A DNA stretch of 64,000 bases from Streptococcus sanguinis (lineage in GTDB: Bacteria > Bacillota > Bacilli > Lactobacillales > Streptococcaceae): assembly GCF_003943655.1 (NCBI RefSeq), contig NZ_RJMM01000004.1:13591-77590 (forward strand), written 5' to 3'. Position 1 is the stretch's first letter. Each line of letters starts with the position of its first letter. Of the stretch, positions 1 to 64,000 are shown piece by piece. Below the pieces are notes generated by a model, which was not told the DNA's origin, did not search any database, and saw nothing but the letters and a program-made list of their open reading frames with translations. The position numbers and the translations under genes are program-made.

Positions 1-287
1 AATTCAATAGATAAGCCTTCTTTTTGAAATTCATGCTCGTGCAAATCGACTAAGCGATAGCCCAAGCGCTCCATCATAGGCTCAATCTTATCCATATCAT
101 AAATACGTTCTTCGTCTGGTGCTTCCCAGCCACGCTCATCACCATGAACATGAATATCAATATCACGCGCCTGCCAGTCTTGTCCAGTAACTTGCTCCAG
201 ACCTAGAGAACCCATCAGAAGTGGAACAATTCCCATCTTATTCAGTTGAGACGCGATTTTTAGAAATTCTGCAAATTTATCTGTCAT
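1..287 (-). CDS. Nucleotidyltransferase-like hypothetical protein, 3' end cut by the window edge
   Basis: The reading frame runs left from an ATG at 287 and is still open at base 1, so only the first 95 codons are present. Upstream of the ATG is GAGGTGAGGG, a workable ribosome binding site. The peptide has a short acidic motif, ARDIDIHVHGDE (about residues 41-52), of the D-x-D kind seen in nucleotidyltransferase-fold proteins, preceded by a small hydrophobic stretch with MGSLGLE. This suggests a minimal nucleotidyltransferase-like protein, but the family is not recognised with certainty and the C-terminal half is missing. It lies downstream of topA in the same direction with a 58 bp gap. Confidence 0.6.
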   Translation of the reverse strand, partial: MTDKFAEFLKIASQLNKMGIVPLLMGSLGLEQVTGQDWQARDIDIHVHGDERGWEAPDEERIYDMDKIEPMMERLGYRLVDLHEHEFQKEGLSIE

Positions 288-345
288 AAACCCTCACCTC
301 TTCTTCAGAAAGATATTCTACGTAATATAAATTATGTAAAAAATG

Positions 346-2439
346 TTATTTCACTTTTTCTTCTTCGTAATCGCCATTGCTGCAGACTACCTGCTTACCG
401 CCACCACGAACTTTCTTTTCAATCAGATAATGGTCACATTTTGGACAGTTTCTGCCAACCGGCTTGTCCCAAGATGTAAAATCACAGTCAGGATAACGAT
501 CACAGCCGTAGAAAATGCGATTTCGTTTAGTCTTACGCTCAATAACTTGACCTTTCTGACACTGCGGGCAGGTCACGCCGATTTCTTTGACAATAGCCTG
601 AGTGTGACGACAGTCTGGGAAATTGCTGCAAGCGTAGAACTTGCCAAATCTACCCAATTTGATGACCATGGGACTGCCACAGACCTCACAGTCAAAACCA
701 GCTGGCTCATCCTTGATCTGGATTTTCTCCATTTCAGTTTCGGCTTTAGCCACTTCCTTTTCAAAAGGTTTATAAAACTCGTCAATAACTTTCTGCCATT
801 GCTCTTTGCCAACTTCTACATCATCTAGTTTAGCTTCCATTTCTGCTGTAAATTTCACATTTACAATGCCAGGGAAGAATTCGACAATCAATGAATTGAC
901 AATCTCACCTAGTTCCGTCGGCTCAAAGCGCTTGGAAACCAGCTTAACGTAATATCGTTTCTGAATAGTTTCAATGGTCGGTGCATAGGTAGATGGACGA
1001 CCAACACCATTTTCTTCTAAAGTCTTGATAAGAGTCGCTTCAGAATAACGCGCAGGTGGCTGGGTGAAGTGCTGTTCTGGATTGGTATTGACACGCTTGA
1101 CTGTATCACCCTTTTCCATGTCTGGCAGCATTTTATTCTTGTCAGAGTCGTTGTAAATAGCCAGATAGCCATCAAACTTGACCTGACTGCCGTTGGCAGC
1201 AAATTGGACACCATTTTGCCCCAGCTTGACATTCATAGTATCAAAGACTGCTGCAGTCATTTGGCTGGCAACAAAGCGGTTCCAAATCAGCGTATAGAGC
1301 TTAAGTTGATCCTTATCCAGATACTTTGCGATACTTTCCGGTGTATTGAAAACGCTGGAAGGACGAATGGCTTCGTGGGCATCTTGAGCGCCAGAAGCGT
1401 TCTTGGCCTTGCTGCCATGTTTAGAATATTTGGCGCCAAATTTATCCGTGATAAAGTTTGCTGCTTCATTCTGCGCTACTGGGCTGATACGAGTCGAGTC
1501 GGTACGCATATACGTAATCAGACCTTGTACACCAGAACCAATATTAATCCCCTCATAGAGCTGCTGAGCCACCATCATGGTCTTACGAGTCCGGAAATTA
1601 ATCTTATTAGCAGCATCCTGCTGCATAGAGGAAGTCGTGTAGGGCAGCGGAGCATTACGTCGACGCTCTTTCTTTTCAACGCTGTCGACTATAAAATCAT
1701 CTCCTTTGAGATGAGAAAGCACTTCTTTGACCTCGTCGTTATTTGTCAGCTTCATCTTTTTGCCATTCATACCATAGAAGCTGGCCTGAAACTGACGAGT
1801 TCCCTTCTTGAAGGTTCCGTCAATTGTCCAGTATTCTTCTGGTTTGAAGGCATTGATTTCATTTTCCCGGTCGATAATTAGCTTGAGCGCGACAGACTGC
1901 ACTCGACCAGCTGATAAGCCTTTTTTGACTTTCTTCCAAAGAATAGGAGAAATGGAATAACCCACCAAGCGGTCCAGAACCCGGCGAGCCTGCTGTGCAT
2001 CGACTAAATCCATATCAATCTGGCGAGGCTCCTTAAAAGCATTCTTGACCGCATCTTTGGTGATTTCATTAAAGACGACACGGTTTTTCTCTTTCTTATC
2101 CAGATTAAGAATGTGAGCCAGATGCCAAGAAATAGCTTCTCCTTCGCGGTCCGGGTCACTTGCCAGAAAGACTTGCTTAGCTTTCTTCGCTTCTTTTTTC
2201 AAGTCATTAATCAACGGACCTTTACCACGAATATTGATGTATTGCGGCTCATAGTTGTTCTCAAAATCAATGGACATAGTAGACTTTTTCAGGTCACGAA
2301 TATGCCCGACACTGGCCAGAACCTTGTAGTTTCGTCCCAGATATTTTTCTATTGTTTTTGCCTTAGCAGGCGACTCTACGATGACAAGATTTTTCTTGGT
2401 CGTAGACTTTTTCTTTGTTTTTGTTACCAATTTAGACAC
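346..2439 (-). CDS. topA: DNA topoisomerase I (type IA)
   Basis: Relaxes negative supercoils by transient single-strand cleavage. The 697-residue product has the Toprim domain at about residues 17-125 ([24 protein letters not shown]), the active-site tyrosine Y310 in [10 protein letters not shown], and three C-terminal zinc-ribbon modules with Cys-x2-Cys pairs (CEVCGS, CPQCQK, CPKCDH). It is full length for a streptococcal TopA. The start is uncertain: GTG at 2439 lies inside the AGAAGGTG sequence that looks like the ribosome binding site, whereas TTG at 2430 sits about 8 bases after it and is the better start. The gene follows dprA in the same direction after 84 bp, the usual dprA-topA order. 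Confidence 0.97.
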
Positions 2440-2523
2440 CTTCTATAAGAAATAAATCTCATAGAGTTTAAACTATTTTTTGATAGATGTCAACTGCTAA
2501 CTTTTCTTATAGGAAAACTTGTT

Positions 2524-3366
2524 TTAAAAATCAAACTCAGAAAGGACGTCAGAGCCTGATGTGATGCACTTTGCGCCCTCTTGGATCAAATGATGGCAAC
2601 CGTCAGATTTTCCATCTAAAATAGACCCCGGAATAGCAAAGACATCCCGCCCTTCTTCCATGGCTCGCTCACAGGTAATCAGACTGCCTGAGCGCATCTT
2701 AGCTTCTGCCACGATGACGCCTCGACAGAGACCAGCTATGATCCGATTTCGCTCTGGAAAATGAAATTTCAAAGGCTGTTCACCTGGACCATACTCTGTC
2801 AGCAATAAATGATTTTTGCCAATGTAAGCTTGCAGTTTTTTGTTGGCCTTAGGATAAAAGACGTCTAATCCAGTACCAATGACAGCAATCGTCTGCCCAC
2901 CGTTTTGCAAGGCAGCCATATGAGCCACTGTATCAATCCCACGAGCTAGGCCGCTGACGATAACCAATTCATTGTTTAGTTCTTTGATAATCTTTTGTAC
3001 GGAGGCATTTCCTTGCTTGCTGCTGTCTCGACTACCAACCACTGCTGCCTTGGGCAATTCTAGTAGATTTAGATTTCCCTGATAAAATAACAAGGTCGGG
3101 GCATCATAAATCTCGCATAAATCCCAAGGGTAAATATCATCCAAGATAGAAAAGGACGGAAAAAGTTCAAATTCTTCCTTCAAAGCTGGTAAATCAAGCC
3201 TCTTGTATTTCTCTATAAAGAGAGCGGGATTACGGCACTCAGATACGACAGCCTTATCTCGCAGAGAAAGCTTGCCATCTCTACTTTCAGCGTATCTCAA
3301 AACATTTAAAACCTGATGATTAGTCAAGCCAGCTTTTTTCATTTTATAAATCTCAAAATTATTCAT
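2524..3366 (-). CDS. dprA: DNA processing protein DprA (RecA loader in transformation)
   Basis: Cytoplasmic protein that binds incoming single-stranded DNA and loads RecA during natural transformation. The 280-residue product has an N-terminal helical domain and the Rossmann-like DprA core: VVGSRDSSKQG (about 109-119), GLARGIDTVAH, IGTGLDVFYP, and the basic FHFPERNRIIAGL segment. ATG at 3366 is preceded by GAGGTG. Directly upstream lies an exact ComX-type box (3385-3392), so it is expected to be a late competence gene. It sits between the acetyltransferase/rnhB genes and topA. The length matches pneumococcal DprA. Confidence 0.97.
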   Translation of the reverse strand: MNNFEIYKMKKAGLTNHQVLNVLRYAESRDGKLSLRDKAVVSECRNPALFIEKYKRLDLPALKEEFELFPSFSILDDIYPWDLCEIYDAPTLLFYQGNLNLLELPKAAVVGSRDSSKQGNASVQKIIKELNNELVIVSGLARGIDTVAHMAALQNGGQTIAVIGTGLDVFYPKANKKLQAYIGKNHLLLTEYGPGEQPLKFHFPERNRIIAGLCRGVIVAEAKMRSGSLITCERAMEEGRDVFAIPGSILDGKSDGCHHLIQEGAKCITSGSDVLSEFDF

Positions 3367-3384
3367 TTTTTCACCTCACTTTCT

Positions 3385-3392
3385 TATTCGTA
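3385..3392 (-). promoter_or_regulatory. ComX (SigX) competence box of dprA
   Basis: Minus strand reads TACGAATA, identical to the streptococcal late-competence cin/com-box, preceded by a run of seven T. It ends 18 bases before the dprA ATG. Established: ComX-loaded RNA polymerase uses this box as an extended -10 element without a -35. Confidence 0.85.
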
Positions 3393-3401
3393 AAAAAATT
3401 C

Positions 3402-3425
3402 AAAAAAAGAACTGCAATACAGTTC
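3402..3425 (-). terminator. Intrinsic terminator after the acetyltransferase gene
   Basis: On the minus strand a 6 bp stem (GAACTG/CAGTTC) with a 5-base loop is followed by seven T. It separates the rbgA-rnhB-acetyltransferase transcript from the competence promoter of dprA. Confidence 0.8.
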
Positions 3426-3497
3426 CTTCTTTACGATTTTATTGAATTTGATGTTGTCAATAGCTGGTTTTCTTGCTTATTGCCTTTAACCCATCTT

Positions 3498-4061
3498 TTA
3501 TTCTTTATGAACAGGGATTTCCTTAATAATTCGTGCTGGATTACCAGCCAAGACTACATTGTCACCAAAAGACTTGGTCACAACCGCTCCTGCTCCGACT
3601 ACCACATTATCCCCTAGTGTCACGCCTGGCAGAATCGTCACACCTCCGCCAGCCCAGAAATTATCACCAATAGTGATTGGTGCTCCGTACTCAATACCGG
3701 AATTTCTTTCCACTGGATCAAGTGGATGAAGAGGTGTCAGAAGCTGGCAATTTGGACCAAGCAAAGCATTATCTCCGATGCGAATGGGGCAAACGTCCAA
3801 CATAGTCAGATTCCAGTTAGAATAAAAATTCTCCCCTAGATGAATATTGATTCCATAATCACAGACCAAATCAGGCTTCATAGCAAGATTATCCCCTGTG
3901 CTGCCAAACCATTCTTTGATAATAGCACTGCGCCGGTCACTGTCTCGCTCTTGGTTAAAACGATATTGAAATTCCTTTGATCTTGCTGCCAATTCTCTCA
4001 ATTCACTATCTTGCGGTCTGTAAATCTCTCTAGCAATCATTTTTTCGTATTCGCTTCGCAT
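3498..4061 (-). CDS. Maltose/galactoside O-acetyltransferase family protein (LbH fold)
   Basis: Probable acetyl-CoA-dependent sugar O-acetyltransferase, 187 residues. The N-terminal part (MRSEYEKMIAREIYRPQD) matches the Mac-type N-terminal domain. The rest has left-handed beta-helix hexapeptide repeats: IGDNALLGPNCQLLTP, IGDNFWAGGGVTILPG and LGDNVVVGAGAVV. The catalytic-type histidine is in LLTPLHPLD. An upstream in-frame ATG at 4088 would overlap rnhB; ATG at 4061 has AAGGAGGAT six bases upstream and is chosen. It follows rnhB after 19 bp, probably in one transcript. The real acceptor sugar cannot be told from sequence. Confidence 0.88.
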   Translation of the reverse strand: MRSEYEKMIAREIYRPQDSELRELAARSKEFQYRFNQERDSDRRSAIIKEWFGSTGDNLAMKPDLVCDYGINIHLGENFYSNWNLTMLDVCPIRIGDNALLGPNCQLLTPLHPLDPVERNSGIEYGAPITIGDNFWAGGGVTILPGVTLGDNVVVGAGAVVTKSFGDNVVLAGNPARIIKEIPVHKE

Positions 4062-4080
4062 TGCATCCTCCTTTTTATGT

Positions 4081-4845
4081 TTATTCACACATTGATTTTA
4101 CGGGTTCAAATGTCTTGCGATGAATAGGAGTTACGTCGTTTCTTTCCAATCCTTGCAAATGACTTTTGGTCCCATAACCAGCATTTTTCGCAAAATCATA
4201 GCCAGGAAATTCCTTGTCGTAGTCTGCCATCAGCTTATCCCGAGTGACCTTAGCAACAATACTGGCTGCCGCGATAGACAGAGAGTTGGCATCGCCTTTG
4301 ATGATGGACTCTTGCGGAATCTCAACATCCAGTTTCATGGCATCAATCAGTAAATAATCTGGCTTGAGACTCAACTTAGACAAAGCCTCTTTCATAGCAA
4401 GCTTGGTCGCTTCGTAGATATTGACTTGATCAATAATCTCGCTGTCCATCAGGCCAATACCGACTGCCAAAGCTTTATCCATGACTACTTGATAGATTTC
4501 TTGGTGCTTTTTCTTGGGAATCTTCTTGCTGTCGTTGAGCCCTTTAATTTTACATCCTAGAGGTAAGATGACAGCTGCAGCGACAACCGGCCCAGCCAAA
4601 GGACCACGGCCAACTTCATCAATTCCAGCAATCGCCTGATAGCCGGCTTTATAAAGTTCTTTTTCATACCGTAACATCTGCTCCAGACGCAAATCCTCAT
4701 CTAACTCCGCCTGAATAGCTCTTTTACGCTTTTCAATCGCCTTTTGAACTCCACTGCGTGGATCATTCGCCTCTTCTGCCAGAAAAGGATCAGCCAAATC
4801 AGTCACTAACTCTAAACGTTGCTGGATTTCTTTAATCGTTGCCAT
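4081..4845 (-). CDS. rnhB: Ribonuclease HII
   Basis: Removes ribonucleotides embedded in DNA and RNA of RNA-DNA hybrids. The 254-residue product has the RNase HII catalytic start [15 protein letters not shown] with D76 and E77, a third acidic residue in LLIDAMKLD (about 168), and the conserved [10 protein letters not shown] and NAGYGTKSH segments. The roughly 60-residue N-terminal extension is typical of Gram-positive RNase HII. The start overlaps the 3' end of rbgA by 14 bp, so the two genes are probably coupled in translation. Confidence 0.96.
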
Positions 4846-5683
4846 CTAGTTCTCCAACCGTATCCAAGCAATAACGACCTAGCTTGCCATCGCGGACATC
4901 TTTGACAAAAAGACTGTAAAAACGGTCATAGTCATCGCGGAAGCCGAGCTTTTTGGTCATATCCATAATCATGTCTGGTGCTTCCTGACTTAGATTCAGC
5001 TGCTTGAAGCGTGCTGTCAGCTCCTCAGGATAATGCTCCTTAAAATAATTAAGGCCGAAAATCGTCACCTCATCCATAGGTAGCAGATTATCCTTAATAG
5101 CTCCAGTCAGGGCGAGCTTGAGAGCAACCGTCTCATCTTCAAACTTAGGCCAGAGAATCCCTGGTGTATCTAAGATTTCCAAGTCTTTATTCGACTTGAG
5201 CCATTGCTGACCTTTTGTCACACCTGGCTTATTCCCTACAACTGCAATTTTCTTACCTGCCAAGCGATTCATGAGGGTTGATTTTCCAGCATTTGGAATA
5301 CCGATAATCATGGTCCGCAGGGTTTCGATACGAATTCCTCTTTCCCTTTGACGTGCTAATTTATCTGTCATAAGCTTCTTGGCTGCGTCTGTTACTTTTT
5401 TTACAGCAGATTGCTCTTTGGAGTTAATAGACAAAGTCGGAATCCCCTGACTTTCAAAATAGCTCTGCCATTCCTTAATACGAACAGGGTCTGCCAAATC
5501 AGCTTTGTTTAAAATCAGAAGCTTAGGTTTATCACCCACAATCTTAGTCAGCATAGGATTTTGACTGGATAAAGGAAGTCTCGCATCAACCAATATTGTC
5601 ACAAAATCAACAAACTTAATATTTTCCTGTACCTGTCTCCGTGCCTTGGACATATGCCCTGGAAACCATTGAATCGTTGCCAT
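4832..5683 (-). CDS. rbgA: Ribosome biogenesis GTPase RbgA/YlqF (50S assembly)
   Basis: GTPase needed for late maturation of the 50S subunit. The 283-residue product has the circularly permuted G-motif order of this family: LNKADLAD (G4) comes first, then SINSKEQ (G5), then [12 protein letters not shown] (G1), GVTKG (G2) and DTPGI (G3). The C-terminal ANTAR-like helical domain covers about residues 185-283. Its start [14 protein letters not shown] is typical of the family. It heads an rbgA-rnhB-acetyltransferase transcription unit. Confidence 0.96.
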
Positions 5684-5796
5684 AATTTATCCTTTCAACG
5701 AATATCATTGATAAAATTTTATATCTTTAACTATTTTAACATATTTCTAGGATTTAAGCGGGTGAATTCTAAAGCGATACTCTCTACCTCAAGAGC

Positions 5797-5818
5797 AAAA
5801 AAAGCCCTAGTGGACTTT
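5797..5818 (-). terminator. Intrinsic terminator after the ATP-cone gene
   Basis: Minus strand: 7 bp stem (AAAGTCC pairing with GGGCTTT, one G-U) and a 4-base loop followed by T7, just downstream of the stop at 5825. Confidence 0.7.
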
Positions 5819-5824
5819 CTAACT

Positions 5825-6163
5825 TTATCTTACTTGTTCAAAATGCAGATGCACAGCAATATGATCTCCATAGCCGTTGCGCTCTAAATCGCGCTGCAAA
5901 CGGTAAGAAATATAATGTTCAGCAATGGTGATGTAGCCCGCACCCAAGAGTCGGCTTTCAACCATAGACTGAATCATGCTGATTGTCGCACGTTCAACCT
6001 TAGCTTCTTCCAAATCCAGAACGACTTTCTTTGTAACCTGCGCTAAATTCTGACGCAAATCATCTGTCAACACATAGACAGTCTGCGCCGCCTTTAAAAC
6101 CGCTTGATAAATTTTATCTGGGTCAAATTCTACAACCTCACCGCTCCGTTTAATAACTTGCAT
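5825..6163 (-). CDS. Stand-alone ATP-cone domain protein
   Basis: A 112-residue protein made almost entirely of one ATP-cone domain: MQVIKRSGEVVEFDPDKIYQ at the N-terminus, then a helical part (IYQAVLKAAQTV) and VVLDLEEAKVERATISMIQ. ATP-cones are known as nucleotide-sensing modules at the N-terminus of ribonucleotide reductases and in the repressor NrdR. Here there is neither a reductase domain nor the NrdR zinc ribbon. The function is therefore unknown, with nucleotide-responsive regulation a reasonable guess. It has its own terminator and lies between dapA and rbgA. Confidence 0.8.
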   Translation of the reverse strand: MQVIKRSGEVVEFDPDKIYQAVLKAAQTVYVLTDDLRQNLAQVTKKVVLDLEEAKVERATISMIQSMVESRLLGAGYITIAEHYISYRLQRDLERNGYGDHIAVHLHFEQVR

Positions 6164-6351
6164 AAAAAACTCCTTTTATATTATATATTTCTAATCTAAT
6201 GTAAGTCTCTAACATGACTGCTGCCAGTCCATTTGTCTATAGTCTGCTCAAAAAGAAATCTCAAAGTCAGACCATACCTTAACATTATATAATTTTTTCC
6301 AATATTTTTCAAAGAAAGCTTCCATTTTTCTTTAGCCTTAAAAGACCATAT

Positions 6352-6379
6352 AAAAAAGGACAGCTCTGGGCAATCCTTT
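6352..6379 (-). terminator. Intrinsic terminator after dapA
   Basis: Minus strand: AAAGGA/TCCTTT stem with a 13-base loop followed by T6, 29 bp beyond the dapA stop. It makes a separate small gene in 6196-6411 unlikely. Confidence 0.7.
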
Positions 6380-6407
6380 CTAGAAATAATTTTTTCAATT
6401 TTATCAA

Positions 6408-7343
6408 TCAATAATCCGGTCTCAGGACGCCTTTAACAGTCTCTTTGGTCGCTTGGTAGTCACCATCAACCACAACCTTAATAATGCGTTTGGCATCTTC
6501 TTCAGGCGCTGGTACAAGCGGTAAGCGGGTTGGCCCAGCTGCAAAGCCTAAGTAATTAAGCACTGCCTTGACAGGGGCAGGGCTTGGGTAAGAGAAAAGG
6601 GCATTGACTTTAGGGATGAATTTCCGTTGGATGGCTGCTGCTCTTTTGATGTCATTGTGCTCAATAGCGTCCAGCATTGCAAACATTTCATCACCATTTG
6701 TGTGAGAAGCAACTGAAATAACTCCATCAGCTCCCAGATTCATAGCATGAAAGGCATCGCCATCCTCACCAGTGTAAATCAGAAACTCCTCTGGACGATG
6801 CTCAATCAGATAGGCCATATTCGCCAGACTGGTACATTCTTTAACGCCGATAATGTTTGGATGTTCTGCTAATCTCAGCATAGTCTCAGGTGTCATCTCA
6901 ACTACTACCCGGCCAGGTATATTGTAGATAATGATGGGCAGGTTTGAAGCATCCGCAATGGCTTTAAAGTGCTGATACATCCCTTCCTGAGAAGGTTTGT
7001 TGTAATAGGGTACGATGGCCAAACCAGCTGCAAAACCACCAAATTGATCTACTTCTTTGACGAATTCGATAGAGTCACGCGTTTCATTGGTACCAACACC
7101 AGCTATCAAAGGGACACGTCCTTTAACAACCTTTTGAACTGCCGCAAATAGCTCCAACTCTTCATCGTGTGTCAGGGTTGGACTTTCAGCAGTCGTTCCA
7201 GCCAGCAAAATCCCATCCGTATGATGCGCCAAAAGGTGCTCAATCAAGTCTGGAATAGCTTCAAAATTGATGGAACCATCTTCATGAAAAGGAGTAATAA
7301 AAGCTGTGATGATTTTACAGTTTTTCAGATCCGCATACGCCAT
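6408..7343 (-). CDS. dapA: 4-hydroxy-tetrahydrodipicolinate synthase
   Basis: Condenses pyruvate with aspartate semialdehyde, the first committed step to diaminopimelate and lysine. The 311-residue TIM barrel shows [10 protein letters not shown] (about 48-57), the catalytic tyrosine in IIYNIPGRV and the Schiff-base lysine in IIGVKECTS. The product of asd, encoded just upstream in the same direction (82 bp gap), is its substrate, so asd-dapA is a pathway pair. ATG at 7343 is preceded by AAGAGAGGTAAG. A hairpin lies between the two genes. Confidence 0.97.
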
Positions 7344-7365
7344 AAACTTACCTCTCTTTATTATA

Positions 7366-7400
7366 CGAAAAGAGGGTTGAAAGAACGATTATTCAACCCT
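7366..7400 (-). terminator. Hairpin between asd and dapA, possible weak terminator
   Basis: A 9 bp perfect stem (AGGGTTGAA/TTCAACCCT) with a 10-base loop is followed on the minus strand by CTCTTTTCG, a poor T-tract. It probably acts as a partial terminator or mRNA stabiliser between the two genes. Confidence 0.5.
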
Positions 7401-7425
7401 GTGCTGTCAAGTTTCCTTGGTCACT

Positions 7426-8502
7426 TTATTTTAATTCAAAAACCACTTCTGCTGTCGGACGAACTAAACCACGCTCATGCAGTGTCTCTGCGATTTGAAC
7501 CGAATTCCAAGCCGCCCCCTTAAGAAGGTTGTCTGAAACCACCCACATGTGGATTCCTTTTTCCGCATCAAGATCCTTGCGAATCCGACCAACAAAGGTT
7601 TCTTTCTTACCAACTGCATTGATTGCTTGCGGATAAACCTGATGAGCTACATCATCCTCCAGAACAGCACCAGGAAAGGCTGAAATTGCTGCTTTTACCT
7701 GATCAATAGGTGCAACTTCCTTAGTCTCGATGTAGACAGACTCTGAGTGAGCAGATAAAATCGGAAGGCGAACACATGTCGCAGAAACAGCAATAGAATC
7801 ATCTTCCATGATTTTCTTGGTTTCCTTGGTCATCTTCATCTCTTCATAAGTGTAGTCGTTATCTGTAAAGACATCAATCTGAGGTAAGGCATTAAAAGCA
7901 ATAGGATAATGTTTTTTATCACCGCCACATGGGAGGATATTGGCTTCCGTGTCCTTAGGATTCACACCATCATTGAGAACAGAGCGCAATTGAGCTTGGG
8001 TTTCAAGAATAGCTCCCATACCTGCACCAGAAACAGCTTGATAGGTAGACACAATGATGCGCTCCAGCCCCCATTGCTGACGAACAGGCTCTAAAGCCAC
8101 CATCATCTGAATTGTCGAGCAGTTAGGGCAAGCGATAATTCCCTTGTGCTGATCTAAGGCATGGGCGTTGACTTCTGGAACAACCAAAGGAACATCAGGA
8201 TTTTGACGGAAATAAGAGGTGTTATCGACCACTACTGCTCCAGCTTTGACTGCGTAAGGAGCGAATTTTGCTGAGGTAGAACCACCAGCTGAAAAGAGAG
8301 CAATATCTACACCTTCAAAAGCCGTCTCAGTCGTCTCTTCAATAGTAATGTCTTGTCCCTTGAACTGGAGAACTTTACCAGCTGAACGAGCAGACGCCAG
8401 ATAGCGTATTTTATCAATTGGAAGGCTAGACTCTTCCAGCATTTTAATCATTTGAGATCCAACGGCACCAGTGGCACCTACTACAGCAACTGTATATCCC
8501 AT
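7426..8502 (-). CDS. asd: Aspartate-semialdehyde dehydrogenase
   Basis: Reduces aspartyl phosphate to aspartate semialdehyde with NADPH, feeding lysine, threonine and methionine synthesis. The 358-residue product begins [15 protein letters not shown] (nucleotide-binding loop), has the catalytic cysteine in [13 protein letters not shown] and a conserved histidine in [12 protein letters not shown] longer in-frame opening to 8616 exists, but ATG at 8502 has AGAGAGG seven bases upstream and matches the family's N-terminus, so it is chosen. A promoter (8546-8574) lies directly upstream, separate from that of the asd-motif RNA. Confidence 0.97.
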
Positions 8503-8545
8503 GCGATAACCTCTCTGAATTTTCAAAAAATTTTGTATTGTTAGT

Positions 8546-8574
8546 ATTATACTATTTTTAGGGAAAAATGCAAA
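8546..8574 (-). promoter_or_regulatory. Promoter of asd
   Basis: Minus strand TTTGCA (8569-8574), 17 bp spacer, TATAAT (8546-8551), giving a leader of about 36 bases before the asd ATG. Its presence means asd need not be read from the RNA promoter further upstream. Confidence 0.65.
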
Positions 8575-8646
8575 TTTTTCTGAAGAATATAAGTGCGATA
8601 TTTTGATGAACTGCATTTACACATTACTCTACAACTCAACTTTTTC

Positions 8647-8754
8647 CTAGAGACTCGTTTCGTCAAGTGCAATAGCGCTCACGACACTGCGCGTCTCAGC
8701 ATCAATGTCTCTAAGCTCGGCTGAGACAATCCTTCTTGCCACTCTAAGAGACAT
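8647..8754 (-). CDS. Possible 35-codon small ORF just past the asd-RNA terminator
   Basis: ATG at 8754 opens a 35-codon frame ending in TAG, starting MSLRVARRIVSAELRD and ending IALDETSL. It is charged and could form an amphipathic helix. The GGGGA of the terminator's 3' arm lies 7 bases upstream and could serve as ribosome binding site, so expression would require read-through. The stretch is visibly richer in G+C than its flanks and has several short inverted repeats, so it may instead be structured RNA. No family is recognised; the coding call is weak. Confidence 0.2.
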   Translation of the reverse strand: MSLRVARRIVSAELRDIDAETRSVVSAIALDETSL

Positions 8755-8897
8755 AGAAAAATCCCCAATCCGTAGATTGGGGATAAGGGCACTTTCGTGT
8801 GATCAGCAGGTTCACACAACTGATCAAGGTCCGCTCCTGCGTTTATGACCTCCCATGCTTCAATTTGCAGAAAATCTGCATATCGACTCATCGCACG
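8755..8897 (-). ncRNA. asd-motif small RNA (structured RNA upstream of asd)
   Basis: A strong promoter (8904-8933) predicts a transcript from about 8897 that ends at a perfect 10 bp hairpin (8761-8770 with 8775-8784, tetraloop) followed by T5. Inside, GATCAGTTGTGTGAACC and GGTTCACA-type stems can pair (TGATCA occurs at both ends of one arm). Position upstream of asd, size and the lactic-acid-bacterial setting match the asd RNA motif described in Streptococcus, for which a discrete RNA of roughly 170 nt was reported in S. pyogenes. Assignment is from memory of that motif and location, not from a covariance search. Because asd has its own promoter, a free small RNA is as likely as a leader. Confidence 0.65.
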
Positions 8898-8903
8898 AAA
8901 TAT

Positions 8904-8933
8904 AGTTTACCTTATCTTTTTCCGTTTTGTCAA
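8904..8933 (-). promoter_or_regulatory. Strong promoter of the asd-motif RNA
   Basis: Minus strand TTGACA (8928-8933), 18 bp spacer, TAAACT (8904-8909). It begins just downstream of the stop codon of the acetyltransferase gene at 8939. Confidence 0.8.
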
Positions 8934-8938
8934 GGTAT

Positions 8939-9463
8939 TTAATCTAAAATATAAACAAAAACTTGTCTATCCTTCCACTCCTGCCCTTCTTTTTGGAATT
9001 TTTTTCGTACTCCTTCAAGATAGAAATCAGCTTGCTCTAGTAATTTTTGCGAAGGGATGTTCTGTAGATCAACATGTGCTTCTAAACGATGAAATCCTAG
9101 TTCGCGACTGACTTTCTTGAGTTCTTCTAACATAGTTCTGGCGTAGCCCTGACGCCAAAATTGATTATGTATCGTATAACCTATTTCCGCCCATTGAAAG
9201 TCATCTCTAGCTAGCACAAATAAATTAACCATACCTACATGTTTTCCGCTTTTTGCATCATAAACTCCCCAAATATACTGCTGGTCTTTCTCTCGGAAAT
9301 CGCGGTGCTTGGCCACCAAATCCGCAAACCAACTTTCTGTACAAATTGTCATATCTAAAAGCCCATCATCAAATGGTGATTGAGAAGGCAGTCTATTGGA
9401 AAATCCTTCCAGCCAAACCGAGTAATCCTTCTCTTCTAGATATTTTAAAAAAATATGTTTCAT
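8939..9463 (-). CDS. GNAT family N-acetyltransferase (RimJ/RimL-like)
   Basis: A 174-residue GNAT-fold acetyltransferase. The acetyl-CoA binding region is NQFWRQGYARTMLEELKK (about 109-126), in the R/Q-x-x-G-x-G/A position of the family, preceded by the core strand FQWAEIGYTIH. The C-terminal DRQVFVYIL is typical of the RimJ/RimL-like subgroup. The substrate is unknown. Its ATG overlaps the alkD stop by four bases (ATGA), so the two are translationally coupled. Confidence 0.85.
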   Translation of the reverse strand: MKHIFLKYLEEKDYSVWLEGFSNRLPSQSPFDDGLLDMTICTESWFADLVAKHRDFREKDQQYIWGVYDAKSGKHVGMVNLFVLARDDFQWAEIGYTIHNQFWRQGYARTMLEELKKVSRELGFHRLEAHVDLQNIPSQKLLEQADFYLEGVRKKFQKEGQEWKDRQVFVYILD

Positions 9464-10113
9464 AAATACTTACTTCCCTCTCGGATACTGAGCGCAGACA
9501 TTTCTTCTCGATGTTGTTCAATAAAATCCCTAACCCAGTCGGCGTTGGTTTTGGAATAATCTCTCAGCGCCCAGCCAATAGCCTTGTTAATAAAGAATTC
9601 TGTTTGGCCTAGATTATTGACTAAAATGTTCTCTAGCAACTCTGTGTCTGTTTCCTCTTTTCGCAGCAGCTGATGATCGATAGCCAAGCGCCGCAGCCAG
9701 ATATCCTCATCACAACTCCAGGATAAAATAATCTCTTTAGTTTCTGGGAATTGAGCAATGATTGATCCGACCAAGCGATCCAAAAAGTCAATAGTATCCC
9801 ACCAAGATTTTGTTTGGGCCAGCTTTTTCAAACGTGGCAAGTCAGATGGAGTCAATAGTTTCTTGCGAATCTCCAGATAGTCTAGTGCAGCGTACTGCAT
9901 TTCACGATAAGAATTACTCCAAGCTTCATTTATAAAATCCCAGTCAATAACAAAGTCAGTCTGCTGTTTGAAAAAAGCCTTTGTGAGTTTCCGCCTGGCT
10001 GGAGTCTTGGCTCCTAGAAACTCAAATTTATTTTTCATATAGGCTTTCATAGTAACTGCATCATCAGGGTTAGCCACAGCTTTTAACTCTTTTACCAATT
10101 CCTCTACATCCAT
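9460..10113 (-). CDS. AlkD-like DNA alkylation repair protein (HEAT-like repeats)
   Basis: A 217-residue all-helical protein of the AlkC/AlkD superfamily, which excises N3- and N7-alkylated purines by HEAT-repeat wrapping of DNA. Family features are KNKFEFLGAKTPARRKL near the N-terminus, NEAWSNSYREMQYAALDYL (about residues 63-81), and KAIGWALRDYSKTN (about 178-191), with the conserved tryptophans and the ALRDYSK motif. It lies 3 bp after the lipoprotein gene and overlaps the next GNAT gene, forming a compact four-gene unit. Confidence 0.88.
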   Translation of the reverse strand: MDVEELVKELKAVANPDDAVTMKAYMKNKFEFLGAKTPARRKLTKAFFKQQTDFVIDWDFINEAWSNSYREMQYAALDYLEIRKKLLTPSDLPRLKKLAQTKSWWDTIDFLDRLVGSIIAQFPETKEIILSWSCDEDIWLRRLAIDHQLLRKEETDTELLENILVNNLGQTEFFINKAIGWALRDYSKTNADWVRDFIEQHREEMSALSIREGSKYL

Positions 10114-10116
10114 ATC

Positions 10117-10728
10117 TTACTCCAGCAATTCACGGTCATAAATAGTGTAGTCACAGCGGTAAATCACGAGACGCTTGCCGTCAATCAGCAACTCAGAAGT
10201 TTTAGGGGCATCGGATTTATCAAGAGAGACACGGTCTCCAGCATAGGCAGCCAACGGAGTGCCGTTTTGAGAGCGAATCAGAATAACCTTCTTCTTTCCA
10301 GTAAAGTCGTTTTTAAAGGCTGAAATCATGCGATTTAAAACAGGGACAGAATGGCTATTCTCCTCAACATCTGCAGTCTTTTGATACTGAGCAAAGACAT
10401 CTTTCAAGCCTTTTTCTTCTGCAATCAAGGAAGAACCCACATGGTCAATCTCATACTTACCCAAGGTGATTTTGAGCACAGAAGAATCTTCTTTAGAATT
10501 TCCTTCCTCATCAACTGAGTCAAATTCCTCATTACGCGAGATGGATAGTGACTTGCCCGACATCTGGTCAATGAGTTGGGAATTCTCATCATAGGTGCGA
10601 ACCGTCATCTCCAACCCCAACCATTCCTCCTTGGCATTTTTAAACCAATTTTCAACGGACTGACAACCCGTCAAGGCCAAAAGGGTAATGCTTAGAAGAG
10701 TTATTAATAAATGTTTCTTTTTCATCAT
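10117..10728 (-). CDS. Predicted lipoprotein of unknown function (DUF5052-like)
   Basis: About 203 residues. The N-terminus MMKKKHLLITLLSITLLALTG followed by C is a lipoprotein signal peptide with lipobox ALTGC, so the mature protein should be anchored on the outer face of the membrane. The rest is hydrophilic without recognisable catalytic motifs. It resembles the streptococcal DUF5052 lipoproteins from memory. ATG at 10728 (or 10725) follows GGAG at 5-8 bases and overlaps the stop of the upstream acetyltransferase; a GTG at 10734 is less likely. Context gives no function. Confidence 0.75.
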   Translation of the reverse strand: MMKKKHLLITLLSITLLALTGCQSVENWFKNAKEEWLGLEMTVRTYDENSQLIDQMSGKSLSISRNEEFDSVDEEGNSKEDSSVLKITLGKYEIDHVGSSLIAEEKGLKDVFAQYQKTADVEENSHSVPVLNRMISAFKNDFTGKKKVILIRSQNGTPLAAYAGDRVSLDKSDAPKTSELLIDGKRLVIYRCDYTIYDRELLE

Positions 10729-11258
10729 TTCCACTCCATTTCTTTTAAAAGTTTAATTGGTCCAGCTTGCTTGTCTAAGGATTTTTGCAACCAAACAATG
10801 TCATGCCAACGCTCGAATTTATAGCCCATTTTAGGGAAATGCGCCACCTGCTGGTAACCTCTTTTTAGATGCAAAGCCAGGCTAGCTTCATTTGGCAGAG
10901 AAATACAGGCTAGAAAATGCATATATCCCATTTGATCTAACAGGTCTTCAAGCTCATCATAAAGCTTGCTGCCGACTCCTTTTCCTCGAGCATCTTGACT
11001 GACATAGACGGACAATTCCACCGCCCAATCATATGCTGCACGCGCATAATAAGTCGAAGCATAAGCATAACCTACGACTACACCGTCTTCTTCCGCCACC
11101 AGGTAAGGATATTTTTCCAATGTTTTCGCAATCCTAGTTGCAAAATCCTCAATGGTCGGGACTTCATATTCAAAAGTAATGGCTGTATTTTCCACATAAG
11201 GCGCATAAATAGCAAGCAAGGTTGCAGCGTCTGATGGTCTTGCTAATCTAATGTTCAT
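10725..11258 (-). CDS. GNAT acetyltransferase, phosphinothricin acetyltransferase-like
   Basis: A 177-residue GNAT protein. It starts MNIRLARPSDAATLLAIYAP, has the YEYEVPTIEDF segment typical of PAT-like enzymes and the acetyl-CoA loop QDARGKGVGSKLYDELEDL. ATG at 11258 has GGAG six bases upstream; the longer frame from GTG at 11291 begins right at the predicted -10 (TATAAT at 11293-11298, with TGG before it) and is rejected. It is the first gene of the unit with the lipoprotein, alkD-like and GNAT genes. The name reflects family likeness; the natural substrate is probably an amino acid or amine. Confidence 0.85.
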   Translation of the reverse strand: MNIRLARPSDAATLLAIYAPYVENTAITFEYEVPTIEDFATRIAKTLEKYPYLVAEEDGVVVGYAYASTYYARAAYDWAVELSVYVSQDARGKGVGSKLYDELEDLLDQMGYMHFLACISLPNEASLALHLKRGYQQVAHFPKMGYKFERWHDIVWLQKSLDKQAGPIKLLKEMEWK

Positions 11259-11300
11259 ATTGACTCCATATTCTATTCTCATTATTTTCACTATTATACC

Positions 11301-11323
11301 AAAAAAAGACTCGTAAAGAGCCT
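11301..11323 (-). terminator. Intrinsic terminator after fhs
   Basis: Minus strand stem AGGCTC/GAGTCT (one G-U), 5-base loop, then T7. It ends the fhs transcript 13 bp past its stop. Confidence 0.75.
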
Positions 11324-11335
11324 TTTAAACCAAGA

Positions 11336-13006
11336 TCAAAATAGACCAATCGCTGTGCCGTCTGCTGCAACATCCATATTAAGTGCTGCAGGACGTTTTG
11401 GCAATCCTGGCATGGTCATGACATCTCCTGTCAAAGCCACGATAAAGCCTGCTCCAAGTTTTGGTACCAATTCACGAATGGTAATTTCAAAGTTTTCTGG
11501 CGCACCTAGAGCTGCAGGATTGTCAGAGAAGCTATACTGTGTTTTGGCCATACAGATTGGCAGCTTATCCCAGCCGTTTTTGACAATTTCTCGAATCTGA
11601 GTCTGCGCTTTTTTCTCAAAGTTCACCTTTGAACCACGATAGATTTCTGTGACAATTTTCTCTATTTTTTCTTCAATCGAAAGATTATTATCATAAAGAC
11701 GAGTGTAATGAGCAGGTTCTTCATTAATGGTTTTGACTACAGTCTCAGCCAGAGACACACCACCTTCGGCACCATCAGCCCAGACACTGGCTAGCTCAAC
11801 TGGTACATTGATTTCTGCACAGAGTTCCTTAAGAGTAGCAATTTCAGCCTCCGTGTCTGAAACAAATTCATTGATGGCTACTACAACTGGAATACCGAAC
11901 TTACGGATATTTTCAACGTGCCGCTTGAGATTGGCAAAACCAGCTCGAATCGCCTCAACATTCTCTTCTGTAAGTGCATCCTTAGCTACTCCACCATTCA
12001 TCTTGAGGGCGCGCAAAGTTGCAACAATCACTACTGCATCTGGAGAAGTTGGTAAGTTTGGAGTTTTAATATCTAAGAATTTTTCAGCACCAAGATCTGC
12101 ACCAAATCCTGCTTCTGTCACTGTATAATCGGCCAAGCGCAGCGCTGTGCTAGTCGCTAAAACAGAGTTACAGCCATGGGCGATATTGGCAAAAGGTCCG
12201 CCATGAACAAAGGCTGGTGTCCCGTAAATAGTCTGAACTAGATTTGGCTTAATCGCATCTTTCAAGACCAAAGCCAAGGCTCCTTCTACCTCAAGGTCAC
12301 GAACATAGACAGGCGAGCGGTCAAAGCGATAACCAATGACAATGTTTGCCAAGCGATTTTTCAAATCTTCAATATCCGTAGCTAGGCAAAGAATCGCCAT
12401 AATTTCAGATGCAACAGTAATGTCAAAACCATCTTCACGCGGAATACCATTGACAGGACTTCCTAAGCCAACGGTCACATGACGAAGAGCTCGGTCATTT
12501 AGGTCAACCACCCGCTTCCAGATAATACGACGCTGATCGATTCCCAGTGCATTTCCCTGATGAAGATGATTATCGATGAGAGCAGATAGAGCATTATTAG
12601 CAGTCGTAATGGCGTGCATGTCACCAGTAAAATGCAAGTTAATGTCTTCCATCGGTAGAACCTGCGCGTGACCGCCACCAGCTGCTCCTCCCTTGATGCC
12701 CATTACAGGCCCCAGAGATGGTTCGCGAATGGCAATCATAGTTTTCTTGCCAATCTTGTTAAGCGCGTCAGCCAGTCCAATAGTAATGGTAGATTTACCT
12801 TCTCCAGCAGGTGTCGGATTGATCGCCGTCACCAAAATCAGCTTGCCAACAGGATTGTTTTCAACCTCACGAATTTTATCAAAGCTGAGCTTAGCCTTAT
12901 ACTTACCATATAATTCCAAGTCATCATAGTTGATGCCGACTTTTTTCACTACATCAACAATAGGCTGCAATTCAACACTTTGAGCAATTTCAATATCTGT
13001 TTTCAT
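11336..13006 (-). CDS. fhs: Formate-tetrahydrofolate ligase
   Basis: Makes 10-formyl-tetrahydrofolate from formate, ATP and THF for purine and formyl-Met synthesis. The 556-residue product has the P-loop [18 protein letters not shown] (about 65-82), the [20 protein letters not shown] segment and the [13 protein letters not shown] motif diagnostic of the family. An in-frame ATG-less extension to 13024 exists; ATG at 13006 is preceded by AGAGGAG at seven bases and gives the expected length. A TATAAT at 13035-13040 on the minus strand is a possible -10. Monocistronic, with a terminator downstream. Confidence 0.97.
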
Positions 13007-13207
13007 CAAGAACTCCTCTGTCAATTAATATAAAGATTATAACAAAAAAGAGCAAAATCTACATAATTAAGCTCTAAAAAGATTTTAATGTTCGGAAAAA
13101 AGGAAAGTTAAGAAAATTATATTCTCTAAAATATAAGATTTCAGAGAATTATTTTCCGCTGTGACACTCTGTAATTAGAATTATTTTACTAAATTTCTTT
13201 TTTCTTG

Positions 13208-13213
13208 TAAAAT
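13208..13213 (+). promoter_or_regulatory. -10 element of coaB, predicted leaderless
   Basis: TAAAAT lies six bases before the coaB ATG, with TTTACT 17 bp upstream of it. Transcription would begin at or next to the A of the start codon; no ribosome binding site is present. Confidence 0.6.
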
Positions 13214-13219
13214 AGTGCT

Positions 13220-13903
13220 ATGAACATATTGATTACTTCTGGCGGGACCAGCGAGAAAATCGACCGTGTCCGCTCTATTACCAATCATTCGACAGGCCAG
13301 CTTGGGAAAATCATAGCTGAAACTTTCCTAGACAAGGGCGATCAGGTGACTCTGGTGACGACTCCCAAGGCTGTCCGCCCTGCAGCTCATCCCAATCTTA
13401 CCATTGTACTGATTGAAAATGTTTCAGAATTGCTTGAAACCCTGGAGCCGCTCGTTCACACACATGATGTACTGATTCATGCAATGGCTGTCTCAGACTA
13501 CACCCCCGTCTATATGACTGGTTTGGAAGCTGTAGCAGCTAGCACTGATATGACTGAATTCCTGAATAAGACTAACTCAGAAAGCAAGATTTCTTCTCAG
13601 GATGATGTTCAAGTTCTTTTTCTCAAAAAGACACCTAAAATCATCAGCCTGGTAAAAAAATGGAATCCAGACATTCGCTTGATTGGCTTCAAACTCTTGG
13701 TTGATGTTTCTAACGAAGAGTTACTCGAGACCGCACGAGCCAGTCTCATAAAAAATCAGGCAGAAATCATTGTCGCCAATGATTTGACAGAGATTTCTAA
13801 CCAGGAGCACAAAGCCTATCTTGTCGGAAAAGATAATGTAACCCAAGCTCAATCCAAAGAAGAAATTGCGCAGCTCCTCTACCTGCATATCCATAGTCCA
13901 TAA
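13220..13903 (+). CDS. coaB: Phosphopantothenate-cysteine ligase (separate CoaB)
   Basis: Joins 4'-phosphopantothenate with cysteine in coenzyme A synthesis. The 227-residue product corresponds to the C-terminal half of the fused CoaBC of other bacteria. It begins MNILITSGGTSEKIDRVRSI and carries NHSTGQLGKIIAE, the MAVSDYTP active-site region and the IVANDLTEI segment with conserved Asn-Asp. In streptococci CoaB and CoaC are separate proteins, as here. The gene has no ribosome binding site and a -10 element six bases before the ATG, predicting a leaderless mRNA. coaC follows after 8 bp. Confidence 0.95.
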   Translation: MNILITSGGTSEKIDRVRSITNHSTGQLGKIIAETFLDKGDQVTLVTTPKAVRPAAHPNLTIVLIENVSELLETLEPLVHTHDVLIHAMAVSDYTPVYMTGLEAVAASTDMTEFLNKTNSESKISSQDDVQVLFLKKTPKIISLVKKWNPDIRLIGFKLLVDVSNEELLETARASLIKNQAEIIVANDLTEISNQEHKAYLVGKDNVTQAQSKEEIAQLLYLHIHSP

Positions 13904-13911
13904 GGAGGTAA

Positions 13912-14466
13912 ATGATGACACAGATTACCTTAGCCGTCAGCGGCAGCATATCAGCTTACAAAGCTGCTGATATCACTAGCCGTCTAAAGAAAGAAAACTT
14001 TGAAGTTGCTATCCTCATGACAGATGCAGCGACAGAATTTATCACACCGCTGACCCTGCAAGTCTTGTCACAAAGACCAGTTGCAATTGATATTATGCAA
14101 GAACCTGACCCTAGCAAGGTCAATCACATTGACATCGCTAAAGAGTCTGACCTCTTTTTGCTTGCGCCAGCTACAGCCAATACCATCGCTAAATTAGCCA
14201 ACGGTTTAGCTGATAATATGGTGACAGCTACTGCCCTGGCTCTGCCACCTCATACGAAGAAAGTTTTGGCTCCAGCTATGAACACTAAAATGTTTGAAAA
14301 TCCACTAACCCAGCACAATTTGGAGCGCCTGCAGCATTTTGGATGGAGGATTATCCAACCGCGTAAAGCCGTTCTAGCCTGTGGCGATCAGGGGACAGGT
14401 GCTCTAGCTGAAATTGATACGATTATTAATACAGTAAAGGAACTTATTTATGAAAAAACAGTCTAA
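13912..14466 (+). CDS. coaC: Phosphopantothenoylcysteine decarboxylase
   Basis: Flavoprotein that decarboxylates 4'-phosphopantothenoylcysteine to phosphopantetheine. The 184-residue product has the FMN-binding start TLAVSGSISAYKAADI, the catalytic histidine in VNHIDIAKESD, PATANTIAKLANGLADN, the substrate-clamp PAMNTKM motif and the ACGDQGTGAL loop with the conserved cysteine. AAGGAGG precedes two adjacent ATGs (13912 and 13915); either could be used. It follows coaB closely, and overlaps the membrane protein gene behind it by 17 bp. Confidence 0.95.
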   Translation: MMTQITLAVSGSISAYKAADITSRLKKENFEVAILMTDAATEFITPLTLQVLSQRPVAIDIMQEPDPSKVNHIDIAKESDLFLLAPATANTIAKLANGLADNMVTATALALPPHTKKVLAPAMNTKMFENPLTQHNLERLQHFGWRIIQPRKAVLACGDQGTGALAEIDTIINTVKELIYEKTV

Positions 14467-15013
14467 AATTGCTCAAATTGCTATTTTCTTTGCCATTATG
14501 TTGGTACTGCACCTGCTCAGCTCGGTTATTTTCAACTTACTTCCAGTACCGATTAAACCTACGATTATTCACATCCCAGTGATTATCGCCAGTATCCTCT
14601 ATGGCCCTAAAGTCGGAGCTGTTCTAGGTGGGCTCATGGGATGTATCAGCGTTGTTACCAATACCTTGGTGCTGCTGCCAACCAGCTATCTCTTTAGCCC
14701 TTTTGTACCAAATGGAAGCATTTCTTCGCTTCTTGTTGCCATGGTGCCTCGCATTCTCATCGGTATCACTCCTTATTTCGTATATAAAGCAATGAAAAAT
14801 AAAGCCGGCTTGATTCTAGCAGGCTCCGTTGGTTCTGCTACCAATACTATCTTCGTCTTGGGCGGTATCTTCTTTCTCTTTGCAAATGTATACCAAGGTG
14901 ATATCAAAGCACTTCTGGCTGTGATTCTATCAGCAAATTCCATTGCCGAGTTAATCATTTCTGCGATTTTGACAGCAACTATCATTCCTGCGCTTGAAAA
15001 AGCTAAAAAATGA
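14450..15013 (+). CDS. ECF transporter substrate-binding (S) component, likely pantothenate-related
   Basis: A 187-residue membrane protein with about six hydrophobic segments, of the S-component type that pairs with a shared energy-coupling factor module. Typical features are the Pro/Gly-rich second segment (VPIKPTIIHIPVIIASILYG), GPKVGAVLGGLMG and a serine/asparagine-rich last segment. It overlaps coaC by 17 bp and lies in the coaB-coaC operon, which suggests it imports pantothenate or another CoA precursor. The ligand is an inference from context; the ATPases and EcfT are not in this window. Confidence 0.82.
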   Translation: MKKQSKIAQIAIFFAIMLVLHLLSSVIFNLLPVPIKPTIIHIPVIIASILYGPKVGAVLGGLMGCISVVTNTLVLLPTSYLFSPFVPNGSISSLLVAMVPRILIGITPYFVYKAMKNKAGLILAGSVGSATNTIFVLGGIFFLFANVYQGDIKALLAVILSANSIAELIISAILTATIIPALEKAKK

Positions 15014-15031
15014 TGATGATTTAGTTTTCTG

Positions 15032-15058
15032 GACCAAGCAATGCTTTGGTCTTTTTTT
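15032..15058 (+). terminator. Intrinsic terminator of the coaB-coaC-S-component operon
   Basis: GACCAAGC and GCTTTGGTC pair around a 3-base loop (one bulge), followed by T7. Confidence 0.8.
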
Positions 15059-15138
15059 ATACTGCAATTCAGCTCTAATATTCTGAAATCCTTGAAACGA
15101 TAGCTTGAAAAGTATTTCATTGTTTTCTAGGTAACCTC

Positions 15139-15167
15139 TTTCAAAATTAATGAAAATATGCTACAAT
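15139..15167 (+). promoter_or_regulatory. Promoter of pgm
   Basis: TTTCAA (15139-15144), 17 bp, TACAAT (15162-15167) with a TGC extended -10. Leader of about 75 bases. Confidence 0.55.
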
Positions 15168-15250
15168 GAAAGCGATTAAGAAAATTTAAGAGCAGGATTT
15201 TTTACTAAAATTTTCCACTCTTCATTTCAAAAATAAAGGAGACTCCACCT

Positions 15251-16969
15251 ATGACTTATCAAGATAACTTCAAAAAATGGCTTGATTATGCTGAACTTCC
15301 TGACTATCTTCGTGAAGACTTGAATAGTATGGACGAAAAAACTAAGGAAGATGCCTTTTACACCAATCTTGAGTTTGGTACTGCTGGTATGCGTGGTTTG
15401 ATTGGCGCTGGTACCAACCGTATTAATATTTATGTTGTCCGTCAGGCAACCGAAGGTTTGGCTCGCTTGATTGAAGAAAAAGGTGATGAGTTCAAAAAAC
15501 GCGGTGTTGCAATTGCTTACGACTCCCGTCATTTCTCACCAGAATTTGCTTTTGAATCTGCTGCTGTTTTAGCTAAGCACGGCATCAAGTCCTATGTCTT
15601 TGAAAGTCTGCGCCCAACTCCGGAACTTTCATTTGCGGTACGTCATTTAGGAACTTTTGCTGGTATCATGATTACAGCCAGCCACAACCCTGCTCCATTT
15701 AACGGCTACAAGGTATATGGTGAAGACGGCGGACAAATGCCTCCGCATGATGCAGATGCATTGACTGACTACATCCGTGCTATTGAAAATCCTTTTGCTA
15801 TTGAGGTCGCTGACGTTGAAGCTGAAAAAGCTTCTGGTTTGATTGAAGTGATTGGCGATGCTATTGATGCTGAATACCTCAAGGAAGTTAAAGATGTCAA
15901 TATCAACCAAAAACTGATTGATGAATACGGTAAGGACATGAAGATTGTCTATACTCCTCTGCACGGTACTGGTGAAATGTTAGCTCGTCGCGCTTTGGCT
16001 CAAGCAGGATTTGATTCTGTTGAAGTTGTTGAAGCTCAAGCAGTAGCTGACCCTGACTTCTCTACTGTTAAGTCTCCAAACCCTGAAAGCCAAGCAGCTT
16101 TTGCCCTTGCAGAAGAACTCGGACGCAAAGTCGGTGCTGATGTACTTGTCGCAACTGACCCAGATGCTGACCGTGTCGGTGTAGAAGTTCTGCAAAAAGA
16201 CGGCAGCTATCTCAACCTTTCAGGTAACCAAATCGGAGCCATTATGGCTAAATACATCTTGGAAGCTCATAAGAGTGCTGGAACTCTGCCAGCTAACGCA
16301 GCTCTCTGCAAGTCTATCGTTTCTACTGACTTGGTGACTAAGATTGCTGAAAGTTATGGCGCAACCATGTTCAATGTCTTGACTGGTTTCAAATTTATCG
16401 CTGAAAAGATTCAAGAATTCGAAGAAAAACACAACCACACCTACATGATGGGATTTGAAGAAAGCTTCGGCTATCTGATTAAGCCATTTGTACGTGATAA
16501 AGATGCTATCCAAGCTGTTTTGGTCGTGGCTGAGCTTGCTGCCTACTACCGCTCACGTGGCTTGACTCTGGCTGACGGTATTGAAGAAATCTACAAAGAG
16601 TATGGTTACTTTGCTGAAAAGACTATCTCTGTGACCTTGTCTGGTGTTGATGGAGCTGAGCAAATCAAGGCTATCATGGCTAAGTTCCGTGATAATGGTC
16701 CGAAAGAATTTAACGCAACAACTATCACTGTTACAGAAGACTTCAAAGCGCAAACTTCTACGGCTGCTGATGGTACTGTTACTGCCTTAACTACTCCTCC
16801 AAGTGATGTTTTGAAATACACACTTGCGGATGGTTCTTGGATTGCAGTTCGCCCTTCTGGTACTGAACCAAAAATCAAGTTCTACATTGCCGTTGTCGGT
16901 GATAGCAATGAGGATGCTCAAGCAAAAATTGCTGCTATTGAAGCAGAGATTAATGCCTTTATCAAGTAA
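15251..16969 (+). CDS. pgm: Phosphoglucomutase
   Basis: Interconverts glucose 1-phosphate and glucose 6-phosphate, linking glycolysis to cell-wall, capsule and glycogen precursors. The 572-residue product is an alpha-D-phosphohexomutase of the PgcA type: phosphoserine loop GIMITASHNPAPFNGYK (about 138-154), metal-binding loop ATDPDADRVG, sugar-binding GFEESFGYL and phosphate-binding RPSGTEPKIKFY. AAAGGAG precedes the ATG. Codon use is strongly biased to the preferred set, as expected for an abundant enzyme. Single-gene unit with its own promoter and terminator. Confidence 0.96.
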   Translation: MTYQDNFKKWLDYAELPDYLREDLNSMDEKTKEDAFYTNLEFGTAGMRGLIGAGTNRINIYVVRQATEGLARLIEEKGDEFKKRGVAIAYDSRHFSPEFAFESAAVLAKHGIKSYVFESLRPTPELSFAVRHLGTFAGIMITASHNPAPFNGYKVYGEDGGQMPPHDADALTDYIRAIENPFAIEVADVEAEKASGLIEVIGDAIDAEYLKEVKDVNINQKLIDEYGKDMKIVYTPLHGTGEMLARRALAQAGFDSVEVVEAQAVADPDFSTVKSPNPESQAAFALAEELGRKVGADVLVATDPDADRVGVEVLQKDGSYLNLSGNQIGAIMAKYILEAHKSAGTLPANAALCKSIVSTDLVTKIAESYGATMFNVLTGFKFIAEKIQEFEEKHNHTYMMGFEESFGYLIKPFVRDKDAIQAVLVVAELAAYYRSRGLTLADGIEEIYKEYGYFAEKTISVTLSGVDGAEQIKAIMAKFRDNGPKEFNATTITVTEDFKAQTSTAADGTVTALTTPPSDVLKYTLADGSWIAVRPSGTEPKIKFYIAVVGDSNEDAQAKIAAIEAEINAFIK

Positions 16970-16989
16970 AATAACACTATCAACCAATC

Positions 16990-17023
16990 AACCAGAGAAT
17001 GAAATTCACATTCTCTGGTTTTT
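16990..17023 (+). terminator. Intrinsic terminator of pgm
   Basis: Perfect 12 bp stem (16990-17001 with 17009-17020), 7-base loop, then a T-run. Confidence 0.9.
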
Positions 17024-17093
17024 CGTTTCCAAATCAAGCATTTTTCTGCTTTTTATGGCATACTAGTTTTATCAAAAGAAATGAGGATGATTT

Positions 17094-17441
17094 ATGGAAC
17101 AATTTGCTCAAAATATTAAAGACTTGGAAGTCACAACTGTAGACCGAGCTCGTCAAGCAATTGCTGACAAAGAGACAGCAACTTTCTTCGTAGGTCGCAA
17201 AACTTGCCCTTACTGCCGTAAATTCGCAGCTACTCTTGCTGGCGTTGTTGCTGATACCAAGGCGCATATTTTCTTTATCAATAGCGAAGAAGCTAGCGAA
17301 TTAGAGAAACTGCAAGCCTTCCGCTCTGAATATAGCATTCCGACGGTCCCTGGTTTTGTTCACGTTCAAGACGGCCAAGTCTCTGTTCGTTGTGATTCTT
17401 CTATGGCTGCAGATGAGATTAAAGCTTTTGCAAACTTGTAA
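17094..17441 (+). CDS. Thioredoxin-like protein (bacteriocin transport accessory family)
   Basis: A 115-residue thioredoxin-fold protein with the active site KTCPYCRKF (C-P-Y-C at about residues 38-41) and the cis-proline region SIPTVPGFVHV. Proteins of this type are often called bacteriocin transport accessory protein (Bta/PedC). No bacteriocin gene is near, so a general cytoplasmic thiol-disulfide role is more likely. There is no signal peptide. GAGGATGA lies before the ATG. It converges on mutY with a shared bidirectional terminator. Confidence 0.85.
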   Translation: MEQFAQNIKDLEVTTVDRARQAIADKETATFFVGRKTCPYCRKFAATLAGVVADTKAHIFFINSEEASELEKLQAFRSEYSIPTVPGFVHVQDGQVSVRCDSSMAADEIKAFANL

Positions 17442-17457
17442 ATTTGATGCAATTCAA

Positions 17458-17486
17458 AAATCTGAGACAAAAAGAGTCTCAGATTT
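17458..17486. terminator. Bidirectional terminator between the thioredoxin-like gene and mutY
   Basis: Perfect 11 bp stem AAATCTGAGAC/GTCTCAGATTT with a 7-base A-rich loop and T/A runs on both sides. Confidence 0.88.
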
Positions 17487-17487
17487 T

Positions 17488-18648
17488 TTACTTATTTCTA
17501 ACTTCCTGAAAAGCCTCCCACATCTTCTGCTGGGGTTTGGCAAAGGGATAATTGCCAAAGTCTCCTGGATGAAGCCACAAGACCTCTCCATCAGCGGCGT
17601 GCTGGCTATCTTTAACTCGGCCATAAGCCAGCTGGATATGCCACTTGCGATGACTGAAAACATGTTGCACTTTTGAAAAGGACTGCTGCTGCCAATCAAC
17701 AATCAAATCATAATCCTGCTCAAAGCTTTCTTGAGGAGACAGATCCAGACTTGGCTGATTTTCTGCCACCTCAAAGAGGGACATCTGATTTTCAGTTTGA
17801 AATTCCTCAACTTCAATCAAGGGAAAATGCCAAAAACCTGATAACAGGCCAGCAGCCTCATTCTTTTCAAGTAAGAACTGTCCCTGTTCGTTTTCGATAA
17901 TCAAGCCTTGCAGATAGACCGGAACTGGCTTCTTTTTAGGGGCTTTGATTGGGTATTTATCCATTGTTCCATGCAAATAAGCTGCGCTGAACTCCTTTAC
18001 AGGACTGTCTTCTGGATGAGGATTAACAGGAGCTTCAATATCTGACCCCAGATCCATCAGCGCTTGATTAAAATCTCCAGGTCTGTCTGGATCAATCAGA
18101 ATCTCCATCATAGTCTGAAAAACCTTACGATTGCTAGGTTGGCCAATATCTAAATCAACTTCAAACAAGCGACTCAGCACCCGCATGACATTGCCATCTA
18201 CTGCCGGCTCAGCTAGGCCAAAGGCAATACTAGCAATGGCACCAGCCGTATAAGGCCCAATTCCTTTAAGGCTAGCAATTCCTTCATAGCTATCAGGAAA
18301 TTTTCCAGCGAAATCCGTCATTATCTGCTGGGCTGCTTTTTGCATATTTCGCACCCGCGAATAATAGCCCAACCCTTCCCAAGCCTTGAGCAGTCTATCC
18401 TCTGATGCCTGCGCTAAGTCAGCTACAGTCGGAAACCAGTCAAGAAAACGCTCATAGTAAGGAATCACTGTATCCACCCGAGTCTGCTGCAGCATAATCT
18501 CAGAAACCCAGATATGATAAGGATTGTTTGTTCTGCGCCATGGCAGGTCGCGTTTGTTTTCATCATACCAAGTTAATAATTTCTCTCTAAAAGAGGCAAC
18601 TTTATCTGCCTCCCACATCTCAATTCCGTATTCTTTCAAATCTAACAT
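17488..18648 (-). CDS. mutY: A/G-specific adenine glycosylase MutY, cluster-less type
   Basis: Removes adenine opposite 8-oxoguanine. The 386-residue product has MLQQTRVDTV, the helix-hairpin-helix SLKGIGPYTAGAI with the catalytic aspartate in AVDGNVMRVL, and a C-terminal NUDIX-like 8-oxoG recognition domain (about 255-380). The loop after MDLGSDIEAPVNPHPEDSP, where E. coli MutY has four [4Fe-4S] cysteines, has none, which fits the known cluster-less MutY group. A longer frame to 18699 exists. ATG at 18648 matches the family start (MLDLKEYGIEMW) and has TATACT six bases upstream, predicting a leaderless mRNA. Confidence 0.95.
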   Translation of the reverse strand: MLDLKEYGIEMWEADKVASFREKLLTWYDENKRDLPWRRTNNPYHIWVSEIMLQQTRVDTVIPYYERFLDWFPTVADLAQASEDRLLKAWEGLGYYSRVRNMQKAAQQIMTDFAGKFPDSYEGIASLKGIGPYTAGAIASIAFGLAEPAVDGNVMRVLSRLFEVDLDIGQPSNRKVFQTMMEILIDPDRPGDFNQALMDLGSDIEAPVNPHPEDSPVKEFSAAYLHGTMDKYPIKAPKKKPVPVYLQGLIIENEQGQFLLEKNEAAGLLSGFWHFPLIEVEEFQTENQMSLFEVAENQPSLDLSPQESFEQDYDLIVDWQQQSFSKVQHVFSHRKWHIQLAYGRVKDSQHAADGEVLWLHPGDFGNYPFAKPQQKMWEAFQEVRNK

Positions 18649-18654
18649 AAATCT

Positions 18655-18660
18655 AGTATA
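18655..18660 (-). promoter_or_regulatory. -10 element of mutY, predicted leaderless
   Basis: Minus strand TGCTATACT, an extended -10, ends six bases before the mutY ATG; no ribosome binding site lies between. Confidence 0.6.
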
Positions 18661-18671
18661 GCATAAGGCAA

Positions 18672-18697
18672 GAAAAATAGGAGAGCTTACGCCCTCC
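18672..18697 (-). terminator. Intrinsic terminator after pta
   Basis: Minus strand GGAGGGC/GCTCTCC stem (one G-U), GTAA loop, then TATTTTTC. It ends the relQ-nadK-rluA-pta transcript and abuts the mutY promoter. Confidence 0.8.
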
Positions 18698-18713
18698 AAT
18701 TGTTTCCTATCGT

Positions 18714-19691
18714 TTAATAATGACCGACTGCCTGACTGGCTGTAATCAAAGTCAGCTTATAAACATCATCCGCATTACATCCTCGGGAAAGGTCATTAAC
18801 TGGATGGTTAAGGCCCTGCAGGATAGGTCCTACTGCTGAAAAGCCACCCAAACGCTCTGCCATCTTGTAGCTGATATTCCCAGCCTCGATACTTGGGAAG
18901 ACAAAGACAGTCGCTTGACCAGCCACAGGGCTGCCAGGTGCTTTCAGCTCTGCTGTTGCAGGAACGAAAGCTGCATCAAACTGTAATTCACCATCGATAA
19001 CCAAGTCAGGACGCATTTCTTGAGCCAACTTAGTCGCTTCCACAACCTTATCAACCTTTTCTCCGAAACCAGAGCCCTTGGTCGAATAGCTGAGCATGGC
19101 AACTTTGGGATCAATACCGAAAATTTGTGCTGTCAAAGCTGAGTTAACAGCAATCTCCGCCAAAACATTGGCATCTGGATCGATATTGATGGCACAGTCA
19201 CTGAAAATATAGCGTTCGTCATCACGCACCATGAGGAAGGCTCCTGAAGTACGAGACACCCAAGGCAGGGTCTTGATGATTTGGAGAGCTGGCCGAACAG
19301 TCGCTGCCGTAGAGTGGATTGCTCCTGAAACCATCCCTTGAACCTTACCAAGATAAACCAACATGACCCCAAAGTAGTTGACATCTTCCTTGAGCAACTG
19401 GCGTGCTTCGTCTGCTGTGATTTTCCCTTTTCGACGCTCAACGAATGCTTCTACCAATTCCTCAAAGCAGGAACAGTTTGAAGGATCAATAACCTGATAT
19501 CCTTCTTTTATTCCCTCAATTTCTAGATAAATGCGGATTTTATCAGGATTCCCCAAAAGAACTGGTGTAATACTGGTTTCTTTTACCAATAGTTTAGTCG
19601 CCTGCAGAATACGCGGTTCTTCACCCTCTGGCAAGACAATCTTTACTTCCTTATCCTTCAAGGCTTCACGAATTGAGTCAAAAATTTTCAT
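18714..19691 (-). CDS. pta: Phosphate acetyltransferase
   Basis: Converts acetyl-CoA and phosphate to acetyl phosphate, the step before ATP formation by acetate kinase. The 325-residue product is the short form without the regulatory N-terminal domain. It has VLPEGEEPRILQA near the start, VSGAIHSTAATVRPALQI (about 121-138), SYSTKGSGFGEKV and the C-terminal GPILQGLNHPVNDLSRGC motif of the family. It is the last gene after relQ-nadK-rluA and 20 bp from the pseudouridine synthase gene, the same order as in pneumococcus. Confidence 0.96.
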   Translation of the reverse strand: MKIFDSIREALKDKEVKIVLPEGEEPRILQATKLLVKETSITPVLLGNPDKIRIYLEIEGIKEGYQVIDPSNCSCFEELVEAFVERRKGKITADEARQLLKEDVNYFGVMLVYLGKVQGMVSGAIHSTAATVRPALQIIKTLPWVSRTSGAFLMVRDDERYIFSDCAINIDPDANVLAEIAVNSALTAQIFGIDPKVAMLSYSTKGSGFGEKVDKVVEATKLAQEMRPDLVIDGELQFDAAFVPATAELKAPGSPVAGQATVFVFPSIEAGNISYKMAERLGGFSAVGPILQGLNHPVNDLSRGCNADDVYKLTLITASQAVGHY

Positions 19692-19711
19692 GCTTCTTTA
19701 CACTCCTTTAT

Positions 19712-20602
19712 CTATTTAGCTTTTAATTTCTCGATAACTTGTTTAAAATCTTCCGGCAAAGGACTGGCGCGCTCAACTTCTTGACCACTAAAAGGATTAT
19801 AAAATTTCAAAGAATGACAGTGTAAAGCCTGGCGCTCTATTCCGTGTTCCAAACTCCCTCCATAAAGGTCGTCACCCAAAAGCGGAAAGCCAATATATGA
19901 AAAATGAACACGAATTTGATGAGTCCGCCCGGTATGCAGATGAATATCCACCAGATAGACATCTCCAAATCGCTCTATGACCTTGTAACTGGTATGAGCA
20001 TACTTACCATCTTTTGTCACGAGCCTTGTAATGATACTCTCAGGGTTGCGCCCAATCGGAGCAATAATCTCGCCTTGTTCTTCTAAGAGTCCACTACCCC
20101 TAACCAGAGCGTAATAGCGTTTTTCTATCAGCTTTTTCTGCAGCTGCTTGTCCAATCTAGCATGAGCATAGCCATGCTTGGCAAAGAGCATGAGCCCACT
20201 TGTATCCTTATCCAGACGCGTCACGATATGCACCTGCTGGTTTTCATATTCCTGACGAATATAGTAAGCCTTGACGAAATTAGCCATAGTGTTGGAATGA
20301 TTAACACTGGGAATACTGGCCACCCCTGCCGGCTTATCCAAAACTAAGAAATGCTCATCTTCATAGATGACAGATAAGTCCTTATCAACAGCCTTCAGAA
20401 TTTCAAATCCCTTTTCAGACGGGATGTCAATCGTCACCTTATCACCAATATCCAAGAGATAAATAGCATTCTGAGGTTGATGGTTGACAAGAATGTTTCC
20501 GCCGGAAAATTTTATCTTAGCCAAGAGGCCTTTGGAAATTTCGTGTCGCTTCAAAAAAGTCTTTACCTTGACACGCTCATCAGCAATAAACTCAAACCTC
20601 AT
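19712..20602 (-). CDS. RluA-family pseudouridine synthase (RluD-like)
   Basis: Modifies specific uridines in rRNA. The 296-residue product has an N-terminal S4-like part ([19 protein letters not shown]) and the RluA catalytic core with the aspartate in [17 protein letters not shown], then [14 protein letters not shown], a family signature. ATG at 20602 overlaps the nadK stop as ATGA and has AAGGA close upstream; the longer frame to 20644 lies inside nadK and is rejected. The exact target site (RluD-type 23S positions or other) cannot be assigned from sequence. Confidence 0.93.
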
Positions 20603-21417
20603 TCCTTGCACTCTCCGATAAAGGAGTCTCTGACACGATTCCAAAAGCTGGTATGACTTGGCGAAGCCACAAAATGTATCTTATGATTGTCAATCTGATA
20701 CTCAATACGGACAATATTTTTGAAAGAGAAAGTCTGATTATCAACCGCGATAGTGTGATAGTCACTGCGGGTCGGCACTAACTCAATCTTATCTTTTTTA
20801 GGAACAATGACAGACGAACCCAAAGTCCGATAAACCCGATTGTTGAGACTGGCAATTTCTGTCACCTGCAAGGCTTCAATCGTCGGATGCAATACCGCTC
20901 CACCCAGAGATTTGTTATAGGCTGTGCTGCCCGTCGGAGTAGAGACGGAAATCCCATCTCCTCGGAAACGCTCGAAATGAACCCGATTGATAATGACATC
21001 GGCTACCATAGTCCGATCCGAGCGCTTGATTGTTGCTTCGTTCAAAGCTCGAATAATGCGTGTATCACCATTTTCAAAAGTAATTTTGACATTTAAAATT
21101 GGATAAGAAACCTGAGCACCAGAGTCTAATTTAAGGTTTTCGACCAGCTTATCTAGTTCAAAATCACGGTAGTCCGTATAGAAGCCGAGATGGCCTGTAT
21201 GTACACCAACAAAGCGGACCCGATCCAGCTGTTCTTCATACATATGAAAAGCCGATAGCAACATGCCGTCACCACCCACCGAAATCACGATGTCGGGATT
21301 CTTAGGAGTTAAAATAAAGCCGTTCTGTTTCAGCTTCTGCTTCAAATCCTGATAAACTTGTTCGCTCTGTCTTTTCCGATTGCGGATAATCGCTATTTTT
21401 TTATCTGTATTCTTCAT
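20599..21417 (-). CDS. nadK: NAD kinase
   Basis: Phosphorylates NAD to NADP. The 272-residue product has the [11 protein letters not shown] motif (about 50-60), the [11 protein letters not shown] segment, [20 protein letters not shown] and the [13 protein letters not shown] region of the family. The frame extends to 21447, but the family start [11 protein letters not shown] corresponds to ATG at 21417; ATG at 21426 is also possible. The start overlaps the 3' end of relQ by 17 bp, so the operon is tightly packed. Confidence 0.96.
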
Positions 21418-22072
21418 CTGTATCATCACTATTTCCCACACCGTCATTTAACTTGCGGTGAAGAGGGTCAAAGAGAGCCTGAGCCTCCTGGATAGCGTCA
21501 CGGATAGCACCCATCTCCTCATCCAGCTGATAGGCTAGGTTAGCTGTGGTTTCCAAGCGACATTTGATTTCCTCGGGAAATTCTCCTTTATACTTGTAAT
21601 TCAAAGAATGCTCAATCGTAGCCCAAAAATTCATCGAAAGGGTGCGAATCTGAATTTCAGCCAGAATAAGCCTATGACCATTAATCGTATCAACCGGATA
21701 CTCTATAATCACATGGTAGCTCCGATAGCCACTGGCTTTTTTGTTTTTGATGTAATCCCTCTCCTGAATAATCCGCATATCGGTCCGGTTTCGCAGGACT
21801 TCTAAAACTTCATCCACATCATCAACGAACTGGACCATGACTCGTAAGCCAGCGATATCCTGCATCTCCTGCTCGATATTTTCCTCGCGAATGCCTCGCA
21901 GAACCATCTTTTCTTTAATGCTCTCAATCGGCTTGACGCGCCCGGTCACAAACTCAATCGGAGAATGACGCTGCTGCTTGCGGTATTGCTTTCGCACTCC
22001 ACGCAACTTAATTTTCAGCTCTCCAACCGCTTGAATATAGGGGTCTAGAAACTCTTCCCATTCTATTGTCAT
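21401..22072 (-). CDS. relQ: Small alarmone synthetase RelQ
   Basis: Synthesises (p)ppGpp from GTP/GDP and ATP without a hydrolase domain. The 223-residue product is a single synthetase domain: [45 protein letters not shown] and [22 protein letters not shown], with a helical C-terminal tail used for tetramer formation in the family. It heads the relQ-nadK-rluA-pta operon and diverges from the CYTH gene; a promoter is visible at 22124-22152. Confidence 0.95.
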
Positions 22073-22123
22073 ACACTTACCTTGTCATATCATTATTTTT
22101 TGTATAAAATAAACACAACTGTT

Positions 22124-22152
22124 ATTATAACATAAATCGCTTTCAAACAAAA
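22124..22152 (-). promoter_or_regulatory. Promoter of the relQ operon
   Basis: Minus strand TTTTGT (22147-22152), 17 bp, TATAAT (22124-22129), about 45 bases of leader before relQ. It overlaps the region upstream of the divergent CYTH gene. Confidence 0.6.
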
Positions 22153-22172
22153 GCAAAGAAAAGGACTTGAAA

Positions 22173-22736
22173 ATGACCCACTTAGAAATTGAATTCAAAA
22201 CTATGCTGACCAAAGAAGAGCACGACCGTCTGCTCCAGTTATTTGCTGATATTTCGCCTATTAGCCAGACCAACTACTACATCGAGTCAGACAAGCAAAG
22301 TATCCGACACGCCCACATGGCTTTTCGAGTACGAACTTTTAACCATCGCGAAGCTGAGCTGACGCTCAAGATTCCTCAAGAAGTCGGATCCTTGGAACTC
22401 AATCAGAACTTGACACCAGAAGAGACCGAAAATATTTTGCAGAACAATAAATTTCCTACGGGAGAGATTTTAGAGACGCTGCTTCAGAAAGAAATACCCA
22501 TCCAAGACTTGAAGATTCTTGGCTCTCTAGAGACTATCCGCTATGAAAAAGAAGACGAAATTGGCCTCCTTGCTCTGGATGAGAGTCACTACTTGGGCAA
22601 AACAGACTTCGAACTCGAAGTCGAAGTTGAAGATTTTGAAAAAGGAAAAGAAAATTTCCTTGACTTCCTAAAACAGCACAAGATCGACTACAAACCTGGC
22701 AAGAGCAAAATAGCAAGATTTTCTGAAAACTTGTAA
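22173..22736 (+). CDS. CYTH domain protein (triphosphate tunnel metalloenzyme family)
   Basis: A 187-residue protein beginning MTHLEIEFKTML, with the E-x-E-x-K signature (EIEFK) that defines CYTH/triphosphate tunnel enzymes. Alternating basic and acidic strands follow (AFRVRTFNHREAELTLKI, DFELEVEVEDF), matching the tunnel's charged walls. Members hydrolyse inorganic triphosphate or act as adenylate cyclases; which one applies here is unknown. ATG at 22173 has AAAGGA upstream; an in-frame TTG at 22167 is less likely. It diverges from relQ, the alarmone synthetase, a conserved pairing in streptococci. Confidence 0.9.
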   Translation: MTHLEIEFKTMLTKEEHDRLLQLFADISPISQTNYYIESDKQSIRHAHMAFRVRTFNHREAELTLKIPQEVGSLELNQNLTPEETENILQNNKFPTGEILETLLQKEIPIQDLKILGSLETIRYEKEDEIGLLALDESHYLGKTDFELEVEVEDFEKGKENFLDFLKQHKIDYKPGKSKIARFSENL

Positions 22737-22870
22737 ATCCAAGACCACAAAATAGCTGAAATAATCTATTTTTTTTGGTAAAATAAAAGGTAGCAATTTA
22801 AAGCCTATTGAAAAATAAAATTCATAGAGCATTAAATATAAAAAGAGACAAAAAGAGGACGGTCCAACTC

Positions 22871-23827
22871 ATGTCAGATAAAAAAAATATGAAGCTTTTT
22901 TCCCTCAACTCCAATCATTCCATAGCTGAAAAAATCGCTGAGGCTGCTGGGGTTCCTTTGGGAAAACTTTCCTCCCGTCAATTCTCGGACGGCGAGATTC
23001 AGATTAATATCGAAGAAAGTGTCCGCGGCTATGATATTTACATCATTCAGTCCACTAGCTTCCCTGTCAATAATCACTTGATGGAACTCTTGATTATGGT
23101 TGATGCCTGCAAACGTGCCAGTGCCAACACGATTAATGTTGTGATGCCTTATTTTGGTTATGCCCGTCAGGATCGGACTGCTGCCCCTCGCGAGCCCATC
23201 ACAGCTAAACTGGTTGCCAACATGCTTGTCGGCGCTGGAGTAGATCGTGTGATTTCTTTGGATCTTCATGCCGTGCAGGTCCAAGGTTTCTTTGATATCC
23301 CAGTTGATAATCTCTTCACTATCCCACTCTTTGCCAAACACTACTGCAATATGGGGTTAACGGGAGATGATGTCGTTGTCGTCAGCCCTAAAAACTCTGG
23401 TGTAAAACGAGCCCGCAATTTGGCTGAATATCTGGATGCCCCTATCGCTATCATTGATTATGGCGAAGATGAGGCGGGTCGCTCTGAGGGATATATTATC
23501 GGAGATGTCGAGGGCAAGAAAGCTATTCTGATTGACGATATTTTAAATACTGGTAGGACGTTCTCTGAAGCAGCTAAAATTGTCTGTCGCGAAGGTGCAG
23601 TCGAAATCTATGCTGTATCCAGTCATGGTCTCTTTGCGGATAAAGCTGCGGAATTGCTGGATAATTCTCCTATCAGGGAAATTCTTGTGACCGATTCTGT
23701 TGATACTAAAGAAGAAACACCTAAGAATCTCCACTATATTACAGCAAGTGAACTGATTGGTGATGCCATTGTCCGTATCCAAGAAAGAAGACCAGTCAGC
23801 CCGCTCTTTGCCTATCAAAAGAAATAA
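22871..23827 (+). CDS. prs: Ribose-phosphate pyrophosphokinase (second PRPP synthetase type)
   Basis: Makes PRPP for purine, pyrimidine, histidine and NAD synthesis. The 318-residue product has [33 protein letters not shown] (ATP-binding flexible loop), the [11 protein letters not shown] segment and the PRPP loop [16 protein letters not shown]. From memory it matches the second of two PRPP synthetases in pneumococci more closely than the first. The frame opens earlier at a TTG (22808), but ATG at 22871 ([14 protein letters not shown]) agrees with the family; GAGGACG lies upstream at a long spacing. TAAAAT with a TGG extension at 22779-22784 is a likely -10. Confidence 0.94.
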
Positions 23828-23837
23828 GGTAACCGGA

Positions 23838-24950
23838 GTGATTTATTTAGATAATGCCGCTACAACTGCTTTGTCGCCCGCTGCAATCCAAGCAATGACC
23901 AAGACGATGACTGTCTTTGGAAATCCATCCAGTACGCATAGCCACGGTCGAGAAGCTAGTAAATTGCTCAGACAGGCGCGTGAAGATATTGCACAAGCCC
24001 TGCATACTCAAAGCAATAAGATTCTTTTTACTTCTGGCGGCACTGAAAGCAATAATACCGCTATCAAAGGCTATGCCCTTCGTCACCAGAACCGAGGGAA
24101 GCATATTGTCACCACTGCTATTGAACACCATGCCGTCTTAGAAGTGGTAGAGTACTTAGTAGATAAATTCGGCTTCGAAGCTACTTTTGTTCAGCCGGTT
24201 GAGGGACAGATTCGAGCGGAGGATATTAAGAAAGCACTTAGACCTGACACTATTCTTGTATCTGTCATGGCAGTTAATAATGAGACGGGTACTATCCTTC
24301 CCATTAAGGAAATTGGCGAATTACTGCAAGAACATCCTGCTGCTTTTCACGTTGATGCTGTCCAAGCAATTGGTAAACTTCCCATCTACCCTGAAGAGCT
24401 AGGGATTGACTTTCTATCTGCTTCAGCGCATAAGTTTCATGGTCCAAAAGGCGTTGGCTTCCTTTATGCTAAGAAGATGGATTTTGACAATTTCATGCAC
24501 GGTGGCGACCAGGAAGAAAAACACCGGGCCGGAACTGAAAATCTAATCTCTATCACAGCCATGGCGGCGGCTCTGTCAGAGAGCATGGAACACCTAGAGG
24601 AAAATCTAGAGCATGCGAAAGACTTAAAAAACAGCTTACTTGCTGACTTATCGGACATTGACTATTACTTAAATGAAAGTCAGCCAAGCTTGCCATATGT
24701 CATCAATTTGGGATTTCCCAATCAAAAAAATGACCTGCTTCTGCTTCAAATGGATTTAAATGGATTTTCCATTTCAACAGGATCAGCCTGCACAGCCGGA
24801 GCTATACAACCCAGTCATGTCTTGCAGGCTATGTATGGCAAGGATTCCAATTGCTTGTATGAGTCCGTTCGGATCAGCACTTCGGACCAAACGACTTTGC
24901 AAGAGATTCAATCATTTACAAAGAAATTAAAAGAAATTTTAGGAGGATAA
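23838..24950 (+). CDS. Cysteine desulfurase (NifS/IscS-like, PLP-dependent)
   Basis: Releases sulfur from cysteine for Fe-S or thio-modification pathways. The 370-residue product starts at GTG 23838 (VIYLDNAATT), 10 bp after prs, with AAGG upstream. It has TSGGTESNNTAIKG for PLP phosphate binding, the Schiff-base lysine in SASAHKFHGPKGVGF and the catalytic cysteine in STGSACTAGAIQPSH. The longer frame to 23757 lies inside prs. The next gene (DUF1831) begins 1 bp after its stop, so the two probably act together. Confidence 0.93.
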   Translation: MIYLDNAATTALSPAAIQAMTKTMTVFGNPSSTHSHGREASKLLRQAREDIAQALHTQSNKILFTSGGTESNNTAIKGYALRHQNRGKHIVTTAIEHHAVLEVVEYLVDKFGFEATFVQPVEGQIRAEDIKKALRPDTILVSVMAVNNETGTILPIKEIGELLQEHPAAFHVDAVQAIGKLPIYPEELGIDFLSASAHKFHGPKGVGFLYAKKMDFDNFMHGGDQEEKHRAGTENLISITAMAAALSESMEHLEENLEHAKDLKNSLLADLSDIDYYLNESQPSLPYVINLGFPNQKNDLLLLQMDLNGFSISTGSACTAGAIQPSHVLQAMYGKDSNCLYESVRISTSDQTTLQEIQSFTKKLKEILGG

Positions 24951-24951
24951 G

Positions 24952-25299
24952 ATGGCCTTTCAAACATCTGTTAGCTTAGCAAACTGTGAATATACCTATT
25001 CACTTCACCCAAATGTCAAGAAATTTACCCTGCGCGACAATACTTTCGCGGAAAGCAAGGTTGGAAACTATGAACTCTCTCGTCTGCTGGAATCTGTCCC
25101 CAACAGCGGAAATGGTTTTCTGCTGAAAATCATCGTCAATAAAGATTTGAATGGTTTTAAAATTAACATCACTGACAAATCAGGCCTGCGCTTGGTCAAT
25201 ATTTTCAAATCAGAAGATCATCACATTATCCAACAAAAATTTTATTTCTTGATGGACAGCTTGGTTGAAAGAAATATTTTTGAAAAGACACCACAATAA
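24952..25299 (+). CDS. DUF1831 family protein
   Basis: A 115-residue cytoplasmic protein with no recognised catalytic motif. It starts MAFQTSVSLANCEYTYSLHP, with AGGAGG just before the ATG. It follows the cysteine desulfurase gene at once (1 bp gap), and this pairing is common in lactic acid bacteria, so a role as a partner or sulfur acceptor of the desulfurase is a reasonable guess. A terminator overlaps its stop codon. Confidence 0.82.
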   Translation: MAFQTSVSLANCEYTYSLHPNVKKFTLRDNTFAESKVGNYELSRLLESVPNSGNGFLLKIIVNKDLNGFKINITDKSGLRLVNIFKSEDHHIIQQKFYFLMDSLVERNIFEKTPQ

Positions 25300-25326
25300 G
25301 CAAGATTCTCGTAATTTTGCTTTTTT
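25299..25326 (+). terminator. Intrinsic terminator after the DUF1831 gene
   Basis: AGCAAGATT pairs with AATTTTGCT (one G-U) around a 5-base loop, followed by T6. Confidence 0.75.
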
Positions 25327-25421
25327 GGTTTTGACTCTTCAAAATTTAAACGAGCTTGACTTCTGCCTAGAACCCTTGAAGAATATCAAAATGAACATTT
25401 AAAACAAGGAAAGGATTAACG

Positions 25422-25643
25422 ATGGTTGAACTGACCTATTTGGACTCATATAAGGTAAAACGAACACTCACCTATGAAGACTTTGACGAATTTCTTCTAG
25501 CCTTCTCTGGCTGCGTCACGGTTCCTGACTCGCTCAAGGTGCTTTCTGTTACTTATAAGGGATACCAGCTGCCTTTTACAGGACTAATTGGGGACTTGTA
25601 CCGCCAGATGTACCAGTTAGACCTAAGTCCCTATCAGGACTAA
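25422..25643 (+). CDS. DUF4649 family small protein
   Basis: A 73-residue acidic protein, MVELTYLDSYKVKRTLTYED, with no recognised motif. GGAAAGGA precedes the ATG. It is conserved in streptococci at this place upstream of rex, from memory. Between it and DUF1831 about 16 sense codons in another frame run up to its start without a start codon; no gene is called there. Confidence 0.75.
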   Translation: MVELTYLDSYKVKRTLTYEDFDEFLLAFSGCVTVPDSLKVLSVTYKGYQLPFTGLIGDLYRQMYQLDLSPYQD

Positions 25644-25710
25644 GTTTTTTCAACGCTACTATTCCCAGCGATTACTGATTTTCTTTTTTAGTGAATCAAA
25701 CATCCTTAAT

Positions 25711-25740
25711 TAGTTGATTTTTTCACAAACTTCCTATAAA
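25711..25740 (+). promoter_or_regulatory. rex promoter with candidate Rex operator
   Basis: The 18-mer at 25711-25728 matches 11 of the 14 fixed positions of TTGTGAA-N4-TTCACAA; the right half TTCACAA is perfect. It overlaps the -35 region in front of TATAAA (25735-25740). This suggests autoregulation of rex by NAD/NADH state. Confidence 0.5.
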
Positions 25741-25765
25741 ATAGAATTAGAAAGGTTGTGATTTT

Positions 25766-26413
25766 GTGAAAACTGAAAAAAATACTACAATTCCTCGAGC
25801 AACTGCTAAGAGACTGTCGCTCTACTATCGTATTTTTAAACGGTTTAATGCTGAGAAGATTGAGAAAGCCAACTCCAAGCAAATCGCTGAAGCTATTGGC
25901 ATTGACTCTGCTACCGTCAGACGAGATTTTTCTTATTTCGGTGAACTTGGCCGCAGAGGATTTGGCTATGATGTCAAGAAATTGATGAACTTTTTTGCTG
26001 ACCTCTTGAATGACAATGCTATCACCAATGTCATGATTGTTGGCGTTGGTAATATGGGGCGGGCTCTGCTGCACTATCGTTTTCATGAGCGCAATAAAAT
26101 GAAGGTTGTAATGGCTTTCGACACAGATGACCATCCAGAAGTTGGCAGCACAACCAGCGATGGGATTCCTATCTATGGAATTTCCCAAATCAAAGAAAAA
26201 ATACAGTCAGGAAATGTGCAAACTGCCATCCTAACTGTACCTAGCGTAAAAGCCCAAGAAGTTGCATCTATCTTAGTTCAAGCTGGTGTCAAGGGCATTC
26301 TCTGCTTTTCACCAGTAAATCTATCCCTACCTAAGGACGTGGTCGTTCAGTATGTTGACCTGACTAGCGAACTGCAGACTCTGCTCTACTTCATGAGAAA
26401 AAATGAACATTAA
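25766..26413 (+). CDS. rex: Redox-sensing transcriptional repressor Rex
   Basis: Repressor that leaves DNA when NADH binds, adjusting fermentation genes to the NADH/NAD ratio. The 215-residue product has an N-terminal winged helix ([32 protein letters not shown]) and a Rossmann domain with [16 protein letters not shown], then a C-terminal domain-swap helix ([13 protein letters not shown]). The start is GTG at 25766 with AAAGG upstream. A candidate operator lies in its own promoter. ldh, a typical fermentation gene, is 5 kb away. Confidence 0.96.
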
Positions 26414-26437
26414 TTTGAAAGAGGTATTGAACACTCA

Positions 26438-27130
26438 ATGAGTAAACCAATTATTGGAATAACTGGAAATGAAAGAGAAATCCCAGACGACCACTTCATC
26501 CATATGAGCTATACGGCGACTGGATTCGTTGAGGGAGTTAAAGAAGTTGGCGGAATTCCAATAATTTTGCCAATTGGTGATGAAGAAATGGCAAAACGGT
26601 ATGTTTCCGTTGTTGACAAATTAATCATCACAGGCGGTCAGAATGTATGTCCGCAGTTCTATGGGGAAGAAAAAGTCATTGAAAGCGATGATTATCTACT
26701 CAAACGGGACATTTTTGAATTAGCTTTAATCAAGGAAGCTCGCCATCAAAATAAACCAATCTTCACCGTCTGCCGCGGAACCCAACTTTATAATGTCGCC
26801 TTAGGCGGTACGCTTCATCAAGACATTGAAGATCATTGGCAAGATAGCTCTGCTGAGTACACAACTCAAAGCATGGTGACCAAAAATGGCTCTATTCTGC
26901 ACGAAATTTACGGCCCTGCATCTGAAATCAACTCCTTCCACCACCAGAGTATCAAGGATTTAGCGGCTGGCCTAGAAGTCATCGCCTATGATCCTCGCGA
27001 TAAGATTATTGAAGCAATCACTTCTACTGACGGTAGCCCTTTCCTTGGCGTCCAATGGCACCCAGAGTTCTTGTTTGGCTCCAGAGAAGGAGATTTAGCC
27101 CTGTTTGATTATGTTGTCAATATTCTTTAA
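26438..27130 (+). CDS. Class I glutamine amidotransferase-like peptidase C26 (PuuD-like)
   Basis: A 230-residue protein of the gamma-glutamyl-gamma-aminobutyrate hydrolase family. The nucleophile is C112 in IFTVCRGTQLYNVALGG, with the His-x-Glu pair in GVQWHPEF near residue 215 completing the triad. Enzymes of this kind hydrolyse gamma-glutamyl amides; the physiological substrate is unknown and no putrescine pathway is visible around it. It follows rex after 24 bp and converges on radC. Confidence 0.88.
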   Translation: MSKPIIGITGNEREIPDDHFIHMSYTATGFVEGVKEVGGIPIILPIGDEEMAKRYVSVVDKLIITGGQNVCPQFYGEEKVIESDDYLLKRDIFELALIKEARHQNKPIFTVCRGTQLYNVALGGTLHQDIEDHWQDSSAEYTTQSMVTKNGSILHEIYGPASEINSFHHQSIKDLAAGLEVIAYDPRDKIIEAITSTDGSPFLGVQWHPEFLFGSREGDLALFDYVVNIL

Positions 27131-27148
27131 AAGCCTCTATTTCTAGAT

Positions 27149-27177
27149 AAACTTCTGTTCTACACGAATAGAAGTTT
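27149..27177. terminator. Terminator between the amidotransferase gene and radC
   Basis: 12 bp stem with one G-U (27149-27160 with 27166-27177), TACAC loop, T6 on the plus strand. Confidence 0.8.
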
Positions 27178-27198
27178 TTTATATTCAAGTAAATCAAA

Positions 27199-27882
27199 TT
27201 ATATCATATCTGTCTCTTCTCGGTAGCTATAGTAGTTAGACCTAGACACAATCAGATGATCCAAAAGAACCAAGCCCATCATCTCACACGCTTCTTTCAT
27301 ATGCTGCGTCACTTCATCATCGTTTCTGCTAGGAACGACTGATCCAGATGGATGATTGTGTACCAGTATGATAGATGTCGCCAGGTGCTTGAGAGCGTAG
27401 TGGAGAATTTCTCTCGGCTCAGCAATGCTTCTGCTGACCGTCCCCATGAAAATAGTCTGCTGGTGCAAAATTTGATTTTGACTATTAAGATAAATAGCAA
27501 CCAAGCATTCCTGCCTTATGTCTCCTAGCTCTTGCTGCATCTTCTGGGCTAATTTTTGACTGCCCATAATCTGCTCTTTCTGCAGAACCTCTGCTCGGTT
27601 AATTCGACGGCCTAATTCGATAATGGCCTGCAGCTCCACAGCCTTAATCGGACCGATTCCAGAAATTGTTTGCAATTCCTGCAAAGTTAAATACTTGAGA
27701 TCGTTCAGACTGGAAATAGATGATAAAATTCTTTGAGAAACTTGAAAAACAGTTTCTTTTTTGTTGCCTGTCCTGAGAAAGATTGATAGGAGCTCCTGGT
27801 TACTGAGTTTTTCAGCTCCTTCTCTCATTAAACGCTCCCGTGGCATTATGCTAATATCATCTTGAAATGAAATGCTATACAT
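27199..27882 (-). CDS. radC: RadC/JAB domain protein, late competence gene
   Basis: A 227-residue protein with an N-terminal helix-hairpin-helix part ([18 protein letters not shown]) and a C-terminal JAB/MPN metalloprotease-like domain with [15 protein letters not shown], which holds the H-x-H-P-x-G-x7-D metal motif. Despite the historic name its role in repair is doubtful; in pneumococcus it is competence-induced. A ComX-type box lies upstream (27902-27909) at almost the same spacing as for dprA. AAGGAGG precedes the ATG. Confidence 0.94.
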
Positions 27883-27901
27883 AGAAACCTCCTTACCTTA
27901 T

Positions 27902-27909
27902 TATTCGGA
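27902..27909 (-). promoter_or_regulatory. ComX (SigX) competence box of radC
   Basis: Minus strand TCCGAATA after a run of five T, one base from the TACGAATA consensus, ending 19 bases before the radC ATG (18 bases in dprA). Confidence 0.75.
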
Positions 27910-27984
27910 AAAAGAGTTAAAATCAGCAAGAATAGATACAAAAAATAAAGATTGAAAATCTTTCGTCCAGAATAAATTTTAGAT

Positions 27985-28029
27985 AAAAAAACACTCCAAA
28001 AATTAGAGTTCTTCCTAACCTTTGGAGTG
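27985..28029 (-). terminator. Intrinsic terminator after srtA
   Basis: Minus strand CACTCCAAA/TTTGGAGTG, 9 bp perfect stem with a 20-base loop, followed by T7. Confidence 0.8.
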
Positions 28030-28044
28030 AAATGTTTTTTACCT

Positions 28045-28800
28045 TTAAATCTGCATTTGGTTATAGGACTTACTAAAAGATTCAAGAACTTCCTTAGGCG
28101 CCTTATCATACTCGACAGAGCCTTCTAAAGTTCCTTTAACAATAGTCCGGTTGGTTGCCGCAGCATCCTCACAAGTAACCAAAGTAATCTCTGTAACACC
28201 TTCTGTATCCTCAATCAGATCCGTTCGATCCGGAGTTACTGTTTCAACACTGGTGATTACATAAGTATAGACTTGCTCTTTATCGGTGATATAAATCTTC
28301 ATACCAGCCTTAGCACGGTCCAGTGGGGAAAAGAGCATATTACTAGCCCCTGTGATGCCAAAGACATGGTGGCTAGCCAAGGCATAATTTCCCTGCCCCA
28401 TCTGCTGGGTCTCTTTCATCGTACCAGCACCATAATACAATCCGGCATTATCCAGTCCTTTGAAGATCGGCAAATTCATGGAAACTTCCGGAATAGAGAT
28501 GCCTCCGATAACAGGCAGTTGCTGAGCTTTCCACTGAGCATTGATAACTGCTTCTGTAGAAAGTGACTCTACCTTATTAAAATCAAAGCTAGTCTCAACA
28601 TTTTTATTTTTATTAATAGAGTCTTTGGAAACCTTGCTGACCTGGTATTGGTTGGTATGCCAGACCATAATCATGTTTCGGATTTGCGCATTAAAGATTA
28701 AGCCAAGAGCCACAATAATTAATAATGTCGCAACAATATTGATAAAAATATTTCTTTTACTTCTTTGTTTTCTTTTTCGACTTCTTTTTCCTTGTACCAT
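28045..28800 (-). CDS. srtA: Class A sortase
   Basis: Membrane transpeptidase that anchors LPXTG proteins to peptidoglycan. The 251-residue product has a basic N-terminus, one membrane segment (about 17-40) and the sortase beta-barrel with H144 (ALASHHVFG), C210 (LVTCEDAAA) and R218, the catalytic triad. It starts 14 bp after gyrA in the same direction, the gyrA-srtA linkage conserved in streptococci. The LPQTG-tagged 5'-nucleotidase at 45309-47465 is a likely substrate. Confidence 0.97.
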   Translation of the reverse strand: MVQGKRSRKRKQRSKRNIFINIVATLLIIVALGLIFNAQIRNMIMVWHTNQYQVSKVSKDSINKNKNVETSFDFNKVESLSTEAVINAQWKAQQLPVIGGISIPEVSMNLPIFKGLDNAGLYYGAGTMKETQQMGQGNYALASHHVFGITGASNMLFSPLDRAKAGMKIYITDKEQVYTYVITSVETVTPDRTDLIEDTEGVTEITLVTCEDAAATNRTIVKGTLEGSVEYDKAPKEVLESFSKSYNQMQI

Positions 28801-28814
28801 ATAGAGGTCCTCTT

Positions 28815-31274
28815 TTACGATTCGTTTTCTTCCTCTGCTACATCTTCTTTATCGTCTGCTTCGACGCTTGTAAAGGTGACAATCTGAGCATTTTGGTCCA
28901 GACGCATGACCTTAACTCCCATGGTTGAGCGACCGGTCTGAGAAATATTAGCCACACTGGTCCGAATGATGACACCAGTATTAGTGATAATCATCAAATC
29001 TTCTTCGCCAGTAACTGTCATCAGACCAGCAAGAGGCCCGTTCTTATCAGTGATATTAGCTGTTTTAATCCCTTTACCGCCACGGCCCTTGGTTGGGTAC
29101 TCGCTGGCAAGAGTTCGCTTACCATAGCCTTTTTCGGTAATAACAAGCACTTCGTCTCCCTCAGCAATCACACCCGCTCCAACAACCTGATCGCCCTCTC
29201 GAAGATTAACTCCGCGGACACCAGTCGCTATACGACTCATGCTCCGGACAGCTGTCTCATTAAAGCGGACAGAATAACCAAACTTAGTACCAATGATAAC
29301 GTCTGCAGCACCGTCTGTCAGAAAGACATTGATTAACTCGTCTTCATCCTTCAAATTCAAAGCCTTGAGACCGTTCTGACGAATATTAGCAAATTCCGTC
29401 ACACTGGTCCGTTTGACCACCCCATGACGGGTAGTAAAGAAGAGATAGGAATCATCACTGCGGTCTTGCTGGACATTAATAATAGTCTGAATAGTCTCTC
29501 CTTCATCCATCTTCAAGAGATTGACCACTGGCAAGCCCTTGGCTGTCCGGCCATACTCAGGGATTTCATATCCTTTGAGACTATAGACTCGGCCTTTATT
29601 GGTAAAGAAGAGCAGTCTATCGTGGGTACTTGTTGAAACTAGCTCTTTGACGAAATCATCGTCTTTGACACCAGTTCCTTGAACACCGCGGCCTCCGCGT
29701 TTCTGAGCTGTGAATTCAGCCTGATTCAGGCGTTTGATATAGCCTTTATTAGACAGGGTAATCAAAACATCCGCTTCCTCAATCAAATCTTCATCTTCAA
29801 GAGAAAGAACTTCTCCCACCATCAGCTCAGTTCGGCGGTCATCCGCAAATTTACGTTTGACCTCGTCTAACTCTTCCTTGATAATAGCTACAACGCGCTC
29901 TGGCTTAGCCAAGATATCAGCCAAGTCCGCAATCAAGGCAATCAGCTCGTCGTATTCTGACTGAATCTTATCACGTTCCAAACCAGTCAGACGACGCAGA
30001 CGCATATCGAGGATAGCCTGGCTCTGGCGCTCAGACAGCTCAAACTTAGCCATCAATTCAGCTTGGGCCTCTGCGTCCGTCTCGCTATTACGGATAATGC
30101 GAATGACTTCATCAATATGATCCAACGCAATCAGCAAACCAGCCAAGATGTGAGCTCGCGCTTCCGCCTTTTCTTTATCAAAGGCCGTCCGTCGAGTTAC
30201 CACTTCCTTTTGGTGTTCAATGTAGGCTAACAAAATCTCACGCAAAGATAGAATCTTAGGCACACCATTTTGAATAGCCAGCATATTGAAGCTGAAATTG
30301 GTCTGCATCTGAGTCAGCTTGAAAAGGTTATTTAGAATGACATGAGCAGAGGCATCACGACGAACCTCAATGACAAAACGAACCCCTTCACGATTGGACT
30401 CATCACGAACAGCTGTGATACCGTCAATGCGTTTTTCTTGCACCAGACGAACAATATGCTCATGGACCTTAGTCTTATTAACCATGTAAGGAAACTCGGT
30501 TACGACAATTCGCTCACGGCCATTTTTCATCTCTTCAATTTCAGTGCGAGAACGAAGAACAATTGAACCCTTCCCTGTTTCATAAGCCCGGTGAATACCA
30601 GACTTACCCATAACCAGTGCTCCTGTCGGAAAATCTGGTCCAGGCAGTACTTCCATGATATCGCGAGTTGTTGCCTCTGGATTGTCCATGACAAGCTTAA
30701 CTGCATCAATAGACTCACCAAGATTATGCGGTGGGATATTGGTCGCCATCCCAACTGCAATCCCTGTCGCACCGTTTACAAGCAAGTTAGGGAAGCGAGC
30801 AGGAAGAACAACAGGCTCTCTCTCGCTGGCATCATAGTTATCGATATAATCAACAGTGTTTTTATTAATATCACGAAGCATCTCCAGAGCAATCTTGCTC
30901 ATACGTGCTTCTGTATAACGTTGAGCAGCGGCTCCGTCTCCGTCCATAGAACCGAAGTTTCCATGGCCATCTACAAGCATATAGCGATAGCTCCACCATT
31001 GAGCCATCCGCACCATCGCTTCATAAATAGAGGAGTCACCATGCGGGTGATACTTACCCATGACATCCCCTGTGATACGAGCTGATTTCTTGTGAGGCTT
31101 CTCAGGCGTCACACCCAGCTCATTCATACCATAGAGAATCCGACGGTGAACTGGCTTTAGACCATCACGAACATCTGGAAGTGCCCGAGCCACGATAACA
31201 CTCATTGCGTAATCGATGAAACTAGTCTTCATTTCACTAGTCAGATTAACATTTACTAAGTTTCTGTCTTGCAT
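28815..31274 (-). CDS. gyrA: DNA gyrase subunit A
   Basis: Introduces negative supercoils together with GyrB. The 819-residue product has the catalytic tyrosine in [13 protein letters not shown], the GyrA box QRGGRGVQG and six C-terminal beta-pinwheel repeats. With ATG at 31274 (AAAGG upstream) the quinolone region falls at S81 and E85 (GDSSIYEAM), matching pneumococcal numbering and wild type at both sites; the frame from 31295 is rejected. A TGGTATAAT extended -10 is at 31311-31316. Divergent from ldh, upstream of srtA. Confidence 0.98.
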
Positions 31275-31353
31275 TAAAAAATGCCTTTCTTTCATATTAA
31301 ACTACCCTTTATTATACCACATTTTCTTTAATTTTTCAGTATTTTGAACCGTT

Positions 31354-31369
31354 TGTAAAAACGTTTACA
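31354..31369 (+). promoter_or_regulatory. Candidate CcpA (cre) site between gyrA and ldh
   Basis: The near-palindrome TGTAAAAACGTTTACA contains a 14-mer (31356-31369) with one mismatch to the cre consensus TGWNANCGNTNWCA. It lies 23 bp upstream of the ldh -35. Confidence 0.45.
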
Positions 31370-31391
31370 TCGCTAGATACACAAGTTGACC

Positions 31392-32455
<1,064 letters not shown>

Positions 32456-32464
32456 TTATAAAAA

Positions 32465-32494
32465 AACATCTCCTGATAAAAGGGGATGTTTTTT
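32465..32494 (+). terminator. Intrinsic terminator of ldh
   Basis: AACATCTCC pairs with GGGGATGTT (one G-U), 8-base loop, T6. Confidence 0.88.
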
Positions 32495-32500
32495 GTTGCT

Positions 32501-32917
32501 TTATACAGATTTGTCAGCAAAAATATCTATCAAATAAGGTACGATGAGCTCGCTCTCTATGTCTTTCAAAGAAGAAATCCAGACAAAGTCTGTGTGCTCT
32601 TCTGGATCTAATATAATATCACGCTCGTCCAAAATTCTACCCGCATAAACTAAGCGTGTAAAAACACTATCTTTGCTAGAGTCGAATTGACTATCTTCAT
32701 GGATAATCTTATTAATCCGAATCTTTTGATTAACCTCCTCCATAGCCTCACGTAGAGCTGCCTCTCTAGGCATTTCATTCTCTTCTACACTCCCACCAGG
32801 AATATCCCAATAAGATGGATAAACATTAGGAAGGCCTCGCTTTATCTTAGAGCGTTTGATAAGCAAATACTTCCCCTCTTTCTCGATTAAGGTATGAGCG
32901 ATTAATTTTACTGTCAT
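32501..32917 (-). CDS. NUDIX hydrolase
   Basis: A 138-residue NUDIX-fold protein. The NUDIX box is GGSVEENEMPREAALREAM followed by EEVN, matching G-x5-E-x7-R-E-U-x-E-E with N in place of the final G. This predicts hydrolysis of a nucleoside diphosphate-linked compound; the substrate is unknown. ATG at 32917 has GGAGGA seven bases upstream; an ATG at 32932 lies before that site and is rejected. It converges on ldh and probably shares its terminator. Confidence 0.87.
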   Translation of the reverse strand: MTVKLIAHTLIEKEGKYLLIKRSKIKRGLPNVYPSYWDIPGGSVEENEMPREAALREAMEEVNQKIRINKIIHEDSQFDSSKDSVFTRLVYAGRILDERDIILDPEEHTDFVWISSLKDIESELIVPYLIDIFADKSV

Positions 32918-32974
32918 TGCATGTTCCTCCAAGAAAGAGCAAAAAAAGACTCCGAAGAGTCCAATTTTAAATCA

Positions 32975-33046
32975 TCCACCCTGAGAGAATCGAACTCCCA
33001 TCTCAAGAACCGGAATCTTGCGTGATATCCATTACACTAAGGGTGG
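32975..33046 (-). tRNA. tRNA-Arg (anticodon CCG)
   Basis: A 72-base cloverleaf folds on the minus strand: acceptor CCACCCT/AGGGTGG, anticodon stem CAAGA/TCTTG with loop TTCCGGT (anticodon CCG), T arm GGGAG-TTCGATT-CTCTC, discriminator A. CCA is not encoded. It reads CGG codons. Confidence 0.95.
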
Positions 33047-33096
33047 CAACTAATTCATTATAACTGATTTTCTTTGAAAATACAAGTGAAAATCAG

Positions 33097-33127
33097 AAAA
33101 AGAAGTTGAGAAATCTCAACTTCTTTT
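33097..33127. terminator. Terminator downstream of rpsA
   Basis: Perfect 13 bp stem (33098-33110 with 33115-33127), AAAT loop, T5 on the minus strand; A/T runs on both sides make it potentially bidirectional. Confidence 0.88.
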
Positions 33128-33133
33128 ATCTAA

Positions 33134-34336
33134 TTACAATTCAATATCGCCAAACAAATCAGCCATTGAGAATCCAGTTTGAGTTTCTGGAAGTTCAAAG
33201 TCACGTTTTTCTTGACGTTTTGGACGACGAGGACGTGATTGACGTTTCTCATCTTTTTGTCCTTCTTCTTGAGCTGGACGTTCTTCAAGAGCCTTGATAG
33301 AAAGTGATACACGCTCATCAGCAGCATTCACTTCAAGCACCTTAACAGTCACTTCTTGACCAACCTTAAGGGCATCCTTAGGGCTTTCAACACGTTTGTG
33401 AGAAATTTGTGAAATGTGAACAAGTCCATCAATTCCTGGCAATACTTCAACGAAAGCACCGAAATCAGTCAAACGTTTTACAGTTCCTTCAATCACATCG
33501 CCTGCCGCAAGTTTTTGCTCAACGCCATCCCATGGTCCAGGTGTTGTTGCTTTAAGAGAGAGGGATACGCGTCCTTCTTCTTCGTTCAAGTCAAGAACTT
33601 TCACTTCGATTTCATCACCAACTGATACAACAGACTTAGGTGATACGTTGCGCTCATGTGACAATTCAGTCAAGTGAACCAATCCGTCAACTCCGCCAAG
33701 GTCAATGAAAGCACCGAAGCTAGTGATGCGAGCAACTTTACCAGTTACAATATCACCAACGTTCAACTTACCAAAGACTTCAGCACGTGCTGCTGCAGCT
33801 TCAGCTTCTACAACTTCACGACGTGAAAGGATGAAGCGGTTTTCTTTTGGATCTACTTCTTTGATCTTAGCATCAAACTCTTGACCTACAAAACGCTCAG
33901 TGTTACGAACGAAACGAGTATCAAGCATTGAAGCAGGGATAAATCCACGAAGTCCTTCAAACTCAACTGAAAGTCCACCTTTAACAGCACGAGTGCCCTT
34001 AACAGTGACAACTTCTTCTTCACGACCAACCAATTTGTCCCAAGCTTTGCGAGCTTCCAAACGTTTTTTAGATACCAGGTAAGTTACGGTGTCTGTATCT
34101 TTACCTACTACTTGACGAAGAACAAGCAATTCAAGTGTTTCACCCGGTTTTACAAGGTCGTTGATATCAGCGTCGCGGTCGTTTGTCAACTCACGAAGAG
34201 TCAAAACACCTTCGACACCAGTTCCAGCGATTGCAACATTAGCTTGGTTAGCGTCAACAGTCAATACTTCAGCAGTAACGACGTCACCTGGCTCAACTTG
34301 GCTAACACTATTTAGCAAATCTTCAAATTCATTCAT
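33134..34336 (-). CDS. rpsA: 30S ribosomal protein S1 (four S1 domains)
   Basis: Helps mRNA bind the 30S subunit. The 400-residue product has four S1 repeats (about 12-90, 105-175, 190-260, 275-347), the last two with [20 protein letters not shown]-like cores ([16 protein letters not shown] and [17 protein letters not shown]). A basic-acidic tail follows ([12 protein letters not shown]). E. coli S1 has six domains; the four-domain form is normal in Firmicutes. GGAGGA lies 10 bases before the ATG, and a 6 bp GAAA-tetraloop hairpin (34357-34372) sits directly upstream of that site. Confidence 0.95.
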
Positions 34337-34356
34337 CTAAAAAAATCCTCCAACAA

Positions 34357-34372
34357 TCAAGCTTTCGCTTGA
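34357..34372 (-). promoter_or_regulatory. Tetraloop hairpin in the rpsA leader
   Basis: Minus strand TCAAGC-GAAA-GCTTGA, a 6 bp stem closed by a GNRA loop, five bases upstream of the rpsA ribosome binding site (34346-34351). Possibly a translational control or mRNA-stabilising element. Nothing else was recognised in 34373-34498. Confidence 0.4.
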
Positions 34373-34498
34373 CATACTACTTATTTATTTTCCTAAGCAC
34401 CCGCAAATGACATTGATCTATCGTTAACGATTTCCATCCTATAAAGAAATAAAACACCGAAGACATTTTATTATTTTATCAGATCTATTACCTAAGAA

Positions 34499-34570
34499 CT
34501 GGGGTAGCTGGATTCGAACCAACGCATGAGGGAGTCAAAGTCCCTTGCCTTACCGCTTGGCTATACCCCA
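34499..34570 (-). tRNA. tRNA-Gln (anticodon TTG)
   Basis: 72-base cloverleaf: acceptor TGGGGTA/TACCCCA, anticodon stem AGGGA/TCCCT with loop CTTTGAC (anticodon TTG), T loop TTCGAAT, discriminator G. CCA is not encoded. It lies 13 bp downstream of tRNA-Tyr, in the same direction. Confidence 0.96.
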
Positions 34571-34583
34571 TTAATATAAAGAA

Positions 34584-34664
34584 TGGAGAGAGAGGGATTC
34601 GAACCCCCGAACCCGAAGGAGCGGATTTACAGTCCGCCGCGTTTAGCCTCTTCGCTATCTCTCC
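34584..34664 (-). tRNA. tRNA-Tyr (anticodon GTA)
   Basis: 81-base class II tRNA with a long variable arm: acceptor GGAGAGA/TCTCTCC, anticodon stem CGGA/TCCG with loop CTGTAAA (anticodon GTA), variable stem CTCCTTCGGG region, T loop TTCGAAT, discriminator A. Confidence 0.96.
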
Positions 34665-34713
34665 GACAATCAACGCTATCTATTATAACATTGATACAAT
34701 GAAAATGCAAGCC

Positions 34714-34944
34714 CTATTTGCTTAAATTATAGGTTTCAATCAAAGTTTCCACAGCTCTTTCAAGTTTTTTATAAAAACTTTCAGCATTTCCATTTTTGAT
34801 GATCGCAAACTGGCCATCTAGTTCAGCAATCTCGCCGATAACCTTCTTGCCAATAGCAAGACTATAACCGTCAAATTGGTCTGCTCCGACTTTCACTTTG
34901 CTATCTGTGATTTGAATTTCAATTTTTTTATCTTTTTTACTCAT
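34714..34944 (-). CDS. DUF2969 family protein
   Basis: A 76-residue lysine- and glutamate-rich protein, MSKKDKKIEIQITDSKVKVG, with a beta-rich middle part and no recognised motif. AGAGGTAAG precedes the ATG. DUF2969 proteins are restricted to Lactobacillales and have no known function. It is located between ilvE and the tRNA-Tyr/Gln-rpsA group, as in other streptococci from memory. Confidence 0.8.
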   Translation of the reverse strand: MSKKDKKIEIQITDSKVKVGADQFDGYSLAIGKKVIGEIAELDGQFAIIKNGNAESFYKKLERAVETLIETYNLSK

Positions 34945-35018
34945 AACTTACCTCTTTCAAATTTCTATTGTACACGAAAAAGACTATCTTCGCAAGCTAT
35001 CTTAGGCTAGAATCACAG

Positions 35019-35041
35019 AAAAACTGCCCAATCAAGGACAG
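35019..35041 (-). terminator. Intrinsic terminator after ilvE
   Basis: Minus strand CTGTCC/GGGCAG (one G-U), 6-base loop, T5. Confidence 0.65.
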
Positions 35042-35049
35042 CTTTTAGA

Positions 35050-36069
35050 TTATACTTTCACAATCCAACCTTCTGGCGCTTCAACATCGCCGAATTGGAT
35101 ACCAGTTAATTCGTCATATAGCTTGCGAGTGACTGGCCCGACTTCCGTCTCGCTATAAAAGACGTGGAAGTCATCGCCGTGCTGGATACCACCGATAGGA
35201 GAAATAACAGCCGCCGTTCCGCAAGCTCCTGCTTCAGTGAATTTACCCAAGTCTGCCAGTGGAACATCTCCCTCAATCGGCTTGAGTCCTAGTCTGTGCT
35301 CCGCCAGATAAAGCAAAGAATACTTGGTGATGGATGGCAAGATTGAAGGACTGAGCGGTGTTACAAACTCATCATTCTTAGTGATACCAAAGAAGTTGGC
35401 AGAACCCACTTCTTCAATCTTAGTATGGGTTGCTGGATCCAGATAAATCACATCAGAGAAATGCTTATCCTTGGCAATCTTTCCTGGTAATAAACTAGCA
35501 GCATAATTGCCTCCCACTTTTGCTGCACCAGTTCCATGTGGTGCAGCGCGGTCATAGTCATCTGACACAATGAAGTTAGTCGGAGTCAGGCCTCCTTTGA
35601 AGTAATTGCCGACCGGCATTACAAAGATAGTAAAAATGTATTCTTCAGCTGGTTTCACTCCAATAATATCGCCGACTCCAATCAAGAGCGGACGAATATA
35701 AAGAGTTCCGCCCGTTCCATAAGGTGGCACATATTCTTCATTAGCTCGGACAACCTGCTTAACTGCATCCACAAACATTTCTGTAGGAACTTGCGGCATG
35801 AGCAAGCGATCAGCTGTCTGCTGTAAACGTTCCGCATTTTTATCTGGACGGAAAAGCTGAATACTGTCATCCTTAGTTCGATAAGCCTTAAGCCCCTCAA
35901 AAGCCTGCTGGCCGTAGTGAAGGCTAGGAGACGACTCAGAGATATGGAGCGTAGCGTCCTCTGTTAACGTTCCTTCTTCCCACTGGCCGTTGCGATAGTA
36001 TGCTATGTAGCGATAAGGCAGTTTCATATATGAGAATCCTAGATTTTCCCAGTCAAGATTTACAGTCAT
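35050..36069 (-). CDS. ilvE: Branched-chain amino acid aminotransferase
   Basis: PLP enzyme of fold type IV that interconverts leucine, isoleucine and valine with their keto acids. The 339-residue product has HYGQQAFEGLKAYR (about 51-64), the catalytic lysine region AAKVGGNYAASLL, the glutamate in THTKIEEVGSANFFG and EAGACGTAAVISPI. AGGAGAA lies before the ATG. Monocistronic between parC and DUF2969, with terminators on both sides. No T-box leader was seen upstream. Confidence 0.96.
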   Translation of the reverse strand: MTVNLDWENLGFSYMKLPYRYIAYYRNGQWEEGTLTEDATLHISESSPSLHYGQQAFEGLKAYRTKDDSIQLFRPDKNAERLQQTADRLLMPQVPTEMFVDAVKQVVRANEEYVPPYGTGGTLYIRPLLIGVGDIIGVKPAEEYIFTIFVMPVGNYFKGGLTPTNFIVSDDYDRAAPHGTGAAKVGGNYAASLLPGKIAKDKHFSDVIYLDPATHTKIEEVGSANFFGITKNDEFVTPLSPSILPSITKYSLLYLAEHRLGLKPIEGDVPLADLGKFTEAGACGTAAVISPIGGIQHGDDFHVFYSETEVGPVTRKLYDELTGIQFGDVEAPEGWIVKV

Positions 36070-36211
36070 GGTCTTTCTCCTCTTCTTCCAAACTTCATTT
36101 TTAGATACTCCCTATTTTACACCTTTTTGAGATATTTTCAAGTATTATTTTCAATTTTCAGAAAATTTTGTTATCCGATCTTTTGTTCCGCTATCAAACT
36201 TTTAAGAATTG

Positions 36212-36238
36212 AAAAAACCAGCTCTTGTGAACTGGTTT
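36212..36238 (-). terminator. Intrinsic terminator after parC
   Basis: Minus strand AAACCAG/CTGGTTT, 7 bp stem with a 10-base loop, followed by TTTC after the T-rich arm. Confidence 0.78.
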
Positions 36239-36243
36239 GATGA

Positions 36244-38694
36244 TTATTTGATATAAGCTGAGAAGACTTCTTCGTCTGAAATGGTATCAGAAATGAAGCT
36301 GCCATTGCTAGTTCTCTCAGACAAGCTGAGGTCGGCCAGATTGATTTCATAGGCCGTTCCTTTATTAGAAAGCACCTGCAAAATCTGATCCTCACTAGCT
36401 TCTGCTTCTGTTGTAAAGAGGTCAAAGTCCACTGCTTCGCCATAGACTGGTCCAGCTGCAAAGACACGATGGGGCTTGGTCTTAAGCTCTCTCAGAACTT
36501 GAAGACCGCGATTTGCCCGACTGGTAACAGGAATATCTGCGACTGCCATACGCTTGAGCGAACCGCGCTGAGTTAGGAGGTAAAGTGAGTCTGTGTTGGC
36601 GATAAAGGCTGCCACTAGGACATCGTCTTTCTTGAGATTGATGGCTTTAACCCCAGCTGCCTTAGCTCCTATAACTGGTACTTCCTCAATATTGAAGCGA
36701 AGGGCATAGCCGTTCTTGGTCACGAGCATAACATCATCCAGCTTAATCGGTGCCAAAGCAATGACCTGATCGTCTTCATTTTTCAGTTTAGCAAACTTAA
36801 GTGACTTAGACTTGTAGGTCCGCCAAGGACTGAATTCCTTGCGCTCTACACGCTTGATTTGACCTAACTTGGTCGCTGCAAAGTAAGTGCCTTCCTCAAA
36901 GCTGTCAAGCAATTCCGTGTAGATTACTTCTTCATTGGTATCAAAGTTGCTGATGGTCTGGCTGAGGTGTTCTCCGATTTCTTTCCAGCGAATATCCGAC
37001 AGCTCATGAACAGGCCGGTAAATAACATTTCCCAGACTGGTGAAAATCAGCAAATGCTGGGTCGTCTTGGCTGGACTGACAAAAATCAGTCGATCATCGT
37101 CACGCTTGCCCATCTCCTCTAGAGTTGAAGCAGAGAAGGAACGCGGACTTGTCCGCTTGATATAACCAGAACGAGTCACGCTGACATAAGTCTCTTCCTC
37201 AACAATGAGACTAGCTGTATCAATCTCAATGGCGTTTGCCGTATCCTGCAGCTCACTGAGACGCGGATTGCCGAACTTCTTCTTGACATCACGGAGCTCA
37301 CGCTTCATGAGGTTATACATGGTGCGCTCATCACCGATAATAGCAGCCAGCATCGCAATCTTCTCGCGCAGCTCTGCTTCTTCCTCTTCCAGAACCACTA
37401 CGTCTGTATTTGTCAAACGGTAGAGTTGGAGAGTGACGATAGCCTCAGCTTGCTCCTCAGTGAAATCATAGCTGACTTTAAGATTTTCCTTGGCATCTGC
37501 TTTGTTTTCTGAAGCACGAATCAGGGCAATCACCTCGTCCAAGATGGAAATAACCCGAATTAATCCTTGCACGATATGCAGTCGTTTCTCAGCCTTGGCC
37601 TTGTCAAAACGGCTGCGAGCCAGAATAATCTCCTTGCGGTGGGCAATATAACTGGTCAAGATTGGTACAATTCCCACCAAACGAGGCGTGAAATTGTCAA
37701 TTGCCACCATGTTGAAATTGTAATTGACCTGCAAATCAGTGTACTTGAAGAGGTAGTTGAGAATCAGCTCGGTATTAGCGTCTTTCTTGAGCTCGATGGC
37801 AATGCGAAGACCGTCACGGTCGGATTCGTCCCGCACTTCAGCAATGCCAGCCACCTTATTGTTGACCCGCACATCGTCGATTTTCTTGACCAAGACCGCT
37901 TTATTAATCTCATAAGGAATCTCGGTGATGACGATTTGCTCTTTACCGCCCTTCAGCTTTTCAATCTCAGTTCTGGAGCGCACCACGACGCGACCTTTAC
38001 CAGTCTCGTAGGCTTTCTTAATCTCATCTCGGCCTTGGACAATAGCTCCTGTCGGAAAATCTGGGCCAGGCAGAAACTCCATGAGTTTGTCCACCTTGGC
38101 AGACGGATGGTCAATCATATAGATAACCGCGTCAATGACTTCGGCTAGATTATGAGGTGGAATATCAGTCGCATAACCAGCGGAAATCCCAGTTGCTCCA
38201 TTGACCAAGAGATTAGGAAAGGCTGCCGGAAGAACAGTCGGCTCCTTCTCGGTATCGTCGAAATTCCAAGCAAAAGGAACGGTATTTTTCTCGATATCCT
38301 GCAAAAGATAGCCAGCCATCTCAGACAGACGCGCCTCAGTATAACGCATAGCCGCCGGTGGATCACCGTCCATGGAACCATTATTTCCATGCATTTCAAC
38401 GAGAATCTCGCGGTTTTTCCAATCCTGAGACATACGAACCATGGCATCGTAGATGGAGCTGTCGCCGTGGGGGTGGAAATTCCCCATGATGTTCCCGACT
38501 GACTTGGCTGACTTGCGGTAGCCCTTGTCAAAGGTATTGCCGTCTTTGTTCATCGAATAAAGAATACGGCGCTGCACAGGCTTCAAGCCATCGCGAATGT
38601 CAGGAAGCGCACGCTCCTGAATAATGTATTTGGAGTAGCGACCAAAGCGCTCTCCCATGATGTCCTCAAGGGACATGTTTTGAATGTTGGACAT
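36244..38694 (-). CDS. parC: DNA topoisomerase IV subunit A
   Basis: Decatenates daughter chromosomes together with ParE. The 816-residue product has the catalytic tyrosine in AMRYTEARLSEMAG and degenerate C-terminal pinwheel repeats without the GyrA box, which separates it from GyrA. The quinolone-resistance sites S79 and D83 ([12 protein letters not shown]) are wild type. In many streptococci parC directly follows parE; here 3.8 kb of accessory genes separate them, so it must have its own promoter or be read through the islet. Confidence 0.98.
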   Translation of the reverse strand: MSNIQNMSLEDIMGERFGRYSKYIIQERALPDIRDGLKPVQRRILYSMNKDGNTFDKGYRKSAKSVGNIMGNFHPHGDSSIYDAMVRMSQDWKNREILVEMHGNNGSMDGDPPAAMRYTEARLSEMAGYLLQDIEKNTVPFAWNFDDTEKEPTVLPAAFPNLLVNGATGISAGYATDIPPHNLAEVIDAVIYMIDHPSAKVDKLMEFLPGPDFPTGAIVQGRDEIKKAYETGKGRVVVRSRTEIEKLKGGKEQIVITEIPYEINKAVLVKKIDDVRVNNKVAGIAEVRDESDRDGLRIAIELKKDANTELILNYLFKYTDLQVNYNFNMVAIDNFTPRLVGIVPILTSYIAHRKEIILARSRFDKAKAEKRLHIVQGLIRVISILDEVIALIRASENKADAKENLKVSYDFTEEQAEAIVTLQLYRLTNTDVVVLEEEEAELREKIAMLAAIIGDERTMYNLMKRELRDVKKKFGNPRLSELQDTANAIEIDTASLIVEEETYVSVTRSGYIKRTSPRSFSASTLEEMGKRDDDRLIFVSPAKTTQHLLIFTSLGNVIYRPVHELSDIRWKEIGEHLSQTISNFDTNEEVIYTELLDSFEEGTYFAATKLGQIKRVERKEFSPWRTYKSKSLKFAKLKNEDDQVIALAPIKLDDVMLVTKNGYALRFNIEEVPVIGAKAAGVKAINLKKDDVLVAAFIANTDSLYLLTQRGSLKRMAVADIPVTSRANRGLQVLRELKTKPHRVFAAGPVYGEAVDFDLFTTEAEASEDQILQVLSNKGTAYEINLADLSLSERTSNGSFISDTISDEEVFSAYIK

Positions 38695-38729
38695 AATAAT
38701 TCTCTTTTTATTTTTCTTTTTAATAATAA

Positions 38730-39545
38730 CTAGAAGCTAACCCTCTCTTTAGCATACTCAATCATCTTCTCTGCGGTTGCTTTGTCATAGCAGAAGCCGG
38801 TTTTGAGAGAGAAAGCTTGTGCTTCTTTGTGGAAAAAGTCCATGGTAGCTAAGAGAGACTTGGTGATTTTTTTCTGGTCAGAAAAGTCAAGCAAGGCAGT
38901 AAATTCTTTCTCTTTCTCAGCAGGCAAATACTGAAAGAGGTACTTGTAGTTCTTGCCAACATCAACCGTTCCCTTATCTGCTGCTACTTGCCAAGCTAAA
39001 AGTTTGAGCAATTCTTGCTGGCAGATTCCATACAGATGATCCGTCGCATAGACAAGGTGGTTTCGATGAATGCCCTTGACTACATAAGCTGAGACCCACC
39101 AGAATTCATTGCAAGATTTGTCAAAGTCAGTTGCACTGGCTGGTGCCGTCCAGTAGCGCTTGGGTGCTGGTACATAAGGATCGAAGAGCCCCTGTGGATC
39201 ATCCAGCACCGTGAAATCCGCTTCGCTATCCACCCACTCTTTGATGTGCTCCTTGGGGCAAAGGGTCAAATCTATCCGATTGCCATCTTCAAAGAGCATG
39301 AGATAGAGGCGGCGATGGCCTAGTAGGACATGCTGCTCAATCATGCGCTTGCCAAATCCTTCCAACCAAGCAAGGTCAGCCACCAGATCATCCAAATCCT
39401 CCACAATGTAGACCACATCATAGTCTTGGAACTCGTCCTTGGGAGCATTTGGGTTTGTCCGCGAACCGGACATGGCGACAGCGTCAACCTGTAGCACTTT
39501 TGCGGTTTGCAAAATCACATCAAACATCTCGGTTTCAGATCTCAT
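38730..39545 (-). CDS. Aminoglycoside 6-adenylyltransferase-like protein (ANT(6)/AadE family)
   Basis: A 271-residue nucleotidyltransferase of the AadE family. The start MRSETEMFDVILQTAK matches the family, followed by the Pol-beta motif SGSRTN and FQDYDVVYIVED with the paired aspartates, RIDLTLCP, and CNEFWWVSAYVVKGIHR. ATG at 39545 with AAGGTAGG upstream is chosen; the longer frame to 39647 would overlap the preceding gene. Acquired AadE enzymes inactivate streptomycin, but chromosomal homologues such as this need not; resistance is not implied. First-described member of the parC-side islet. Confidence 0.88.
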   Translation of the reverse strand: MRSETEMFDVILQTAKVLQVDAVAMSGSRTNPNAPKDEFQDYDVVYIVEDLDDLVADLAWLEGFGKRMIEQHVLLGHRRLYLMLFEDGNRIDLTLCPKEHIKEWVDSEADFTVLDDPQGLFDPYVPAPKRYWTAPASATDFDKSCNEFWWVSAYVVKGIHRNHLVYATDHLYGICQQELLKLLAWQVAADKGTVDVGKNYKYLFQYLPAEKEKEFTALLDFSDQKKITKSLLATMDFFHKEAQAFSLKTGFCYDKATAEKMIEYAKERVSF

Positions 39546-39561
39546 GGGAATACCTACCTTC

Positions 39562-40098
39562 TTAGTGAAAACTCTTGATTCTGTAGAGGACATGTCTATA
39601 AAGGGGACTATCTGCTGGAACTTTTTCATTATCAAATTCTTTGACAAATTCCATGCCTAGCTTTTGCATGACATTTTGCGAAGGGAGATTGAGTAAGGAT
39701 GTAAAAGAGTAAACTTCTGACAAGCCAGCTTGCTGAAAAGCAAAGTCTAGACAGGCTTGGGCAGCCTCCGTCGCATAACCACGATTCCAAAACTCTTTTC
39801 GCAGACGCCAGCCGATTTCTACAGTTTCTTTTCCAGCAAAAATCCGTAAATCCGAATGGTGCAGACCTACCAAGCCGACAAACTCCTGACTGTCCTTTTC
39901 TTCAACAGCCCAAAGACTGTAGCCATAAGCCGTAACTTCATCTTGAATGCCCTGATAAAGGCGCAAGGACTCCGCTTGACTATATGGCTTCGGGAAATAC
40001 TGCATGACCTCCGAATCTTGATTCATAGCAATCAAAGCCGGCAAATCAGATTCCTGCAAGTCCCGTAAAATGAGACGGTCTGTTTCAAGCATTGTCAT
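39562..40098 (-). CDS. GNAT family N-acetyltransferase (RimJ/RimL-like)
   Basis: A 178-residue GNAT protein starting MTMLETDRLILRDLQESDL, the hallmark N-terminus of the RimJ/RimL subgroup. The acetyl-CoA loop is KEFWNRGYATEAAQACLDF and the family segment VGLVGLHHSDL precedes it; GMEFVKEF lies near the end. AGGAG precedes the ATG. It is located between the fic remnant and the AadE-like gene (16 bp gap to the latter), so the two are probably cotranscribed. Substrate unknown. Confidence 0.87.
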   Translation of the reverse strand: MTMLETDRLILRDLQESDLPALIAMNQDSEVMQYFPKPYSQAESLRLYQGIQDEVTAYGYSLWAVEEKDSQEFVGLVGLHHSDLRIFAGKETVEIGWRLRKEFWNRGYATEAAQACLDFAFQQAGLSEVYSFTSLLNLPSQNVMQKLGMEFVKEFDNEKVPADSPLYRHVLYRIKSFH

Positions 40099-40127
40099 CT
40101 AATCACTCCTCTGCAAACTTTCTTACC

Positions 40128-40300
40128 TCACAACTCCTCAGCTTTATATAGGCTATAGCCTTCATAGTAATAACTATGGTCAACGCCCTTCATGTAGAGG
40201 TTGCGGTTATGAATGTCCTTTGTGAGGGCTTGCTGATTTTTTCTTCCATCTTGGCTAATTCAAGCGAATCCGTCAGACCCAGTTTATTGTCAAGCGTCAT
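40128..40300 (-). pseudogene. Fic (AMPylase) gene remnant, deleted internally and frameshifted
   Basis: ATG at 40300 with AGGAG upstream opens 24 codons resembling the N-terminus of short Fic proteins (MTLDNKLGLTDSLELAKMEE, then KISK). After about 40229 the coding sense continues in another frame from 40232 to a TGA at 40128 and reads QALTKDIHNRN then YMKGVDHSYYYEGY, which resembles the C-terminal tail of the same Fic group. The whole Fic core, including the HPFREGNGR-type motif, is missing. This looks like one large internal deletion plus a frame change. The family match is from memory and needs a search. Confidence 0.65.
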
Positions 40301-40313
40301 TGACTTGCTCCTC

Positions 40314-40688
40314 TCATTCAGATTTTCTAAATCCTGTACCAACAGGCTTAAAACCTACTGTCTGATAAAATCCATCTACTTCAGATATGAGTTCAATCCG
40401 TGTCAAAGGATATTTTTTGTGGATCTCCTCAATCAGCTGCTGTCCCAATCCTTTTCCGCGATAGGATTTATCAATGATAATCTCAGCTAAAAAGGTCGTC
40501 ATGACTTCATCTGTCAAGTAGCGGGCAAAACCAAGGATTTTCTGGTTCTCTTCAACTACCACGTAATGAGACAGATTTGTTGAAAATAGTGATGTCACTT
40601 TTTCCTCTGTAAAAGACATCCATTTTTCAGTTTGATAAAGGGCGTAAATAGCTTGAAAATCATTTGTGCTTGCAGGTCTGATTATCAT
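40314..40688 (-). CDS. GNAT family N-acetyltransferase
   Basis: A short, 124-residue GNAT protein. The acetyl-CoA loop is DKSYRGKGLGQQLIEEIHKK (about 73-92), preceded by the core strand VMTTFLAEIII. It starts MIIRPASTNDFQAIYALYQ, with AAAGGAG upstream of the ATG. The length is near the lower limit of single-domain GNATs but complete. It ends 13 bp before the start of the fic remnant, and belongs to the islet between parE and parC. No substrate can be inferred. Confidence 0.85.
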   Translation of the reverse strand: MIIRPASTNDFQAIYALYQTEKWMSFTEEKVTSLFSTNLSHYVVVEENQKILGFARYLTDEVMTTFLAEIIIDKSYRGKGLGQQLIEEIHKKYPLTRIELISEVDGFYQTVGFKPVGTGFRKSE

Positions 40689-40751
40689 TTTCTACTCCTT
40701 TCAAATCCGATGCGACTACTAACAATTTTTCATCTCAAATTTAGTTATATT

Positions 40752-41498
40752 CTAGTTACTCTCCGTCACTTCTTCTTTCACCTTCTTAGATGGTTTGCGT
40801 TTTTTGTAGCGGCTGCGGATAGTGTTGAGGTGGTCGCGAAGATTGACCACGTGAGTTCTTTCAGGATAAGCGTAGGCAATGATTGCAGTGAAATCCACTA
40901 GAAAATCATAGATTTCTTGCAGCCTGAGACGTACGGTCTTATTCTGGCTCGGTGTCTTGCCCTTGAGCTCAGTCAGTCGCTCCTTGTAGACCTTTTCAAA
41001 GGCCTTCTGAGCAGCAGCCAGACTGTCGACATGGGCTTCCAGATGAAGCTTAGCCAGTGCTGTATGGTAGGCCGGTTTCTTCAGCTCTTGGAGTAGGTGG
41101 TTGATGCCCTCGGTCTCCTTTTCCAAGCTAGTTGCAGCTAGACCGGTGTAGTTCTTCAGGAGCTGAGACAGGGCCTCATAAGCTTCCTTGATCGCTGCGT
41201 CCTTGACCCGCGCAAAGGCCCGAACTAAAGACTGGAGCGTGACCAAAGCATCATCACGCTCGCGGTCAGCCTGATCCAGACTAGCCACTAGCTTGCTGGA
41301 CTTGGTTTGATGAAGACCGCCCTGCAGCTGTTCCAGAAGTTTGTCCATCTCATCCAGCTTGGTCGTGTAAATGCCGTCCACCTTATTTTCCTTGATAAAT
41401 GCCGCAACCTCGCTCCGACTCTCTGACATGAGCTGGAAAAATTCGTTGTTTTCCAAATTGCGTACAGTTAAACTAGTGATTCCATATTCTTTTTTCAT
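40752..41498 (-). CDS. Helical hypothetical protein (DUF6261-like)
   Basis: A 248-residue, mostly helical, lysine- and glutamate-rich protein starting MKKEYGITSLTVRNLENNEF, with no signal peptide, membrane segment or catalytic motif. Its layout resembles DUF6261 proteins from memory. The C-terminus is strongly charged (YKKRKPSKKVKEEVTES). AGGAG lies before the ATG. It is more G+C-rich than the neighbouring gene at 41694-42485, so the islet is a patchwork. Function unknown. Confidence 0.72.
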   Translation of the reverse strand: MKKEYGITSLTVRNLENNEFFQLMSESRSEVAAFIKENKVDGIYTTKLDEMDKLLEQLQGGLHQTKSSKLVASLDQADRERDDALVTLQSLVRAFARVKDAAIKEAYEALSQLLKNYTGLAATSLEKETEGINHLLQELKKPAYHTALAKLHLEAHVDSLAAAQKAFEKVYKERLTELKGKTPSQNKTVRLRLQEIYDFLVDFTAIIAYAYPERTHVVNLRDHLNTIRSRYKKRKPSKKVKEEVTESN

Positions 41499-41590
41499 AA
41501 AACTCCTCTTTCTTCATGTGTTTTTTTATCTTTTACTCCAAAACCGCTCGGAATACATGTAAATGTTCGGCTTTTGCTCTAAAAATGCAA

Positions 41591-41606
41591 ATCACACATG
41601 TGTGAT
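41591..41606. repeat. Perfect 16-base palindrome followed by a T-run
   Basis: ATCACACATGTGTGAT, then CTGGTTTTTT on the plus strand. It could be an operator for a dimeric regulator, or on the plus strand a terminator-like hairpin although no plus-strand gene ends here. A second hairpin (AAGAAAT/ATTTCTT, 41627-41652) follows. The 195 bp between 41499 and 41693 contain no gene. Confidence 0.55.
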
Positions 41607-41693
41607 CTGGTTTTTTGCTGCTAGATAAGAAATTCTTCATGTGGGATTTCTTGTTTTAGAGCTGGGAAAGGTAATTTCAGATGTGGGATTGAG

Positions 41694-42485
41694 TCATTCT
41701 TCTCTTAAAAACGTTAATTCTGATAAAATTCTAGCTTCATCCAAGCTTAGAATAACAAACAAGGATGAAGTGTAGATATTATCGTACCATTGTTCTAGTT
41801 TATCATTAGTCATATCAAGATGATATTGTTTAGCATTGTTATGTCTTAAACCAAAATTATTATACATTTCAAAAAGCTTCTCAAACGCAATAATCTTTTG
41901 ATTATTAACCTTGAACACCTCCTTTAATTCCTCAGAATTATTCAGTTCTTTTCTTAATGGCTCAAGGTAGTTCGCTAAAGAAATAAGTATTTCTTTCTTA
42001 CGCTGAATATTCCCTTTATTGGCAAAGTGGTTATATTCAAGAACCTTAATAGCTTTTTGAATACTAGTTTCAGAGATAATCTGAGAAGCTTCAGAAGCGT
42101 AAATGTTCTTTTCAACGATGATTTGACGACCACTTTCTAAAGTAAGAAACTTATGATTCGATAAATCTAGAACTCTGTTGATATTTTCTCTAACAGCATA
42201 CACATCATCCCTTAAAAAGGGATGATTCGGGTTTATAATCGACAACATATCATTTAAAAGCTCAGCAAAAATAAAAAGTTTTTCTAATTCATTATCCGCT
42301 TGAGATAAGCAAAACTTTAAGAACTCATCAAAATCTATAAAAGTTCTACGATTTTGATAATTAAGAAATTTATGATTTAGTTCCTCTAACAATCCATTCG
42401 ATAACAAAATACAGAGATTATCAAATTCCGTGCTCGGGTTAAAATTCATACCATCTAAGATTTCAAAATAATTTTTTCTAACCAT
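41694..42485 (-). CDS. AT-rich hypothetical protein coupled to parE, possibly Abi/HEPN-like
   Basis: A 263-residue, helical, soluble protein with no family that I recognise. Its C-terminal part holds MYNNFGLRHNNAKQYHLD (about residues 207-224), in which R214-H215 and H222 recall the R/H signature region of abortive-infection HEPN proteins, but the spacing is not the standard R-x4-6-H. Its ATG shares one base with the parE stop (TGATG), so it can be translated by re-initiation from parE. Codon use is visibly more A/T-rich than in parE, suggesting transfer. Confidence 0.7.
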   Translation of the reverse strand: MVRKNYFEILDGMNFNPSTEFDNLCILLSNGLLEELNHKFLNYQNRRTFIDFDEFLKFCLSQADNELEKLFIFAELLNDMLSIINPNHPFLRDDVYAVRENINRVLDLSNHKFLTLESGRQIIVEKNIYASEASQIISETSIQKAIKVLEYNHFANKGNIQRKKEILISLANYLEPLRKELNNSEELKEVFKVNNQKIIAFEKLFEMYNNFGLRHNNAKQYHLDMTNDKLEQWYDNIYTSSLFVILSLDEARILSELTFLREE

Positions 42486-44428
42486 CAGAAAACAGTACTC
42501 TCCTCCAAAGTAAACTTGACATTATCCTCAATCCACTTGCGGCGTGGTTCGACCTTGTCGCCCATGAGGACATTGACACGGCGTTCAGCGCGGGCCAGGT
42601 CTTCGATGGTGACACGGATGAGAGTGCGAGTGTCGGGATTCATGGTAGTCTCCCAGAGTTGGTCGGCGTTCATTTCACCGAGCCCCTTGTAGCGCTGAAG
42701 CATGGCACCTTTGCCAAACTTGCGGCGCAGGTCATCCAGCTCGCCATCAGTCCAGGCATACTCGACAACTTCGCTCTTGCCCTTGCCCTTGGACATCTTA
42801 TAGAGAGGCGGCAGGGCGATATAGACGCGGCCAGCCTCGACCAGCGGACGCATATAGCGATAGAAAAAGGTCAGCAGTAAGGTCTGGATATGGGCACCGT
42901 CGGTGTCCGCATCAGTCATGATGATGATCTTGTCATAGTTGGCATCCTCAAGGGTAAAGTCTGTACCAACACCCGCTCCAATCGTGTAGATCATGGTGTT
43001 GATTTCTTCGTTCTTGAGAATGTCAGCCATCTTAGCCTTGGCAGTATTAATAACCTTACCACGCAGGGGCAGGATGGCTTGGAACTTACGGTCACGACCT
43101 TGCTTGGCAGAGCCACCGGCAGAGTCTCCCTCGACCAGATAGAGTTCGTTCTTGGCTGGGTTCTTGGACTGGGCTGGGGTCAGCTTACCAGAGAGCAAGC
43201 CCTTGTCTTTTTTATTCTTCTTGCCATTCCGGCTTTCGTCACGCGCCTTGCGGGCCGCTTCCCTGGCATCTCTGGCCTTGATGGCCTTGCGGATGAGGTT
43301 AGATGCCAATTCGCCATTTTCCAAGAGGAAGAAAGTCAGCTTGTCAGAGACGATAGAGTCCACGGCCGGACGAGCCAAAGGACTGCCCAGCTTGTCCTTG
43401 GTCTGACCTTCAAACTGCAGGTGCGCCTCAGGGACCAGGATGGACAGGACAGCAGCCAGCCCCTCGCGGTAGTCCGAACCTTCCAGATTCTTGTCCTTTT
43501 CCTTGAGCAGACCCGTCTTTCTGGCATAGTCGTTCATGGCCTTTGTAATTGCGGTCTTGAGCCCCGTCTCGTGGGTACCGCCGTCCTTGGTGCGGACGTT
43601 ATTGACAAAGGACAGGATATTATCGGCGTAGCCATCGTTGTACTGGAGAGCCACCTGAACTTGGAAGCCGCTCTCCTCGCCCTCAAAATAGAGGACAGGA
43701 GTCAGGGTTTCCTTGTCTTCATTGAGATAGCTGACAAAGTCTTCAACACCATTCTCATAGTGGAATTCTACTTCTTCGCCAGTCCGCGCATCGGTCAGGG
43801 ACAGGCGGACATTCTTGAGCAGGAAGGCTGATTCCTTAAGCCGCTCAGCAATAGTGTTGTACTTGAAGTCAGTCGTTGAAAAAATCGTATCGTCCGGCAT
43901 GAAGGTCACTTTGGTCCCAGACTTGGACTTAGGTGCAGTCCCGATTTTCTTGAGCGTAGTGACTGGTTTTCCGCCATTTTCAAAGCGCTGCTTGTAAACA
44001 GTTCCATCCCGTGTGATTTCCACTTCCAGCCAGCTAGACAGGGCATTGACAACAGAGGACCCTACACCGTGTAGACCGCCTGAGGTCTTATAACCACCTT
44101 GGCCGAACTTACCGCCGGCGTGGAGAACGGTGAAGATGACCTCAACCGTAGGAATACCCATAGCATGCTTGCCGACTGGCATCCCGCGTCCGTGGTCTGC
44201 GACAGTCAGACTTCCGTCTTTGTTAATCGTCACATCGATCCGGTCGCCAAAGCCTGACAGGGCTTCATCGACAGCATTGTCCACAATTTCCCAGACCAGA
44301 TGGTGGAGTCCCGCTCCGTCGGTCGATCCGATATACATCCCCGGGCGTTTGCGGACCGCATCCAACCCTTCTAATACCTGAATGGCATCGTCATTATAAT
44401 TGTTAATATTGATTTCCTTTTTTGCCAC
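42485..44428 (-). CDS. parE: DNA topoisomerase IV subunit B
   Basis: ATPase subunit of topoisomerase IV. The 647-residue product has the GHKL ATPase (EIVDNAVDEALSG, GRGMPVG, GGLHGVGSSVVNALS), the transducer with QTKDKLGS, and the Toprim part with LVEGDSAGGSAKQGRDR and MTDADTDGAHIQTLLL. The start is GTG at 44428 with AGGAGG upstream. It is shorter than GyrB, as usual for ParE. Diverges from plsY. The 3' end is overlapped by the next gene, and parC is displaced by the islet. Confidence 0.98.
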   Translation of the reverse strand: MAKKEININNYNDDAIQVLEGLDAVRKRPGMYIGSTDGAGLHHLVWEIVDNAVDEALSGFGDRIDVTINKDGSLTVADHGRGMPVGKHAMGIPTVEVIFTVLHAGGKFGQGGYKTSGGLHGVGSSVVNALSSWLEVEITRDGTVYKQRFENGGKPVTTLKKIGTAPKSKSGTKVTFMPDDTIFSTTDFKYNTIAERLKESAFLLKNVRLSLTDARTGEEVEFHYENGVEDFVSYLNEDKETLTPVLYFEGEESGFQVQVALQYNDGYADNILSFVNNVRTKDGGTHETGLKTAITKAMNDYARKTGLLKEKDKNLEGSDYREGLAAVLSILVPEAHLQFEGQTKDKLGSPLARPAVDSIVSDKLTFFLLENGELASNLIRKAIKARDAREAARKARDESRNGKKNKKDKGLLSGKLTPAQSKNPAKNELYLVEGDSAGGSAKQGRDRKFQAILPLRGKVINTAKAKMADILKNEEINTMIYTIGAGVGTDFTLEDANYDKIIIMTDADTDGAHIQTLLLTFFYRYMRPLVEAGRVYIALPPLYKMSKGKGKSEVVEYAWTDGELDDLRRKFGKGAMLQRYKGLGEMNADQLWETTMNPDTRTLIRVTIEDLARAERRVNVLMGDKVEPRRKWIEDNVKFTLEESTVF

Positions 44429-44606
44429 AAGAACCTCCTAATGATTCATCTTTTCTATCTTACAAGTTTTTGGCAAATATTGCAAAGATTTTTTTGAAAA
44501 TAATGCTGATGAGGACTGATTTCAAACGAAGAACAATCCAATATCCGAGTAGACATTTCCTGCTATAAATTCTATTCTTTTCTATTGTAAGAAAGCGAAA
44601 TAATGG

Positions 44607-44612
44607 TATAAT
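44607..44612 (+). promoter_or_regulatory. Extended -10 element of plsY, predicted leaderless
   Basis: TGGTATAAT ends six bases before the first of two adjacent ATGs; no ribosome binding site fits between. Confidence 0.65.
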
Positions 44613-44618
44613 AAAATC

Positions 44619-45269
44619 ATGATGAACACGATAATTGGATTAATACTAGCATACTTACTGGGCTCTATTCCGACCGGACTTTGGATTGGGCAAATTTTCT
44701 TTAAAAAGAACCTGAGAGAATACGGCAGCGGCAATACCGGAACAACCAATACTTTCCGTATTTTGGGAAAGACGGCTGGGACGGCTACTTTTGCTATCGA
44801 CTTTCTCAAAGGAACTGCAGCGACCCTGCTGCCTTTCTTTTTGCATATTGAGGGAGTTTCGCCGCTTGTCTTTGGCCTCTTGGCTGTAATAGGCCATACT
44901 TTTCCTATCTTTGCTGGCTTTAAGGGCGGCAAGGCTGTGGCAACTAGTGCAGGGGTTGTTCTGGGCTTCTCACCAGCCTTCTTTGTCTATCTGATTGTCA
45001 TCTTTACCAGCATCCTTTATGTGGGAAGTATGATTTCTCTGGCAAGTGTGCTCTCAGCAGTCATCGCCATCCTGTCGGCGCTGCTCTTTCCTCTAGTTGG
45101 CTTTATACTGCCCAGCTATGACTTCTTCTTCACTCTGATTATCATTGCGCTGGCCCTGATTATTATCCTCCGGCACAAGGACAATATCCAACGTATCAAA
45201 CAGAAAAAAGAAAACTTAATCCCTTGGGGCTTGAATATCACACATCAAAATCCTGAGACTAAGAAATAA
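44619..45269 (+). CDS. plsY: Glycerol-3-phosphate acyltransferase PlsY
   Basis: Membrane enzyme that acylates glycerol 3-phosphate from acyl phosphate, first step of phospholipid synthesis. The 216-residue product has about five membrane segments and the PlsY motifs [19 protein letters not shown] (about 36-54), [20 protein letters not shown] and the C-terminal RHKDNIQRI. Two adjacent ATGs (44619, 44622) are possible starts. TATAAT stands six bases before the first, predicting leaderless translation. Diverges from parE and converges on the 5'-nucleotidase gene. Confidence 0.96.
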
Positions 45270-45297
45270 AACGGAAGTGAACAACTTCCGTTTTATT
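45265..45297. terminator. Bidirectional terminator between plsY and the 5'-nucleotidase gene
   Basis: Perfect 13 bp stem AATAAAACGGAAG with its complement, 7-base loop, T/A-rich on both flanks. It overlaps the plsY stop codon. Confidence 0.9.
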
Positions 45298-45308
45298 GTG
45301 TCTTCTAT

Positions 45309-47465
45309 CTAGTCTTCTTTATGACTTTTCTTGATTCCTGCCAATCCTAAGAATCCTAAAACCATACCAACTAGACTCAGGGAAACTGCTGATTCGCTAC
45401 CTGTCTGTGGCAGTTCTTTAGCTGCAGGTTCCTTAATGAAGGCCTTGGCAACATGAACGGCTACTTGCTTGGTTTGTTTTGGAGTATTAACCAGTGGAGC
45501 TGCCTGTTTTCCAGGATCGGCTGCTTTGGCACCAGCTGGGTAGGAAGCTGCATTAGCCGGATCCGTTCCTTGCTTGATTTCTTCAATATCTGTGTAGCCA
45601 TCACCGTCTGTATCCTTAGCGGATGAAATAGAGATAGCGCGTGAGTTTGGATTGATAACCGCATAGGCTGTCAAATCAGCTTTTGCCAAATAGTCTGCGA
45701 AGGCCACATCCATAGATGGTCCTTCCTCGCGAGGGCCACCCAGCATGGTATAGCCGTCACCACCAGCAGCCAAGAAGTCATTTGTTGTCAGATAGTAGGT
45801 CTTATTTGGATCAAGAGGCTCATAAACACCAGTTTCTTTGTTCTTAATCTCGATGTGGAGGACACGCTGATTGGCTGGAAGAGTGGTGTCATAGTAGACT
45901 TTAGCTCCAGAGATTTGCAGGTAACCACCACTCGGTTCTAGCAAGGGTTGTCCGTTCTCATCCAGCACAGGCTTGCCATCTTTCTCCTGAAGAATAGAGC
46001 CCAGAGATTTGGCAAACATATCTGCGATATTTTGACCGGTTACCTTAATTTGTGAAATAGTGTTTCCAAAAGGCAAGACAGCGATGACATCTCCCTTGGT
46101 GATTGGTTTGTCTTTGGCAATAGTTTCGCGTAGGCCGCCTCCGTTAGTAACAGCTAAGTCTGTTTTATTGGCAAAGCCAGTTTGACCATAATCATAGAGA
46201 GCATCTGCGACCACATTACCCAAATTGGTTTCGCGAACGCGGACATTTTCACGGTCTCCATTAAGCTCTACTGGGCTATTCGCTACGATAACTTTGGCAT
46301 TATCTGCGTCGTACCTGGCTTTAATCTTGCTGACCATGTCTGCCACAACTGGGTCTGGAGCGACTTTTTTAGCTGTTTCAGCAGGGATTTGCTGAGGATT
46401 TCCCAGAAGTTGATTGACCTTGAAAGTCACTTTTCCGATATTGTGTAGATAGCTACCGGTCTGGTTGTAAGTAACATTATCACCATAAGTCGTAGACTCT
46501 ACTGTGTGGGAGTGACCGTCAATAACGGTTACACGCTTACCTTTGAGCTTAGGATTTTTCGAAAGAGCTTCAGCCAAGGTTGAGCCGCGCCACTCTGTCG
46601 GAGTTGTCGTGTCAACACCCAAGTGAGCTAGAACAACATAGTTTTTGTAGTTCTTTCCTTCTGCCGCTGCGCGTGCTTCAATTTCATCAATAACCCGATT
46701 AACCTCTGTGATTGGATCAGTGAAGGTCACACCTTGGACGTTTTTAGGGTGAGTTTTTGTAGCAGTTTCTGGTGTTGTCACACCGATGACTACAAACTCA
46801 TCTCCCTCAACCGCTGGGTCCTTGTCCACAATGGTAGATGCTTGGAAAACTCGAGCATTATTGGCGTAAGTGTTAGAACTGAGAAGTGGGAATTTAAGAA
46901 TTTCCTTGTATTTCTTTGCCTCATCCAGACCAAAGTCAAACTCATGGTTACCGACTGCCATAGCATCATAGCCAATTTCATTGAGGATTTTCGCTCGTTC
47001 TTCCCCTTTTGAGCTATTGGAAATTGGCAGCCCTTGGAAAGCATCACCCGCATCCACAACTAGTACTTTAGGATTTTTAGCGCGCTCTTCCTTGATAACA
47101 GTAGCCAGCTTAGCATCACCGATAACACCTTTTTCCTCTACGATGCGACCATGCACATCGTTGGTATGGAGAATCGTAGCCTCTGGTAGATTTTCAGATT
47201 GGGCCGGTGCTGCAGCGGCTTCTGTCGCAGCTGGACCTGCCGGAGCAGCTACATTCTGACTATCTGCTGGCTTTTCTTCTGCTGAAGCTGCTGGAGCAGT
47301 TGGTTGCGCTGCAGATGCTTCCACAGCAGCTGGCTGATTGGTCAACTCAGTCGTTGCCGGCTCTGGACTAGCCTGAGCCTCTTCCGCAGAGACTTGATGC
47401 GCCAAAAAAGCAGGTGCCAAAAGCACTGTTGATAGAACAGGTAAGATGAAAAATTTCTTCTTCAT
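45309..47465 (-). CDS. nt5e: Cell-wall anchored ecto-5'-nucleotidase
   Basis: Surface enzyme that releases adenosine from extracellular AMP. The 718-residue product has a signal peptide (about 1-27), an Ala/Pro-rich stretch (28-93), a metallophosphoesterase domain (ILHTNDVHGR, VVDAGDAFQG, AVGNHEFDFG, IDGHSHT), a 5'-nucleotidase C-terminal domain (TNGGGLRETI, TTNDFLAAGGDGY), a calcium-binding-like repeat DTDGDGYTDIEE (618-629) and an LPQTG sorting signal (685-689) with hydrophobic tail. It agrees with the S. sanguinis Nt5e known to make adenosine. Likely anchored by the SrtA encoded here. Confidence 0.93.
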   Translation of the reverse strand: MKKKFFILPVLSTVLLAPAFLAHQVSAEEAQASPEPATTELTNQPAAVEASAAQPTAPAASAEEKPADSQNVAAPAGPAATEAAAAPAQSENLPEATILHTNDVHGRIVEEKGVIGDAKLATVIKEERAKNPKVLVVDAGDAFQGLPISNSSKGEERAKILNEIGYDAMAVGNHEFDFGLDEAKKYKEILKFPLLSSNTYANNARVFQASTIVDKDPAVEGDEFVVIGVTTPETATKTHPKNVQGVTFTDPITEVNRVIDEIEARAAAEGKNYKNYVVLAHLGVDTTTPTEWRGSTLAEALSKNPKLKGKRVTVIDGHSHTVESTTYGDNVTYNQTGSYLHNIGKVTFKVNQLLGNPQQIPAETAKKVAPDPVVADMVSKIKARYDADNAKVIVANSPVELNGDRENVRVRETNLGNVVADALYDYGQTGFANKTDLAVTNGGGLRETIAKDKPITKGDVIAVLPFGNTISQIKVTGQNIADMFAKSLGSILQEKDGKPVLDENGQPLLEPSGGYLQISGAKVYYDTTLPANQRVLHIEIKNKETGVYEPLDPNKTYYLTTNDFLAAGGDGYTMLGGPREEGPSMDVAFADYLAKADLTAYAVINPNSRAISISSAKDTDGDGYTDIEEIKQGTDPANAASYPAGAKAADPGKQAAPLVNTPKQTKQVAVHVAKAFIKEPAAKELPQTGSESAVSLSLVGMVLGFLGLAGIKKSHKED

Positions 47466-47597
47466 ATAACGAACACTCCTCTTTAGTATTTTGTTATATT
47501 ATACATCTTTTTGGCTCAAAAAGGAACTAAACCACTACAATTTCAACAAACATTCGGTTTTTCAGAAAAATTCTAGAAACTTTTCTTTTTATAATTT

Positions 47598-47625
47598 AAA
47601 AAGACTCTGAAATTCATCAGAGTCT
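47598..47625 (-). terminator. Intrinsic terminator after pyrC
   Basis: Minus strand AGACTCTGA/TCAGAGTCT, perfect 9 bp stem, 6-base loop, T5. Confidence 0.85.
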
Positions 47626-47633
47626 GAACTATA

Positions 47634-48902
47634 TTATCCCTCAAAAACAACTTCCCCATCACAGATGGTAAACTTCACTTGGCCTTTAAGCTTTTCGCCA
47701 ACGAAAGGTGAATTGGCCGCCTTGGAGGCAAAATGATCAGTCACAAGTCTATCTGCTTCTGGGTCAAATATAGTCAAATCGGCTGGGCCGTCCTGAGCGA
47801 TGAAGCCAGCATCAAAACCATACAACTGAGCTGGATTAAGAGTCATTTTCTCTAAAAGTTCCATCAAGCTCAGATGACCAGCCTCAACTAGGTAGGTCAG
47901 TCCCAGAGAAAGCGAAGTCTCAAGACCAGTCATGCCAGAAGGCGCCTGAGTGATATCGGCCACACTCTTCTCATCAGCATGATGTGGAGCATGGTCCGTT
48001 GCAATGACAGAAATGACACCAGATTTGAGCCCCTCGATAACCGCTAGCCGGTCCGATTCTAAGCGCAGAGGTGGATTCATCTTGGCATTGCTACCCTTGG
48101 TCAATAGCAGTGCTTCTGTCTTAGAGAAGTGCTGAGGTGCTGCTTCAGCAGTGACTTGAGCGCCTAGCTTCTGAGCGAATTCCACAACCTTTACACTCTC
48201 AGCCTTGGACAAATGCTGGATATGTACATGAGCCTTTGCATCATAAGCAATCATGACATCGCGGGCAATCATGCTGTATTCTGCCACACCTGTCGCTCCG
48301 CAGATATGAAAATGCTCTTTGGCAATATGCTCATTGAAACCAAGTATGCCGTTGAGATTAGGATCTTCCTCATGCAAGCTGATAAAGGTGTTATTTTTAC
48401 GCGCTTCTACGAGAGCCTTGCGGACAATGCCAGCGTTGGTCAGCGGAATACCGTCATCAGAAAAACCTACTGCACCTGCTGCCAAGAGACCTTGGAAATC
48501 TGTCAGATGCTGCCCATCAAAATTCTCTGTAATTGTTGCAATCGACTTGATATGGATATTTTCACGACTAGCCGACTCCAGTACTTCTTTCAGGGTTTCA
48601 ACCGTAGAGATGGTCGGATTGGTATTGGCCATCATAACAACAGTCGTAAAGCCACCTGCTGCTGCTGCCAAGGCCCCCGTATGAATATCTTCCTTATGAG
48701 TCTGGCCCGGCTCCCTGAAATGGACGTGTATATCCACCAAACCAGGAGCCACAACCAAACCACTGGCATCAATAACTGTTGCTCCTTCCACCTGCAAATC
48801 TTGACCGATTTTGACAATTTTCTTCCCCTCGACCAATAGGTCAGTAATTTGGTCAAAACCAGTCTTAGGATCCATAACTCGTCCGTTTTTGATTAATAGC
48901 AT
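47634..48902 (-). CDS. pyrC: Dihydroorotase
   Basis: Cyclises carbamoyl aspartate to dihydroorotate in pyrimidine synthesis. The 422-residue class I enzyme has the zinc-binding [12 protein letters not shown], the [13 protein letters not shown] segment, [17 protein letters not shown] and the catalytic [18 protein letters not shown] precedes the ATG. It follows ung and the NUDIX gene, the same ung-mutX-pyrC order as pneumococcus. No PyrR site was found upstream, unlike the pyrK and pyrF units of this window. Confidence 0.96.
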
Positions 48903-48914
48903 CGTCTTATCTCC

Positions 48915-49379
48915 TTATTCGTAAAAGTCCACCTGCGTATCCAATAGCTTATCTCCGTCATAAACAAACTTTGCAGAAAAGAAAGGCTTGTCTTCTAAAA
49001 GCCACTCAACAAAAGTATGATCGCCTTCCCAGGTTGGTTTAGATAAAACCTGGTCATAGGGCACCCATTCCAAAGTCCCTTCGTTGCATTCAATCAGTTC
49101 ACCCTCAAACTCAGTCACCTTGAAGACATAGGTGTACCAGTCCAAATTAGGAGTAAACTCTGGAAAAGTGATAACGCCTTTGAGGACAGGCTTGGCCTTT
49201 AGACCTGTTTCCTCTAGAATCTCGCGTGCAGCACATTCCTGCGGAGTCTCTCCTCGCTCTAGCTTGCCACCGACACCAATCCACTTCCCAGCATGAACAT
49301 CATTGGGCTTTTTGTTGCGGTGCAACATAAGAAACTCCCGGCCATTATCGATATAACAAATCGTTGCTAACTGAACCAT
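48915..49379 (-). CDS. mutX: NUDIX hydrolase, MutX/MutT-like
   Basis: A 154-residue NUDIX protein that probably hydrolyses 8-oxo-dGTP. The NUDIX box GGKLERGETPQECAAREI then LEETGL fits G-x5-E-x7-R-E-U-x-E-E-x-G-U exactly, and FRNKKPNDVHAGKW-type substrate-loop residues (HRNKKPNDVHAGKWIGVG) precede it. ATG at 49379 has AGGAGG immediately upstream; the longer frame to 49400 would overlap ung. The symbol is from the streptococcal ung-mutX-pyrC order. It is a repair neighbour of ung. Confidence 0.9.
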   Translation of the reverse strand: MVQLATICYIDNGREFLMLHRNKKPNDVHAGKWIGVGGKLERGETPQECAAREILEETGLKAKPVLKGVITFPEFTPNLDWYTYVFKVTEFEGELIECNEGTLEWVPYDQVLSKPTWEGDHTFVEWLLEDKPFFSAKFVYDGDKLLDTQVDFYE

Positions 49380-49387
49380 ACTACCTC

Positions 49388-50041
49388 CTAAGCTAACCAA
49401 TCAATAGGCTCCAAGCCCTTAGCCACTAAGAAATCATTGGTACGTGAAAAAGGTTTGCTGCCAAAGAAACCACGGTAAGCAGACAGCGGACTTGGGTGAG
49501 CTGACTCGATTATCAAATGTTGGGAATTGCTAATCAAGGCTTTTTTCTTGCGGGCGTAAGAACCCCATAGGATAAAGACAACTGGATCGCTCTTCTCATT
49601 AACTACCTTGATAATAGCATCTGTAAAAGGCTCCCAGATTAAGCCGGCATGCGCATTAGCCTGGCCAGCAGGCACTGTCAGACCAGCATTGAGCAAGAGA
49701 ACCCCTTGCTTAGCCCATGAAGTCAAATCATGCGACTCCTTCACTCCGATATCGTCTGCCAGTTCTTTAAGAATATTCTGCAAAGAAGGCGGAGCTGGAA
49801 TGTCATCAGGTACCGAAAAACTCAAGCCCTGTGCCTGTCTAGGTCCGTGGTAGGGGTCCTGCCCCAAAATAACCACCTTAACATCTGCTAAATCTGTCGT
49901 CTGAATCGCATTAAATACCTTTTCCCGAGGTGGGTAAATGGTCCCTGAAGCATACACTTCGTCTAAAAAATGATTGATTTTTGCAAAATAACCTTCCGGC
50001 AGCTGCTCCTTAATCAAAGCGTGCCAAGCTGAATGTTGCAT
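49388..50041 (-). CDS. ung: Uracil-DNA glycosylase (family 1)
   Basis: Removes uracil from DNA. The 217-residue product has the catalytic motif [20 protein letters not shown] (aspartate in GQDPYHG, about residue 60), LLNAGLTV, and the DNA-intercalating [14 protein letters not shown] loop. GAGGAGA is before the ATG. The NUDIX gene follows with its ribosome binding site overlapping the ung stop region. Confidence 0.97.
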
Positions 50042-50076
50042 ATATGTCTCCTCTCATTTCCTTCGATAAAATTCTC

Positions 50077-50829
50077 TTACCTAATCCACCTAAGCGCTCT
50101 TCTTAGTTCTGCTCTGCCATTTTCCAGAAAACAAGAACCATGGGCTAGTATGATTTTTTCCGGTTGCCAAGCCAGCATCTGCTCTAGACATTCTTTGGCT
50201 TCTTTTTGATGACCAATAAAAGTCATACGGTAGTCAATAGGTGTCTGACCGTCCGGAGCTGCAACTCGAACTAATTTATAAGCCTTGCTGCGAAGCGAAC
50301 TCGGAAAACGATCTGTTTCAAAATTCTCAATCAAATCCGTCAAAATTAAGGTTTGACTATTCTTGTGAAAAAAGACAACTTCTTCAATATAAGGACTTCC
50401 CTTGAAAACCAACTGATCTATCTGGTCTGCCCAAGCTTCAGGAGCCTCATCCGTCAGCTTTTCATCAAAAGAGACCGGGATTTTCTGCTTGGCTGCTCTC
50501 TCCTCAACTCCTGGGCTAGACCAAGCAATTGCCTCAGGATAATGCTTCTTCCAGTCAGCTATATAAGCATAGTGAATCTTATTAGGTGAAACGAGGTCTG
50601 CGACTGGTCCCAAAGCGTCCAACTGGTCAAACAAGTCTTGATTTGGCTGGATTGGTGAATGGCACCAGAGCTGGCCATTTGCTAACTTGATGACAGTCAT
50701 GCGGGTTGAAAAGGGGAGATTTGTCAGCACCGCATCCATCTCAATCAAATCACCGTCGACAATCCAGATATTCTCAGCAATGGGCTTCAAGCTATAAAGC
50801 GGTTCATAGATAGGAACAGGTCTTTTCAT
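50077..50829 (-). CDS. DUF4336 family protein (metallo-hydrolase-like fold)
   Basis: A 250-residue protein starting MKRPVPIYEPLYSLKPIAEN, with a core like metallo-beta-lactamase-fold proteins but without the usual H-x-H-x-D-H metal motif. KIILAHGSCFLENGRAELRRAL at the C-terminus and the VVFFHKNSQTLILTDLIENF segment fit DUF4336, a family of unknown function. Its ATG overlaps the stop of the upstream membrane protein gene as ATGA, so the two are translationally coupled. A role next to glycosyl transfer is only a context guess. Confidence 0.78.
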   Translation of the reverse strand: MKRPVPIYEPLYSLKPIAENIWIVDGDLIEMDAVLTNLPFSTRMTVIKLANGQLWCHSPIQPNQDLFDQLDALGPVADLVSPNKIHYAYIADWKKHYPEAIAWSSPGVEERAAKQKIPVSFDEKLTDEAPEAWADQIDQLVFKGSPYIEEVVFFHKNSQTLILTDLIENFETDRFPSSLRSKAYKLVRVAAPDGQTPIDYRMTFIGHQKEAKECLEQMLAWQPEKIILAHGSCFLENGRAELRRALRWIR

Positions 50830-52364
50830 TTCAAAGATTCCTTCTTTCTAGTCCAAAAGCGAAACTTCCCTATATATTGAGGGTATTGGGCTAATCCTAG
50901 GGCGGACAGAATCAGAATCTGTGGCAAAAACTGAATCAGGTATCTCGTCTTTCCTCCCTCGAAAATCTGCAAAAAGAGCAGGCCGCCAAAAACAGCTAAG
51001 GTTAGAAAATTCATCTCATCACTGGAGCGATATTTCCAAAGGGCAAAGACAAGTCCTGCTGCCATGACAATCCAAACCACCTGCTTGGACAGCGAGAAAT
51101 AGACAAATTCTGATTTGTCAGTATTCAAGAAGAAGTCACGGACAAACTGAGTAAAGGGATTATTCTTCGTATCTTTGTAAAAGGGCGATATATAAGGTGT
51201 CTTTTCATTTTCGACACTGCGGTAGAGCCAGCCCAAATCTCCTTCAGCTACAGTCAGAGACTGCTTATGGAAGAGATGGTGAGCTAAAGTAAAAGGATTA
51301 TATTCACTTAAGCGCCGCTTGATTTCCTTGATAACATATTCCTTGGCAAACATGCCATTGTTATAGTCATACTGCTTGTCAGGCTCAATATACTGCAAGA
51401 GCCCTTCTTTCATATCTTCCTGATTGTGGCCATTGAAGGTCAGACCCAAATTAATAAAGAGCAATGGGCCTTTTGCCAAGCCCTCTCCCTCCATAATCGG
51501 CACTTCCGTCTGGTGCTTGGACCAGTAATGCAGCGGGGCATAGCTAATCGCAAAACTGCAAGCAAAAACGACTAGTGTCAGAAAAAACTTGTTCCAGTTC
51601 TTTTTGAAAAAGAGGACTCCGAAGACAGCTATCAGCAGAATCATTACTGTCGGTCTAAAGAAGAAAGCCAGACTAGTCATTAGCCCAAGCAAAATACTGC
51701 GCCAAACCAGCTGTCTACTGTTCTCCTCTCCTCTCAGCAATCCCAGAACTAGGAAAATCTGCAGACTAATGAAAGGCAGAGGCGGAATGTCCGTATACAT
51801 TGAAAAGAAATAAGGAGAAAAGCCCAGTAAAAGCACATAAAGACTAAATACAGCATCTGCAGTCTTTTGTGAAAAATACTTTTGGCAGCCCTTATAGAGA
51901 ATCAAGGCCGTCACGTTAGTATAAAGAATATTCAAGGCCTGCATGACCCATAGACCAGATTCCCCAAATACATTAAAGAAAAAACGCTCGTAGAGAAATA
52001 GTGAGACATTGTTAGGGTTGCGGGTCAGATAGCTGGAAATGGAGCTTTCTTTCAGAGTTTTGAATGCTCCTGTAAAGACTACTGCTGCATCCCGCCTAAT
52101 CAAAAGTTCTGCCGAAAAGAGCATAATCAGCTGAAAAATAAAGACAGCTAACATAATAAGAAGTTTATGCTTCATCAGCCAATGATAAGCTTTTTCTAGC
52201 AAATGCCGATAGCGATAGGCCAGATAAGCCAAGCCAGCAAAAGCAATCATAGCTATACTATTCAGCTCTGCAACATGCCAGACGGCAATCAGAAACCAGT
52301 GAACAGCCGTAATCAGCATCACTTTCTGTAATATCGAAAAGGATAGATGATAAATCTTAGACAT
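50826..52364 (-). CDS. Multi-spanning membrane protein, GT-C glycosyltransferase-like
   Basis: A 512-residue integral membrane protein with about 10-12 hydrophobic segments. The first extracytoplasmic loop has RRDAAVVFTGAFK and the second YTDIPPLPF, positions where GT-C transferases (PMT/ArnT-like) carry acidic catalytic residues. It resembles the TIGR03766-type proteins of streptococci and lactobacilli from memory, whose substrate is unknown. TATAAT stands six bases before the ATG with no ribosome binding site, so a leaderless mRNA is predicted. The DUF4336 gene is coupled behind it. Confidence 0.8.
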   Translation of the reverse strand: MSKIYHLSFSILQKVMLITAVHWFLIAVWHVAELNSIAMIAFAGLAYLAYRYRHLLEKAYHWLMKHKLLIMLAVFIFQLIMLFSAELLIRRDAAVVFTGAFKTLKESSISSYLTRNPNNVSLFLYERFFFNVFGESGLWVMQALNILYTNVTALILYKGCQKYFSQKTADAVFSLYVLLLGFSPYFFSMYTDIPPLPFISLQIFLVLGLLRGEENSRQLVWRSILLGLMTSLAFFFRPTVMILLIAVFGVLFFKKNWNKFFLTLVVFACSFAISYAPLHYWSKHQTEVPIMEGEGLAKGPLLFINLGLTFNGHNQEDMKEGLLQYIEPDKQYDYNNGMFAKEYVIKEIKRRLSEYNPFTLAHHLFHKQSLTVAEGDLGWLYRSVENEKTPYISPFYKDTKNNPFTQFVRDFFLNTDKSEFVYFSLSKQVVWIVMAAGLVFALWKYRSSDEMNFLTLAVFGGLLFLQIFEGGKTRYLIQFLPQILILSALGLAQYPQYIGKFRFWTRKKESLK

Positions 52365-52370
52365 AGCTCT

Positions 52371-52376
52371 ATTATA
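52371..52376 (-). promoter_or_regulatory. Extended -10 element of the GT-C-like gene, predicted leaderless
   Basis: Minus strand TGGTATAAT, then AGAGCT, then the ATG at 52364. Confidence 0.65.
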
Positions 52377-52430
52377 CCAAACACCGAGATTTTAAGCCAT
52401 TTTTAAAGGCAAGACAAGGACGTTTTACTG

Positions 52431-52462
52431 AAAAATGACCTGAATAAGAGTCAGATCATTTT
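52431..52462 (-). terminator. Intrinsic terminator of the pyrF-pyrE unit
   Basis: Minus strand 12 bp stem with one G-U (52432-52443 with 52451-52462), 7-base loop, T-rich tail, 14 bp past the pyrE stop. Confidence 0.8.
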
Positions 52463-52475
52463 ATTTCTATTCGGT

Positions 52476-53105
52476 CTAGGCCTGCCAATTTTCTTGGTCA
52501 TGCTTAAATTTCTCAAGCAAGGCCAAGCCCTCAGGACTGACATACCCCTCTGCTTCAGCCAGAGTGATTAGCTCAGTGTAGTTAGAAAGGGTCACCAATT
52601 TGACACCCGCTTCATTGAAGTTCTTTTCTGCCTTTGGCAGCTCATAGGTAAAGATAGCCGCTGCTCCAACCACATCCGCACCTTCACGTTTAGCGGCAGC
52701 GATAGCATCCAAGACCGAACCTCCCGTCGAGATTAAGTCCTCAATGACTACCATTTTTTGCCCTGGTGCTACGCGACCTTCGATTTGATTGCCCGCTCCG
52801 TGATCTTTTGGTTTGCTGCGGATATAGGCAAATGGCAGGTTCATCTTATCTGCAATAATAGCTCCGTGAGGAATACCTGCTGTCGCAGTTCCAGCAATGA
52901 CTTCTACATCTGGAAATTCCGCCCGAATCTTTTCGACGAAACCATCTTCAATCAAGGTCCGAGTTTCTGGATAAGCCAAGGTCACACGGTTATCTGTATA
53001 TATAGGTGACTTGATGCCCGACGCCCATGTAAAAGGCTCTTCTGGCTTCAAATACACTGCTTTGATTTTCAATAAATCACGCGCAATCTCTTTTGCTAAA
53101 GTCAT
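52476..53105 (-). CDS. pyrE: Orotate phosphoribosyltransferase
   Basis: Joins orotate with PRPP to make orotidine monophosphate. The 209-residue product has the family start [19 protein letters not shown], the YTDNR substrate segment, the flexible-loop lysines in [17 protein letters not shown], and the PRPP-binding motif [18 protein letters not shown]. It follows pyrF after 78 bp and is the last gene of the pyrF-pyrE unit under PyrR control. Confidence 0.97.
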
Positions 53106-53183
53106 TTTTTGCTCCTTATAAATTTGAATGTTTTTGATGCTGTTAATTCGATGAACGATTTAATTCGAATTTCTTGTTATTGT

Positions 53184-53876
53184 CTAGCTATTCCACTGCT
53201 TCTTGATCTCATGGTAAGCATCCCAAGGATTTTCAGCTTGGATAATCGGACGGCCGACTACAATATAATCACTGCCGATTTGATGAGCTTCCTGCGGAGT
53301 CATGACCCGCTTTTGGTCGCCGATTTCCGCTCCAGCTGGTCGAATACCTGGTGTCACACAAAGGAAGCCTTCGGCAGTAGCCGCCTTAATCAGTTCCACT
53401 TCTTGAGCTGAGCAAACCACACCATCCAAACCGGCTTCCTTAGCCTTCCGAGCGTAATTGACAACAGACTCCTGGACCGTGGTCTGGATATTTTGGCAAT
53501 CACGCATATCTTCCTCGCTGGTCGAGGTCAGCTGGGTCACCGCAACCAACTTAGCCTTATCCCCCAAGACCTTCTTGGCCTCGCTCATCATTTCCACACC
53601 GCCTGCTGCATGGACCGTCACCATGTCGATACCAAAAGTTCCTAAGACAGACATGGCTGAGCGCACCGTATTGGGAATATCGTGCAGTTTCAGATCCAAG
53701 AAAATGCTGTGTCCAAGACCTTTCAGATAATGAACGATTTCTGGACCGATGGCATAGAAGAATTCCATGCCGATTTTGACATAGAGTTTTTCATCTTCCG
53801 GAAAATGCTCCAAGAAATCTTTGACATCGTCAAAAGATGGAAAGTCGAGGGCGATAATAGGCCGTTCTTCACGCAT
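53184..53876 (-). CDS. pyrF: Orotidine 5'-phosphate decarboxylase
   Basis: Decarboxylates OMP to UMP, the last step of the pathway. The 230-residue TIM barrel has the lysine-aspartate catalytic array in [35 protein letters not shown] and the phosphate-binding [13 protein letters not shown]. The frame extends to 53945 through the leader, but ATG at 53876 ([12 protein letters not shown]) fits the family, with AAAGGAG about 11 bases upstream. A PyrR attenuator (53972-54081) and a promoter lie directly upstream, so pyrF-pyrE can be transcribed independently of pyrK-pyrDb. Confidence 0.97.
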
Positions 53877-53971
53877 GAGGGGAAAATCTCCTTTTAAATT
53901 ATTATCTTCAAAAAAGTCCATTAGGCATTTATATCTCAAAACCAACCTTCAGGTTAGGCTCAGAGACATAG

Positions 53972-54081
53972 AAAAAACCTTGCCCGAGAGCAAGGTTACA
54001 CGAAAATGTGGCAGTATCTGCCATTCAAACGTATGCACCTTAGTAGCCTCTCTGGACTTCTTTAAAGGTTATATTTAGTTC
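53972..54081 (-). promoter_or_regulatory. PyrR-controlled attenuator of pyrF-pyrE
   Basis: The leader begins with the PyrR-binding box AGTCCAGAGAGGCTACTAAG (minus strand, 54039-54058). At its end a terminator hairpin AACCTTGC/GCAAGGTT (53976-53983 with 53990-53997) is followed by T6. AACCTTTAAAG near the 5' end and CTAAGGT in the box can pair in an alternative antiterminator. UMP-bound PyrR is known to favour the terminator form. Confidence 0.92.
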
Positions 54082-54110
54082 ATTCTATAATTTCACAGCA
54101 GGATTGTCAA
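54082..54110 (-). promoter_or_regulatory. Promoter of pyrF-pyrE
   Basis: Minus strand TTGACA (54105-54110), 17 bp, TAGAAT (54082-54087), placed 14 bp after the pyrDb stop. Confidence 0.85.
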
Positions 54111-54124
54111 GTAAAAATGTAACT

Positions 54125-55881
<1,757 letters not shown>

Positions 55882-55902
55882 GACAACCTCACTTTCTACA
55901 AG

Positions 55903-56009
55903 AAAAAACCTCGCCGCAGCAAGGTTTCGCAAAAAACAAGGCAGCCAACTGCCTCTTATACCGTTTTTCCTACCTTGCAGCCTCACTGGACTTGATTAAA
56001 GGTTAAATT
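55903..56009 (-). promoter_or_regulatory. PyrR-controlled attenuator of pyrK-pyrD
   Basis: PyrR box AGTCCAGTGAGGCTGCAAGG (minus strand, 55973-55992) near the 5' end of the leader, then a middle hairpin (GGCAG/CTGCC) and a terminator AACCTTGC/GCGAGGTT (55907-55914 with 55919-55926, one G-U) followed by T6. Confidence 0.92.
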
Positions 56010-56015
56010 GTAAAC

Positions 56016-56044
56016 ATTATATCGTTAGAGATGAGGAATGTCAA
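56016..56044 (-). promoter_or_regulatory. Consensus promoter of pyrK-pyrD
   Basis: Minus strand TTGACA (56039-56044), exactly 17 bp, TATAAT (56016-56021): a perfect consensus housekeeping promoter. Confidence 0.92.
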
Positions 56045-56089
56045 GGCATAAAAATATCAGAATTTTCATAGCTCATACTAATCAAAGCT

Positions 56090-57067
56090 TTACCAGTCCT
56101 TGTCAAATTCACTTTTTACATCTGCAAGACAAAAGCTTCCATCCTCCTGTCTTCTGAAAATCAAGGCTACTCTATCACTTTTTCGTTCAGTATCTGATTT
56201 TCGTATATTAATATACTGTATGCTCAATGATAAGGGGTCAAAATCTGTATCATTCCCATGAATATTACTGTAAGAGGGTAATCCAAAACGTTCAACAACT
56301 TCTTGATAAGTCATACCACCTTTACCTCGCTGCCTATCGCCCAATATCAATGTATCGATATCTTCTGGCTTCCAGTTAAAGACAAACTCCTCTTTGGCAG
56401 CCACTGGATAGCGACTATCGTCCAAGAACAATGCCGATTTAGTTATCAAATAGTACTCCTTGCCATTGGAATCGGGATCAAAAAAACCTAGTCTTATCTC
56501 CTGAGGATGATCAGATAAGCTGTTTTTTTCTATATCCATCACCCTTGTCTTATAAGTTAGTGTCAATCCATTTTCGGTAAAACTCACATTTGAACCCTTA
56601 CCGTATTTCGTAATAACTTCTTCCAAAGTCGGATTATTCTTCCACCCCCCAACTTTTGCTATTTTGAGTTCTACAAAATTGTCTAATGTCCATTTAAAAG
56701 CAAACTTTTTTTCATCTTCTACCACAAGTTTATTTTTAAGTTCCTTCTGTTTCTTGTCCATTTCTAACTCAGGTTCATCTTGCTGAGTAGTAGAGCTTTC
56801 TTTACTAACTGACGAGACTGTCTTATCTTCTTTGTGTTTAGCATTGTCCTTGTTAGGAACCTTTAGTGATAAATAATAGAAGCCAAAGAATAAAGTAAAT
56901 GATATGGTTAAACAAAGAAGAATAAAGGCCAAGTTAGTCCTTTTTTTCTTCTCTTGTATGGCCATCATGCTGAGTTCTTCTCTTTTTATCTTTTGTTGTC
57001 TATAAAGTTCCTTTTTTATATCTCTAAATGAATTGGAATCATGTTTTTTCTTGCTATTCTTTCTCAA
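56090..57067 (-). CDS. Membrane-anchored protein with two BLIP/SmpA-like repeats (paralogue 1)
   Basis: A 325-residue protein with a basic cytoplasmic N-terminus (about 1-45), one membrane segment (about 49-68, LAFILLCLTISFTLFFGFYY), a linker, and two copies of an approximately 100-residue extracellular domain. Each copy starts F-x-W-x-x-(E/D) (FAFKWTLDNFVELKIAK; FVFNWKPEDIDTLILGD) and has a TxEEVxxxYG/FG-x-P core (LEEVITKYGKG; YQEVVERFGLPS), like the BLIP/SmpA-OmlA fold (DUF3862-type). The function is unknown. The paralogue 57093-57935 lies 25 bp upstream. Confidence 0.72.
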   Translation of the reverse strand: MRKNSKKKHDSNSFRDIKKELYRQQKIKREELSMMAIQEKKKRTNLAFILLCLTISFTLFFGFYYLSLKVPNKDNAKHKEDKTVSSVSKESSTTQQDEPELEMDKKQKELKNKLVVEDEKKFAFKWTLDNFVELKIAKVGGWKNNPTLEEVITKYGKGSNVSFTENGLTLTYKTRVMDIEKNSLSDHPQEIRLGFFDPDSNGKEYYLITKSALFLDDSRYPVAAKEEFVFNWKPEDIDTLILGDRQRGKGGMTYQEVVERFGLPSYSNIHGNDTDFDPLSLSIQYINIRKSDTERKSDRVALIFRRQEDGSFCLADVKSEFDKDW

Positions 57068-57092
57068 GTTTGTCTCCTCTTTCTTATTTAGT

Positions 57093-57935
57093 TTACTGGC
57101 TTTGTTTAGAAACTAAACGCCATGTTCCATCTTCTTGGTTGTAGAATTCTAGAATAACAGTCTGTAATTTATTACGTTCTTTCCAACCCTTTGGATTATT
57201 ATAAGTAATCCTTAACTTAAGTTGATTGTTTTCTCCTGAAATTATTTGATAAAAAGGCAAACCAACATTTGAAACAATCTCATCATAATCCGTACCTTTG
57301 TCAGTACCTTCTCTAGCACCAATAACAAGACTATCTATATATTCTTTCGTCCAAAAAAAGTCTCTATTAGGATTTTTATCCACCTTAATTGCATTACTTG
57401 AAAGATTAAAGAACTTTGAGGTGAGCTTATAGACACCATCAAATTCAGCAAATATTAAAGATACATTGCCTATATTACCGTTTTTATCTTTCCAGAAAAG
57501 ACTAATATAGTTTCGGACTTCATGATTTGGTAATAAGTGGATCCATGAACCAGCTTCAACAGGTCTTCCAAATTCTTTTAAAACATCTTCCAAGACGGCT
57601 CCGCCTTTATCTTTGTCCATGTGTAGAGAAACTGCCTTGTCAACCGTCCAAAGAAAGGGACCACTTTTTTCTGGAGAAACTGTAAGACTTTCAGCGAATT
57701 TTTTTACTTCAGTCTCCTTATCCTCTAATTCTTTTGATGGTGAAATAATCTGACTTGACTGGCTCACCGGTTGCTTAGATTTAGCTTTTTCCGGTATGGA
57801 AAGCATTAAAAATACTGCTCCAATGATAGAAAAGCCAATAATGGCTAATAGAACGAATGGTAAGAACTTAGACTTAGAAGTCTCCTTCTCTAACTCAAAA
57901 GCAATATCTTCAAAAGAATCCTCTTTTCTCTTCAT
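57093..57935 (-). CDS. Membrane-anchored protein with two BLIP/SmpA-like repeats (paralogue 2)
   Basis: A 280-residue protein with the same plan as its neighbour: charged cytoplasmic start, membrane segment (about 25-46, FLPFVLLAIIGFSIIGAVFL), Ser/Lys-rich linker, then two repeats beginning FLWTVDKAVSLHM and FFWTKEYIDSLVIGA with cores LEDVLKEFGRP and YDEIVSNVGLP. The two genes probably arose by duplication and diverged. Both are A/T-rich compared with pyrK. Related domains in other proteins aid protein-protein contacts; nothing more specific can be said. Confidence 0.72.
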   Translation of the reverse strand: MKRKEDSFEDIAFELEKETSKSKFLPFVLLAIIGFSIIGAVFLMLSIPEKAKSKQPVSQSSQIISPSKELEDKETEVKKFAESLTVSPEKSGPFLWTVDKAVSLHMDKDKGGAVLEDVLKEFGRPVEAGSWIHLLPNHEVRNYISLFWKDKNGNIGNVSLIFAEFDGVYKLTSKFFNLSSNAIKVDKNPNRDFFWTKEYIDSLVIGAREGTDKGTDYDEIVSNVGLPFYQIISGENNQLKLRITYNNPKGWKERNKLQTVILEFYNQEDGTWRLVSKQSQ

Positions 57936-58169
57936 AACTACTCCTTTTACAGTCTAAAAATCATCATATCACGAATAACTTGAAATTGCAAAACCTGTTT
58001 CATTATAAAAGACTTGATAAAATCTCTCTATAATTCTGATAAGAATAAACTTTAAAAATGTCACTATATCCAATAGAATTTCTTTTATCATCTGTCCATT
58101 TTAATAAATTCAATTATAAAAACATGCTAGCTTTCATTGATTTATCAGGAAAAAATCCCCAGTTTGTGA

Positions 58170-58175
58170 TAAAAT
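58170..58175 (+). promoter_or_regulatory. Extended -10 element of the LysR-type gene, predicted leaderless
   Basis: TGATAAAAT ends six bases before the ATG at 58182. The 246 bp between 57936 and 58181 are A/T-rich and contain nothing else recognised. Confidence 0.6.
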
Positions 58176-58181
58176 AATCCT

Positions 58182-59090
58182 ATGAGAATTCAACAGTTAC
58201 ACTATATTATCAAAATCGTCGAGACTGGCAGTATGAACGAAGCTGCTAAGCAGCTTTTCATTACTCAGCCTAGCTTGTCCAATGCTGTGCGAGATTTGGA
58301 AAATGAAATGGGCATCGAGATTTTCATTCGCAATCCCAAAGGAATTACCTTGACCAAGGACGGCATGGAGTTTCTTTCTTATGCCCGTCAGGTAGTTGAG
58401 CAGACTCAGCTTCTAGAGGAGAGATACAAAAACCCTGTCGCCCACCGCGAGCTTTTCAGCGTTTCAGCCCAGCACTATGCCTTTGTGGTCAATGCCTTCG
58501 TGTCCTTGCTTAAAAAAAGCGATATGGAGAAATACGAGCTCTTTCTGCGGGAAACTCGAACTTGGGAGATCATTGACGACGTAAAAAACTTCCGCAGCGA
58601 AATCGGCGTCCTCTTTCTCAATAGCTACAACCGCGATGTCCTATCCAAGATGCTGGATGACAATCATCTGATTGCCACTCATCTCTTCACAGCTCAACCC
58701 CATATCTTTGTCAGCAAGTCCAATCCGCTGGCCAAGAAAAAACTGGTTCAATTATCTGACTTAGAAAACTTCCCTTACCTCAGCTACGACCAAGGGACCC
58801 ACAACTCTTTCTACTTTTCAGAGGAAATTCTCTCTCAGGAACACCATAAAAAATCTATCGTGGTCAGCGACCGTGCGACCCTCTTTAACCTTTTGATCGG
58901 TCTGGATGGCTACACGATTGCAACCGGTATTCTCAATAGCAACCTCAACGGAGATAATATCGTGTCAATCCCACTGGACATTGATGATCCGATTGAACTG
59001 GTCTACATCCAGCACGAAAAAGCCAGCCTATCCAAAATGGGAGAACGCTTCATTGAGTATCTGATTGAGGAAGTGAAGTTTGATAAATAA
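58182..59090 (+). CDS. cpsY: LysR-type regulator, CpsY/MtaR-like
   Basis: A 302-residue LysR-family regulator: winged helix at 1-60 (MRIQQLHYIIKIVETGSMNE, QLFITQPSLSNAVRDLE) and a periplasmic-binding-like effector domain from about 90. The sequence follows from memory the CpsY/MtaR/MetR group of streptococci, which controls methionine uptake and synthesis and in some species wall or immune-evasion traits. The exact regulon here is not visible. TAAAAT lies six bases before the ATG and there is no ribosome binding site. It converges on sir2. Confidence 0.88.
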   Translation: MRIQQLHYIIKIVETGSMNEAAKQLFITQPSLSNAVRDLENEMGIEIFIRNPKGITLTKDGMEFLSYARQVVEQTQLLEERYKNPVAHRELFSVSAQHYAFVVNAFVSLLKKSDMEKYELFLRETRTWEIIDDVKNFRSEIGVLFLNSYNRDVLSKMLDDNHLIATHLFTAQPHIFVSKSNPLAKKKLVQLSDLENFPYLSYDQGTHNSFYFSEEILSQEHHKKSIVVSDRATLFNLLIGLDGYTIATGILNSNLNGDNIVSIPLDIDDPIELVYIQHEKASLSKMGERFIEYLIEEVKFDK

Positions 59091-59094
59091 ACTG

Positions 59095-59130
59095 AAAAAA
59101 CACCTGAAAAAGCTTTTTCAGGTGTTTTTT
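59095..59130. terminator. Bidirectional terminator formed by a 36-base perfect palindrome
   Basis: AAAAAACACCTGAAAAAG followed by its exact complement. It serves both the LysR gene and sir2, whose stop codon (59131-59133) is adjacent. Confidence 0.92.
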
Positions 59131-59862
59131 CTATTGTTTCAACTTCCCCAACACTTCTCCTATCTTGCCCTCAATAACAAGGTCCGCTTGACTGTCTTGA
59201 GGGATGCTGGTTTTGTTGATGACGACCAGATGCTTACCTGAAAAGTACTGGATGAGGCTGGCTGCGGGATAGACAACTAAGGATGTTCCACCAATTATCA
59301 GCAGGTCTGCTTGCTGGATAGCCTGGGCAGCCTGCTGGAAAACTTCCATATCTAGCGGTTCTTCATAGAGTGTCACATCTGGCTTGACAATACCTCCACA
59401 GTCAAGGCAGCGAGGAATGGTACCGTGCAGAGCCAGAAAGCCGTCCAAATTATAGAATCGCTTACAATTCAGACAGTAATTTCTATCCGCACTGCCATGT
59501 AATTTGAGAACCTTTTTCGAACCGGCCATTTCATGCAAACTATCGATATTTTGAGTCACCACAGCCTTGAGCTTACCTGCTTTCTCCAAGTCTGCCAAGT
59601 AGACATGAGCAGCATTGGGCTTAGCATCCGGATAGAGCAGGTACTTCTTGTAGAAGTCGAAAAACTCCTGCGGATAGCGCTCAAACATAGTGTGAGAAAC
59701 CAGCTGCTCTGCTGTAAAATGCCGTCCCAGCTTGACGCTGTATATCCCATCTGAACTGCGGAAGTCTGGAATATTGGACTCAGTCGAAACACCCGCACCA
59801 CCGAAAAAGACGATATTTTGACTTTGTTCTATCAATTCTTGCAACCTTGCAATCTTATCCAT
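59131..59862 (-). CDS. Sir2-family NAD-dependent protein deacylase
   Basis: Removes acyl groups from lysines using NAD. The 243-residue product has FFGGAGVSTESNIPDFRS (about 19-36), TQNIDSLHEMAGS, the catalytic histidine in KLHGSADRNY and zinc ligands in CLNCKRF and CLDCGG. With these features it is a standard deacylase, unlike the NADase SIR2 domains of phage-defence proteins. It lies 11 bp after the HEPN-like gene in the deoD unit, so it may be cotranscribed with nucleoside salvage genes. Confidence 0.93.
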   Translation of the reverse strand: MDKIARLQELIEQSQNIVFFGGAGVSTESNIPDFRSSDGIYSVKLGRHFTAEQLVSHTMFERYPQEFFDFYKKYLLYPDAKPNAAHVYLADLEKAGKLKAVVTQNIDSLHEMAGSKKVLKLHGSADRNYCLNCKRFYNLDGFLALHGTIPRCLDCGGIVKPDVTLYEEPLDMEVFQQAAQAIQQADLLIIGGTSLVVYPAASLIQYFSGKHLVVINKTSIPQDSQADLVIEGKIGEVLGKLKQ

Positions 59863-59873
59863 CCTGCTACCCC

Positions 59874-60635
59874 TTATAAGAGACTTTCTATGAGCTCATT
59901 CGCTCGGTCAAAGTAAAAAGGTTCCCTCTGGTAAACTATGCCTGTCTCCTGCGCCAAATCAACCAGAAGTTCCAAAAAGTGCTGAGATGAGAAACCTGTC
60001 GTCCTGTGCAATTCTTCCTCATCGAAAGGCTTGATAAGGTGAGCCAACGGATTGCGGACTGACTTTTCTAACTCTCTTAGCTGCCGTGCCGACTCTTTGA
60101 CAGATTCGGGCAAATTCAACTGCAAAATCAGCTCCGTCAAACTAGAAGAATTAACCGTGCTTTCCGCATGAAAATTTTGCAAGTCAGGATTATCAGAATT
60201 TCGCATCTTTTCAAACTTCCATCGGTCGTAACTAGCCCCTCGCGAATTATGAATATAGCTCTCAATATCTGGTATTTGCATGCGAATCAACCGCATAAAA
60301 ATCCAATAAATAGCCGGACTGACAGCTCGGATAAAATCAATCAGCTGCTCATTCCTTAGCTTAGCTTCAAGGTCATAAAGGTAATTGACCAGCTGCTCAT
60401 CCGCTTCATCTTCATGGCAAAAAAGCTGAAAATCAGCTAGGACAGACCCAGTGATTTCCAACTTTAGATTCATCATAGATTGGATGTTGAGTTCTCTTCG
60501 CTCCGCTAAAGCGCCAAGAAGACGGACCAAGTCAGACTGGACACCACTTCCTGCTCTCTCAGCTAGTTTATGAGCATAAGCATAGTCATAGCGGGAAATA
60601 GCAAAGAGAATGGCTTCTTTGACATCTACTTTCAT
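59874..60635 (-). CDS. Csm6-like HEPN protein without a CARF domain
   Basis: A 253-residue soluble helical protein. Near the C-terminus [20 protein letters not shown] contains R194-N-P-L-A-H199, the R-x4-H motif of HEPN ribonucleases, followed by [19 protein letters not shown], a layout close to the C-terminal half of Csm6. The N-terminal helical part could match the linking 6H region. No CARF domain, CRISPR array or cas gene is present. ATG overlaps the deoD stop as ATGA, so translation is coupled to a purine nucleoside phosphorylase. RNase activity is an inference. Confidence 0.72.
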
Positions 60636-61345
60636 GCTTCTGCAATCAAGGTTTCCAAACCAACCTTCATCATATCGGTGAAGGTATTTTGACGTTCTTC
60701 TGCAGTCGTGTCTTCTTCTGGATTGACTAAGCTGTCAGAAATAGTCATGATAGCAAGAGCAGCCACATGGTGTTGAGCAGCCAAATAGTAAAGAGCTGCC
60801 GCTTCCATTTCAACTGCCTTAACCCCCCACTTACCAAGCTCGATATTCTTTTCAAAGTAGTTTGAGTAAAAGACATCAGACGACAAGACGTTTCCAACGT
60901 GCGTCGTCATACCGAGATCTTTGGCGATATGATAGGCCTTATCTAACAAATCAAAGCTAGCGATTTGCGGAAAATCATACTGTGGCCAGTCATTACGGAT
61001 AATGTTAGAGTTAGTTGCAGCCGCCTGAGCCAGTACTAATTCACGGACATGCACATCAGCATTCAGTGATCCAGCAGTTCCCACACGAATCAACTTTTTC
61101 ATACCGTAATCAACAATCAGCTCACGCGCATAGATAGAGATAGACGGCATTCCCATCCCTGTCCCCATAACAGAAACACGCTCGCCTTTGTAAGTACCTG
61201 TATAACCAAACATGTTACGGACTTCATTGAAGCAAACAGCATCTTCTAGGAAATTCTCCGCAATAAATTTGGCCCGAAGTGGATCCCCCGGAAGAAGGAT
61301 TTTATCCGCAATTTCACCTGGCTTAGCAGAAATATGAATAGACAT
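60632..61345 (-). CDS. deoD: Purine nucleoside phosphorylase, DeoD type
   Basis: Splits purine (deoxy)nucleosides to base and pentose 1-phosphate. The 237-residue product is the hexameric type: [17 protein letters not shown] (about 19-35), [26 protein letters not shown] and [12 protein letters not shown] with the base-binding aspartate in ISDSLVN. ATG at 61345 ([10 protein letters not shown]) matches the family; the frame to 61420 is rejected. It has no clear ribosome binding site. It is upstream of the HEPN-like gene (4-base overlap). Confidence 0.96.
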
Positions 61346-61676
61346 AGTTAAGATACCAAACCCGTCAAAAGCAAAGGGAAAATAGGAGATGGTCGCAGTG
61401 AGCGATGCTCGCAAGACCATCTATCTTTTTCCCACTGCTTTAGGGTGGGTTCAATTCCTTTCTTTCTTATTTTTAATATTTCGTAGAAAGACTAGCCCGA
61501 GTTCAATTCAAACTCAGACGCCCTTCCTTTCTGTGTTTATTTGAAAGATAGTTTTTCGCTCGTGTTTAAATCTGAACACACTTTACCTTTCTTTAGTTTT
61601 ATAATTTTATCAGTTAGACAGAGAGGCTGTTCCAGCGTCAATTACCAATCCAGACACTGCGCCTTTCAACATTTTT
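61346..61676 (-). other. 331 bp gene-free, hairpin-rich interval between punA and deoD
   Basis: No convincing gene. It holds at least four hairpins in series: GTGTT/AACAC, CCGAGTT/AACTCAG (61502-61522), CCCAC/GGGTGG-type (61430-61447), and the large one at 61387-61422. The phrase GAATTGAAC(C/T)C occurs twice and AGAAAGG three times on the minus strand. A 20-codon frame starting MLKGAVSGLVIDAGTASLSN lies just after punA and ends in TGA; it may be a gene remnant. TATAAA/TAAAAT sequences could be a -10 for deoD. Confidence 0.45.
61387..61422. repeat. Large hairpin upstream of deoD
   Basis: Outer 8 bp stem AGATGGTC/GACCATCT and inner stem GAGC/GCTC around a GAT loop, about 42 bp before the deoD ATG. 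Followed by no T-run on the minus strand, so more likely a regulatory or stabilising hairpin than a terminator. Confidence 0.6.
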
Positions 61677-62489
61677 TTACAATTCAGCAAGTGTTTCTTT
61701 AAGCAGTCGTTTAAAATCACCTTTGACACGTTCTGTTACTTCAACCACTTCCTCATGATTTAGCTCTTCTTGGAACCCAGCAGCAAAGTTTGTAATGCAT
61801 GAAATCCCAAGGACTTTCAAACCAGAATGTGCTGCTACAATCACTTCAGGAACAGTAGACATGCCGACTGCATCTGCTCCGAGCGTCTTATAAGCACGGA
61901 TTTCTGCAGGCGTTTCGTAAGTTGGTCCAGTTACACCGATATAGACACCCTCATCCAGCTTGATACCAAGCTTATCAGCAACTTTATGAGCGACGGTACG
62001 GTATTCTGGAGTGTAAGATTTAGACATATCAGGGAAACGCGGACCAAATTCATCCAAGTTTTCACCGATCAAAGGATTTTGACCAGTCATATTGATGTGG
62101 TCAGTGATCGCCATAAGCGTACCTGGACCATAGCCGATACCACCGGCAGCATTAGTGACAATAACACCTTTCGCACCAAGAGCCTTCATCACACGCACTG
62201 GGAAAGTAACAATGTCTAAAGGATTTCCTTCATAGAAATGGAAACGGCCTTGCAGTGCCAAGACTTTCCGTCCTGCCAAGTCTCCATAAACTAATTTACC
62301 AGCGTGACCAACAACAGTTGAGCGGCCCCAGTTTGGAATATCCGCATAGTCAAGACTAACAGCATTTTCAATTTCTTCAGCCAATTCTCCCAAACCAGAT
62401 CCCAAGATCAGACCAAATTCAGGCTCTGTCATACCTTTTTCTTTTAAGAAGGCTGCTGTTGCTTTGATTTTTTCTGATAAGCTTGTCAT
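61677..62489 (-). CDS. punA: Purine nucleoside phosphorylase I, trimeric type
   Basis: Phosphorolysis of guanosine and inosine. The 270-residue trimeric-type enzyme has LILGSGLGELAEEIE (about 26-40), the phosphate loop TVVGHAGKLVYG, LQGRFHFYEG, VTNAAGGIGYGPGTLMAITDHINMTGQ (cited in parts: TNAAGGIG, TDHINMTG), GVYIGVTGPTYETPAE and the base-binding asparagine in CITNFAAG. It follows deoB after 29 bp. With deoD, the genome encodes both structural classes of purine nucleoside phosphorylase side by side. Confidence 0.95.
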   Translation of the reverse strand: MTSLSEKIKATAAFLKEKGMTEPEFGLILGSGLGELAEEIENAVSLDYADIPNWGRSTVVGHAGKLVYGDLAGRKVLALQGRFHFYEGNPLDIVTFPVRVMKALGAKGVIVTNAAGGIGYGPGTLMAITDHINMTGQNPLIGENLDEFGPRFPDMSKSYTPEYRTVAHKVADKLGIKLDEGVYIGVTGPTYETPAEIRAYKTLGADAVGMSTVPEVIVAAHSGLKVLGISCITNFAAGFQEELNHEEVVEVTERVKGDFKRLLKETLAEL

Positions 62490-62518
62490 AAAACATTTTC
62501 CTCACTCTCTTATAATGC

Positions 62519-63730
62519 TTATACCAATTTGTCCAAGAAGCTTTGACCAATCATCGCCTTGTCTACTCCGAAGTTTTCAGCAACGGTAGCTGAGATATCC
62601 GCAAAGTGTCCGACAGGAATATGACCATGACCGCTCAGCGATTTTCCGAAGACCAAGAGCGGAATGTACTCACGAGTATGGTCGGTTCCAGCATAGGTAG
62701 GGTCGTTACCATGGTCAGCAGTAATCATGAGCAAATCATCTTCACGCATGTTTTCAATGATTTCTGGGATGCGAGCATCAAACTCTTCTAGGCAGTCACG
62801 GTAGCCATGTGGATCACGGCGGTGACCATAAAGAGCATCAAAGTCTACTAGGTTAGTGAATGAGAAACCTTCTTTGAAATTCTCGTCTTTGATGGCTTTG
62901 ATCAAAGTATCTACGCCATGATTGTTAGACTTATTGTGTCCCATATCATGATTGATTCCAGCGCCGTTGAAGATGTCATTGATCTTACCAACAGAATAGG
63001 TGTCAATTCCAGCTTCATTGAGCTTATCAAGTACAGTTGGCTCAAACGGAGAAACGGCATAGTCGTGACGGTTGGCTGTACGAGTGAAGTTGCCTGGCTC
63101 ACCTACATAAGGACGAGCGATAATACGTCCCAGAAGCGCAGGGCGTTCCAAGGTAATAGAGCGGGCGAATTCACAGATACGATAGAGCTCTTCCAAAGGA
63201 ATCACTTCTTCGTGTGCTGCGATTTGCAATACTGGGTCAGCAGAGGTATAGATAATCAGCTCGCCTGTTTCCATCTGACGAGGACCAAAGTCATCAATAA
63301 CTGCTGTACCAGAGTATGGCTTGTTAGCCTCACGAATGACCTTGCGACCAGAAAACTCTTCAATCTGAGTCAGGATTTCTTCTGGGAAGCCATTCCAAAA
63401 AGTATCAAAAGGCTCAGTAATATTGAGACCCATGATTTCCCAGTGGCCTGTCATCGTGTCTTTTCCAAGCGATACTTCCTCCAGCTTGGTATAGTAGCCG
63501 CTAGGATTTTCTTCTTGAGGAACTGTCTTCAAAGGAGCAGGACACTCAATATTTCCCAGACCAATCTTAGCCATGTTTGGTACATTCAGTCCTACCGTTT
63601 TGGAAATATGTCCCAGAGTATCTGAAGCACCATCTGGTACCCCTGCATTGACAAAGTTATTGGCATCTGGTGCAGCACCGATACCAACTGAGTCCATGAC
63701 TACCAAGTGAATACGATTAAATTTTGGCAT
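62519..63730 (-). CDS. deoB: Phosphopentomutase
   Basis: Interconverts (deoxy)ribose 1-phosphate and 5-phosphate, feeding salvaged pentose into central metabolism. The 403-residue alkaline-phosphatase-fold enzyme has [17 protein letters not shown] with the first metal aspartate, the phosphothreonine loop [33 protein letters not shown] and [11 protein letters not shown]. It stands between rpiA and punA in one direction (gaps 13 and 29 bp), a complete nucleoside-to-pentose phosphate route. Confidence 0.97.
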
Positions 63731-63743
63731 AAAAAACCTCTTT

Positions 63744-64000
63744 CTATTTATTGGCCTCTAAAACTTGAAGACCCGATTTCCCAGCAACAATGACCTTGTC
63801 TACCATTTGATTAAACAGTCCATGCTCCACTACGCCCACTACATGATCTAGTTCTTGCGCAAACTCAACTGGATTTTCAATCACACCTAAATCTAAGTCG
63901 ATAATGAAATTCTGCATGTCCGTGACAAAACGTTGGTCATCTTTCTCACGAAAGGCTGGCTTATATCCAACACGCTCAAAGCGACGAAAGAGCTGCTCAG
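63744..64000 (-). CDS. rpiA: Ribose 5-phosphate isomerase A, 5' end beyond the window
   Basis: Only the last 84 codons lie in the window; the frame is open at base 64000 and stops at TAG (63744-63746). The visible part, with [43 protein letters not shown] and [10 protein letters not shown], matches the C-terminal half of RpiA, which interconverts ribulose 5-phosphate and ribose 5-phosphate. deoB follows after 13 bp, linking nucleoside salvage to the pentose phosphate pathway. Confidence 0.93.

Follow-up and report, generated by a model that had tools for sequence, protein, structure and literature searches.

Effectors that join a CARF domain to a HEPN domain are understood to be ribonucleases that are kept off until a cyclic oligoadenylate arrives. 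According to PMC4748810, one of them, the Csm6 of T. thermophilus (TtCsm6), cleaves single-stranded RNA without a metal and carries its motifs at the HEPN dimer interface. That paper also describes a Csm6 of S. mutans (SmCsm6, PDB 4RGP) as having no CARF domain and places its motif in an alpha helix. The S. mutans protein is filed in the PDB as a type III-A CRISPR protein. In the open-licence literature that we searched, this remark on SmCsm6 in PMC4748810 was the only description of an orphan or CARF-less Csm6 of streptococci or lactobacilli, and no account of a separate phylogeny, distribution or housekeeping context of such proteins was found there, nor any biochemistry on a member of the group. 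The fold is solved (4RGP) and the family name is known, and the gene described here is mis-labelled rather than unknown. As far as that literature goes, what is new is the separate lineage, its occurrence in two kinds of housekeeping operon and its separation from the type III-A locus nearby.

We found a relative of the S. mutans protein in a window of 64,000 nucleotides from Streptococcus sanguinis, by which we mean the whole stretch of DNA that was analysed. It is encoded by a minus-strand open reading frame in the interval between deoD and a LysR-type regulator. The features of this interval, in window positions, are as follows.

58182 to 59090, plus strand: gene for a LysR-type regulator (PF00126), convergent, which closes the interval.
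59094 to 59131, both strands: terminator-like inverted repeat of 17 pairs between sir2 and the LysR gene, from a consensus scan only.
59131 to 59862, minus strand: sir2, NAD-dependent protein deacylase (NF001752, E 1e-102), which accompanies the gene in some species only.
59874 to 60635, minus strand: CARF-less Csm6-type protein of 253 amino acids, from profile matches and an AlphaFold2 model, with 6H-like helices at about residues 1-75 and then a HEPN domain.
59889 to 60410, minus strand: HEPN domain, residues 76-249 (Pfam PF09659 match).
60039 to 60056, minus strand: HEPN catalytic motif R194-N195-P-L-A-H199, with R, N, P and H conserved in 59/59 intact Streptococcus copies.
60632 to 60635, minus strand: ATGA overlap of the deoD stop with the HEPN gene start, found in 49/59 intact loci and suggestive of translational coupling.
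60632 to 61345, minus strand: deoD, purine-nucleoside phosphorylase (NF004489, E 4e-115), with a likely start at MSIHIS in a frame that is open to 61420.
61677 to 62489, minus strand: upstream gene for a purine-nucleoside phosphorylase (PNP I, NF006054).

We suggest, as a reading that is reasonably probable, that the gene descends from a CRISPR effector which, after losing its sensor, settled in housekeeping operons as a HEPN ribonuclease that is inherited vertically. The following evidence bears on this.

The protein scored 73.6 bits (E 2.5e-20) against the Pfam family Cas_Csm6_HEPN (PF09659), the curated cut-off of which is 23.4 bits, and thus belongs to the family by score; the Csm6 6H domain of Pfam gave a weak match that was under its cut-off. 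TIGR02672, the csm6 model of NCBIfam, aligned with it only at model positions 186-433, past the CARF part, and at 113 bits it stayed below the equivalog cut-off of 150 bits. Because this alignment starts at position 186 and because of the Pfam score, we conclude that the protein lacks the N-terminal CARF domain of type III-A Csm6 and that its HEPN match is far beyond chance. The nearest solved structure by sequence was 4RGP (E 1.1e-64), a protein of the same family and architecture with 44-45% identity. In a structure search with the AlphaFold2 model (mean pLDDT 88.9), 4rgp_A was the best match, with a Z score of 28.5 and an rmsd of 2.0 over 249 residues; the Csm6 structures of E. italicus, S. 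epidermidis, S. thermophilus and T. thermophilus gave Z scores of 10.7-17.8, and the entries 6tug and 5yjc gave 17.8 and 17.3, respectively. The predicted structure is of the Csm6 type, 6H plus HEPN, with the motif at the end of helix 177-199. The sequence-only reading had taken this protein for a Csm6-like HEPN protein with an RNPLAH motif and no CARF domain; the profile, 4RGP and AlphaFold2 matches therefore show that this observation was correct, the predicted HEPN fold included.

In comparison with the CARF-bearing Csm6 of T. thermophilus, E. italicus, S. thermophilus and S. epidermidis, the window protein shares the 6H and HEPN fold. It also has the R-N-x(3-5)-H motif in common with the CARF-bearing Csm6 of the loci that we fetched and with TtCsm6, as given in PMC4748810. 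However, it has no CARF sensor, its genome gave no match to cas10, and the surroundings of its motif differ from those in the Csm6 of the fetched loci. R194, N195, P196 and H199 are kept in every intact Streptococcus copy of the alignment, so that the conservation of R194 and H199 among orthologues, on which the sequence-only reading depended, is complete. The R, N and H are also present in all 22 copies of a second, murA-linked group that is described below. A wider signature, R-x2-E-K/R-x2-R-N-x2-A/S-H, occurs in 62/62 Streptococcus copies (the 59 and three from other genomes) and in 22/22 murA-linked copies; among CARF-bearing Csm6 it was seen in one of the 20 of the order (L173) and in 0/7 of the phylum-level proteins that were added to the tree.

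Of 147 Streptococcus genomes, 63 gave a match to the CARF-less gene. The set of named loci described below includes S. sanguinis, S. gordonii, S. cristatus, S. parasanguinis, S. anginosus, S. agalactiae, S. equinus and S. uberis. Of the 63 copies fetched (that of the window and 62 more), 59 were intact and four were broken or partial (G088, G090, G098 and G121). Because the other 84 genomes have no match and because some copies are damaged, the gene is taken to be dispensable. At the level of the family it was present in one of ten genera and in 45 of 186 genomes. The order survey of 345 genomes revealed CARF-less copies in another 22 genomes, all of a second family (f4), which we take to be Lactobacillaceae from its gene order and group size, and a profile made for this family matched 25 of its 76 genomes and 14 of its 21 genera. 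Across the phylum (398 genomes), 18 genomes had a match to Csm6. Two of these matches were clearly CARF-less, both of them in Streptococcus, and the rest were CARF-bearing proteins or fragments.

The gene is under purifying selection, with a dN/dS of 0.128 over nine close genomes and of 0.140 against an S. gordonii-like copy; a third, more distant comparison, with an S. cristatus-like group, gave a negative dS and was unusable for this gene. The constraint is less than that on its neighbours, the values for deoD, punA and sir2 in the close set being 0.020, 0.067 and 0.069, respectively. Over 50 loci, the distances between the CARF-less proteins followed the distances of PunA and DeoB with a rank correlation of 0.68, and 0/999 permutations were as high, which supports vertical inheritance of the gene in Streptococcus. 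We also considered that it might be a cargo gene of mobile elements. The phage and plasmid records searched contained no match to the window protein, one murA-linked protein was not found in plasmids, and the Streptococcus and murA-linked profiles had no match in viral contigs, in scans that used two peptide patterns each and were not exhaustive; on these results the mobile cargo reading was rejected.

The upstream junction is well conserved in Streptococcus. As noticed from the sequence, the ATG of the HEPN gene (60635-60633) overlaps the TGA of deoD (60634-60632), and the overlap is 4 nt. Among the 59 intact copies, eight of those without the overlap start within 20 nt of deoD and two start about 780 nt away, beyond an extra gene. 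In L059 and L102 (from G042 and G043) the gene that lies between deoD and the CARF-less gene is small, and the open frame of the CARF-less gene begins about 60 residues earlier. On the downstream side, sir2 follows on the same strand after 11 nt. In 78 named loci, taken from the best 80 of 83 and picked by two conserved peptides, 74 have deoD no more than 150 nt upstream, while 33 have sir2 and 62 the LysR gene downstream. The gene set deoD-HEPN-sir2 proposed earlier holds for its first junction, but not for its third member, and a functional triad with Sir2 was rejected on this count. The median Shine-Dalgarno (SD) energy was -0.6 kcal/mol for the CARF-less gene (n=63), compared to -8.7 for sir2 (n=31), -7.8 for punA (n=79) and -6.4 for deoB (n=51). 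The contrast is not special to the CARF-less gene, because deoD at its chosen start, which is uncertain, is also weak (-0.4 kcal/mol, n=84). Translation coupled to that of deoD is probably the simplest reading of the overlap together with so little SD signal. PMC6951406 mentions deoD also as a flank of the exopolysaccharide locus of S. thermophilus.

In the second family the setting is another one. All 22 fetched loci have the CARF-less gene directly before murA, with gaps of -47 to 30 nt, and rho follows murA in 19 of them; MurA (E 2e-199) and Rho (E 1e-186) were scored in one locus (L149), and the other loci were assigned by ORF clustering. Neither deoD nor sir2 adjoins the gene in any of the 22, and at a distance each was seen in a single locus, three genes downstream (deoD in L150, a gene of the sir2 cluster in L160). 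By ORF clusters, no type III-A locus lies within about 5 kb of these genes. The deoD and murA contexts have no immediate neighbour gene in common. The proteins themselves belong to the same family: the three that were tested scored above the Pfam Csm6 HEPN cut-off, a profile of the group found 4RGP as its only match among PDB sequences at E values up to 0.1, and the model of one of them was confident (pLDDT 90.7).

The sequence-only reading had stated that there is no CRISPR locus in the window. A scan for 20-mers repeated at a spacing of 40-100 nt gave no array in the window, in line with that statement, but a Cas9-type locus lies on the same contig about 3.3 kb past its right end. This locus occupies about 80.9-89.6 kb of the contig (G000:C4; 3902-12647 in L283) and has an array of about 40 repeats with a spacing of 66 nt; its cas1 was scored, and cas9, cas2 and csn2 were read from ORFs. 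Among the 147 Streptococcus genomes, cas10 scored over the cut-off in nine, six of which are among the 63 that carry the CARF-less gene; the remaining 57 carriers gave no cas10 match over the cut-off. In seven of the nine (L040-L046), a type III-A locus lies in the very interval between deoD and the LysR gene. Six of them have the order deoD, CARF-less gene, sir2, cas1, cas2, cas6, cas10, csm2 to csm6 and LysR, and two of the six have csm4 or csm5 divided between two ORFs; the seventh (G070) has the III-A locus but neither the CARF-less gene nor sir2. L040 is the one locus in which the array between cas2 and cas6 was checked. The repeats of this array are visibly degenerate, and family models confirmed five of the cas and csm products of L040.

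For the phylogeny, the 62 Streptococcus copies were reduced to 34 (below 88% identity), and to 18 in the tree that included phylum-level Csm6. Both CARF-less groups, together with L173, were split from the other 19 of the 20 CARF-bearing Lactobacillales Csm6 at 100/100; in both trees the branches joining the CARF-less groups are long and were flagged by the tree tool. The CARF-less gene thus does not group with the type III-A Csm6 of its own order, and its closest CARF-bearing relative in the tree is L173. The L173 gene (551-1888), which has the wider signature, stands directly after a ribose transport and kinase operon, as read from ORFs; no cas-like ORF was seen in 12 kb around it, on a contig that ends about 0.5 kb beyond L173 on one side. 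At the phylum level, 17 further loci were tried, in ten of which an ORF matched the profile and in seven of which none did (L121, L268-L272 and L275). Three of the ten (L120, L122 and L123) repeated entries that the tree had from the same genomes, so that seven rows were added. Four of these group with the CARF-less lineage at 99/97. The stretches around the four contain cas10 in one case and cas1 with cas2 in the other three, with cas6 in two of these; two of the three contigs without cas10 are shorter than 5 kb, and the three are only presumed to be type III, as cas10 was seen in one of the four. When the two CARF-less groups were forced together, the cost was 0.23 log units (p-AU 0.474), and a single loss of the CARF domain may therefore be compatible with the tree.

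From this placement and from the cas-bearing relatives, we conclude that the CARF-less lineage most likely came from a CRISPR effector, but from one other than the III-A csm6 that now stands beside it. On the tree, the III-A locus and the CARF-less gene share an address and not a parent. The earlier suggestion of a domesticated defence module fits this phylogeny, in that the nearest CARF-bearing relatives, L173 apart, lie with cas genes.

The shared address could also be taken as a sign that the gene is the decaying leftover of a type III-A CRISPR locus which formerly filled this interval, since seven of the nine cas10-positive Streptococcus genomes have such a locus there and six of the seven keep the gene. 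We consider this very improbable. The adjacent csm6 falls in a separate group at 100/100, and the wider signature is missing from all but L173 of the 20 CARF-bearing proteins. Decay does not go with intact reading frames, an invariant active site and a dN/dS of 0.13, and the 22 murA-linked loci have, by ORF clusters, no III-A locus within about 5 kb. The tree, the signature and the selection on the gene thus led us to reject the remnant reading. The six genomes with the gene beside a III-A locus might instead suggest that the protein assists type III CRISPR in trans as an auxiliary subunit, for example in mixed dimers with a CARF-bearing Csm6. This we find hardly credible, because 57 of the 63 carrier genomes gave no match to cas10 over the cut-off, and the genome of the window gave none.

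The conserved junction, with deoD within 150 nt in 74/78 named loci and overlapped in 49/59 intact ones, and the distant deoD and sir2 of L150 and L160, would favour a purine- or NAD-responsive ribonuclease that works with DeoD and Sir2, as the sequence-only reading had supposed. However, sir2 follows the gene in 33/78 named loci only, the gene is absent from 84 of 147 Streptococcus genomes compared to deoD, which was found in 146 of them, and in the murA-linked group the adjacent genes are murA in 22/22 loci, and usually rho, with no adjacent deoD or sir2. A general tie to purine salvage and a functional tie to Sir2 are therefore not supported, and we give such a ribonuclease very little credence. 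A stand-alone defence module, in which a dormant HEPN toxin is freed by phage infection through a ligand of the 6H region or through the loss of a labile partner, seems unlikely to us. Among toxin and abortive-infection systems HEPN ribonucleases are common, according to PMC4748810, and the gene is patchy and sometimes broken. Its closest PADLOC models are candidate defence proteins of the CARF-HEPN kind: PDLC01797 ('CARF1--CARF_HEPN') scored best among the defence models with each of the four CARF-less proteins that were tested (E 7e-31 to 5e-39), although the N-terminal CARF part of that model, about 180 positions, is missing from the window protein. The HepT/MntA-type HEPN toxins resemble the window model in the HEPN fold at a Z score of about 5.9, a weak likeness in a range that is common for helical proteins, and unlike in those systems, no MNT antitoxin gene was found among the window neighbours scored. 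In addition, the deoD and murA contexts share no immediate partner gene, though an unlinked antitoxin is conceivable, and each group keeps to one chromosomal address, with a vertical signal in Streptococcus and no copies found on phages, plasmids or viral contigs.

We therefore return to the former CRISPR effector that lost its sensor. A CARF-bearing, CRISPR-associated ancestor would have lost both its cyclic oligoadenylate sensor and its CRISPR locus, and the resulting CARF-less lineage of Lactobacillales may have become fixed after deoD in Streptococcus and before murA, usually with rho, in the presumed Lactobacillaceae. By analogy with TtCsm6, we infer that the protein would form a homodimer, in which the HEPN interface brings the two R-N-x3-H motifs together, and would cleave single-stranded RNA without a metal. 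With the CARF domain missing, control by cyclic oligoadenylates is unlikely, and these molecules would not be expected to act on the protein. Its activity is probably restrained by a low rate of translation, which would be coupled to that of deoD and helped by only a slight ribosome-binding signal; a ligand or partner that acts at the 6H region may contribute. A possible role would be in housekeeping or stress RNA turnover. As to how active such a protein may be, PMC10897365 reports that full-length apo TtCsm6 is catalytically misaligned and that cA4 corrects this, a result which sits uneasily with an active CARF-deleted TtCsm6. A more detailed scenario is offered only tentatively: the sensor was shed early in Lactobacillales, and what remained is a predicted constitutively competent ribonuclease, limited by its expression, which serves in the deoD and murA-rho operons for RNA turnover or for a CRISPR-independent growth arrest.

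The retention of the CARF-less gene by related bacteria in operons of ordinary metabolism, with the predicted active site unchanged, suggests that it was recruited to a function outside CRISPR. A lineage that has a complete active site and no sensor, and that persists in two bacterial families, raises the questions of how the host is spared and what is cut. This reading would also correct the view of 4RGP as a CRISPR-associated protein and would have such genes marked as non-CRISPR in annotation pipelines.

Two minor observations concern the window itself. At 56090-57935 two ORFs stand in tandem; they belong to a single sequence cluster, have a hydrophobic stretch at the N terminus and match no Pfam family clearly. 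The window copy of the CARF-less protein is 91-95% identical to the copies of seven named S. sanguinis records, and its codon 111 (60303-60305) is TGG, giving W111, at a position where arginine is found in 59 of 60 aligned Streptococcus copies (one truncated). W111 is thus a change particular to this strain, at a site that hardly varies within the Streptococcus group.
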